Source of the DNA: Pseudomonadota bacterium
GTDB lineage: Bacteria > Pseudomonadota > Gammaproteobacteria > JAADHS01
Assembly: GCA_021821045.1 (NCBI GenBank)
Contig: JAKACW010000038.1
Coordinates: 1 to 39,541, forward strand
Direction of reading: 5' to 3'
Length of the DNA stretch: 39,541 nucleotides
Shown: one piece after another, positions 1 to 39,541 of the stretch
Position numbering within the stretch: the stretch's first letter is position 1
Layout: every line of letters starts with the position of its first letter
Made by a program: the position numbers and the translations under genes
Notes under the pieces: generated by a model
Databases searched by the model: none
Seen by the model: the letters and a program-made list of their open reading frames with translations, nothing else
What the model was told of the DNA's origin: nothing

Positions 1-102
1 TTCCGATCTATCGAGATTACCGATTGTGCCAATGTGAAAACGTCCTTTCCGGGTTTTGTGGAATTGGTCAACGGCTGTGGCCTCGATTTAAGGACGAATT
101 AG
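1..102 (+). CDS. aroA: 3-phosphoshikimate 1-carboxyvinyltransferase (EPSP synthase), C-terminal end only
   Basis: The window opens inside this gene. Frame 1 is open from base 1 and ends with TAG at 100-102, giving the last 33 residues. They contain DCANVKTSFPGFVEL, the typical C-terminal motif of AroA enzymes, which join shikimate-3-phosphate and PEP in aromatic amino acid synthesis. The position directly before cmk and rpsA is also the classical aroA place in gammaproteobacteria; in pseudomonads the gene is fused to tyrA, and I cannot tell from this fragment whether that applies here. The next gene starts only 6 bases after the stop. Confidence 0.85.
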   Translation, partial: FRSIEITDCANVKTSFPGFVELVNGCGLDLRTN

Positions 103-108
103 ACTGTG

Positions 109-798
109 ATGAGCGATGCAGCCGTTCCAGTAATTGCCATCGATGGACCATCGGGCACAGGCAAGGGCACCATAAGTCGGCGGGTAGCGCTGTGGTTGAA
201 TTTCCACTTTTTGGATAGTGGAGCGTTATATCGGTTGCTCGGCCTCGCCGCTCGCCGTGGCGGCGTCGATTTGGGCGATGGCCAGGCGCTGGCAGTCCTC
301 GCCCGCAGTCTCGATATTCGCTTCGAGCCGGTGCCGGGCCAGGATGAAACGTCTATTTTTCTTAACAATGAAGAGGTTACGGACGCAATTCGGACGGAGA
401 ATTGCGGGAGCGACGCCTCGCTGGTGGCGGCCGTCCCTGAGGTCCGTGCTGCATTGCTTGATCGTCAGCGGGCATTTCGGGTTGCCCCCGGGCTAGTCGC
501 CGACGGGCGGGATATGGGCACAGTGGTCTTTCCCGATGCCGCGCTTAAGGTTTACCTCACCGCCAGCCGCGAGGAGCGCGCGAACCGGCGCTATAAGCAG
601 TTGATAGGCAAAGGAATTGGTGTTACACTCGATCGCCTTTTAAAAGAGCTGGAAGCCCGCGACGCGCGGGACAGTGGGCGCGCGGTGGCGCCGATGAAGC
701 CTGCCGCCGATGCCGTGATCGTCGATACCACAACGCTGAACGTCGAGCAGGTATTCTCGAAAGTGCAGGCGCTTTGGAACGCGCATTGCGAGCGTTGA
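109..798 (+). CDS. cmk: Cytidylate kinase
   Basis: Cytoplasmic enzyme that phosphorylates CMP and dCMP with ATP. The protein (229 aa from ATG 109) begins with VIAIDGPSGTGKGT, a P-loop at about residues 8-21, followed by the family segment LDSGALYR and later DGRDMGTVVFPDA, which binds the nucleotide. The length is normal for the family. A GTG at 106 would add one residue; ATG 109 is the more likely start. The gene sits 6 bases after aroA and before rpsA, the standard aroA-cmk-rpsA order, so co-transcription with aroA is likely. Confidence 0.95.
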   Translation: MSDAAVPVIAIDGPSGTGKGTISRRVALWLNFHFLDSGALYRLLGLAARRGGVDLGDGQALAVLARSLDIRFEPVPGQDETSIFLNNEEVTDAIRTENCGSDASLVAAVPEVRAALLDRQRAFRVAPGLVADGRDMGTVVFPDAALKVYLTASREERANRRYKQLIGKGIGVTLDRLLKELEARDARDSGRAVAPMKPAADAVIVDTTTLNVEQVFSKVQALWNAHCER

Positions 799-1073
799 GA
801 GCATCGCTGTTCTCTGTCGCAGGCTGCTTATCTTTTGGAAGTGCTGCGCCGACAACGTCGGCTGCATGCGATGGATTCGGACGGTGCGATCAAGCTGGTG
901 TTTGTTAGCGGTGCCGTCGCGAGGTTGAACGGCCGGATCCAATGTTTGAAAGGCGAATGCAGTTATCAATATCAGGACGTTATTGATCGAGTTCGCTTAG
1001 GTGGGGTGAAAACCCTGAATGTTTAACTACAACCCTTAACACAGCGCTCCACGTTGGGCCCAAGGTTCCACTA
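799..1073. other. cmk-rpsA intergenic leader
   Basis: No convincing gene lies in these 275 bases. A 63-codon frame at 835-1026 lacks an ATG start, has no ribosome binding site and resembles nothing I know. A 10-base palindrome TTGGGCCCAA at 1054-1063 sits just before the rpsA start. In other gammaproteobacteria the rpsA leader carries its own promoter and is folded for autoregulation by S1; no promoter here is clear enough to mark. Confidence 0.4.
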
Positions 1074-2756
1074 ATGACTGAAAGCTTCGCAGAACTTTTT
1101 GAACAGAGCATCATCACGCAAAAAATGCGTCCCGGTGCAATCGTAAAAGCCACCGTCGTCGAAATTCGACCCGAATCGGTGGTTGTCAATGCCGGTCTCA
1201 AGTCCGAGAGTATTATTCCCATCGAGCAGTTCAGAACGGGTGACGAGTCTCCGGTTATTTCCGTTGGCGACGAAATTGAAGTTGCCCTGGAAGCCGTAGA
1301 AGACGGTCACGGCGAAACTCGGTTATCGCGCGAGAAAGCAATACGCGCGCAGTCCTGGACGCGGTTGGAGACGGCGCTGGAAGCGGCTCAAACGGTCAAG
1401 GGCATTATCAACGGCAAAGTCAAAGGCGGATTCACGGTGGACGTCGGCGGAATCCGGGCGTTCCTGCCTGGATCATTGGTCGACGTGCGGCCCGTGCGCG
1501 ATTCGACTCATCTCGAAGGCCGCGAACTCGATTTCAAAGTGGTTAAGCTTGATCGCAAACGCAACAACGTGGTTGTGTCCCGTCGCGCGGTGGTTGAGAG
1601 CGTCAGCGACGCCGAGCGTCAAAAGCTGCTGGACAACCTCCAAGAAGGCCAAGTGGTCAAGGGTATCGTCAAGAACCTCACGGACTACGGCGCGTTCGTC
1701 GATCTTGGCGGCATCGACGGTTTGTTGCACATTACCGATATGGCGTGGAAACGCGTGCGCCAGCCGTCCGAGTTGGTCAATGTGGGCGACGAAATCTCTG
1801 TCAAGGTGCTCAAGTACGACCGTGAGCGCAATCGCGTTTCGCTGGGCATGAAGCAACTGGGTGAAGATCCGTGGGTCAACATCGCGCGGCGCTATCCGGT
1901 TCACACCCGTCTGTTTGGCAAGGTCACGAACATCACCGACTACGGCTGTTTCGTCGAAATCGAAGAGGGCGTGGAAGGCTTGGTTCACGTCTCGGAGATG
2001 GATTGGACGAACAAGAACGTCAACCCGTCGAAAGTCGTCCATCTCGACCAGGAATGTGAAGTCATGGTGCTCGACATCGACGAAGAGCGTCGGCGCATTT
2101 CCTTGGGCATGAAGCAGTGCCAGTCCAATCCGTGGGAGACGTTTGCCGCGACTCACAACAAGGGCGACAAGGTGTCCGGCCAGATCAAGTCGATTACTGA
2201 TTTCGGTATCTTCGTCGGCTTGGACGGCGGCATCGACGGCCTGTTGCACCTGTCCGACTTATCCTGGGCTGAAGGCGGGGAAGGCTCCGTTCATCAATAT
2301 AAGAAGGGCGATCAAATCGACGCCGTTATTCTGGCGATCGATCCGGAACGGGAACGTATTTCGCTGGGCATCAAGCAGCTGGAAAAGGATCCTTTCTCCA
2401 ACTATGTCGCCGAGCACCCGAAGGGCACCATCGTCCGCGGCAAAGTAAAGGAAGTGGATGCAAAAGGCGCGCTGATTGCCCTCACCGAGGGTGTTGAGGG
2501 CTACTTGCGAGCATCGGAGATCACGCAGGAGCGGTTGGACGACGCGCGCACGGTGCTTAACGTGGGTGACGAGGTCGATGCCAAGTTTGTCGGCGTGGAC
2601 CGCAAGAATCGGTCGATCATGCTGTCGATAAAAGCGAAGGACTCTCAAGAAGAAGCAGAAGCGATTGAAGAGTATTCTCGCTCGTCGACGGGCAAGGGTT
2701 CGACTACACTTGGGGATATACTCAAAGAGCAAATGGGAAGTCAGTCTGATTCCTAA
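1074..2756 (+). CDS. rpsA: 30S ribosomal protein S1
   Basis: RNA-binding ribosomal protein that recruits and unfolds mRNA on the 30S subunit. The 560-aa product has the full gammaproteobacterial length and six consecutive S1 (OB-fold) domains, seen as repeated blocks such as [31 protein letters not shown] and [14 protein letters not shown]; the last domains are the most divergent. The start ATG 1074 is preceded by a weak AAGG, as is usual for rpsA. The gene lies between cmk and ihfB as in Escherichia coli and Pseudomonas. Confidence 0.98.
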
Positions 2757-2777
2757 CAGACTCTGAAGGATCGGTGC

Positions 2778-2801
2778 GGAACCTCGGTTGGCCGAGGTTC
2801 C
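2778..2801 (+). terminator. Stem-loop after rpsA
   Basis: GGAACCTCGG and CCGAGGTTCC form a perfect 10-bp stem around a TTGG loop, 21 bases after the rpsA stop. No T-run follows, so it may be an mRNA-stabilising or processing hairpin rather than a true intrinsic terminator. Confidence 0.45.
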
Positions 2802-2960
2802 CTCCGACGGCGCCTGGGTTCGCGCTGATGTCTTCCGAGTGGTGATTTGGGATGCTTGCGTGTTTTAGCAGGTCCTCCATCGGTCTTGGGGGACTTCTCA
2901 TGAGAGAGAAAACCGTCAAACGTTTTGAATTGCGGCGCTTCTGGTGGTGTGGGGGAACGA

Positions 2961-3296
2961 ATGACCAAATCCGAACTTATTGAGCTGTTATCGCAACGAC
3001 AGAAACACTTAACATCTAAGGATGTTGAGTTCGCCGTAAAGACGGTTATCGAACAAATGGCAAAGACACTTTCGAGCGGTGAGCGAATCGAGATCCGCGG
3101 ATTCGGAAGTTTTTCGTTGCACTACCGCCCGCCACGGATGGGACGAAATCCCAAGACGGGCGAGTCCGTGCCATTGGCTGGAAAATACGTACCCCATTTC
3201 AAGCCTGGCAAGGAACTGCGCGATCGCGTTAATATCGGAGCTGCCAAGAATAAGATTCAGATCGATACATCGCCCGACGAAAACGAGGACGATTAA
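2961..3296 (+). CDS. ihfB: Integration host factor subunit beta
   Basis: Nucleoid protein that pairs with IHF alpha and bends DNA sharply at specific sites in replication, recombination and sigma-54 promoters. The 111-aa product has the HU/IHF fold: [10 protein letters not shown] at the start, then [20 protein letters not shown] and the DNA-inserting arm [28 protein letters not shown] 2961 was chosen because GGGGGAA lies just before it and the protein then aligns with IhfB from residue 1; an upstream in-frame start would add 12 unrelated residues. A short acidic tail (DENEDD) extends past the usual end. Confidence 0.95.
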
Positions 3297-3347
3297 AAAC
3301 AAAGAACGAGCGCGCCGTCGCGTCAGGGAAACTGTGCTGGGGGGTCT

Positions 3348-3638
3348 ATGCGTAGTATTTTGAGTTGGATTGTCATTATTGCGGTTGCTGTGGCTGGCCT
3401 TGGGTTGGCTTGGTTGAACGCGTCTCCGGTCAAAATCGATTTCATGTATACGTCGTTCGAGGTCCCATTGGCGCTGCTGGTCAGTGTTTGCATCGGGATA
3501 GGCATTCTTGTGGGCGCCGTCATCAGTATGGCCATGGTCTTACGGTTGCGCCGACGCGTGTCCGCCATGGAGCGTGATCAAAGCCGGTCCAGCACCTCGA
3601 CCGGTATGCGCGCAGTGCCGCTAAAAACGTCCTTCTAG
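3348..3638 (+). CDS. lapA: LapA family inner-membrane protein (DUF1049)
   Basis: Small membrane protein (96 aa) with two hydrophobic helices, at about residues 4-24 and 40-64, and a basic cytoplasmic segment RLRRRVSAMERDQ. This is the LapA (YciS) layout, and the gene sits directly before lapB as in E. coli, where both help control lipopolysaccharide assembly through LpxC turnover. Start ATG 3348 follows a GGGGGG-rich Shine-Dalgarno. It ends 22 bases before lapB. Confidence 0.88.
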   Translation: MRSILSWIVIIAVAVAGLGLAWLNASPVKIDFMYTSFEVPLALLVSVCIGIGILVGAVISMAMVLRLRRRVSAMERDQSRSSTSTGMRAVPLKTSF

Positions 3639-3660
3639 CGGGCACGATTCATCGCCGTCT

Positions 3661-4833
3661 ATGTATGTCCTCTTGTGGCTGCTCCTTCCCGTAGCGGCTG
3701 CGACGGGCTGGTGGCTGGCTAAACATCCTCGATTTCCGGGGCATGCACGTCCGGCGTCGATGCCGCCTGAGTATTTCAGGGGGCTGAACTACATCCTCAA
3801 TGAACAGCCCGACCAAGCCATCGAGATTTTCAGTCGATTGTTGGATCATGGCGCCGAAACCGTAGAGCTGCACCTGGCCGTCGGGAACCTGTTTCGCCGC
3901 CGCGGCGAGGTCGACCGGGCCATTCGTGTTCACCAGCAACTGCTTACTCATTCTGGAATTTCCGACAGCCAGCGCCACTCGGCATTATTGGAGTTGGGGG
4001 ATGACTACGTTCGAGCCGGTCTTTTGGACCGCGCCGAACAGTTGCTCCAGGAACTGCTTCAATTGGATCCGAGCAACCAGGCCGGATTGGCCCTCTTGCG
4101 AGACGTCTACCAACAAGAAAAGGACTGGGCGCGCGCGCTCGAAGTGGCTCAGCGTTTGGCAGCCTCGGGACACGATGACATGAACGCGGTCATCGCCCAT
4201 TACCACTGTGAGCTGGCCGAGTCCGCCTTGTCACGCCGGGATTTCGTGGTGGCGCAGACGCATATCGCCCAGGCGCTGCAGGCCGACCCGCAGTGCGTCC
4301 GCGCCAGTTTCGTCGAAGGCCGGCTGCGTTTCGATGAGGGTGAGCATGAAGCTGCCTTGGTTGCCTATGAGCGATTGCTGAAGCAAGATCCCTCATACGT
4401 CGGTGAAGTTATCGAGCGAATGGCGGAGTGTCTATACAAGCAAGGAAAGGCTGACGGCGTGGCGGATTATTTGCTGGCGCTCTTGCGCCGCTACCCCAGC
4501 GGCCAGGCGGCACTGGTGGTGACCCATTTGTTGAAACAGCAACATAGCGAGCACGATTCGGCCGTGTTCCTCGCCCATTTCCTCAGTCGTACGCCTTCGC
4601 TGCAGGGGCTGTTGACCCTGGTTGATCTCAGCGTGGCATCGGCGACCGCTGAGAGCAGAGACACCTTTCGCGTGGCGAAGTCGGTCCTGGAACGCGTGAT
4701 CGAGCAGCAGCCGGCCTACCGGTGTCGATTGTGCGGATTCTCTGGAAAGGTTTTGCACTGGCAATGCCCGAGCTGCAAAAATTGGAATAGCGTGCGGCCG
4801 GTGGAAATTACCGGCTTGGACATCCGTTGCTAG
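3661..4833 (+). CDS. lapB: Lipopolysaccharide assembly protein B
   Basis: Membrane-anchored tetratricopeptide protein that, in E. coli, acts with FtsH to regulate LpxC and coordinate LPS synthesis. The 390-aa product has an N-terminal membrane helix (about residues 2-20), a long series of TPR helices, and a C-terminal rubredoxin-like metal site with paired cysteines CRLC and CPSC at about residues 355-372. These are the three diagnostic parts, in the expected order. It follows lapA and its stop overlaps the leader of pyrF, giving the common ihfB-lapA-lapB-pyrF cluster. Confidence 0.95.
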
Positions 4834-4841
4834 GGAAACGA

Positions 4842-5540
4842 ATGGAACAGTCATCTAATAAGATTATCGTGGCCTTGGACTTTCCCTCTGGAAAGAAAGC
4901 CCTGACCTTTGTGGACCAGGTAACGCCCGAGTTGTGCCGGCTCAAAGTCGGCAAGGAACTGTTCGTCGCCGAAGGCCCGGCGCTGGTGCGTGAACTGGTG
5001 CGGCGCGGCTTCGCGGTTTTTCTGGATCTGAAGTTCCACGACATTCCCAACACCGTCGCAGCCGCCTGCCGGGTTGCAGCCGACCTGGGCGTCTGGATGG
5101 TGAATGTCCATGCGCTCGGCGGCCGGGCGATGTTGGAGGCGGCGCGCGCGGCCGTGGGTGAGACGAAGGATCGACCATATCTCATCGGCGTGACCCTGCT
5201 CACCAGCATGAATGCTGCGGAGTTGCCGGCTGTCGGCTTATCCGGGACGCCGGCCCAGAATGTCGAGCGCTTGGCTGGGCTGTGCCATTCTTCCGGCCTG
5301 GACGGCGTTGTATGCTCCGCCCAGGAAGCGGCGGGGTTGCGGTCGGCGCTGGGCCCGAGGTTTCTCCTTGTCACGCCCGGAATTCGACCGTCCGGCAGCG
5401 ATGTTGGCGATCAGGCCAGGGTGATGACGCCGCGCGACGCCGTCAACGCGGGCGCCAGCTTCCTGGTGGTTGGCCGTCCCATCACGCAGGCTGACAATCC
5501 GTTGAGCGTGTTGCTTACAATGCAAAGTGAAATTGCCTGA
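4842..5540 (+). CDS. pyrF: Orotidine 5'-phosphate decarboxylase
   Basis: Last step of UMP synthesis: decarboxylation of OMP. The 232-aa protein carries the catalytic signature [10 protein letters not shown] at residues 62-71, with the Asp-Lys-Asp charge network (D62, K64, D67), and a phosphate-binding end with VTPGIRP and [11 protein letters not shown] 4842 has AGGGA just upstream. A TTG at 4827 that overlaps the lapB stop is less likely because the Shine-Dalgarno would then lie inside the gene. Confidence 0.96.
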
Positions 5541-5624
5541 CAGACCGCTTCGATACCCCCCTGTAAATTGTTCCTCGTTCGCAACGTGCGAGCCTTGATA
5601 ACAAAATCTACAGGAGATATCGAA

Positions 5625-5918
5625 ATGAAAGCTATGACTAAGTTTTTTGGAATTGCCGCGCTGCTGGGTGCCCACGCGGCTATGGCCGGCCACCCGGTCA
5701 ATGTCAACACCGCGTCCGCCGAAGAGCTGGCGGCTGCGCTTGACGGGGTGGGCTTGTCCCGGGCGGCGGCGATTGTCGACTACCGGACGCAGAACGGGCC
5801 CTTCCAGGCGTCCGACGATCTGCGCAATGTCAAAGGCATTGGCGAGTCGACGCTGGAAAAAAACCGAGCCAATATCCTCGTGAGTGACGGACAATCCACG
5901 CCGACCGCGGCCCAGTAG
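5625..5918 (+). CDS. Small exported helix-hairpin-helix protein, ComEA-like
   Basis: A 97-aa protein with a cleavable signal peptide (MKAMTKFFGIAALLGAHAAMA) and a single HhH DNA-binding module: VNVNTASAEELAAALDGVG, then AAAIVDYRTQNGPF and DLRNVKGIGESTLEKNRANI. Single-domain ComEA proteins of Gram-negative bacteria bind incoming DNA in the periplasm during natural transformation. CAGGAGATAT lies 4 bases before ATG 5625, a good ribosome site. A position downstream of pyrF is common in Pseudomonas-like genomes. Whether this species is competent cannot be seen here. Confidence 0.85.
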   Translation: MKAMTKFFGIAALLGAHAAMAGHPVNVNTASAEELAAALDGVGLSRAAAIVDYRTQNGPFQASDDLRNVKGIGESTLEKNRANILVSDGQSTPTAAQ

Positions 5919-5924
5919 GCGCGC

Positions 5925-5965
5925 AAACACGGTTCAGGGCGACTGCGCTGAACCGTGTTTTCCCT
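5925..5965 (+). terminator. Intrinsic terminator after the comEA-like gene
   Basis: AAACACGGTTCAG (5925-5937) and CTGAACCGTGTTT (5948-5960) form a perfect 13-bp stem with a 10-base loop, ending in a T-rich stretch. It begins 6 bases after the comEA stop and closes the first block of the window. Confidence 0.9.
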
Positions 5966-6087
5966 TTGGTTCACATTTTGGTTCGTGGAAAATTGTCTCA
6001 AGTGTTGTAAACTTTGCGCTCCGTTGGCCGGTTGAGCACGGCCCACCAAAACCCATTTACCATTTCGTGAAAAGGGGTTGCGCGCAT

Positions 6088-7560
6088 ATGACAGATCTCC
6101 AGCCAGTGGTGCTTTCGGGAGGGTCGGGTACCCGGCTGTGGCCGCTGTCCCGCGAGCATTATCCCAAGCAGTTGCTGCCGCTACACGGACAACACTCCAT
6201 GCTTCAGGCTACCGTTCTGCGGCTCAAGAGTTTTTCATCGCCCCAGATCAACGTATTGCCCCCGGTCGTCGTCTGCAATGAAGAACATCGATTCCTGGTG
6301 GCGGAGCAGATTCGTCAGATTCACGCCGCGCCCGACGGAATCCTTCTCGAACCGCAGGGCCGCAACACCGCCCCGGCGCTGACGCTCGCGGCGCTGCACG
6401 CCGTTTCCCGCGGCGCGGATCCGGTGTTGTTGGTCATGCCTGCTGACCACGTCATCCTGGGAGAAGACAAGTTTCATCTTGCCGTGGCGGATGCCCTCGC
6501 CGCGGCCGAGCAGGGCGCGGTGGTTACCTTTGGCATCGTGCCGACGCAGCCCGAGACGGGTTACGGCTATATCAAGAAGGGTGCGAGCGTGAAGCTACGC
6601 GGCGCGGCCGGCGATGTCGCGAAGTTAGACAGCTTTGTCGAGAAGCCCGATCGGCTGCGCGCCGAAGAGTACGTGAAGTCCGGTGCGTATTTGTGGAACA
6701 GCGGCATGTTCATCATGAAAGCGTCGGTGTGGCTGGCGGCGATCGAAAAGTTTCAACCGGAAATGACCCGCTGCTGCCGTGATGCTTACGCCAACGGGTC
6801 GCGGGACAAGGATTTCTACCGAGTCGATAAAGCAGCCTTTGCGCGTTGCCCGAGCGATTCGATTGACTATGCAGTGATGGAAAAGTTGGCTGAACCCGCT
6901 GGCGCCGGCGTCGCACAAGCGATGGTCGTGCCCTTGGACGCCGGGTGGTCCGATGTGGGGGCGTGGCCGGCCATTTGGGAGATCTCGCAACGGGACCAAA
7001 ACGGCAACGCGCTCAAAGGCGATGTCTATGCGATCAACTGCCGCAATACCTTGGCCTATTCGGAGTCGCGCTTGGTTGCCACCGTTGGACTGGACGATAT
7101 GATCGTTGTCGAGACGGCGGATGCGGTGCTGGTGGCCCACAAAGATCATGCCCAGGACATCAAGCTCGTCGTCAACCGTTTGAAAGAGGAGCAACGCTCG
7201 CAGCATCAAACCCATCGCCGGGTTTTTCGGCCATGGGGTTCCTATGAGGGCATCGATGTGGGCGACCGGTTTCAGGTAAAGCGCATCACCGTCAATCCGG
7301 GCGCGGCGCTGTCCCTGCAAATGCACCACCATCGCGCCGAGCATTGGATTGTCGTGCGTGGCACGGCGCGCGTTACCCGTGGCGACGAGGCGGTGTTGCT
7401 TTCTGAAAATCAATCGACGTACATCCCCCTCGGTGTAAAACACCGCCTTGAAAACCCCGGCAAAGTGCCGTTGGAACTCATCGAAGTGCAATCCGGGAGT
7501 TATCTCGGCGAAGACGACATCGTTCGATTTGAAGATGTCTACGGCAGAAAAGACAGCTGA
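6088..7560 (+). CDS. manC: Mannose-1-phosphate guanylyltransferase / mannose-6-phosphate isomerase
   Basis: Bifunctional type II enzyme (490 aa) that makes GDP-mannose for surface polysaccharides. The N-terminal nucleotidyltransferase starts with VVLSGGSGTRLWPLSREHYP and includes FVEKPDRLRAEEY and YLWNSGMFIMKASV. The C-terminal cupin isomerase has RPWGSYEGID and the metal-binding MHHHRAEHWIVV. ATG 6088 was chosen because it starts the enzyme fold exactly and follows AAAAGGGG; the frame is open much further upstream, but that part crosses the terminator at 5925. It heads a run of polysaccharide genes. Confidence 0.94.
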   Translation: MTDLQPVVLSGGSGTRLWPLSREHYPKQLLPLHGQHSMLQATVLRLKSFSSPQINVLPPVVVCNEEHRFLVAEQIRQIHAAPDGILLEPQGRNTAPALTLAALHAVSRGADPVLLVMPADHVILGEDKFHLAVADALAAAEQGAVVTFGIVPTQPETGYGYIKKGASVKLRGAAGDVAKLDSFVEKPDRLRAEEYVKSGAYLWNSGMFIMKASVWLAAIEKFQPEMTRCCRDAYANGSRDKDFYRVDKAAFARCPSDSIDYAVMEKLAEPAGAGVAQAMVVPLDAGWSDVGAWPAIWEISQRDQNGNALKGDVYAINCRNTLAYSESRLVATVGLDDMIVVETADAVLVAHKDHAQDIKLVVNRLKEEQRSQHQTHRRVFRPWGSYEGIDVGDRFQVKRITVNPGAALSLQMHHHRAEHWIVVRGTARVTRGDEAVLLSENQSTYIPLGVKHRLENPGKVPLELIEVQSGSYLGEDDIVRFEDVYGRKDS

Positions 7561-7587
7561 CACGCGAAAAGGGAGTATAGAAGCACT

Positions 7588-8094
7588 ATGGAGAGCGCGG
7601 AGTGGTTCCTGTTATACGCGAAACCCCATCAAGAAGCCGTGGCCCAGTCGAATCTGGTTCGGCAAGGCTATGACACCTATCTTCCCTTAATCTGCGAGCG
7701 GCGTTATCTGCGAGCGCGCTGGCGACGCGTCGTCGAGCCCATGTTCCCGCGTTACTTGTTCATTCGACTCGACTCGACGCGCGATAACTGGGCGCCCATC
7801 CGTTCGACCCTTGGTGTGAGCGGGCTGGTCAGATTCGGGGTCGAGCCAGCGAGAGTTCCGGAAGCATTGATTGCCGACTTGCGGTGTCGAACGGCCGCCG
7901 ATGGCATTTTTCATCCGGCATCGCCGGAGTGGACCAAAGGCGAACGAGTACGTATCGTGGACGGGCCCCTGGCGGGTTACGAAGCCGCGTTCGAAGCGCG
8001 TTCCGGCACGGAGCGAGTGAAAGTGCTGATGGAACTGGTGGGGCAATACACCGTTGTCGAACTGAACGAGCACCAGTTGGCGCGGGCCGTATGA
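7588..8094 (+). CDS. RfaH-like transcription antiterminator (specialised NusG paralogue)
   Basis: The 168-aa product starts with WFLLYAKPHQEAVAQSNL, the N-terminal NGN domain that binds RNA polymerase. It continues with PMFPRYLFIRLD and VRFGVEPARVP, and ends in a KOW-type module (KGERVRIVDGPLAGYEAAFEA). RfaH-type proteins suppress pausing and Rho termination in long, poorly expressed operons such as LPS and capsule clusters. The gene lies inside a polysaccharide run, between manC and a lipid-carrier sugar transferase, as expected for a cluster-specific factor. I could not find an ops-like element (GGCGGTAGC) in the leader regions nearby. Confidence 0.88.
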   Translation: MESAEWFLLYAKPHQEAVAQSNLVRQGYDTYLPLICERRYLRARWRRVVEPMFPRYLFIRLDSTRDNWAPIRSTLGVSGLVRFGVEPARVPEALIADLRCRTAADGIFHPASPEWTKGERVRIVDGPLAGYEAAFEARSGTERVKVLMELVGQYTVVELNEHQLARAV

Positions 8095-8171
8095 GTGTCT
8101 TGAGGCCGTCGCCGCGGGCTTGCTTCGATCGTTACCATTGACGCGTTGACGATTTGTCGGGGCATTTCTCC

Positions 8172-9203
8172 ATGCATTGGATCGTTTTCGCCGTTGCGGC
8201 GGCAATCGTTCTCTCGGCCGTTCTGACCTTTCTCGCCCGCCGGTATGCGCAGCGCCGCAACGTGCTGGATCTGCCCAATGATCGCAGTTCCCATACCCAA
8301 CCGACACCGCGCGGCGGTGGCATCGGCATTGTTGTCGTCGTGGCCGCATATGGGGTCATCGCGCTGTGGCAGGGTTTGTTGGAGCCCCACATCGCGCTGG
8401 CGTTGGCGGGCGGTTTGCTAATTGCATTCGTTGGTTGGCTCGATGACCACCGCCATGTTTCCCAGTGGGTGCGCTTGATCGTCCAGATAGTCAGCGCGGT
8501 GTGGGCGGTGTATTGGTTGGGGGGCAAGACGCTGTGGCAGATCGGTCCCTATGCGATCGACTTGGGGATGCTGGGTAACGTCGTGGCGGCGCTGCTGCTG
8601 GTCTGGTTGACCAACTTGTATAACTTCATGGACGGCATCGACGGTTTTGCGGGAATGGAGGGTGCGTTCGTTTGCGGTGTCGGCGGTTTGCTGTTGTGGG
8701 CCGACGGGGCGACCTCATTGGCCGCTTTCGCCTGGGTGCTGGCCGGCGGGTGTGTCGGCTTTCTAACGTGGAATTGGCCGCCGGCGAAGGTCTTTATGGG
8801 TGACGTGGGCAGCGCGGCGGTCGGATTTCTGATCGGCGTTCTGGCCTTCGCGTCCGAGACCACGGGCGGTGCGCCGACCCTGTTGTGGTTGGTCCTTGCC
8901 GGCTTGTTCGTCGCCGATGCAACCTTGACGTTATTCTTGCGGGCGTGGCGCGGCGAGCGATGGTATTCGGCCCACCGCAGTCACGCGTACCAACTTCTCA
9001 CCCGTCGCGGGTGGTCCCATCTTCGAGTAACCGTTTTTGCCTTGAGTATTAATTTGTTGGTACTATTGCCGCTGGTTTTGGCCATGTGGGCGCGACCGGC
9101 GCAAGCCGCTTTGTTTGCGATTCTTGGGGCGTCGGTGCTGGCCTGGCTGTGGGTAATTGTTCAGCAGGCGAGTGATTTCGAGCGGCGTTTGGGCAACCCC
9201 TGA
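8172..9203 (+). CDS. Undecaprenyl-phosphate sugar-1-phosphate transferase, WecA/WbpL type
   Basis: Polytopic inner-membrane enzyme (343 aa, about ten hydrophobic helices) that moves a HexNAc-1-phosphate from UDP-sugar to undecaprenyl phosphate, starting glycan repeat-unit synthesis. Family motifs are in order: [12 protein letters not shown]-like segment (here [12 protein letters not shown]), [12 protein letters not shown], the active-site [24 protein letters not shown] and the late HRSHAYQ loop. ATG 8172 has GGGG about nine bases upstream; an alternative TTG at 8154 would add six residues. The sugar (GlcNAc, FucNAc or other) cannot be deduced. Confidence 0.9.
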
Positions 9204-9240
9204 ACGGTTGAGAAAAGACGGATGGGAGCAAGTTTGGCAC

Positions 9241-10134
9241 ATGAAGGCGATTAGGAAGGCAGTCTTTCCCGTGGCCGGGATGGGTACGCGATTTTTGCCG
9301 GCAACCAAGGCCAACCCGAAGGAAATGCTCCCTGTGGTGGACAAGCCGCTGATCCAGTACGCCGCGGAGGAAGCGGTGGCGGCCGGTATCACTCAACTGG
9401 TTTTTGTCACCAGCTCAAGCAAGCGCGCGATCGAAGACCACTTTGATCGAAACTTCGAGCTCGAAACGTTGCTTGCTCAACGTAAAAAACTCGACTTGCT
9501 GGAAATGATCAATGAAATCGTGCCGCCAGGCGTCTCTTGTGCCTATGTGCGTCAACCCGAGGCGCTCGGTTTGGGACACGCAGTGCTGTGCGCCAAGTCC
9601 GTTATCGGCGACGAGCCGTTCGCGGTGATCCTTGCTGACGATCTGATTCGCGGCGATTCGAAATCTTGCCTGGGTCAGATGGCGGACGTGGCATCCGAGT
9701 TCAGTTGTAGCGTTTTGGGCGTCCAGGAAGTGGCGCCCAGCGAAACCGACAAGTACGGCATCGTGCGCGCCAAGAGCGTCAATGATCGGGTCGGGCGAGT
9801 CGACGCCATCGTAGAGAAGCCGGCCCCCGCGGTGGCGCCGTCGACCCTGGCGGTCGTCGGACGGTATATTCTGACGCCGCGCATATTCCAGTTGCTTGAA
9901 ACCACCGAGCGCGGGGCCGGTGGTGAGATCCAACTGACGGATGCGATCGCACGCCTGTTGCACGAAGAACAGGTGGTGGCTTATCAGTTTCGCGGTAAGC
10001 GTTACGATTGCGGTGATAAGCTCGGTTATCTGCAGGCAACGGTGGAGCTTGCACTTGAGCATCCGGCGTTGCAGGATGGGTTTCGCAGTTATTTGAGCGA
10101 TTTTTGCGCTCATCTTTCCGCCAAACAAAAATAG
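9241..10134 (+). CDS. galU: UTP-glucose-1-phosphate uridylyltransferase
   Basis: Makes UDP-glucose from UTP and glucose-1-phosphate, a precursor of LPS core, O-antigen and exopolysaccharides. The 297-aa protein begins with [18 protein letters not shown] and [16 protein letters not shown], the nucleotide-binding start of GalU, followed by [24 protein letters not shown] and [13 protein letters not shown] 9241 aligns with the family start and follows GGGAGC. It sits 37 bases after the sugar transferase, in the same direction. Confidence 0.95.
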
Positions 10135-10209
10135 GCGACACGGGCGGCACGGGCGATCGCGAGCAACGGTCTTGCGGTTGGCATGAAACAGGGACACGGC
10201 GAGTCGGAA

Positions 10210-11097
10210 ATGGACTTTCCCACATTAGAGAATTTTGTCGGCAACACGCCGTTGGTCCGACTGCAGCGTTTGGCCACCGGGGCCAACGTGGTTCTGGCCA
10301 AGCTCGAAGGCAACAATCCGGCGGGTTCGGTGAAGGATCGTCCGGCTCTGAGCATGATCGTCCACGCGGAGGAACGGGGGGAGATTCGCCCCGGTGATAC
10401 CCTCATCGAAGCGACCAGCGGCAATACGGGCATCGCTTTGGCCATGGCGGCGGCCATCAAGGGCTACCGCATGGTCTTGGTGATGCCCGAGCATATGAGT
10501 GTCGAGCGGCGAGCGGTAATGCGTGCCTTCGGTGCCGAGATCGTGCTGGTGTCCCGCGACGGCGGGATGGAGCAGGCCATCGACGTGGCCCGCGACATGG
10601 AAGCGGATGGTAAAGGCAAAATTCTCGATCAGTTTTCCAATCCCGACAATCCCCGCGCCCACTACGAAACCACCGGTCCGGAGATCTGGCGCGATACCCA
10701 GGGCAAGGTGACCCATTTCGTTAGCGCCATGGGCACGACCGGCACCATCATGGGCACCTCGCAATTCTTGAAAGAGAAGAATCCCAACATTCAGATCGTG
10801 GGCGTGCAACCACAGGACGGAAGCAGCATTCCAGGTATCCGGCGCTGGCCGCAGGCGTATTTGCCCAAGATATTCGATGCGCGGCGAGTTGATCGCACCA
10901 TCGACGTATCCCAAGCCGATGCAGAGGCCATGACTCGCCGCTTAGCGGCCGAGGAGGGCATCTTTGCCGGCGTGTCCTCCGGGGGTGCCATCTGCGCTGC
11001 GTTGCGTCTGAGCCAAGAAGTCCGCGATGCGGTCATCGTGACCATTGTTTGCGATCGCGGCGACCGCTACCTGTCGACCGGAGTGTTTCCCGCCTGA
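10210..11097 (+). CDS. cysM: Cysteine synthase B
   Basis: PLP enzyme that makes cysteine from O-acetylserine and sulfide or thiosulfate. The 295-aa protein has the substrate segment GNTPLVRLQR, the PLP lysine K42 in NNPAGSVKDR, the phosphate-binding TSGNTGIALA and the catalytic loop EGIFAGVSSGGA. The motif WRDTQGKVTHFVSAMGTTGT is typical of CysM rather than CysK. ATG 10210 matches the usual start; ATG 10183 would add nine residues. The stop lies 2 bases before the following exonuclease gene. Confidence 0.93.
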   Translation: MDFPTLENFVGNTPLVRLQRLATGANVVLAKLEGNNPAGSVKDRPALSMIVHAEERGEIRPGDTLIEATSGNTGIALAMAAAIKGYRMVLVMPEHMSVERRAVMRAFGAEIVLVSRDGGMEQAIDVARDMEADGKGKILDQFSNPDNPRAHYETTGPEIWRDTQGKVTHFVSAMGTTGTIMGTSQFLKEKNPNIQIVGVQPQDGSSIPGIRRWPQAYLPKIFDARRVDRTIDVSQADAEAMTRRLAAEEGIFAGVSSGGAICAALRLSQEVRDAVIVTIVCDRGDRYLSTGVFPA

Positions 11098-11099
11098 CT

Positions 11100-11909
11100 A
11101 TGAATGTCTTTGTCTTTGACATTGAGACCGTGCCCGACGTGGCCGCCGGCCGTCGTTTGTATGACCTTGGGGATTTGAGTGACAAGGATGTGGCCCAGGT
11201 GATGTTTCACGTTCGCCGCCAGGAAAGCGACAGCGACTTCTTGCGTCATCATCTGCACCGAATCGTGGCGATCTCCGCCGTATTGCGCAGCGGCAACGGG
11301 TTCAAGGTGTGGTCGCTGGGTACCCCCGAGTCCGCCGAGAAGGAACTCATAGAGCGTTTCTTCGACGGCATCGAAAAATACGCGCCGACCCTGGTGACCT
11401 GGAACGGCGGCGGGTTTGACCTCCCCGTCATTCACTATCGCGCCCTCGTGCACGGTGTCGCGGCGCCCCGTTACTGGGACATCGGTGACGACGATCGCGA
11501 GTTTCGCTACAACAACTATCTCAACCGCTATCACCATCGGCACACGGACTTGATGGATGTGCTGTCCGGCTACCAGCCCCGCGCGTGCGCGCCGCTGAAC
11601 GAAATCGCGTTGATCAACGGCCTGCCCGGTAAAATGGGCATGGACGGAGGCAAAGTGTGGGACAGCTATTGCGCCGGCCAAATTGATCAAATCCGCGATT
11701 ATTGTGAAACGGATGTGCTCAACACCTATCTGTTGTATCTTCGTTTCGAACAGATTCGGGGTCGGTTGGATGCCGAATCGTATGCCCAGGAAGTGCAGCG
11801 AGTTCGAGAAGCATTACGCCAGGATAGCCGGCCCCATCTGCGCGCCTTTCTGGAGGCATGGGATGCCATGGACCCATCGAGCGCACAGTCCGAGGATGCC
11901 GCCTCCTAG
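11100..11909 (+). CDS. Predicted 3'-5' exonuclease, PolB-exonuclease-like
   Basis: A 269-aa stand-alone DEDDy exonuclease domain of the type related to family B polymerase proofreading domains (PF10108-like). Visible motifs are Exo I FVFDIETVPD at the N-terminus, Exo II LVTWNGGGFDLPVI, and Exo III IRDYCETDVLNTYLL with the Tyr and Asp pair. Its substrate in the cell is not known to me. The gene follows cysM by 2 bases and precedes an O-antigen ligase-like gene by 3, so it is part of the same transcription unit, possibly only as a passenger. Confidence 0.88.
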   Translation: MNVFVFDIETVPDVAAGRRLYDLGDLSDKDVAQVMFHVRRQESDSDFLRHHLHRIVAISAVLRSGNGFKVWSLGTPESAEKELIERFFDGIEKYAPTLVTWNGGGFDLPVIHYRALVHGVAAPRYWDIGDDDREFRYNNYLNRYHHRHTDLMDVLSGYQPRACAPLNEIALINGLPGKMGMDGGKVWDSYCAGQIDQIRDYCETDVLNTYLLYLRFEQIRGRLDAESYAQEVQRVREALRQDSRPHLRAFLEAWDAMDPSSAQSEDAAS

Positions 11910-11912
11910 ACT

Positions 11913-13079
11913 ATGAAACGTTTCGGCGTACCGCTTATCGCGGGACTTACCCTGTTTATTTTTGTATTCGCCAACACGGTCGCGCTGCGGCTATTACTGC
12001 TGGCGATTCTGTTGGTCATGGCCATCGTGCACTACGCTCGCGAGCGCCCGCCACTGCCGTCATTCATTTGGATTTTTTTCGGCCTGTGCCTATTCGCGCT
12101 GAGTTCCATGTGGTGGTCAGTCGATCCAGCTATGACGCTCAAGGAAGTGAAAAACGAGTTCATTTATACGTTCCTCGCGTTTTTCTCTTTCTACGTCCTG
12201 GCCAAACGAGATGATGTTTTGGTTGCGGGGCTGACAGGTTTTGCGCTAGCGGCCATTACCATGGTCGGTTTGGTGTTGGGCGGCTACATCGCCGAGAACA
12301 TGTGGCTCTACCGAAATTATCAAGGAGGCGTTGGCAACTACAGCACGTTTGTGATCGCGGCGGTGCCTATTCTCATGTACCTTATATGGCGTGTGGGCGG
12401 TGTCTGGCAGCGGGCAATCCTCGTCTTGGTATTGGTCGGTCTGCTTGTCGCGGGATTCTGGACCTTGAACCGTGCGCTTTGGCCTGCATTGCTGGTCGAA
12501 TCGTTGGTCGCGGCCGCGCTGTTGGCCAGCCGTTTGCCTAAAAAGTATGTGTTGGGTGGCGCGGCCGTGGCGTTGGTCGTCGGCGGTTTTGTGTGGGTCA
12601 AGTCGGTTGAGGTTCGCACTGGCGGTTTGCAGATCGAGGAGATGGTTCTGAGCGATCCACGAATGCCACTATGGGACGTTGCCGAAGATGCGATCGACGA
12701 GCGACCGCTTTTGGGTGTGGGATTCGGACGGGGCGCCTTCGGCAAGGCCTACGGCGATCGCCCGGGATCGCGCGGTGATCATGCCCATAACCTGTTTCTT
12801 AACCGGGCCGTTCAGTTGGGTTTGGTGGGTTTGGCATTGACTGTCGCGCTATTGGGTTCGGTCGGCAAAGCATTGTGGCGTACCTTTCGTTCCCACCCTG
12901 GGGAGGCGGTGTCGTGGCTGGCCGCGGCGGGCTTGGTTTATTTGGTCGGGTTGCTCGCTAAAAACATGACCGATGATTTTTTCATACGCGAAGTGTCGCT
13001 GCTATTTTGGGCCATCATGGGTCTAATCTTGGGCGCGGCACGCCGCCGTTCGGCAGTGGAGGCCACGCCAAACCCATGA
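11913..13079 (+). CDS. O-antigen ligase / polymerase-like membrane protein
   Basis: A 388-aa integral membrane protein with about ten to twelve hydrophobic helices and one long soluble loop around residues 230-295. The loop contains PLLGVGFGRGAFGKAYGD and GDHAHNLFLNRAVQLG, which matches the H-x-H-N motif of the WaaL/Wzy (PF04932) periplasmic loop. Such proteins attach O-antigen to lipid A-core or polymerise repeat units. Sequence alone does not separate ligase from polymerase. Its stop overlaps the rlmD start (ATGA), so the two are translationally coupled. Confidence 0.85.
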   Translation: MKRFGVPLIAGLTLFIFVFANTVALRLLLLAILLVMAIVHYARERPPLPSFIWIFFGLCLFALSSMWWSVDPAMTLKEVKNEFIYTFLAFFSFYVLAKRDDVLVAGLTGFALAAITMVGLVLGGYIAENMWLYRNYQGGVGNYSTFVIAAVPILMYLIWRVGGVWQRAILVLVLVGLLVAGFWTLNRALWPALLVESLVAAALLASRLPKKYVLGGAAVALVVGGFVWVKSVEVRTGGLQIEEMVLSDPRMPLWDVAEDAIDERPLLGVGFGRGAFGKAYGDRPGSRGDHAHNLFLNRAVQLGLVGLALTVALLGSVGKALWRTFRSHPGEAVSWLAAAGLVYLVGLLAKNMTDDFFIREVSLLFWAIMGLILGAARRRSAVEATPNP

Positions 13080-14395
13080 GTTCCCGCAAGCTCAATGTTG
13101 AACCCGAAATCGCCGCAGTTCGCGATCTCAGTCACGACGGCGAGGGAATCTGCGCGGTCAACGGCAAAGTCGCGTTCGTTCCCGGCGCCTTGCCCGGAGA
13201 GACCATTCGCCTGAAGCGTGTGCTGCGCAAGCGCCAGCACGATATCGCCGAACTCGTCGAGGTGATCGAGCCCTCCGCGGATCGGGTCGCGCCGGCGTGT
13301 TCTCACTTTGGTGTTTGCGGCGGGTGCAGCTTACAGCACATGCATCCGGCGGCCCAATTGCGGCAGAAGGAAAGATGGCTGATGGATAACCTGCACCGCA
13401 TTGCGGGACTGCGACCGCAAACGGTGTTGCCGCCGCTGACCGGACCCGTGGTGGGATATCGCCGACGGGCGAGACTGGGATTGAAGTACGTCTTCAAGAA
13501 AGAGCGGTTGCTGATCGGCTTTCGCGAGCGCAACGGCCGCTATCTGGCCGATTTGGAGCGTTGTCCTGTACTCGATGAGCGCGTCGGGACGCGTTTGTTG
13601 GCGTTGCGCGATCTGGTGGCCAGTCTGTCGTGTGCCCAGCAGATTCCGCAAATTGAGATCGCCACTGGCACGAACAGCGTGGCCTGTGTTATTCGTCATC
13701 TGCAGCCGTTGACGCCGACGGATGAAGAGATCCTGCGCGGTTTCGCGCGTAGTCAGAACGTGCATGTATTTCTGCAGCCAGGCGGCCCGGATTCGGTGCG
13801 GTTGTTGTGGCCGGAACAAAGTGAGCTGAGCTATCGACTCGAGCCGTGGAATGTCACTCTGCATTTCGATCCGGCGGATTTCGTGCAGGTCAACCCGGAC
13901 ATCAACGAGAAAATGATTGGGCGCGCGCTTGATTTGCTCGCACTGACAGACACCGATCGCGTGCTGGATCTGTTCTGCGGCTTGGGAAATTTCACCCTGC
14001 CGCTGGCCAGAGTCGCGCAGTCCGTTGTCGGTGTCGAGGGGGACGCGGGTTTGGTGCACAAGGCGGAGCGGAACGCGTCCGCCAATGATGTCCACAATGC
14101 GACGTTTTACACCGCGAACTTAGCGCAACCACCGGATCCCCAGCTGCAATGGGTGAGGGCGAAATATGACAAGATTCTGCTTGATCCGCCCCGCACGGGC
14201 GCCGTTGAGTTAGTGCCGTACTTAGGGCGATCGGGTGTCACGAAGATCGTGTACGTGTCGTGCAATCCATCGACGCTGGCGCGCGATGCAGGCGAGTTGG
14301 TGAAGTTTGGCTATCGGCTGTCCAGCGCCGGTGTGATGGATATGTTTCCCCATACGACCCACATCGAGTCCATCGCGCTGTTCGAGAAGGCGTAA
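13076..14395 (+). CDS. rlmD: 23S rRNA (uracil-1939-C5)-methyltransferase
   Basis: SAM-dependent enzyme (439 aa) that methylates U1939 of 23S rRNA. It has an N-terminal TRAM domain (about residues 5-68) and an iron-sulfur site with C75, C81 and C84 in CSHFGVCGGC plus a fourth Cys in ERCPVLDE. The SAM fold carries DRVLDLFCGLGNFTLPLA, and the nucleophile cysteine lies in VYVSCNPSTLARD. Start ATG 13076 overlaps the preceding stop. It is convergent with the cytochrome gene on the other strand, 15 bases away. Confidence 0.95.
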   Translation: MSSRKLNVEPEIAAVRDLSHDGEGICAVNGKVAFVPGALPGETIRLKRVLRKRQHDIAELVEVIEPSADRVAPACSHFGVCGGCSLQHMHPAAQLRQKERWLMDNLHRIAGLRPQTVLPPLTGPVVGYRRRARLGLKYVFKKERLLIGFRERNGRYLADLERCPVLDERVGTRLLALRDLVASLSCAQQIPQIEIATGTNSVACVIRHLQPLTPTDEEILRGFARSQNVHVFLQPGGPDSVRLLWPEQSELSYRLEPWNVTLHFDPADFVQVNPDINEKMIGRALDLLALTDTDRVLDLFCGLGNFTLPLARVAQSVVGVEGDAGLVHKAERNASANDVHNATFYTANLAQPPDPQLQWVRAKYDKILLDPPRTGAVELVPYLGRSGVTKIVYVSCNPSTLARDAGELVKFGYRLSSAGVMDMFPHTTHIESIALFEKA

Positions 14396-14410
14396 CTGGG
14401 CGCTGGCGAA

Positions 14411-14701
14411 CTACTTGCTGGTTGGGCCGTACGTCTCGGTGAGGTAGTCGATGAGCCGGTCGAGGTGTTCCTTTGGCACGCCCATCAGACCGTAGTCGAT
14501 CATGTCGTCGACGACCCACTCCCAGTTGGCGCGATCCAAACGCTGGGATTTCGGCAATTCGAGGTTGTGGCAACTCGAGCAGACTTGCTCAAACAATTGT
14601 TGCGGCGTCAGTTGGGCGAAGTAGTCTTTTTTCGCGTGGGCCGGAGTGTGGGCGCTGAGCCCGGCGACGATCAGCGTCGCAGCCATCAGTTTTCTTTCCA
14701 T
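14411..14701 (-). CDS. Small periplasmic c-type cytochrome
   Basis: A 96-aa exported protein with a signal peptide ending near AHTPAHA and a single haem site CSSCH at residues 41-45. The likely distal Met ligand is in YGLMGVPKEHLDRL. It is only slightly longer than one cytochrome c domain, so it probably acts as an electron shuttle. GAGGC precedes ATG 14701. The cupredoxin gene lies 51 bases upstream on the same strand, suggesting that the two carriers form a redox pair. The partner enzyme is not in the immediate neighbourhood. Confidence 0.85.
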   Translation of the reverse strand: MERKLMAATLIVAGLSAHTPAHAKKDYFAQLTPQQLFEQVCSSCHNLELPKSQRLDRANWEWVVDDMIDYGLMGVPKEHLDRLIDYLTETYGPTSK

Positions 14702-14752
14702 AGTGAGTGCCTCGATTTTCGAATCGGCCTTCCTGGCGTGAGGGGCAGTGGA

Positions 14753-15100
14753 CTACTGCGCGCTCACGATGATTTTCATCTTCATCTCACCGTGCATGGC
14801 GCATTTGACGTCGACTTCGCCCGGGTGCTGGAAGGTATGGGATTCGGCCACATTCATTGGGAATGCGCCGAGGTCGAAATCGTTCGGGGCGGATTCGGAG
14901 AAAACGTTGTGGATGAACGGATCGCTGTTCTGAAACGACACGGTGTCGCCGACCTTGACCTGCAGCGCCGCGATCTCTTTCCCATCCATGACGAATTTCC
15001 TGTCTTTTTGAACCACCAAATACTCGCGGCTCAGGGCGGGCGCGGCAAACAGCGCGGCGCAAAGACCAAACACTACAGTTTTCATGCTACGGCGGATCAT
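14753..15100 (-). CDS. Periplasmic cupredoxin (plastocyanin-like)
   Basis: A 115-aa blue-copper-type protein with a signal peptide. The copper ligands are visible: His in DPFIHNVFS and the Cys-His-Met set in VKCAMHGEM near the C-terminus. This matches plastocyanin or methylamine-utilisation-type cupredoxins. ATG 15100 was chosen because GAGGAG lies nine bases before it; the Met at 15085 lacks such a site. Placed upstream of a monohaem cytochrome on the same strand, it probably transfers electrons in the periplasm. Confidence 0.87.
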   Translation of the reverse strand: MIRRSMKTVVFGLCAALFAAPALSREYLVVQKDRKFVMDGKEIAALQVKVGDTVSFQNSDPFIHNVFSESAPNDFDLGAFPMNVAESHTFQHPGEVDVKCAMHGEMKMKIIVSAQ

Positions 15101-15192
15101 TGATGGTCACTCCTCAATCTGGCTTCTCAGCACGCCAATTCATACAACAGCAGCGAGCGTTGCGCTGCGCACACGTCGCAAAGCCTATCGGC

Positions 15193-15220
15193 ATTTTAGC
15201 GGATTTTCTACAGGGGGCAA
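15193..15220 (-). promoter_or_regulatory. Putative sigma-70 promoter for the cupredoxin-cytochrome pair
   Basis: On the - strand, TTGCCC (15220-15215), a 16-base spacer and TAAAAT (15198-15193) resemble a -35/-10 pair. They lie about 93 bases upstream of the cupredoxin start, in the only intergenic space on this side. Confidence 0.45.
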
Positions 15221-15287
15221 TTTGGCTGGGTTTATAGGTCATCGTTGGAAAAACGCGTTTAGGAAGGTGGCTTTATTCGTCGGGGCC

Positions 15288-15707
15288 TCATGCTTCCCGA
15301 TGCATCTTCAAAAACTCCAGATAGTCGCCAGTGAGAATTCGTTTGGCTCGGTGGGTTCTCCCGTTGTAAAGGTAGATCCAGGCCTGCAAGGTCGTCCGTC
15401 CTTCGATACCGTGAACCTGAGTCTTGCGCCGCAGAAACTCGCTGCGTGCCGGCGCGTTTTCATGGAACCCTTCGAAGGCGTCAAGTTCCGGCCAGGCTCG
15501 GGCTTCGATTCGGTGCACGATCCCAAACACTTTGTCAGCGGGTGATTTGCTCAAAATCGCGCCGGGATAGGCGCCAAGATCGAACAATTGGCCGTGGATA
15601 TAGCCGCGGCCGACGACGTCGGCTCCGGCAATGATCATGTCGATCGCTGCGACGCCCGTGCCGGTGATCAGCGATCCGTAGGCGAATAAGAAATTATCGC
15701 TGGCCAA
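15288..15707 (-). CDS. Gamma-glutamylcyclotransferase-like protein
   Basis: About 139 aa, with the GGCT fold signature FAYGSLITG at the N-terminus, a later YPGAI substrate loop, and an acidic residue in LDAFEGFHENAP. Relatives release 5-oxoproline from gamma-glutamyl amines or peptides; the true substrate here is unknown. The best start is a TTG at 15707 that overlaps the stop of the quinone oxidoreductase by 14 bases, so translation is probably coupled. No ATG exists before the YGSL motif. Confidence 0.75.
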   Translation of the reverse strand: MASDNFLFAYGSLITGTGVAAIDMIIAGADVVGRGYIHGQLFDLGAYPGAILSKSPADKVFGIVHRIEARAWPELDAFEGFHENAPARSEFLRRKTQVHGIEGRTTLQAWIYLYNGRTHRAKRILTGDYLEFLKMHREA

Positions 15708-16698
15708 TGGCGAGTACGAGCTTGCCGCGTCCTTCGGCGCGCATGATCATCTTATGGGCCGCCGCGGCGTCCTCCAGAGCAAATACCCGATCGATGTGGA
15801 TACGCAGCCGGCCTTGGTCGAACAGGTCGGCGCACTTGGTCAGAATCTCAGCCTGATGTTGTTGCGCTTTGGGCAGTCCCCGATACATCGGCGTCAGCAT
15901 CAATTCGAATCCGACGCGCAGGTTGCGGATGCGGGCCGTCTTCCAGTCGCAATCCGCCGGCGGTTGGAGCAGGGTGACAACATCGCCGTAAATTTTCGCG
16001 GCGGAAAGGGTCTTCACAAACGTGTCGGCGCCGACCGTGTCCAACGCGACATCCACACCGGCCTGTCCGGTCCAATCCAGCACGTCTTCGACGAAGTTGA
16101 CCCGTCGATAGAAAATGGTGTGGTCGGCGCCCAGTTCGCGGGCGAATTGAGCTTTCTCCGCCGTGCTAACCGTGGTCGCCACCTTGGCGCCGGCGATTTT
16201 CGCCAATTGAATGGCGACGTGACCCACGCCGCCGCCGCCGCCATGGATCAAAACCGTGTGCCCCATATCCAAACGGGCGCGGTTGTAGAGCGATTCCCAC
16301 GCGGTAATCAGCACCAAAGGCGCCGCCGCTGCCTCGTTGAAATCTAAGGTCTTGGGTTTGCGCGCCAGAAACTTTTCGTCGATGACATTGAACTCGGCGT
16401 AGTTGCCGGGATGCCAGCCGATGCCGCCGTAACAGTAATACACCTCATCGCCGGGTTTGAATCGGGTGCAGCCGTTGCCCACCGCTTCGACAATCCCCGC
16501 ACCGTCGCAACCCAAAATCGTCGGCAACCGGTCCGGATAGTAGGTGCCCTGGCTGCGCAGCTTGGTGTCGACCGGATTGACGCCCGCCGCCATGATGCGG
16601 ATCAAAACATCGGTGGGGTTTTTTATCTTTGGCTCAGATACCTCTTGCAGTTTGAGAACCTCGGGCCCTCCTACAGAGTGCATCAATACAGCTTTCAT
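15694..16698 (-). CDS. NADPH:quinone oxidoreductase, zinc-type alcohol dehydrogenase-like (MDR superfamily)
   Basis: A 334-aa medium-chain reductase. It begins MKAVLMHSVGGPEVLKL, the usual QOR start, with a catalytic-domain segment AAGVNPVDTKLRSQGTYY and a Rossmann NAD(P)H site VLIHGGGGGVGHVAIQLAK. Cysteine ligands for a structural zinc are absent, which fits zinc-free quinone or enone reductases. ATG 16698 has GAGG seven bases upstream; the frame runs further upstream but that part is unrelated to the family. It is divergent from the CYTH gene, sharing a 63-base intergenic region. Confidence 0.88.
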   Translation of the reverse strand: MKAVLMHSVGGPEVLKLQEVSEPKIKNPTDVLIRIMAAGVNPVDTKLRSQGTYYPDRLPTILGCDGAGIVEAVGNGCTRFKPGDEVYYCYGGIGWHPGNYAEFNVIDEKFLARKPKTLDFNEAAAAPLVLITAWESLYNRARLDMGHTVLIHGGGGGVGHVAIQLAKIAGAKVATTVSTAEKAQFARELGADHTIFYRRVNFVEDVLDWTGQAGVDVALDTVGADTFVKTLSAAKIYGDVVTLLQPPADCDWKTARIRNLRVGFELMLTPMYRGLPKAQQHQAEILTKCADLFDQGRLRIHIDRVFALEDAAAAHKMIMRAEGRGKLVLAIGQR

Positions 16699-16761
16699 TG
16701 GCGACCTCGGTTTTTTGGCTTTAGAATGGGACCATCGAATGCAATTCGAGATCTCTCGCGA

Positions 16762-17229
16762 ATGGCCCTGGAAATCGAACGCAAGTTCCTCGTGACCTCC
16801 GACACATGGCGCAGTCAGGCTACCCGAAGCGAAGTCTATCAGCAAGGGTATCTGAATGATTTGAATACCTGTTCCGTGCGCGTGCGGATCGCGGGCGAGA
16901 GGGCGTATCTCAATATCAAAAGCGCGCGGCTGGGCATCATGCGGCAAGAGTACGAGTACGCGATTCCACTCCAGGACGCGAAGGAAATGCTCGGCGATTT
17001 ATGTATTGGCAGCATTGTGGAAAAAACGCGCTTTTTCGTCCCTTTTGGCGGACAGATTTGGGAGGTCGATGTGTTTTCTGGCGATAATGCGGGCTTGATC
17101 GTGGCGGAGGTGGAACTGGAGTCGGAGGATGCGACGTTCGCCTTGCCGCCGTGGGCCGGTCGAGAAGTGTCCGATGATCCGCGCTATTACAATGTCAATT
17201 TGGTCACCCACCCTTACAAGGATTGGTGA
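16762..17229 (+). CDS. CYTH domain protein (probable inorganic triphosphatase)
   Basis: A single-domain 155-aa CYTH protein. The diagnostic EXEXK motif is present at the start (MALEIERKFLV), and acidic and basic tunnel residues recur through the chain (VRVRIAG, YEYAIPL, VAEVELESED). Short bacterial CYTH proteins such as the Nitrosomonas enzyme hydrolyse tripolyphosphate; adenylate cyclase or thiamine triphosphatase roles exist in relatives. ATG 16762 places the motif at its usual distance from the N-terminus. The stop overlaps the next gene by four bases. Confidence 0.88.
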   Translation: MALEIERKFLVTSDTWRSQATRSEVYQQGYLNDLNTCSVRVRIAGERAYLNIKSARLGIMRQEYEYAIPLQDAKEMLGDLCIGSIVEKTRFFVPFGGQIWEVDVFSGDNAGLIVAEVELESEDATFALPPWAGREVSDDPRYYNVNLVTHPYKDW

Positions 17230-18785
17230 GTCGTTCGACACGTTGGGTCGAGTTCAAATCTCCGGTTAAACCATTGCAGCGAACCAAGCAGAGAAGTGTG
17301 TGGTTGATCGTTGCGCTCTGCGCCGCGCTGGTTGCGGGGTGTCAACCGCGGGACGACGGCACGTGGCGTTTCGGCTTGGCCAGCGCGCCGCTCAACCTCG
17401 ATCCGCGCTTCGCCACGGACGCCTCGTCCGTGCGGGTCAATGCGCTCATCTACGAACGGTTGGTGGAATTCGATGCCCAGTCCATGCCGATTCCGAGTCT
17501 GGGCGCGTGGGACGCGCTGACGCCGACGCATTATCGCGTTACGTTACGCACGCCGCGCGACGTTTTTCACAATGGCGAGCCGTTGACGTCCCGCGATGTG
17601 GAGGCGACCTATCGCTTTGTGCTCGATCCGGTCAACTCCTCTCCCCATCGCGGCGCGCTGACGATCATTGACAAGATCGTCGCGCCGAACGACGAGCAGG
17701 TTGATTTTTTCTTGACGGCACCCGATCCGATTTTTCCGGCGCGCCTAACGCTGGGGATTGTTCCCGCGCGGCTGATCGCGAGCGGCCATCGGTTTCAGAA
17801 CAGTCCTTTGGGCAGCGGTCCGTTCAAGTTCGCCGAACGGCCCGACGAGAACCGTTTACGCGTGATCAGGTCAGCGGACAACCAGCCGGTGGAGTTCATA
17901 ACGGTCAAGGATCCGACGGTGCGGGTGTTGAAACTTCTGCGCGGGGAGATTGGCATGACCCAAAACGATCTCCAACCGGAGCTTGTGCGTTACCTTGAGG
18001 ACCAAGGCGGCATCGATGTCATCCGAGCCCCCGGGACGAACTTCAGTTACTTGGGCTTCAATATGCAGGATCCGGTGTTAAGCCGCCGCGGGGTGCGTGA
18101 AGCCATCGCCAGAGGGATCGATCGCAACGCGATTATCCAACACATGTGGGGCGGCGCGGCACGACGCGCCGGCGCGTTGCTTCCGCCGGAGCATTGGGCG
18201 GGAACCGCCGACGTTCCGAATTATGACTACGATCCGGAGGGCGCGCGGCGCTTGCTGAAGCAGGCGGGTTACGGCGCGGACAAACCGCTTAAGTTGACGT
18301 ATAAAACATCGAGCGATGCCTTTCGCGTGCGGCTTGCCACGATTATTCAGGATCAATTGAAAAGAATCGGCATCGATATCGAGATTCAAAGTTACGATTG
18401 GGCCACTTTTTACGGCGATATCAAAGCCGGACGTTTTCAATTGTTCAGCTTGAGCTGGGTTGGCGTTAAGTCCCCCGACATCTTTCGCTATGTTTTTCAC
18501 AGTCAGTCCTTTCCGCCCGAGGGGGCGAATCGCGGCCGGTTTTCCGATTCGCATGCGGATTACTTGATCGAGGCGGCGGAGCAGGGCCTGTCGCTCGAGG
18601 AGCAGGCGCACTACTATCGATTGTTGCAGTTTTATCTTAGTTACCAACTCCCGTATGTGCCGCTGTGGTTCGAGGATCACGTCTACGCCGGGCGCGACGG
18701 GTTTCGCGGTTATGCGATCGCGCCGGATGGAAACTTCAGCGCGCTGCGCGATGTGCTGTGGGTGGGGAAGACCCATGCGGATTGA
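17226..18785 (+). CDS. Peptide ABC transporter substrate-binding lipoprotein
   Basis: A family 5 (DppA/OppA-like) solute-binding protein of about 519 aa. A membrane-like segment ends in the lipobox LVAGC, so the mature protein is probably a lipoprotein. Family features follow: LDPRFATDASSVRVNALIYE, GSGPFKF and DPEGARRLLKQAGYG. The start is uncertain: GTG 17226 overlaps the CYTH stop (GTGA) and TTG 17223 is also possible; both leave a long basic leader before the signal. The next gene starts within its last codons. With the permeases at 19360-21122 and NagZ it suggests uptake of cell-wall peptides. Confidence 0.88.
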   Translation: MSRSTRWVEFKSPVKPLQRTKQRSVWLIVALCAALVAGCQPRDDGTWRFGLASAPLNLDPRFATDASSVRVNALIYERLVEFDAQSMPIPSLGAWDALTPTHYRVTLRTPRDVFHNGEPLTSRDVEATYRFVLDPVNSSPHRGALTIIDKIVAPNDEQVDFFLTAPDPIFPARLTLGIVPARLIASGHRFQNSPLGSGPFKFAERPDENRLRVIRSADNQPVEFITVKDPTVRVLKLLRGEIGMTQNDLQPELVRYLEDQGGIDVIRAPGTNFSYLGFNMQDPVLSRRGVREAIARGIDRNAIIQHMWGGAARRAGALLPPEHWAGTADVPNYDYDPEGARRLLKQAGYGADKPLKLTYKTSSDAFRVRLATIIQDQLKRIGIDIEIQSYDWATFYGDIKAGRFQLFSLSWVGVKSPDIFRYVFHSQSFPPEGANRGRFSDSHADYLIEAAEQGLSLEEQAHYYRLLQFYLSYQLPYVPLWFEDHVYAGRDGFRGYAIAPDGNFSALRDVLWVGKTHAD

Positions 18786-19251
18786 CGTCGACATCAGGAG
18801 CCAAACCCTGGTCCTGTGGGATCACGGGCGCAGAGTTTTCGAAACCGCCATTTCTTCGGCGGCCAACGGCCCCGGTGAAATCAACGGTAGCGGCTGCACA
18901 CCGCGGGGTGCCCACAAGGTGCGGGCGAAAATCGGCGCCGGTGCCGCCGCGAATACCGTGTTCGTCGGGCGGCGGCCCACCGGGGAGATTTATACCCCCG
19001 AGCTGGCGATGAGGTATCCCGGTCGCGATTGGATTTTGACCCGGATTTTGTGGCTGAGCGGGTTGGAGCCGGGTGTGAATCGCCTCGGAAACGTGGACAC
19101 CATGCGCCGTTTCATCTATATCCATGGTAGTCCCGATACGGTGCCGATGGGTGTTCCCGGCTCGCACGGTTGTATCCGCATGCGCAACGCCGACGTAATT
19201 CGCTTGTTTGATTTGGTGCCAGTGGGCACTCCGGTGAATATCACTGCTTAG
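18775..19251 (+). CDS. YkuD-family L,D-transpeptidase-fold protein without signal peptide; candidate cytoplasmic L,D-carboxypeptidase
   Basis: A 158-aa protein that is almost entirely one YkuD domain. The catalytic pattern is complete: IHGSP with His117, then VPGSHGCIRM with the nucleophile Cys133. It starts MRIDVDIRSQTLVLWD directly with the fold and has no signal peptide or membrane helix, unlike periplasmic L,D-transpeptidases. Acinetobacter ElsL (LdtK) is a known cytoplasmic YkuD enzyme that trims tetrapeptide stems during peptidoglycan recycling. By analogy, and because NagZ and peptide permeases follow, that role is my preferred reading. ATG 18775 overlaps the preceding gene by 11 bases. 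Confidence 0.8.
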   Translation: MRIDVDIRSQTLVLWDHGRRVFETAISSAANGPGEINGSGCTPRGAHKVRAKIGAGAAANTVFVGRRPTGEIYTPELAMRYPGRDWILTRILWLSGLEPGVNRLGNVDTMRRFIYIHGSPDTVPMGVPGSHGCIRMRNADVIRLFDLVPVGTPVNITA

Positions 19252-19289
19252 CGAGTCTCGAACGATTTGCCGTGCATTGGAACTGTCGT

Positions 19290-19316
19290 TGTGGGAGCGG
19301 TTTCCTACCGCGATTC
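19290..19316 (+). repeat. REP element (GTGGGAGCGG family), single
   Basis: GTGGGAGCGG, seven loop bases (TTTCCTA), then CCGCGATTC: a GGAG head followed by a GCGG/CCGC hairpin, as in Pseudomonas-type REPs. It lies between the YkuD gene and the first permease, inside an otherwise compact operon, and matches 25070-25096 exactly over the core. Confidence 0.85.
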
Positions 19317-19359
19317 GGGGCCCACGGATTGCGGGTCGATGTCACACGAGTAGGACAAC

Positions 19360-20292
19360 ATGATCGGTTTCTTTCTGACACGTTTGTTCAGCGCGCTGCT
19401 GGTTGTGTTCGGCGTGACGTTGATTGTTTTTTTGCTGCTGCATCTCGTGCCGGGGGATCCGGTGGAAGTGATGCTCGGCGAAATGGCGCAACCGGCCGAC
19501 CGCGAAGCACTGCGCCACGCGTTGGGGCTGGATTTGCCGTTGTGGCAGCAAGTGCTCAACTCGTTCGGCCAATTGCTACGGTTCGATTTCGGGCAGTCGC
19601 TTTTCACCAAGCAGCCGATTGTCGAAATGCTCGCCGAGCGGATTCCCGCCACGGTGCAGCTTGCGCTGGCCGGATTGGCGGTGGCCCTCGTGTTGGCCTT
19701 TCCGCTGGGAATCCTTGCCGCGCTTAACCGCGGCTCGCGCTGGGACTACGGCGCCATGACGTTTTCGCTGCTGGGTGTCTCGATTCCGAATTTCTGGATG
19801 GGGCCGCTGCTGATACTGTTTTTCTCGGTCATGCTGGGCTGGTTCCCGGTGAGCGGCAAGGAAGGTTTTGCGTCGTTGGTATTGCCGGCGCTGACCCTGG
19901 GCACCGCGCTGGCGGCCATCCTGTCGCGCATGATTCGCGCGACGCTGATTGAGGTGTTGGGTGAGGATTACATCCGCACGGCGCGGGCCAAGGGCATGAG
20001 CGAAGCGGTGGTTATCCTGCGCCATGCGCTGCGCAACGCACTGCTGCCGACCATCACCTTGATCGGTCTGCAACTGGGCACGTTGCTCGCCGGCGCCGTC
20101 ATCACCGAAGCGGTGTTTTCGTGGCCGGGTCTGGGGCAGCTTACCATCGACTCCATTCATCGCCGGGACTATCCGGTGGTGCAGGCTTGCATCCTGCTGA
20201 TCAGCGTGACGTATGTTGTCGTCAACACCCTCACGGATCTGGTTTACGGATGGCTCGATCCGCGTATCCGTTTGGCGGGGCGCGCCTCATGA
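19360..20292 (+). CDS. Peptide ABC transporter permease, DppB/OppB type
   Basis: A 310-aa inner-membrane permease with six predicted helices. It begins with the typical FFLTRLFSALLVVFGVTLIVF and LVPGDPVEVM, has SIPNFWMGPLLIL, and carries the ATPase-coupling EAA loop in DYIRTARAKGMSEAVVILRHALRNAL. TAGGAC precedes ATG 19360. The following DppC-type gene overlaps its stop (ATGA). No ATPase gene accompanies the pair in this window. Confidence 0.93.
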   Translation: MIGFFLTRLFSALLVVFGVTLIVFLLLHLVPGDPVEVMLGEMAQPADREALRHALGLDLPLWQQVLNSFGQLLRFDFGQSLFTKQPIVEMLAERIPATVQLALAGLAVALVLAFPLGILAALNRGSRWDYGAMTFSLLGVSIPNFWMGPLLILFFSVMLGWFPVSGKEGFASLVLPALTLGTALAAILSRMIRATLIEVLGEDYIRTARAKGMSEAVVILRHALRNALLPTITLIGLQLGTLLAGAVITEAVFSWPGLGQLTIDSIHRRDYPVVQACILLISVTYVVVNTLTDLVYGWLDPRIRLAGRAS

Positions 20293-21122
20293 TCGGCGGC
20301 AAAACCATTCGCGTGTGGATTCCCGCGGCGTTGTGTGCGTTGTGGGTCGTGGTGGCGGCGACCGGATCGTGGCTGCCGTTGGCGCCGAACGAGATTCACC
20401 TGGACCGCATCCTGTTGCCTCCCAGCTCGCAGGGTTTGCTCGGCTATGACGATCTCGGTCGCGCCATTCTCGATCGCTTGGCGCTGGGCGCTCAGACCTC
20501 GTTTTTGGTCGCCGCGTGGGTCGTGACGCTGTCGCTGCTGATCGGGACGACCATTGGCGCGGTGAGCGGCTACGTGGGCGGCTGGGTGGACCACGTCGTG
20601 GTGCGCATCATCGACGTCTTGCTGGCTTTTCCGGGGATCCTCTTAGCCATCGCGCTCGCCGGCGTACTCGGTCCGGGAATCGACAACGTGGTGATTGCGT
20701 TGAGCGCGGTGGGTTGGGTCGGTTTTGCGCGCTTGGCCAGAGCGCAGGTGCTGGCGCAGCGGCAACGGGAACATGTTCTCGCCGCCTATGCTCTGGGCGC
20801 GCCGGCACGGCGAATTCTTTTCGTGCACGTTGTGCCCATGATCTTGGCCCCGCTGATTGTCGAAGGCACGTTTGCAGTAGCGGGGGTGGTGATCGCGGAA
20901 GCCGGTTTATCCTATCTTGGTCTGGGCGTGCAACCGCCGGAAGCCTCGTGGGGGAGCATGATTCGGGATGGCGCGCGCTATATGTTGGTTGCCCCTCACA
21001 TGGTGCTGGCGCCCGGCGTGGCGTTGATGTTGGTGGTGTTGGCGGTTAATTTGTTGGGCGATCAATTGCGGGACTACTTGGATGTGCGAACGCGCGGTGA
21101 AATGCAGAGTGCAGGGGCGTAA
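20289..21122 (+). CDS. Peptide ABC transporter permease, DppC/OppC type
   Basis: A 277-aa permease that pairs with the upstream DppB-like subunit. It shows LLGYDDLGRAILDRLALGAQTSF, GTTIGAVSGYVGGWVDHVVVR, a coupling loop around REHVLAAYALGAPARRILFVH and the family segment AEAGLSYLGLGVQPP with EASWGSMI after it. ATG 20289 overlaps the dppB-like stop, so the two subunits are translationally coupled. The N-terminal cytoplasmic part is short. nagZ begins 6 bases later. Confidence 0.93.
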   Translation: MIGGKTIRVWIPAALCALWVVVAATGSWLPLAPNEIHLDRILLPPSSQGLLGYDDLGRAILDRLALGAQTSFLVAAWVVTLSLLIGTTIGAVSGYVGGWVDHVVVRIIDVLLAFPGILLAIALAGVLGPGIDNVVIALSAVGWVGFARLARAQVLAQRQREHVLAAYALGAPARRILFVHVVPMILAPLIVEGTFAVAGVVIAEAGLSYLGLGVQPPEASWGSMIRDGARYMLVAPHMVLAPGVALMLVVLAVNLLGDQLRDYLDVRTRGEMQSAGA

Positions 21123-21128
21123 ATTACG

Positions 21129-22175
21129 ATGACGCTTGGACCGGTCATGCTCGGCGTGCGCGGATTGGCACTGTTGCCGGACGAAGAGGACATGCTGCGC
21201 CATCCGGCGGTCGGTGGCGTGATTCTGTTCACGCGCAACTACGCCTCCCGCGAGCAGGTGACGGAACTGACGCGGCAGATTCATGCGCTGCGCGATCCGC
21301 CGTTGCTGATCGCCGTGGATCATGAGGGCGGGCGCGTGCAACGCTTTCGCGAGGGATTCACGCGCTTACCACCCGCTCGACATTTTGGGATATTGCACGA
21401 CGCCGACGCCAAGCGCGCCAACCTGCTCGCTCAAGCGGCGGGCTGGGTGATGGCGGCGGAGCTGCGGGCGGTCGGCGTGGATTTCAGTTTCGCGCCGGTG
21501 TTGGATCTGGACTACGGTGTCAGTAAGGTCATCGGTGATCGTTCGTTCGATCGCCGGCATGATGTCGTGGCGGCCTTGGCGCACAGTTTCATGCTGGGTA
21601 TGCACGGCGCGGGGATGCCGGCGACCGGCAAGCACTTTCCCGGACACGGCGGCGTCGAAGCCGATTCCCATTTGTCCGTGGCAACCGACCCGCGTTCGCT
21701 GGCGCAGTTGCAGCAGCAAGACATGATCCCGTTCGAGCGCATGATCAACGCGGGGCTTGCCGGCATCATGCCCGCCCATGTCGTCTATCCCGCTGTCGAC
21801 CCCCATCCCGCGGGTTTCTCCAAAGTGTGGCTGCAGGATATTTTGCGCGGTCAGTTGGGGTTTCAAGGGTTGATCTTCAGCGACGATTTGGAAATGGAAG
21901 GCGCAAGTGTCGCGGGCGATGTCGAGTCACGCGTTCGCGCCGCGCTGACGGCGGGCTGCGACATGGTGCTGACCTGCAACGATTTCGACAAAATGGCGGC
22001 GGCGATACGGACCTGTGCCGCGACGTTGGACACGCCGGCGTCACAGTTGCGCCGGGTACGCATGCACGGCCGCCAGCGGTCGTCGTGGCCTGAACTGCAA
22101 AAAAATGCCAAGTGGAAACAAGCCGTTACGGACTTGGCGGCGCTGGAAGCGACACATTCTTCGCGAATCGGGTAA
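21129..22175 (+). CDS. nagZ: Beta-N-acetylhexosaminidase (cytoplasmic muropeptide glucosaminidase)
   Basis: Family 3 glycoside hydrolase that removes GlcNAc from GlcNAc-anhydroMurNAc-peptides in the cytoplasm during peptidoglycan recycling. The 348-aa protein has no signal peptide. Hallmarks are [18 protein letters not shown], the mobile catalytic loop [10 protein letters not shown] followed by DSH, and the nucleophile Asp in [10 protein letters not shown]. It lies 6 bases after the peptide permease genes and upstream of the purine-salvage pair, a nagZ neighbourhood also seen in pseudomonads. Confidence 0.95.
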
Positions 22176-22201
22176 AATGCCCGACCCTAAAAGAACAAGA
22201 A

Positions 22202-23248
22202 GTGGGTAAGGGCGTGTCGAGTCTCGTTTCCACACGGATTTTGTACTTCATTTTGCTGCTGGCGTTGAGCGTCGCTCCCGTCGCGGCCCAGTTCTCGCCG
22301 TTTCGTCCACTGCCGGCTCAGCCGCCAATCCCGGACGACAACGTTCAATCGCCGGCCAAGATCGCGCTTGGGAAAACGCTCTATTTCGATCCACGCTTAT
22401 CGGGCAGTGGACGCACCACCTGCCAGCAGTGTCACAATCTGGCTTATGGCGCGGCCGACGGCATGGCCTATTCGACCGGTGATGATGGTACGTTAACCAA
22501 GCGCTCGGCGCCGACGCTGTGGAACGTGGGGTTTTACACCATCTGGTTTTGGGACGGTCGGGCCGCCACGCTTGAAGACGCCGTCGAGCGTCATCTCATG
22601 GAGACGAACGCGATGAATGGCGGCAGCGCCGAAGAATTGTCGCGGCGGATCAGTGCGATCAGTGGTTACGGCGAACAGTTCCGCGCCGCGTTCGGCAGCG
22701 ATGCGGTTAATTCGCAAAGTATCGCCCAAGCCCTGTCGTCTTTTCTGCGAACGCTGGTTACACAAGACAGCGCATTCGATCGATTCTTGCGTGGCGACAA
22801 GACGGCGCTTACCGAAACGCAGCAGCGGGGGTTCGAGGTATTCGTCGACTCCGGCTGCGCGTCGTGCCATTTTTGGGTGAGCCTGGCGGGCCCCGTTCCC
22901 GGTCTCGCTTTTCAAATCGGGGAAGGGTTCTATGAATTGTTCCCCAACTATCCGGATGCGCCGTCGGATCGAAAATACAAATTTAGCGCCGATCTCGGCC
23001 GCTTTCACGTCACCGGTGACGAAGCGGATAAACGATTGTTCCGTGTTCCCACCTTGCGCAACGTGGCCCACACGGCGCCGTATTTTCACAATGGCGCGGT
23101 CACGACACTGAAAGAGGCCGTGCGGGTCATGGCCGAAGCGCAACTTCGTGTCGATTTTTCCGATGCCCAACTTGACGATGTCGTGGCGTTCCTCAATTCA
23201 TTGAGTGGACAGTATCCACCGATCAGCGTGCCGCAACTGCCGCAATAA
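22202..23248 (+). CDS. Di-haem cytochrome c peroxidase / MauG family protein
   Basis: About 348 aa, exported (hydrophobic stretch ILYFILLLALSVAPVAA), with two haem sites: CQQCH near residue 78 and CASCH near residue 220. Typical segments are LGKTLYFDPRLSGSGRTTC, PTLWNVGFYTIWFWDGRA and the C-terminal FRVPTLRNVAHTAPYFHNGAV. Relatives reduce hydrogen peroxide in the periplasm or oxidise protein residues. There is no ATG start; GTG 22202 and GTG 22214 are both possible, each with a weak ribosome site. It starts 26 bases after nagZ. Confidence 0.85.
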   Translation: MGKGVSSLVSTRILYFILLLALSVAPVAAQFSPFRPLPAQPPIPDDNVQSPAKIALGKTLYFDPRLSGSGRTTCQQCHNLAYGAADGMAYSTGDDGTLTKRSAPTLWNVGFYTIWFWDGRAATLEDAVERHLMETNAMNGGSAEELSRRISAISGYGEQFRAAFGSDAVNSQSIAQALSSFLRTLVTQDSAFDRFLRGDKTALTETQQRGFEVFVDSGCASCHFWVSLAGPVPGLAFQIGEGFYELFPNYPDAPSDRKYKFSADLGRFHVTGDEADKRLFRVPTLRNVAHTAPYFHNGAVTTLKEAVRVMAEAQLRVDFSDAQLDDVVAFLNSLSGQYPPISVPQLPQ

Positions 23249-23297
23249 GCGGTAGTTGGGCGATTTCTCCGAACAAAGGCAGTTGAGACAAAATAAG

Positions 23298-23666
23298 ATG
23301 GCGGAAAAGTTACTCATCATTCTCGCGACAACCGATCCTCGCAACGTGCTGCAGTTGATTCCTGCCTTGTCCCAGGCGACCGTTGCCGCGGCGATGGAGT
23401 TCAAAGTGGAAGTCATTTTCACCGGTTACTCGGGCGAGGTGGCCAAAAAAGGCGTGGCGGACGCGCTTCCCGTCGGGCCGGAAAAGACCAAAACGATCTA
23501 TGATATGATTTGCGAAGCCCACGACGCCGGCGTCAAATTCAAAGTTTGCACATCGGCCCTCGAAGCGTGGGGCAATGGATTGATCGACCAAGTGGAAGAA
23601 ACCGTCGGCGGGGCCTATTTGATCAGCGAAGCCATGGACCCGGGCACAGTGGTATTTACCTACTAA
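23298..23666 (+). CDS. DsrE/DsrF-like family protein
   Basis: A 122-aa soluble protein with the DsrE-like alpha/beta fold: MAEKLLIILATTDPRNVLQLIPALSQA at the start, AAAMEFKVEVIFTG in the middle and one conserved cysteine in FKVCTSALEAWG. DsrE-type proteins take part in sulfur relay or are of unknown role; with only one cysteine and no partner DsrF/H genes, a sulfur-carrier function is uncertain. It is on the + strand, 49 bases after the peroxidase and 57 before hpt. Confidence 0.75.
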   Translation: MAEKLLIILATTDPRNVLQLIPALSQATVAAAMEFKVEVIFTGYSGEVAKKGVADALPVGPEKTKTIYDMICEAHDAGVKFKVCTSALEAWGNGLIDQVEETVGGAYLISEAMDPGTVVFTY

Positions 23667-23723
23667 TGCAGCAACACCAACGCACGGTCGACGCGACGGC
23701 CTTCCGGTAAAGGATAAAAACGG

Positions 23724-24278
23724 ATGCCCATTACGCCGCAAGACGCGCAGCAGGCTTTGGATAACGCCGAACGGCTGTATGGCGAACACGAGATTCTGGC
23801 GGCGATGGACCGGGTGGCCGCCGAAATCACGGCCGAACTCAAGGATAAGAATCCACTGTTGTTGTGCATCATGAGCGGCGGCTTGATGCCCGCGGCTTAT
23901 CTTCTCGCCCGTCTTCGATTTCCTCTCCAGTTGGACTATATTCACGCCTCGCGCTATCGAGGGAAAACGTCCGGCGGCGATCTGAACTGGGTCGTGCGTC
24001 CGCCGGCAGCTATAAAGGGTCGCACCGTGTTGTTGATCGACGATATTCTCGACGAGGGACACACGCTGGCGGCCATTGTCGCGGAGTGTCGTGCCTTGGG
24101 CGCGCAGGACGTTCTCAGTGTCGTGGCCTTGGAAAAAGATCTCGGCCGCAAGAAGGCGATCGAAGCAACGTTTCGCGGTTTGATGGTCGAGAATCGTTAT
24201 GTCTTCGGTTTTGGCATGGACTACAAGGAGTACTGGCGCAATTTGCTGGAAGTGTATGCGGTGAAAGACAATGACTGA
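23724..24278 (+). CDS. hpt: Hypoxanthine-guanine phosphoribosyltransferase
   Basis: Purine-salvage enzyme that converts hypoxanthine or guanine with PRPP to IMP or GMP. The 184-aa protein carries the PRPP-binding signature VLLIDDILDEGHTL, a pyrophosphate loop around CIMSGGLMPAAY, and the base-binding end FGFGMDYKEYWRNL. AAGGA precedes ATG 23724. Its stop overlaps the next gene by eight bases. Together with the thioinosine phosphorylase it returns hypoxanthine to the nucleotide pool. Confidence 0.92.
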   Translation: MPITPQDAQQALDNAERLYGEHEILAAMDRVAAEITAELKDKNPLLLCIMSGGLMPAAYLLARLRFPLQLDYIHASRYRGKTSGGDLNWVVRPPAAIKGRTVLLIDDILDEGHTLAAIVAECRALGAQDVLSVVALEKDLGRKKAIEATFRGLMVENRYVFGFGMDYKEYWRNLLEVYAVKDND

Positions 24279-25014
24279 ACTGGCCATCATCGGCGGCACG
24301 GGACTCACCTCGCTGGCGAATCTTCAAATCACGCGGCGCGAGGTGGTCCATACGCCCTATGGTGAACCTTCGGGTCCGCTGGTGTTCGGCACGCTGGGCG
24401 GCAAGGAAGTCGTGTTCTTGCCGCGGCACGGCGCCGGACACACCATTCCGCCCCATCGGGTTAATTACCGCGCCAACATTTGGGCGCTTCACAACACGGG
24501 CGTGCGCAAAGTCATTGCGGTCGCGGCGGTCGGCGGCATTCATCCTTCGTTGGCGCCCGAGACGTTGACCGTCCCGGATCAACTCATCGACTACACCTGG
24601 TCGCGCGCCAGCACGTTTTTCGAAGATGATCTTTCTCATGTCACGCACATCGATTTCACGCGACCGTATGCTGAGTCCGTCAGGCAGCTCATCTTAAATG
24701 CCTGCCGTGTCGCCAAGTTGGATGTTATTGATGGCGGTGTTTACGGCGCCATGCAAGGCCCGCGATTGGAAACGGCCGCCGAGATCACGCGCATGGAGCG
24801 TGACGGCTGCACTATGGTGGGCATGACGGGAATGCCCGAAGCAGCACTGGCGCGGGAGCTTGAATTGGAATATGCAACGTGCGCCGTTGTCGCCAATTGG
24901 GCGGCCGGTCGAGGCGGCGGCGAGACGATCGAGATGTCGGACATCGAGCGCATCCTCAAGCACGGCATGGCCAAGGTGCGCACCCTGCTTGAACATGCGG
25001 TGCCGCTGCTTTAG
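24271..25014 (+). CDS. mtnP: S-methyl-5'-thioinosine phosphorylase (MTAP/PNP family)
   Basis: A 247-aa phosphorylase of the MTAP/PNP family. It has AIIGGTGLTSL, the phosphate-binding PRHGAGHTIPPHRVNYRAN, and the substrate region GGVYGAMQGPRLETAAE followed by GMTGMPEAALARELE. In Pseudomonas aeruginosa the homologue next to nagZ (PA3004) is specific for methylthioinosine and yields hypoxanthine, which the upstream HGPRT would use. Overlap with hpt supports this joint pathway. The substrate assignment is from that context; methylthioadenosine specificity is possible. Confidence 0.88.
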   Translation: MTELAIIGGTGLTSLANLQITRREVVHTPYGEPSGPLVFGTLGGKEVVFLPRHGAGHTIPPHRVNYRANIWALHNTGVRKVIAVAAVGGIHPSLAPETLTVPDQLIDYTWSRASTFFEDDLSHVTHIDFTRPYAESVRQLILNACRVAKLDVIDGGVYGAMQGPRLETAAEITRMERDGCTMVGMTGMPEAALARELELEYATCAVVANWAAGRGGGETIEMSDIERILKHGMAKVRTLLEHAVPLL

Positions 25015-25069
25015 CGTTCGATGTGTCGTCCGACGTGTCGTCCGATTCCACCCCCGGCGTCGAGACTGC

Positions 25070-25096
25070 TGTGGGAGCGGTTTCCTACCGCGATTC
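25070..25096 (+). repeat. REP element (GTGGGAGCGG family), single
   Basis: Same core as at 19290: GTGGGAGCGG, TTTCCTA, CCGCGATTC. It lies between the convergent mtnP and csiV genes. Just upstream, GTGTCGTCCGA is repeated twice in tandem (25023-25033 and 25035-25045). Confidence 0.85.
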
Positions 25097-25119
25097 TTTG
25101 TCTAACGGTTGCAGCCGTT

Positions 25120-26103
25120 TTAGGGCTGCTCCGCCTGTTTCGCCGCTTCATCGACCGGCGTGATGAGCGCCAGAATCCCGTACACCGGGTGATCCAGATA
25201 GTGAAGTTCCTTGCTGCGCATGCGGCGTGACTCCTTCAAACGATAGCCGCGCATGCGTAACTCGGGAGTAATCGGCGAGCCGTCCATCGTTATTTCGATC
25301 GGTTCCTCTTCCTGAGGTGTTTCCCCGGTCGGCAGCCCCGGTTGCACGTCTTCCCGCGCTTGTTCCGTACGGTGCCAGATGAGGTCGGCGTCGATGTGCA
25401 AGTAGCGGGCAAGTCGAATCGTCACGGTGCCGTCCAGCGGGAACTCGATTGGACGTTGCAAGGGCGCTGGGAAGGCACCCGTTGCCGGCGGAGTCATCTC
25501 AAAGGTCGCGACATTTGGCGCCAGCGGCAGACCGTGCTCGAGCGCCGATTGCGACAAGCGTTGGTAGGTCTCGATGTCACCAAGCATATTGTGTATGTGT
25601 ACGGGAGTTGCCGGTCCGCCCCGGGACAACGCCTGCCGCCATGCGGCGTGCGTGATCACGCGGAAGCGTCCGGATCGGTTCAGGCGGCGGACGGTATCGC
25701 CGAGTTTTAGATCCGATGCGGGCCGCAGCAGAAACGGAACCCATACGTCAAGGGGCGGCATCGTTTCGACGGCAGGCTGCAGTTCCTCGTCTGCAGTTGG
25801 GGATTGTTCCGGGGCGAGAGCGGTTGACTCCGGTGTCTCGGCGTCCAATCCATGTAATGCCGGAAGCTCGGCGCCGGGGGCCTCGAGGTCTGGCGCGGCG
25901 ACGGGTTCGGCACCGGGCGGGATGAGTTCCTTGGCGCCTTCGAGTTCGGGAAATCCGGGATCATCGGGCCAGGTTTCGGTCGAGCCGGCGGCGGGATCGG
26001 TATTCTCGAATACCACGAGTTCGACGTCGTACCACGCCGTTTCCTGGGTCCACGCCGGTGTGCTGACCAGGAACCAAACGGCGATGAGCCAAATCCTAGG
26101 CAT
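25120..26103 (-). CDS. csiV: CsiV family protein (periplasmic, peptidoglycan-binding type)
   Basis: A 327-aa exported protein with a signal peptide (RIWLIAVWFLVSTPAWTQ) followed at once by WYDVELVVFEN, the hallmark start of the CsiV family (PF10972). The C-terminal half carries the conserved part, with GTVTIRLARYLHIDADLIWH and MRGYRLKESRRMRSKELHYLDHP-type residues. In Vibrio CsiV binds peptidoglycan and activates LpoA, which stimulates PBP1A. Residues about 45-115 are an acidic, proline- and alanine-rich stretch that looks like an unstructured linker. GAGGA precedes ATG 26103. It is divergent from def. Confidence 0.82.
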   Translation of the reverse strand: MPRIWLIAVWFLVSTPAWTQETAWYDVELVVFENTDPAAGSTETWPDDPGFPELEGAKELIPPGAEPVAAPDLEAPGAELPALHGLDAETPESTALAPEQSPTADEELQPAVETMPPLDVWVPFLLRPASDLKLGDTVRRLNRSGRFRVITHAAWRQALSRGGPATPVHIHNMLGDIETYQRLSQSALEHGLPLAPNVATFEMTPPATGAFPAPLQRPIEFPLDGTVTIRLARYLHIDADLIWHRTEQAREDVQPGLPTGETPQEEEPIEITMDGSPITPELRMRGYRLKESRRMRSKELHYLDHPVYGILALITPVDEAAKQAEQP

Positions 26104-26201
26104 AATTGGGATCCTCTTTGACTGCGGGACACCTTACCGGAACCAGGCGCTAAAATAAAGTAGAGATGCGCCCCTGTGCCATGAATTTAGGAGACTTTCT
26201 A

Positions 26202-26747
26202 GTGGCCGTTCGCGAGATTTTGAAGATGGGACATCCGCTGTTGCTGCAGGTGGCGCAGCCGGTTGCGAGTTTCGATTCGACTGAACTCATCAACCTTGTT
26301 GAGGACCTTTGGGAGACCATGGCGGCGGCGAAAGGGGCGGGGTTGGCGGCGCCGCAAATTGGCGTACTGCAGCGTGTGGTGGTTTTCGGCGGCGAACGCA
26401 ATCCGCGCTACCCGGAGATGCCCCCCATCCCGCGAACCGTATTGGTCAATCCGGAGATCATTCCAATTGATCAATCAGTCAGCGAAGATTGGGAAGGCTG
26501 CCTCAGCGTGCCCGGCATGCGCGGCTGGGTGCCGCGCTACAACAAGATTTTTTACCGCGGCTGGGATGAGCACGGGAACGCCTTCGAGCGGGAAGTGGAA
26601 GGCTTTCACGCCCGCGTCGTGCAGCATGAGTGTGACCATCTGGACGGCGTGCTGTATCCGCGTCGGGTCCGCGACTTGACTCGGTTTGGATTCATTCAGG
26701 ATTTGTTCCCGGAAGGAGTGCGACCCGCCGAGAACTTCGAAGCGTGA
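26202..26747 (+). CDS. def: Peptide deformylase
   Basis: Removes the formyl group from nascent proteins. The 181-aa product has all three motifs: [10 protein letters not shown] (about residues 46-54), EGCLS with metal ligand C100, and QHECDHLDG with ligands H142 and H146. The GTG at 26202 is the best start because TTAGGAG lies eight bases upstream; the ATG at 26181 would put this ribosome site inside the gene. It stands alone rather than next to fmt, so it may be a secondary deformylase. Confidence 0.93.
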
Positions 26748-26758
26748 TGGGATATTGT

Positions 26759-26886
26759 TGTGGGAGCGGTTCATTCCGCGATCGAATCGGCGCTATTGAT
26801 GATTCGGGCGAAGAATCGCGGAATAATCCGCTCCCACAACACAGGATCGCGACATGGCATGGTGGGAGCGGATCCTTCCGCGATGC
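26759..26886. repeat. REP cluster: one inverted pair (REPIN) plus one single REP
   Basis: A forward REP (26759-26785, GTGGGAGCGG then CCGCGAT) and an inverted REP (26813-26839, ATCGCGG then CCGCTCCCAC) form a REPIN with about 27 bases between them. A third forward copy follows at 26861-26886 with loop ATCCTT. The cluster fills the space between the convergent def and EamA genes. Confidence 0.9.
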
Positions 26887-26894
26887 GACGATGA

Positions 26895-27806
26895 CTATGT
26901 CACTGCATCCTCTTGCTTACCTGCATTCATCGGTTGACGCCTGCGGAACAAGGCTGTTCCCTGATAAGCAAGCAGCCCCGTCAACACCAACGCGGTGCCG
27001 GCGATCGTCGTCCCCTTCACCGGCTCGTCATTCACCCAATGCCCGATCATTAATGCCGTCACCGGCGTGATCAGTGTCATTAAGGCCATTTTGCCGGTGT
27101 CGAGATGCTTGAGGGCGTAGTAAAACATCACCGCGCCCAATAGCGAACCGACGATGGCCAAATACACGATCGATCCGGCCGTGTGCAGCGGCACATGGCT
27201 TGGCACGCTGCGGTCGAACACCAACCAGGTCGTTGCATAAAGTGTGCACGCCACGGCCAATCCGCCCGTGTTGGCTGTAATGGCCGGCAGTCGGCTGCCC
27301 ACTTTCTTCATCCACACGGTCCCGAGCGAATGAAAGAACACCGAGCCGAGCATGCCGATGATTCCCCAATGCGCCGCAGGGCCCAGTTGGAAACTGTCGA
27401 TGAAAATCACTGCCAGTCCGCCCAGACCGAATGCCATGCCCACCACCTTAAGCGGCGTGAAACTCTGTTCGCGCAGCACATAGACCGCAAGCAATCCCGT
27501 CACCACCGGCGTCAAACCGAAGACGACGGAGATCAATCCGCTGGGAATGAATTGCGCTGCCCAGTACACGCAGCTCATGGCAAGAAACAGCGGGATCCCC
27601 ACGGCCAGATACGCATGAATGGCCTCACGGTGGCGGGGCAGGGGCTTGCGCCACAGGGAGAGCGCGATCAGGCTCGCCACTAAGGCGAGGCTCATGCGGC
27701 TTGCAACGCCGAACAGAAAACCCACGTCCTCGCCGCTCCACTTGATGGCGAGCGGCGTCGTCGACCAAACCAGAATGATGCCTATGTAAGCCAATGGTAC
27801 CGACAC
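26895..27806 (-). CDS. EamA/DMT family transporter
   Basis: A 303-aa membrane protein with ten predicted helices built from two EamA repeats. The first repeat starts LAYIGIILVWSTTPLAIKW with GLTPVVTGLLAVYVLREQ; the second has LGAVMFYYALKHLDTGKMALMTL and VTALMIGHWVNDEPV. Family members usually export amino acids or metabolites, or take up sugars; the substrate is unknown. GTG 27806 was preferred over TTG 27833 because CAGGGAG lies eight bases upstream. A terminator-like hairpin lies just before the gene on the same strand. Confidence 0.87.
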   Translation of the reverse strand: MSVPLAYIGIILVWSTTPLAIKWSGEDVGFLFGVASRMSLALVASLIALSLWRKPLPRHREAIHAYLAVGIPLFLAMSCVYWAAQFIPSGLISVVFGLTPVVTGLLAVYVLREQSFTPLKVVGMAFGLGGLAVIFIDSFQLGPAAHWGIIGMLGSVFFHSLGTVWMKKVGSRLPAITANTGGLAVACTLYATTWLVFDRSVPSHVPLHTAGSIVYLAIVGSLLGAVMFYYALKHLDTGKMALMTLITPVTALMIGHWVNDEPVKGTTIAGTALVLTGLLAYQGTALFRRRQPMNAGKQEDAVT

Positions 27807-27838
27807 GGTGTCGTCTCCCTGTTGCAGCGCCAAAACGA

Positions 27839-27875
27839 AAAAGGCCGCGGGTCCTTTTGGGATCCGCGGCCTTTT
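27839..27875 (-). terminator. Strong hairpin with T-run upstream of the EamA gene (possible attenuator)
   Basis: On the - strand AAAAGGCCGCGG and CCGCGGCCTTTT pair around a short inner stem and loop, followed by TTTTTCG. It looks like an intrinsic terminator but ends about 32 bases before the EamA start, in that gene's own direction. It may end transcripts from the c-di-GMP operon, or act as an attenuator. Confidence 0.8.
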
Positions 27876-28091
27876 GTCTGAAAATTGGCTCTATGAAACT
27901 AAAAAGCTATCCTCGAAAGGCACGCAGATCCGCGGCATCCCAGCCAGCGCACAATGGCCTGGTGGATGACGACGCAGCGGACTGAATGCATTGGAGTTGA
28001 CATAGCGCTAAGTCTGGCAAAGGCGCCGCGACGCGTCAAGGCCCAGCGTCGATGGTCGTGTTCGCCCCGGCATCCCATCCCCGGCCTGTCG
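27876..28091. other. Leader region between the c-di-GMP operon and the EamA gene
   Basis: About 216 bases without a sure gene. On the - strand a 34-codon frame runs from ATG 28003 to TAG 27899; it has no clear ribosome site. GATCCGCGGC occurs at 27927-27936 and again at 27861-27870, inside the hairpin. This is discussed as a possible attenuator leader. Confidence 0.4.
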
Positions 28092-29384
28092 TCATTTTTC
28101 GACACCCTTCCAACGCGATTCGGCCAGCCACGACGCCAGTTCGTCGGCCGGCATGGGTTTGGCGATGTGAAAGCCCTGCGCGCTGTCGCAGCCCAGGGCC
28201 GTCAGGCGCTGCAAGGTTTCTTCGTTCTCGACGCCCTCGGCGGTGACGGTAAGTCCGAAATTGTGGGCCATATCGATGACAGTGCGCACGATCGTCTCAT
28301 CATCCTTGTTGATGACCATGTCCTGCACGAACCCGCGATCGATCTTGAGTTCATTCACCGGGAGCTTCCTGAGATAGGACAGCGAGGAGTATCCGGTGCC
28401 GAAATCGTCTATGGAAATTCTCAGTCCGAGATCGCACAGCGACTGCAGGGTGCGCATGCTGTTTTGCGGATTGATCATCATGGTGCTCTCGGTGATCTCG
28501 ATGACCACGGCGCGTGGGTCAGACTCCCATAGCTTGATCGCGTGGTGGATCAGGTCGACGATGTCGCTATTGTGGAAGATGTTGGCGGACAAATTGATCG
28601 CCATGGACAGGTCGACCTGCTGGCCGTGCAACTCTCGCAGACTCCTTAGCGCAGTGTTAAGCGTCCAGACAGTGAACGGCATTACCAAGTGGCTGTTCTC
28701 GGCGACGGGTACAAAACGGCTGGGGAAGATCGGGCCGCGCTGAGGGCTGTGCCAGCGCGCCAGGGCTTCGACGCCGTTCACGACTGCGCCCATGAGGTTA
28801 ACCTTGGGTTGAAACACCAGCAGTAGCTCGTCGTTCTCGATGCCTTGTTTGAGTTCATTTTCAATGAACACGGCGTCTGCCGCGTCGTTATCTCGGTCTG
28901 CTTCATACACGACGAATGCGGTGTTGGTCGTTTTCGCGCGACTCAAGGCCATATCCGCCCGCTGCATCAACATTTCTCCGGTGGGCGCGCCGTCGTTTGA
29001 CGCGGCGATGCCAATGAACGAGCTGACCCGGATGGACTGACCATCGAGTTGAAACGGTTCCTGCAGCAGGTTCTGCGCTTTGGTCGCGGCCAGCGTCGTA
29101 ATGGCGGGATTTTTCAGTGTGGCGGTGATCAGTACAAACTCGGCGCCGCCGGTACGGTAGAGTTGATCGCCATCCCTCAGCAGAGCGGTAAGTCTGCCCA
29201 CCGTTTGATCAAGAATGTTGTCGCCCGCCCTGTAGCCGAACGTGTTGTTGATTTCGCGAATCCGGAAAATCTCAATGGCGAGCACGCCGATGAAGCCGCC
29301 GACCGAGGCGCTGTCCGCAACCTTCTCCGATAGCGCCTCCGCGAGAGAGGAGCGTTGAACGATTGGCATGACGTGGTTGCGCAT
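28092..29384 (-). CDS. Degenerate GGDEF plus intact EAL protein (c-di-GMP phosphodiesterase, probable)
   Basis: A 430-aa cytoplasmic protein without sensor or membrane domain. The GGDEF domain (about residues 25-165) is altered: the signature reads GGAEF at 79-83 and the metal-binding start reads AIEIFRIREIN; the inhibitory-site pattern RDGD at 70-73 is kept. The EAL domain (about 175-425) looks active: GVEALARW, INLSAN, EITES, IDDFGTGYSS, LKIDR, TAEGVE and SAQGF are all present. It probably hydrolyses c-di-GMP, with the GGDEF part binding GTP or c-di-GMP. It follows the HD-GYP gene by 49 bases. ATG 29369 is another possible start. Confidence 0.9.
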   Translation of the reverse strand: MRNHVMPIVQRSSLAEALSEKVADSASVGGFIGVLAIEIFRIREINNTFGYRAGDNILDQTVGRLTALLRDGDQLYRTGGAEFVLITATLKNPAITTLAATKAQNLLQEPFQLDGQSIRVSSFIGIAASNDGAPTGEMLMQRADMALSRAKTTNTAFVVYEADRDNDAADAVFIENELKQGIENDELLLVFQPKVNLMGAVVNGVEALARWHSPQRGPIFPSRFVPVAENSHLVMPFTVWTLNTALRSLRELHGQQVDLSMAINLSANIFHNSDIVDLIHHAIKLWESDPRAVVIEITESTMMINPQNSMRTLQSLCDLGLRISIDDFGTGYSSLSYLRKLPVNELKIDRGFVQDMVINKDDETIVRTVIDMAHNFGLTVTAEGVENEETLQRLTALGCDSAQGFHIAKPMPADELASWLAESRWKGVEK

Positions 29385-29433
29385 CGTGGCGATAACTCGA
29401 GCCTGCCGCGGCCGTGTGGCGCCGCCGACACAG

Positions 29434-30663
29434 CTACAAGTAGTATTCCTTTGGGTCGATGTTGTAGACCGCCGGGTCGACAGCGCCGACGATGTCGAGC
29501 GGGTTTCCGTTAACGTCCTCGATGGCCGTTGCTAGGTCCAACGTGGGCAGTGTGCCGACGAGTTGTTTGTTGGCGTCGAGGATCAGCATTACTTTTGGCC
29601 GCAAGCGACGAACGCGATTTTGAGCGACTACGATGCCGACCTCGCCGCTGCTGAGTTCCACCAAAGTGCCGGTGGGATAGATGCCGAGACATTGGATGAA
29701 ACTCTCCACCAGTTCTTCCTGGAAGTCGACGTTGCGCCACTCGTAGAGTTTGCGAACGGCATCGTGGGGCGAAAGTCCCTTGCTGTAGGGGCGATCGCTG
29801 GTTATGGCGTCATAGCAGTCGACAATGGACGCCAAGCGTCCGAACAGTGGAATGTTTTCGTTGCGCAGTCGGCGCGGATAGCCGGCGCCGTTGTAGCGCT
29901 CATGGTGGGTGACGGTGATGCCAATGACGTCCTTGTGTATGCCGTTGGTTTTCTGCAGTATGGAAACGCCGAATTCCACATGACGCTTGACCAACTCGTA
30001 TTCCTTGGCGTCCAGCTTGCGCGGCTTCTTCAACAGTTCCGACGGCAGACGCATTTTGCCCACGTCGAACATCAGCGCGCCTTGGGCGAGTATTGCGAGC
30101 TGGTCTTTGGGCAAACCCAGGTGGCGGCCGAAAGCGATGGCGAGCGCACATACATCGATGCTGTGGCTGTAGGTGTAGGCGTCTTTCTGTTTTAGTTTGG
30201 TCAGCCACATAAAGGCGTCAGGATTGCGGATGATACTCTCGACCATGCCATCGACGACGGGTTTTACTGCATCGACGCGCAGTTCCTTGCCCTTGCGGGC
30301 GCTCTCCATGAAGTCGCCGACGAGTTCGCAGGCCTTCTCGTGCTTGTCTTTGGCGATCTCGAGTTCTTCCTCGACCGAGACGGTGTCGTGATACACCGGG
30401 TCGCTGATGGCGGAACGGGCCAGGTTTTCCAATGCCTGCTCGGTCGTGGTCTGGTCTGAAAGGTAACTGTCGGCCCCGACCCCCAAAGCGGTGTCGATGT
30501 AGACGTACTTGCACAGATTTTCGAGCTGACGAAGTTCTTCTGTGTCCTTGATGACAAAGCCCTGAAATGGGAACGGCGTCTCGAGCCACGGGCGGTCGAG
30601 TCCCGCGACAAACATGCCGAGTTTCAAATGGTCTGCGGAGACTTTCTTGTCGTGCTGCCCCAT
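29434..30663 (-). CDS. DUF3391 plus HD-GYP domain protein with FD in place of HD
   Basis: A 409-aa cytoplasmic protein. Residues about 10-130 match DUF3391, which often precedes HD-GYP. The HD-GYP domain (about 160-330) has SHSIDV (H167), KRHVEFG (H228), THHERYNGAGYP (H253, H254) and IVDCYDAITSDRPY, but the HD pair itself reads MFDVGK (F199-D200). Loss of this metal-ligand histidine should weaken or abolish c-di-GMP hydrolysis. ATG 30663 was chosen because AGG lies about eight bases upstream; an open frame continues upstream without support. The C-terminal 90 residues are an extra domain with GTLVELSSGEVGIVV. Confidence 0.9.
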   Translation of the reverse strand: MGQHDKKVSADHLKLGMFVAGLDRPWLETPFPFQGFVIKDTEELRQLENLCKYVYIDTALGVGADSYLSDQTTTEQALENLARSAISDPVYHDTVSVEEELEIAKDKHEKACELVGDFMESARKGKELRVDAVKPVVDGMVESIIRNPDAFMWLTKLKQKDAYTYSHSIDVCALAIAFGRHLGLPKDQLAILAQGALMFDVGKMRLPSELLKKPRKLDAKEYELVKRHVEFGVSILQKTNGIHKDVIGITVTHHERYNGAGYPRRLRNENIPLFGRLASIVDCYDAITSDRPYSKGLSPHDAVRKLYEWRNVDFQEELVESFIQCLGIYPTGTLVELSSGEVGIVVAQNRVRRLRPKVMLILDANKQLVGTLPTLDLATAIEDVNGNPLDIVGAVDPAVYNIDPKEYYL

Positions 30664-30793
30664 GTGGGAAACCTGAGAATGTATTGCCTCAGTTAGTGTT
30701 TCGGCGACAGCCGGCGGCACTTAATCAATGGGGCGAGTTAGGGCATTTTTTGTGATGCGGCAGAAGGCCTTTTGCAAGAAGGGAAAATGGTGG

Positions 30794-30832
30794 TATTCCG
30801 TGCCGCCGGTTTTGCGGCGGCACGGAGTATTT
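30794..30832 (-). terminator. Intrinsic terminator of the beta-propeller gene
   Basis: CCGTGCCGCCG (30798-30808) and CGGCGGCACGG (30815-30825) form a perfect 11-bp stem with a 6-base loop. It follows the - strand propeller stop by about 12 bases. The T-rich flank is better on the + side (TATTTT) than on the - side, so it may work in both directions. Confidence 0.8.
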
Positions 30833-30837
30833 TGAGG

Positions 30838-31956
30838 TTACTCGACGCCGCTGCCTACTGACAACGAATAGGGCCCTTTGCCGGAGGGAAACGGCGAACC
30901 GTCCATTTGCTTTAGCGCACCGGATACTTCATCAATCATGTAGACACCGATGTTGCCGGCACCGTTGTTGGCGACGAACGCATAGTGATCGGTGGGGTCG
31001 ATTACCACGGCGTAAGGGTACCAGTCGGTCTTGTACGGCGAACCCGCGATCTCCTTCAGAGCGCCTGTTGTCGCGTCGATGGCAAACGCGCTGATGTCGT
31101 GGCTGCCCCAGTTGGCGGCATAGAGGTGGGTGCCCGTGGGATTGACCGTTACGGAGTAGGGCTGCGCGCCGGCCATGAACGGCGATCCTGCGACTTCGGT
31201 CAATACACCCGTGTCCTGATTGATAGTGAACGCCGATACCGTCACGGATCCGTAATTGGCGACGAACAGGAAACGATTGTCGGGGCTCACGGTGGTGTAG
31301 ATAGGTTTGTCGTCGGTCGGCACCGGTTTGCCGACGGACTCCAAAGCGCCTGTCTTTTCGCTGACGCGGTAGGCGGTGACGGTGCTGGCGTCGAAGTTGG
31401 AGACGAAGGCGAACCTGCCGTTCGGAGACACATTCACGGAAATTGGATGTTTGTCGGTCCGCGACTGTTTGTCCACCCGCGTCATCGCGCCGGTCTCCGA
31501 GTCCAACTCGAACACAATGGCCATGTTGTCGTCTTCGTTAGTGACGAACGCAAAGTGACCATCGGGCGTGATCGTGATGGCGTCGGGATATTTGCCGGCG
31601 GGAAAAGGGGAGCCGGCGATCGGATGGAGTCGGCCGGAGTCATGTTCGACGCGCAGCACGCTGACGTTGTGCGAGCCTTGATTGACCACGTAGACGAATT
31701 TGCCGTTGGGCGAGGTCTTCACCGAGACGGGAAAGGCGCCGGTCGCGTAGGGCGACCCTGGGACTTCGCTGAACGTATTGTGCTCGGCGTCGATCTTGAA
31801 GGCCGAAAGATTCCCGTCAATTTGATTGGCGGAATAAACGTACGAAATGGGCGCTGGCCCATCACCTTCGCCGTGGACGGCGGCCTGGACCAGTCCGGTG
31901 CCGGCGTGTAAGAAAAGACAGAAGAACGTAGCGCTGCTGGTAAGGCTGCGTGGCAT
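30838..31956 (-). CDS. Exported seven-bladed beta-propeller protein (lactonase/YVTN family)
   Basis: A 372-aa secreted protein with a signal peptide ending near GLVQAAVHG. The mature part is a series of about seven repeats of the form SAF-ID--TG-L-E--GSPF--G--P--V---P-G---YV-N, for example INQDTGVLTEVAGSPFMAG and IDATTGALKEIAGSPYKTD. This is the 6-phosphogluconolactonase-like/YVTN propeller family; a lactonase activity is not assured in exported members. A very strong ribosome site (GGGGAGGGG) precedes ATG 31956. It stands alone, with its own terminator. Confidence 0.85.
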   Translation of the reverse strand: MPRSLTSSATFFCLFLHAGTGLVQAAVHGEGDGPAPISYVYSANQIDGNLSAFKIDAEHNTFSEVPGSPYATGAFPVSVKTSPNGKFVYVVNQGSHNVSVLRVEHDSGRLHPIAGSPFPAGKYPDAITITPDGHFAFVTNEDDNMAIVFELDSETGAMTRVDKQSRTDKHPISVNVSPNGRFAFVSNFDASTVTAYRVSEKTGALESVGKPVPTDDKPIYTTVSPDNRFLFVANYGSVTVSAFTINQDTGVLTEVAGSPFMAGAQPYSVTVNPTGTHLYAANWGSHDISAFAIDATTGALKEIAGSPYKTDWYPYAVVIDPTDHYAFVANNGAGNIGVYMIDEVSGALKQMDGSPFPSGKGPYSLSVGSGVE

Positions 31957-32148
31957 GGAACCCCTCCCCTTAAACTGAGTTGTTGTTGTCGGCTGCCAAA
32001 GGGCAGTGGCTCTATGCTACTGAGCAAAGTGTACCGGCGTAAATGGTGCGGATTAAAAGTCGCAGGACCTCAGGGAATAAAGCCCTGTGCTGGGCACGGG
32101 ATATATGGGCTGCGGAACGCGCGAACGACGAATGATTTCCGTCATGCA

Positions 32149-32568
32149 CTACATAAACTGTTCCAACGATTGGCAAAACGCTTTGATTTCGTCGCGAACA
32201 CGGCGATAGTGGTCTAAGGCTTCGTCATCAGTCTTGGCCGCGGCGGCCAGCTTGGGCGGATCGTCGAAGCCGACATGAACGACCTTGGCCTGACGCAAGA
32301 ACGCCGGGCAGGTTTCATCGGCATGACCGCACACCGTGAACACGACATCGAAATCGACGTCCCGCAGGGCATCGACTGTCTTGGAGCGGTGTCGGGAAAT
32401 ATCCACGGCGGCTTCGGCCATCACTCGCACCGCGTTGGGATTCAAGCCGTGGGCTTCCAGGCCCGCGGAGTAAATGTCGTAGGCCTCGCCCTTGAAATGG
32501 CGCGCCCAACCTTCGGCCATCTGGCTGCGGCACGAGTTGCCGGTGCAGAGGAAGAGTATCTTTTTCAT
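32149..32568 (-). CDS. arsC: Arsenate reductase, thioredoxin-dependent type (low-molecular-weight phosphatase fold)
   Basis: A 139-aa protein with the PTP loop CTGNSCRSQ (C8, C13) at the N-terminus and the redox pair C80 and C87 in VCGHADETC, the three-cysteine relay of ArsC enzymes that use thioredoxin. The general acid Asp is in VGFDDPP. It reduces arsenate to arsenite. GGAGG precedes ATG 32568. No arsB or arsR is nearby; it lies downstream of glutathione reductase on the same strand, in a thiol-redox cluster. Confidence 0.92.
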   Translation of the reverse strand: MKKILFLCTGNSCRSQMAEGWARHFKGEAYDIYSAGLEAHGLNPNAVRVMAEAAVDISRHRSKTVDALRDVDFDVVFTVCGHADETCPAFLRQAKVVHVGFDDPPKLAAAAKTDDEALDHYRRVRDEIKAFCQSLEQFM

Positions 32569-32634
32569 GGAGCCTCCAATGCACAGAGTATGACAGTATT
32601 GTGACGATTTCGTGAAATCGCCGCGGCGACGTTG

Positions 32635-33987
32635 TTAACCGCGTTTCATCGTCACCAATTCTTCCGCCGCCGTCGGATGAATGGCGATGGTGTTGTCCAG
32701 GTCCGCTTTTGTCGCGCCCATCTTCACGGCGACGGCGAAACCTTGCAGCATCTCGTCCGCGCTGTCGCCGATGATATGCAGTCCGACCACCCGTTCTTCT
32801 TCGCCGACACAGACCAGTTTCATGGCGGTGCGCGGTCCGTGCGAGGACAACGCGTAACGCATCGGTTTGAAGCGCGTTGTGTAGACGGTCACGCCGTCGA
32901 CAAACCGCTCGCGGGCTTGCGCCTCGGTGAGCCCGACGGTGCCGACGGGGGGGTGAGAGAACACCACGCTGGGAATATCTCGGTAATCCACTTTGCTCAG
33001 CGGTTTGTTGTTGAACAAGCGCTCCGCCAGTTTGCGCCCGGCGGCGATGGCCACCGGCGTCAGAGGCGCATGGCCGGTTACGTCGCCAATGGCGTAGATT
33101 CCGGGTCGATTGGTGTTCTGATATTCGTCCACCGGAATGATGCCGTTGCTCAGCGAGTGGATTCCGGCTGCGGCCAGGTTGAGGCTGTCCGTGTTGGGCG
33201 CGCGGCCGACGGCCCAAATGACGCAATCGAACCCCTCGCGTTGGCGTCCGTCTTCGGCGGTCACGGCGATTCCCTGTGCGCGGCGATCGAGTCGAGCCAC
33301 GCTGAACTTCTTCTCGATATTGACGCCCTGCCGAACCATTTCTTCCGTCAAATTGTCGCTCAAGATCGTATCGAAAGTATGCAAGACCTTTTCGTCGCGA
33401 ATGAAGAGGGTCACGGCGGATCCCAAGCCTTGAAGCATGCCGCTCAGTTCGACACCGATATAGCCGCCGCCGACGACCGCGACACTCTTTGGCTGAGTTT
33501 GAAGCTGGAAGAAGCCGTCTGAGGTGATGCCAAGTTCCGCGCCCGGAACGGCGGGCAGGAGGGGCCGGCCGCCGGTGGCGATGACGATGTGATCCGCGGT
33601 GTAGGTTACGTTGTTGATCTCAACAGTATTGCTGCCGGTGAAGCGCGCGAAGCCTTCCAGGCGAGTGATGCCCGCGTTATCGATGGTCTTCTGCCAATTG
33701 CCGTTGATGGCCTCGATGTAACGCTCGCGGCTCTCCACCAGGGTCGGCCAGTCCGTCGCGCCGCGTGTCGCGGGAATCCCATATCCGTTCGCGTCGTCCA
33801 CCGCATGGGCCAGGTTCGCCGCATACCACATGATTTTCTTTGGCACACAACCGTTGTTGACGCAAGTGCCGCCCAAGCGCGAAGCCTCGACGATAGCGGC
33901 CCGTTTGCCCAACTGGGCGGCTCGTTTAGTGACGGCCAGGCCGCCGCTGCCGCCGCCGATGGCGATTAAATCAAAGTGACGCTGCAT
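32635..33987 (-). CDS. gor: Glutathione-disulfide reductase
   Basis: FAD enzyme (450 aa) that regenerates glutathione with NADPH. It has the FAD motif IAIGGGSGGLAV, the redox disulfide C42/C47 in GGTCVNNGCVPKK, the NADPH fold VAVVGGGYIGVELSGML with FIRDEKVLHTFD, the second FAD site YAIGDVTG, and the catalytic His in AIHPTAAEE near the C-terminus. GAGGAG precedes ATG 33987. It lies between arsC and the Prx-Grx fusion, which uses glutathione, so a shared redox role is likely. Confidence 0.95.
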   Translation of the reverse strand: MQRHFDLIAIGGGSGGLAVTKRAAQLGKRAAIVEASRLGGTCVNNGCVPKKIMWYAANLAHAVDDANGYGIPATRGATDWPTLVESRERYIEAINGNWQKTIDNAGITRLEGFARFTGSNTVEINNVTYTADHIVIATGGRPLLPAVPGAELGITSDGFFQLQTQPKSVAVVGGGYIGVELSGMLQGLGSAVTLFIRDEKVLHTFDTILSDNLTEEMVRQGVNIEKKFSVARLDRRAQGIAVTAEDGRQREGFDCVIWAVGRAPNTDSLNLAAAGIHSLSNGIIPVDEYQNTNRPGIYAIGDVTGHAPLTPVAIAAGRKLAERLFNNKPLSKVDYRDIPSVVFSHPPVGTVGLTEAQARERFVDGVTVYTTRFKPMRYALSSHGPRTAMKLVCVGEEERVVGLHIIGDSADEMLQGFAVAVKMGATKADLDNTIAIHPTAAEELVTMKRG

Positions 33988-34012
33988 TGGTTCTCCTCTG
34001 TTGTTTGAGAAT

Positions 34013-34076
34013 TGTGGGAGCGGTTTCCTACCGCGATTGCTCGATTACACCATCGCGGAAGGATCCGCTCCCACAA
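34013..34076. repeat. REPIN: inverted pair of GTGGGAGCGG REPs
   Basis: A forward REP (34013-34039, GTGGGAGCGG, TTTCCTA, CCGCGATT) faces an inverted REP (34052-34076, ATCGCGGAAGGATCC then GCTCCCAC) with a 12-base spacer. The pair can fold into one long hairpin. It lies between the gor start and the end of the Prx-Grx gene. Confidence 0.92.
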
Positions 34077-34095
34077 CCACATCGGCCGGATAGAT

Positions 34096-34845
34096 TTAAG
34101 CCGCTTTCGCTTTCTTCTGCCGCAAGTATTCTTCAAGTTGATCGGCGCCGCCGATCAGTTTGCCGTTGATGAACACTTGGGGCACCGTGATACCGCCGCT
34201 TACCGCGCGCACTGCGTACATGGTCGTTTCGGCGCTCAACGTGATTGTTTCGAAGTCCATGTTGTGCTCGCGCAGCACGCGTTTGGCGCGTTCGCAATGC
34301 GGGCAGCCTTTGCGGGCGAACAGTGCGACCGCATCCGGTGCCTTGGCGCTGGCATTGAGGTAGCGCAGCATGGTGTCCGCGTCGGAGACCTTGAACGGGT
34401 CGCCCGGCTCGTCCGGCTCGATGAACATCTTCTCGATCACGCCGTCGTTCACCAGCATGGAGTAGCGCCACGACCGCTTACCGAAGCCGAGGTCCTTTTT
34501 GTCCACCAGCATGCCCATTTTTTCGGTGAACTCGGCATTGCCGTCCGGGATAAACCGAATGCGATCGGCGTGCTGTTCCGACTGCCAGGCGTCCATGACG
34601 AAACCATCGTTCACCGAGATGCACACCACCTCGTCGACGCCATTCTGCTTGAACACCGGCGTCAGCTCATTGTAGCGCGGCACGTGGCTCGACGAGCAGG
34701 TCGGGGTGTAGGCGCCGGGCAAAGAGAACACGACGACCGACTTTCCTTTAAAGATCTCGTCAGTGGTAACGTCTTTCCATTGGCCATTGGCACGGGTACG
34801 AAAGGTGACTTGCGGGACACGCTGTCCTTCACGATTTTCCAACAT
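34096..34845 (-). CDS. Peroxiredoxin-glutaredoxin fusion protein (PGdx)
   Basis: A 249-aa hybrid enzyme that reduces peroxides using glutathione. The N-terminal Prx5-like domain (about residues 1-160) has the peroxidatic C50 in [12 protein letters not shown]. The C-terminal glutaredoxin domain (about 170-245) has CPHC at 181-184 and the glutathione-site TVPQVFING with [16 protein letters not shown] precedes ATG 34845. It lies beside gor and opposite oxyR, the usual arrangement of this gene in Haemophilus, Vibrio and relatives. Confidence 0.95.
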
Positions 34846-34902
34846 CTTACAATCTCCTCATTTACAGTTTAAGTTACGAGTTGTGGAAGCAGTCGCACTC
34901 CG

Positions 34903-35115
34903 TCAGGTGCACACCGCCACGTTGCGTTTCGAGGCTGCGCGGGATTTTCCGCCCCAGCGCTGCCACACTTTTTCGTGGAAGTGGTACGCTACGGTATTCA
35001 CCAACGGCTCAACGAGTGCCAGCGCGCCGCCGACCATGACATCCCCCGTCATCACATAGCCGACGGTGAACGCGACCGACATGTGAACTACCGCGAAAGA
35101 TGCTGTTTTACTCAT
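34903..35115 (-). CDS. DUF2061 family small membrane protein
   Basis: A 70-aa protein with two hydrophobic segments (FAVVHMSVAFTVGYVMTG and VMVGGALALVEPLVNTVAY) followed by the typical HFHEKVWQRWG tail. This matches DUF2061, a family of unknown function. AAGGAG lies eight bases before ATG 35115. It is the first gene after the oxyR-divergent intergenic region and is 57 bases upstream of the Prx-Grx gene, so it probably shares its promoter and OxyR control. Confidence 0.85.
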   Translation of the reverse strand: MSKTASFAVVHMSVAFTVGYVMTGDVMVGGALALVEPLVNTVAYHFHEKVWQRWGGKSRAASKRNVAVCT

Positions 35116-35247
35116 TGGTGTGCTCCTTTTCCTTCATTTCGTGACTCATGTTACGGGTCCGGCTACAATTATAAAAATTGAATGATTACATCATAACGAT
35201 GTATTTTATAGATCGTGTTATAGCTCGATAAATAAAGGGGTTGGACA
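35116..35247. promoter_or_regulatory. Divergent oxyR / DUF2061-PGdx promoter region
   Basis: This AT-rich gap separates oxyR (+) from the peroxide-defence genes (-). On the - strand TATAAT (35173-35168) has a weak -35 TTATGA 17 bases upstream, as expected for an activator-dependent promoter. On the + strand TTGAAT (35178-35183) and TATTTT (35202-35207) form a weak pair with an 18-base spacer. Between them TACATC and GATGTA (35187-35203) make an inverted repeat, and ATAG occurs at 35208 and 35220. OxyR binding is expected here, but no perfect consensus site is seen. Confidence 0.5.
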
Positions 35248-36141
35248 ATGAATCTTCCGTCCACTAAACAACTGCGCTACCTGGTGGCTCTTGATGAGCA
35301 TCGTCATTTCGGGCGCGCGGCGGCGGCGTGTTTTGTGTCCCAGTCCGCTTTCAGTATCGCGATCCAGGAACTGGAGTCGATTTTGGACGTGCGCCTGGTG
35401 GACCGCACCAACAAGCAAGTCACGATAACGCGCATCGGTCAGGACGTGGTCGTGCAGGCGCGGTTGTGCCTGCGTGACATCGAGGCACTGGTGGAAACGG
35501 CGCGGGGCGGGCGGGCGCCGCTAACGGGGCAGCTCCATCTGGGCGTGATTCCGACCATTGCGCCGTTTCTTTTGCCCAAGGTGCTGCCGCACATTCGCAA
35601 GAGCTATCCAAAGCTGAAGCTTTTCATCAAAGAAGAGACGACCGAGAAGGTGTACGACGCCATGATGCGCGGCGAGTTGGATGCGATTCTCATCGCGTTG
35701 CCCTATGATCTGCGCAACGTCGAGACGGACGTGCTGTTTAAGGATCATTTCGTGCTGGCGTACCGCGAGGGAACAGATCTGGTCGATCCGGGCCGCTACA
35801 CGCCGAGTCGATTGAACAGCGACAGCGTGCTGCTGCTGGAGGACGGCCATTGTCTGCGGGATCACGCGCTCACCGCATGCCGCATTCGCAGCATGAACAA
35901 AGTCAATCGATTTAGCGCAACCAGCCTGAACACATTGGTGCAAATGGTGGAAAGTGATTTGGGCATTACATTTCTGCCGGAGATGGCATTGGACTCGGCG
36001 CTGTTGAAAGGGACGCACATCAATACCCAGTCTCTGAAGGAAAAGAGCGCGCGGGACATTGCCCTGGCCTGGCGCAAGGGCAGCGGGCGGGACGAGGAGT
36101 TCAAACTGTTTGCGCAGCTATTGAAGAAGCATGGGCGATAG
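35248..36141 (+). CDS. oxyR: Hydrogen-peroxide-sensing LysR-type regulator OxyR
   Basis: A 297-aa LysR-type activator. The N-terminal winged helix-turn-helix is at about residues 4-62 (QLRYLVALDEHRHFGRAA, FVSQSAFSIAIQELE). The redox-sensing cysteines are C202 and C211 in LEDGHCLRDHALTAC, with the nine-residue spacing of E. coli C199/C208, so oxidation to a disulfide should switch it on. SLNTLVQMVESDLGITFLP also matches OxyR. AAGGGG lies about nine bases before ATG 35248. It faces the DUF2061-PGdx genes, its probable targets. Confidence 0.95.
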   Translation: MNLPSTKQLRYLVALDEHRHFGRAAAACFVSQSAFSIAIQELESILDVRLVDRTNKQVTITRIGQDVVVQARLCLRDIEALVETARGGRAPLTGQLHLGVIPTIAPFLLPKVLPHIRKSYPKLKLFIKEETTEKVYDAMMRGELDAILIALPYDLRNVETDVLFKDHFVLAYREGTDLVDPGRYTPSRLNSDSVLLLEDGHCLRDHALTACRIRSMNKVNRFSATSLNTLVQMVESDLGITFLPEMALDSALLKGTHINTQSLKEKSARDIALAWRKGSGRDEEFKLFAQLLKKHGR

Positions 36142-36157
36142 GTGTTTCGAGGCGCTA

Positions 36158-36185
36158 TGTGGGAGCGGTTTCGTTCCGCGATTCT
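36158..36185 (+). repeat. REP element (GTGGGAGCGG family), single
   Basis: GTGGGAGCGG, loop TTTCGTT, CCGCGATTC. It lies between the convergent oxyR and di-haem peroxidase genes and abuts the peroxidase stop codon (36185-36187). Confidence 0.88.
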
Positions 36186-37585
36186 TAGTCCGCCACCGGC
36201 AGGCCACTCGGCACCGATGCCGGAATGTCACCGCTTAAATCCAGCGACCCTGGATCAGTCAGCGCGTTCATGAATTCCATGAGTTGGCTGATTTCCAAGC
36301 GGCTCAACACGATGGGTGTCCGCGATTTCTCATCTAGCGTTTGCAGAATGGCTTGTTGTGTTTGAGGATCGTTGCGCAGCGTGGCTTGCAGCTCGGCGCT
36401 TAACTGCGAGGCATCGAAGTTGCGCAGGGATGCGGTGGGATCCAAGTGATGCTCGATGGCGTCTTCCAGTCGAACATAAGCGCCGTTGTGCATGTAGGGC
36501 CCATTGACGGCGACATTGCGCAGCGGCGGCGTTTTGAACTTGAATCGATCCGCGGGATCGCCGCTGACCAATTCGTAGCCGTAGTCGAAGGGCGCGCTGG
36601 TGCCTTTGCCGGGTCCCAACTGCGGCACGGCGATGTTGTGGAAGTCCTGGTCGGAGAGCAGTGAGCCGGAATGACACTCGGCGCAGCGGGCCTTGCCGAA
36701 AAAGAGTACGGCGCCTTGCTTGGCGGTCATGTTGATGGCGGTGGTGTCGCCGGCAACGTAACGATCCCATGGTGTGTTGACGGCGCTCCAGCGCTCGGTT
36801 TCGAACGCGGCAATAGCGTTCGCGGCGAAGGTGTAGTTGAGTTGATTCGCGGGCACCGTGGGGTATGCGGCCTGAAACATTTGGATGTAACGCGGAATGG
36901 TGAGCACGCGCTGCATCACCGCCGACCAGATTGCCGGAAAATCGCTGGCCGGGAGGTTAGCCAGTTCGTTGATGTTGCCAAACACGTCACGATCGTTGGC
37001 ATCGCCGCGCATTTCTTCGATCGAAGTGATGGGGAAAAACGCCTGGGCGGCAAACGCGCTGTCGACCCCAGGCAGCAGGGCCGTGCCGGCCGGTGTTTGA
37101 AAACCGGCGGCCTTAGTTCCGCTCACCCGTCCATCCCAAAACAGCGTGTCGACGCTGGCCAAGCCGCGATTGAACAGTTCGGGCGAATTGCGCGGGATCA
37201 AGCGGCGATTGACGCCTTTAACACGAGCGGGGCCGAGCCCGATGCCACCGGTGCCAAAGGACACCGATAAGTGATCGCCCGTGTGCAGCAAGGGATGGTG
37301 GCAGGTCGCACAGGACGTATCGCGGTTGCCGCTGAGCACTTTGTCGAAAAACAGCGCTTGACCGAGAGCGACTTGGGCCGCGCTGGCGCGACGAGGACGT
37401 TGCAGGGGCGCTATGCCCTGGGTTGTGATGGCGGCTTTAAGTTGACTATCCCAGTTGGCGGTATCGACGGTCGGGCTGTTGGTGTCGGGTGTCGTGTCTG
37501 ATTTTGGCTCGCCGCTACCGCCGCAGCCGGCGATGAGTGAGACCGCAAAGAAAAGACTGAAAAAGTGGACAGATTTTGCAAGCAT
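36185..37585 (-). CDS. Di-haem cytochrome c peroxidase-like lipoprotein (MauG family)
   Basis: A 466-aa protein with a lipobox (FAVSLIAGC) and a serine/threonine/proline-rich linker, then two haem sites: CATCH near residue 93 and CAECH near residue 300. Family parts include LGQALFFDKVLSGNRDTSCATC, SPELFNRGLASVDTLFWDGR and the C-terminal FKTPPLRNVAVNGPYMHNGAY. Peroxide reduction or protein oxidation in the envelope is likely. ATG 37585 has no obvious ribosome site but gives a correct lipoprotein signal. The gene is next to the transposase island, whose repeats begin about 20-90 bases upstream of its start. Confidence 0.88.
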   Translation of the reverse strand: MLAKSVHFFSLFFAVSLIAGCGGSGEPKSDTTPDTNSPTVDTANWDSQLKAAITTQGIAPLQRPRRASAAQVALGQALFFDKVLSGNRDTSCATCHHPLLHTGDHLSVSFGTGGIGLGPARVKGVNRRLIPRNSPELFNRGLASVDTLFWDGRVSGTKAAGFQTPAGTALLPGVDSAFAAQAFFPITSIEEMRGDANDRDVFGNINELANLPASDFPAIWSAVMQRVLTIPRYIQMFQAAYPTVPANQLNYTFAANAIAAFETERWSAVNTPWDRYVAGDTTAINMTAKQGAVLFFGKARCAECHSGSLLSDQDFHNIAVPQLGPGKGTSAPFDYGYELVSGDPADRFKFKTPPLRNVAVNGPYMHNGAYVRLEDAIEHHLDPTASLRNFDASQLSAELQATLRNDPQTQQAILQTLDEKSRTPIVLSRLEISQLMEFMNALTDPGSLDLSGDIPASVPSGLPVAD

Positions 37586-37601
37586 GATGTTGCGCCCGAC
37601 G

Positions 37602-37666
37602 GCCCTTCATGACGACGTTGAGCAATTGTCCTGAAGGGCGGGTAACCACGTAATACGTGGGGTTAC
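37602..37666. repeat. Two hairpins at the left edge of the transposase island
   Basis: GCCCTTCA (37602-37609) and TGAAGGGC (37632-37639) form an 8-bp stem with a 22-base loop. Right after, CCACGTA and TACGTGG (37646-37660) form a compact hairpin, with GTAA and TTAC further out to 37666. The repeat array begins five bases later. Subterminal hairpins like these are what IS200/IS605-type transposases recognise, so they may mark one end of the element. Confidence 0.55.
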
Positions 37667-37670
37667 ATAT

Positions 37671-37918
37671 GCCAAACGCGGACATATGCCAAACGCGTGC
37701 CCCAAACGCGGACACCCATTTTTCGTCGCCAAACGCGTTCCAAACGCCAAACGCGGACACCCAAAACGCCAAACGCGGACACCCATTTTTCGTCGCCAAA
37801 CACCATACCAGACGCGGACATACCAGACGCGGACACCCATTTTTCCATGCCAAACGCCATATGCCCCATATGCCAAACGCGGACATCCATTTCCCCAAAC
37901 ACGGACACCCATTTTTCG
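37671..37918 (+). repeat. Degenerate direct-repeat array, motif CCAAACGCGGACACCCATTT
   Basis: GGACA occurs eight times here (37680, 37710, 37755, 37777, 37816, 37831, 37881, 37903), usually after CCAAACGC or CCAGACGC. Four copies extend to GGACACCCATTTTTC (37710, 37777, 37831, 37903). Intermediate units are shortened, such as CCAAACGCGTTC and CCAAACGCCATATG. The spacing is irregular (15 to 50 bases), so this is neither a CRISPR nor a simple satellite. All copies point the same way, towards the transposase gene that starts at 38014. Confidence 0.9.
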
Positions 37919-38013
37919 TAATCGAATCCTGACGTGCGCGCACTCCCATGTCTTACATGCCAAAGCGCCAAACGCCTCTGCCTCCTCGTCAACTCATGCC
38001 ACACACTCTCCCC

Positions 38014-39060
38014 ATGACGACTCCGCGCTCGAAACAAATCGACCTGTCCGTAACGCCGTATTACCACGTGGTTTCGCGCTGTGTGCGGCGGGCGTTTCTT
38101 TGCGGCAGCGACAAACTCACACGCCGCAGTTTCGATCACCGCCGCGGTTGGTTGGTTGAGCGCTTCCGACAGCTGGCCGGAGTGTTTGCCATTGATGTCG
38201 CGGCCTTCGCATGTATGAGCAATCACTACCATCTCATCCTGCGCGTGGATCGGGAACGAGCCAAAGAATGGACCGATGATGAAGTGGTGCGCCGCTGGGG
38301 CAGTCTGTGCGGTGGTGGCGCGGCGTACCGTTACCGTCAACAGCAAGCGCTGTCGGAGGCGGACAAGATCGAGATCGCGGTGAAGACTCCGACCTGGCGC
38401 GAACGCCTGCACGACATCAGTTGGTTCATGCGCTTGCTCAACGAGTTTATTGCCCGACGCGCCAACTTGGAGGACGGTTGCAAGGGGCGCTTCTGGGAAG
38501 GCCGATTCAAGAGCCAAGCGCTGCTCGACGAACGCGCGCTCTTCGCTGCCATGGCCTATGTCGATTTAAACCCAATCCGCGCAACGCTGGCAGAAACGCT
38601 GGTTGACTCGAACTACACCTCCGTCCAAGAGCGCGTTGTTAGCCATGCAAAAATCCATTCACCACGGAGCGCCATCGCCAAGCGGTCACTGCCGTATGAT
38701 GACGAGTTATTACCCGCATTGGTGCCGTTTTCGGACCAGGTCGTGCGACGCATCGGGCATCCGAGGAAAGCCGTTCCACTTCCGTGCACATTTGACAGCT
38801 ATCTCGCCCTCGCGGAATGGACGGGTCGCCAGCTTCGGAAGAATAAACGCGGCGCGATCCCGCAGGGTGCGAAATCGATACTCTTCGAACTTGGCATCGA
38901 CCAAGAGGATTGGCTACACACCGTGCGCAACATACGCCACGGCTTCTCCTTTGCGGTCGGCGGCTTGAGCTCGCTAACGAAATGGCGCGACCAACTCGGG
39001 CAGCAATGGGTGAAGGGCTTGGGCAGGCATGTCGGACGGCGTGCGGTGCAGCAGACGTAG
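38014..39060 (+). CDS. REP-associated/IS200-like tyrosine (Y1) transposase
   Basis: A 348-aa single-strand DNA transposase of the Y1/HUH class. It has the N-terminal TPYYHVVSRCVRRAFL, the metal-binding HUH pair H71 and H73 in MSNHYHLILRVD, RFWEGRFKSQAL, and the catalytic tyrosine Y182 in AYVDLNPIRATLAET. The C-terminal 130 residues extend beyond the core domain, as in long RAYT-like proteins. ATG 38014 was chosen because it starts the conserved part; upstream codons are made of repeat sequence. There is no clear ribosome site. It is flanked on both sides by related repeats. Confidence 0.88.
   Translation: MTTPRSKQIDLSVTPYYHVVSRCVRRAFLCGSDKLTRRSFDHRRGWLVERFRQLAGVFAIDVAAFACMSNHYHLILRVDRERAKEWTDDEVVRRWGSLCGGGAAYRYRQQQALSEADKIEIAVKTPTWRERLHDISWFMRLLNEFIARRANLEDGCKGRFWEGRFKSQALLDERALFAAMAYVDLNPIRATLAETLVDSNYTSVQERVVSHAKIHSPRSAIAKRSLPYDDELLPALVPFSDQVVRRIGHPRKAVPLPCTFDSYLALAEWTGRQLRKNKRGAIPQGAKSILFELGIDQEDWLHTVRNIRHGFSFAVGGLSSLTKWRDQLGQQWVKGLGRHVGRRAVQQT
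38885..39047 (+). repeat. Copy 1 of a 163-base direct duplication (inside the transposase gene)
   Basis: This stretch, coding for the transposase C-terminus from about residue 291, recurs at 39379-39541, offset by 494 bases. By eye the two copies differ at one base only (ACACCG versus ACGCCG), so the duplication is recent. The second copy is cut by the end of the window. Confidence 0.93.
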
Positions 39061-39215
39061 ATTTCAGGACAGATTCAAACAGACTCGAGGACGTCCGCCA
39101 CGCCACAGCGCTTGATTCAGTCTCCCTGTGCCAGACTTGGTTCGTCGCAGCAGTCAGTGTGATTCCGTTCGACTTCGCACCGCAAATTCCAATCGCTCTC
39201 GGTTACATGTGCTAC
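39061..39215. other. Spacer downstream of the transposase
   Basis: About 155 bases between the transposase stop and the 81-base repeats. I see no gene, promoter or terminator in it. Confidence 0.5.
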
Positions 39216-39377
39216 GAACGCGCCGCTAGCGTGAAGAGCATGCTCGGCTTGCGTTTAACTTTCGCCCGTAGACTAATGGGTGTCCGGGGATTTAACGAAC
39301 AAGTCGCTAGCGTGAAGGGCATGTTCGGCTTGCGTTTAACTTTCGCCCGTGGATTAATGGGTGTCCGGGTAGTTCGT
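39216..39377. repeat. Two tandem 81-base repeats carrying the inverted GGACACCCAT core
   Basis: Units 39216-39296 and 39297-39377 are nearly the same: both contain CGCTAGCGTGAAG, CGGCTTGCGTTTAACTTTCG and ATGGGTGTCCGG. ATGGGTGTCCG (39276-39286 and 39357-39367) is the exact reverse complement of CGGACACCCAT in the array at 37671-37918. The transposase gene is therefore bracketed by inverted copies of one core. Confidence 0.92.
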
Positions 39378-39378
39378 A

Positions 39379-39541
39379 TCGAACTTGGCATCGACCAAGA
39401 GGATTGGCTACACGCCGTGCGCAACATACGCCACGGCTTCTCCTTTGCGGTCGGCGGCTTGAGCTCGCTAACGAAATGGCGCGACCAACTCGGGCAGCAA
39501 TGGGTGAAGGGCTTGGGCAGGCATGTCGGACGGCGTGCGGT
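39379..39541 (+). pseudogene. Duplicated 3' fragment of the transposase gene, running off the window
   Basis: Near-identical to 38885-39047 and still open in the matching frame, but it lacks the catalytic N-terminal two-thirds. It starts a few bases after the second GTGTCCGG repeat, so the breakpoint lies at the repeat. It could be a truncated copy or the first part of a longer tandem duplication. Confidence 0.8.

Follow-up and report, generated by a model that had tools for sequence, protein, structure and literature searches.

Tandem arrays at the inverted ends of a putative mobile element with a subclass 2.3 Y1 transposase, and a proposed origin by in-place copying

The transposase island at the right end of this contig is probably (probability about 0.62) a mobile element of ∼1.3 to 1.4 kbp, or the relic of one, whose end arrays would have arisen by nicking, inward extension, and rejoining in place. 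The transposase class, the inverted core, the set distances between core and gene, the anchored starts of the tandem copies, their inward direction, and a difference in unit number between orthologous loci are seen directly, in the window itself (39,541 nt, the whole stretch of DNA that was analyzed) or among relatives of its transposase. These relatives come from one genome scan together with 369 genomes of the class and amount to 124 distinct loci, 106 of them with a full-length gene.

The element and its transposase

The window spans all of contig C115, part of a draft genome of 4.5 Mb. The left array, one transposase ORF, and two inverted cores all lie between a cytochrome-c-peroxidase gene and the contig end, as follows.

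36185-37585, minus strand: cytochrome-c-peroxidase gene, divergent from the transposase and left neighbor of the element
37602-37668, no strand assigned: two compact hairpins outside the array and upstream of the divergent peroxidase gene (from fold and genome copy count)
37672-37926, plus strand: left-end array (from the sequence, repeat and TRF tables, and positions)
37903-37912, plus strand: gene-proximal left core, GGACACCCAT
38014-39060, plus strand: Y1 (HUH) transposase, assigned to TnpA-Y1 subclass 2.3 (from the ORF, the 76-member alignment A1, the NCBIfam RAYT model below its cutoff, AlphaFold, and PDB)
39214-39374, minus strand: two right-end units with an 81-nt period, 89% identical, with one inverted core each (direct repeat D5)
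39276-39286, minus strand: right core, inverted (ATGGGTGTCCG on the plus strand), 216 nt past the stop codon
39357-39375, minus strand: outer right core with its 10-nt tail, CGGGTAGTTC; contigs C115 and C51 part exactly between 39375 and 39376
39376-39541, plus strand: putative start of a further ∼490-nt right-end unit, a transposase C-terminal copy joined at the element end (direct repeat D1)

The hairpins at the left edge, which the original prediction had pointed out, are genuine (z -4.1 versus shuffles), yet the stretch that holds them is single-copy in the genome; they probably lie outside the element and probably represent an unrelated structure, a leader or a terminator. An Rfam scan and a plasmid megablast each returned zero matches.

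The longest ORF starts at 37948, with a conserved Met at 38014. The HUH motif of the window protein is NHYH (within SNHYHLIL), as in 74 of 102 relatives, and the catalytic Tyr lies in YVDLNP, a motif found in the window and in 100 of the 102; across the 76 proteins of alignment A1, H95 and Y204 are invariant and W183 and E184 are conserved in at least 90%. Judged by its NHYH, WE, and YVDLNP motifs with the invariant Tyr, the transposase is a member of TnpA-Y1 subclass 2.3, and it has the long form of that subclass (median, 325 aa) with an insertion and a C-terminal domain; the median length of the relatives is 331 aa. An AlphaFold model (pLDDT 87.6) has extra helices at residues 102 to 130 and past 225 and is nearest to Escherichia coli TnpA-REP (4er8; Z 12.8 over 158 residues at 3.0 Å), followed by IS608 and ISDra2. 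These motifs and the nearness of the model to TnpA-REP bear out the earlier identification of a Y1 transposase between the arrays. The NCBIfam RAYT model matches below its cutoff, Pfam gives no match to the window protein at 0.001, with Y1_Tnp matched by 24 of 76 relatives, and PHROGs gives zero matches. A sequence search of the PDB returned only a weak Met-repressor match, which was judged to be chance.

The terminal inverted core

When 8-mers were counted without prior choice, GACACCCA is the most common one in the 500 nt upstream of the relatives' genes (59/104; shuffle maximum, 12) and also, read as the reverse complement, of the 500 nt downstream (39/104; shuffle maximum, 15). The core belongs to the transposase, as had been proposed. 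The sequence GACAYCCA lies in the expected rather than the wrong orientation by 68 to 8 in left flanks and by 42 to 7 in right flanks, and the logo of the core reads R-GACA-S-S-CA-Y (RGACASSCAY). The spacing is mostly 75 to 90 nt from core to ATG and mostly 182 to 220 nt from stop codon to core. The core is a short terminal inverted repeat of the transposase element, and its arrangement is the same in relatives from many gammaproteobacteria, in line with the earlier expectation that it would be found near homologues. Near-identical copies (85 to 94% alike) at different sites match for ∼7 to 11 nt outside the core and then diverge, which seems to place the boundary of the mobile unit ∼10 nt beyond the core. 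Around the core, positions -4 to -8 are weakly complementary to positions +10 to +14, and only in this register (overall z, 5.2; ∼3 for left and right ends separately after thinning, with other registers at most 1.5), and may pair into a small stem whose loop is the core; three of its five pairs form in the window. A search of 18 genomes from a single genus for the empty site of a 130-nt element with paired cores recovered none, the flanks being too diverged, and a literature search on core motifs gave nothing relevant.

Within the window, GGACA is present at 37680, 37710, 37755, 37777, 37816, 37831, 37881, and 37903, all on the plus strand, which confirms the eight units in a single orientation first noticed on the left; GGACACCCA is the continuation in five of the eight. 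Exact copies of CGGACACCCAT begin at 37709, 37776, 37830, and 37902. Its exact reverse complement is found at 39276 and 39357, the two positions on which the original prediction relied, and at 36312, inside the cytochrome-c-peroxidase gene, a third copy that it missed and that looks like chance. The motif CCAAACGCGGACA, with 0 mismatches, has five occurrences in the 4.5-Mb genome, all in the left array. Outside the window, exact CGGACACCCAT is found at the end of C51 and on contigs C100, C133, and C136; the latter three were judged to be isolated chance matches in unrelated sequence with no repeat context. In this host the core does not form a genome-wide repeat, and the enrichment elsewhere that had been anticipated is not seen.

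Tandem copies and their starting points

The left array comprises ∼13 units that open CCA(A/G)AC and have inner ends at differing positions. Units opening CCAAACG end after 7 to 27 nt, and part of the series reads CCAAACGCGGACATATG / CCAAACGCGTGCC / CCAAACGCGGACACCCATTTTTCGTCG / CCAAACGCGTT / CCAAACG / CCAAACGCGGACACCCAAAACG. Folding of the units gives no stable structure, which rules out an array of stable hairpins and agrees with the earlier view that the unit is not a hairpin. The short units had been regarded as eroded forms; by their common outer start, variable inner ends, and locus-specific tail, these arrays are instead made up of copies and are not eroded repeats. Nothing points to a host-useful repeat, another of the earlier suggestions.

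The same anchoring is seen across the relatives. Core-bearing flanks contain 94 perfect tandem duplications, and 40 of these start 8 to 13 nt 5′ of the GAC that follows (mean under the null, 6.7; highest of 5,000, 17). When the set is thinned for protein similarity, such a start is seen in 23 of 45 flanks (null, 4.5; maximum, 14); the shuffling nulls retain local sequence, not all of the dependence among related loci, and most of the data are draft assemblies. Unit lengths range from 7 to 106 nt, the inner end falls exactly at the core in 12 of the 40, and inward duplications outnumber outward ones by 40 to 5. Duplications are concentrated beside the gene (0.84/kb), where they are eight times more common than at a distance of 1 to 2 kb (0.10/kb), and their density within the gene is 0.05/kb. 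Arrays with the same outer start and other tails include AACAGTTCCCA (L039), CAGTAAAACA (L024), AGTTAAATCG (L027), AATTTACAGG (L035), and GTATAAACCG (L029), and right-end arrays at other loci are mirror images of the left-end arrays. More than half of the duplications start outside the range of 8 to 13 nt, and many of these may be due to the nesting of arrays and to mutation of the copies. Unit starts scatter over 8 to 16 nt, with no fixed cut dinucleotide and a mild enrichment of T at position -1 (12/28; P = 0.03). Between the orthologous loci L041 and L042, from two Alteromonas species, there is a difference of two left units, placed exactly at a unit start; this start is ∼6 nt from GAC, and the distance is therefore not strictly constant.

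The right end of the window element was partly overlooked in the original prediction. There are two 81-nt units, 89% alike and with different tails, and beyond the second of them, exactly 10 nt past the core, C115 and C51 diverge: C115 runs into a 99% copy of the transposase C terminus (39379-39541, copied from 38885-39047), inside which the contig ends, and C51 runs into other sequence. Because C51 overlaps positions 39253 to 39375 at 100% and then continues into other sequence, it is taken to be the other right flank of the element, a join that rests on assembly overlap, not reads. The junction of C115 with C51 would be the expected outcome of a ∼490-nt unit of the same kind as those in the arrays, with the assembly broken by the repeat; this unit, with the transposase C terminus, starts exactly 10 nt outside the right core, and 3 nt of the long junction are unexplained. 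Just past the right end of the element on C51 (locus L009, positions 1314 to 2270) is an open frame that has no match in Pfam and is similar to the tip of a polymorphic interbacterial toxin, and it is followed by a DUF4304 protein, a possible immunity gene; the element may be located within a toxin cassette.

In the reading favored here, the element would consist of one subclass 2.3 Y1 HUH gene between two terminal inverted repeats with the core RGACASSCAY, and would be cut at its end, on the strand reading 5′-tail-core-3′ and ∼10 nt outside the core. The enzyme would nick at this end and stay attached through its tyrosine to the 5′ end; a polymerase would extend the free 3′-OH inward over a variable distance, and the enzyme would then join the extended 3′ end to the retained 5′ end. 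Each round would yield a tandem copy whose start is always the nick and whose inner stop may lie anywhere inward, often right at the core, where bound protein may block synthesis, and sometimes hundreds of nucleotides further, as in the ∼490-nt right unit. We infer nick, extension, and rejoining from the form of the repeats and by analogy with TnpA-REP, which in vitro cuts single-stranded DNA to leave a 5′P-Tyr and a 3′-OH and joins a foreign 3′-OH to the retained end; priming of synthesis by the 3′-OH was considered possible by the authors (PMC8266576).

The main rival is staggered double nicking, in which a nick at the element end is paired with another nick, or a gap, at a more inward position on the opposite strand, followed by fill-in and end joining. 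It also yields a fixed start with a variable inner end, and a preferred second nick at the core would produce the 12 of 40 units that are tail only; it is nonetheless unlikely, as it requires a double-strand break and end joining in every round and predicts deletions and outward duplications about equally often, against the 40:5 excess of inward ones. An origin by replication slippage or unequal recombination of the ordinary kind in a repeat-rich flank, with the enzyme uninvolved, fits less well and is improbable: tandem copies often expand in this way once two exist, and E. coli REPIN clusters vary locally in copy number (PMC8049555), but neither the similar start-to-core distance with unrelated tails in unrelated species nor the lack of shared sequence at the joints where units end is explained. 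Least probable, by a little, is repeated insertion of copies at one site, as nested insertions or excision footprints, for although small paired-core elements in some genomes indicate that ends can move and the tails of the window's two right-end units differ, the units bear the local element's own tail, CCAAACGCGGACA is nowhere else in the genome, and the opposite end is missing from the units. Among the origins first suggested, a by-product formed at one site comes nearest the truth, though through copying of the element's own end where it stands and not through repeated insertion, because the array tails match the local element only.

Copying in place may extend beyond subclass 2.3. In subclass 2.1 relatives, GGGWCAGA ends are present in both flanks, tandem duplications start ∼5 to 13 nt 5′ of the GGGWCA core, and GWCA is common to the 2.1 and 2.3 cores. 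It is conceivable, at somewhat less than even odds, that TIR-type Y1 transposases of both subclasses have in common a reaction of nicking, short inward copying, and rejoining that makes tandem repeats from nothing. If true, such a reaction would explain the end arrays and the transposase C-terminus copies beside intact genes, and would possibly seed REP-like or MITE-like families; the mechanism by which REP-type transposases move or copy DNA is poorly understood (PMC8266576). Subclass 2.3, which is without known substrates, gains a candidate recognition core, a candidate cut position, and a natural record of products, and binding, cleavage, and rejoining thereby become testable on short oligonucleotides.

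Known systems and copies in other genomes

The present transposases resemble subclass 2.3 as published in their NHYH, WE, and YVDLNP motifs, their length (∼325 to 331 aa), their presence in Chromatiales and Alteromonadales, from which the subclass is known (PMC6006769), and their occurrence as several diverged copies per genome. They depart from it in their flanks, where an inverted core is conserved at set spacing and in-place arrays occur at the ends; automatic and manual searches had found no REP-like flanks (Quentin et al. 2018, PMC6006769). TIRYTs, or TIRtrons (De Nocera et al. 2013, PMC3733652), mostly of subclass 2.1, likewise have a Y1 gene between terminal inverted repeats that are not GTAG REPs. 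Their GGGGWSAS motif, described there as common and not obligatory, overlaps the core in WSAS (ACAC/ACAG), with GGGG not conserved here; no published TIRYT was assigned to subclass 2.3, and end duplications are not mentioned in the available part of that source.

RAYTs (REPtrons) and REPINs, exemplified by E. coli TnpA-REP (4er8), share the HUH Y1 fold and a gene flanked by inverted cognate copies, but the present family has no GTAG foot, no strong hairpin, and no fixed cut between C and T like that of E. coli TnpA-REP, and its core is not dispersed in hundreds of copies, reaching tens at most in relatives. No GT[AG]G-footed hairpin REPs are among the top flank k-mers, and the suggestion of a transposase-repeat family distinct from classical GTAG REPs holds up well. 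The IS200/IS605 elements IS608 and ISDra2 have a similar Y1 HUH catalytic domain and a cut shortly 5′ of the recognized end element, as is proposed here; their ends are same-strand hairpins, whereas the ends here are inverted repeats. Neither TnpB nor a guide/TTAC site was identified.

Tens of cores are present in the genomes of some relatives (51 versus 1 for the reversed control in G351, and 69 versus 6 in G275), and some contain paired-core elements of 110 to 140 nt. At L166, L168, and L169, paired inverted cores lie ∼100 to 130 nt apart with no gene between them, and the inner ends of L168 resemble element L153, as expected of a deletion derivative. Genome G053 has several separate transposase C-terminal fragments (L156 to L158, on C207, C106, and C167); these repeats of ∼180 to 370 nt have no exact core nearby and are possibly diverged long end units.

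Two further Y1 transposase sequences are present in the host (G000). One, on C11 (5377-5499; L015), is a relic of the N terminus of another subclass 2.3 transposase, with 49% identical protein and 52 nt at 81% DNA identity, and the other, on C19 (2595-3266), is a subclass 2.1-like Y1 transposase with 41% identity to L066. The Paraglaciecola element locus L035 contains a 46-copy repeat that includes GCAGTGAAC, CACAGGCAG, and AGCTTAGAA and resembles a type I-F CRISPR array.
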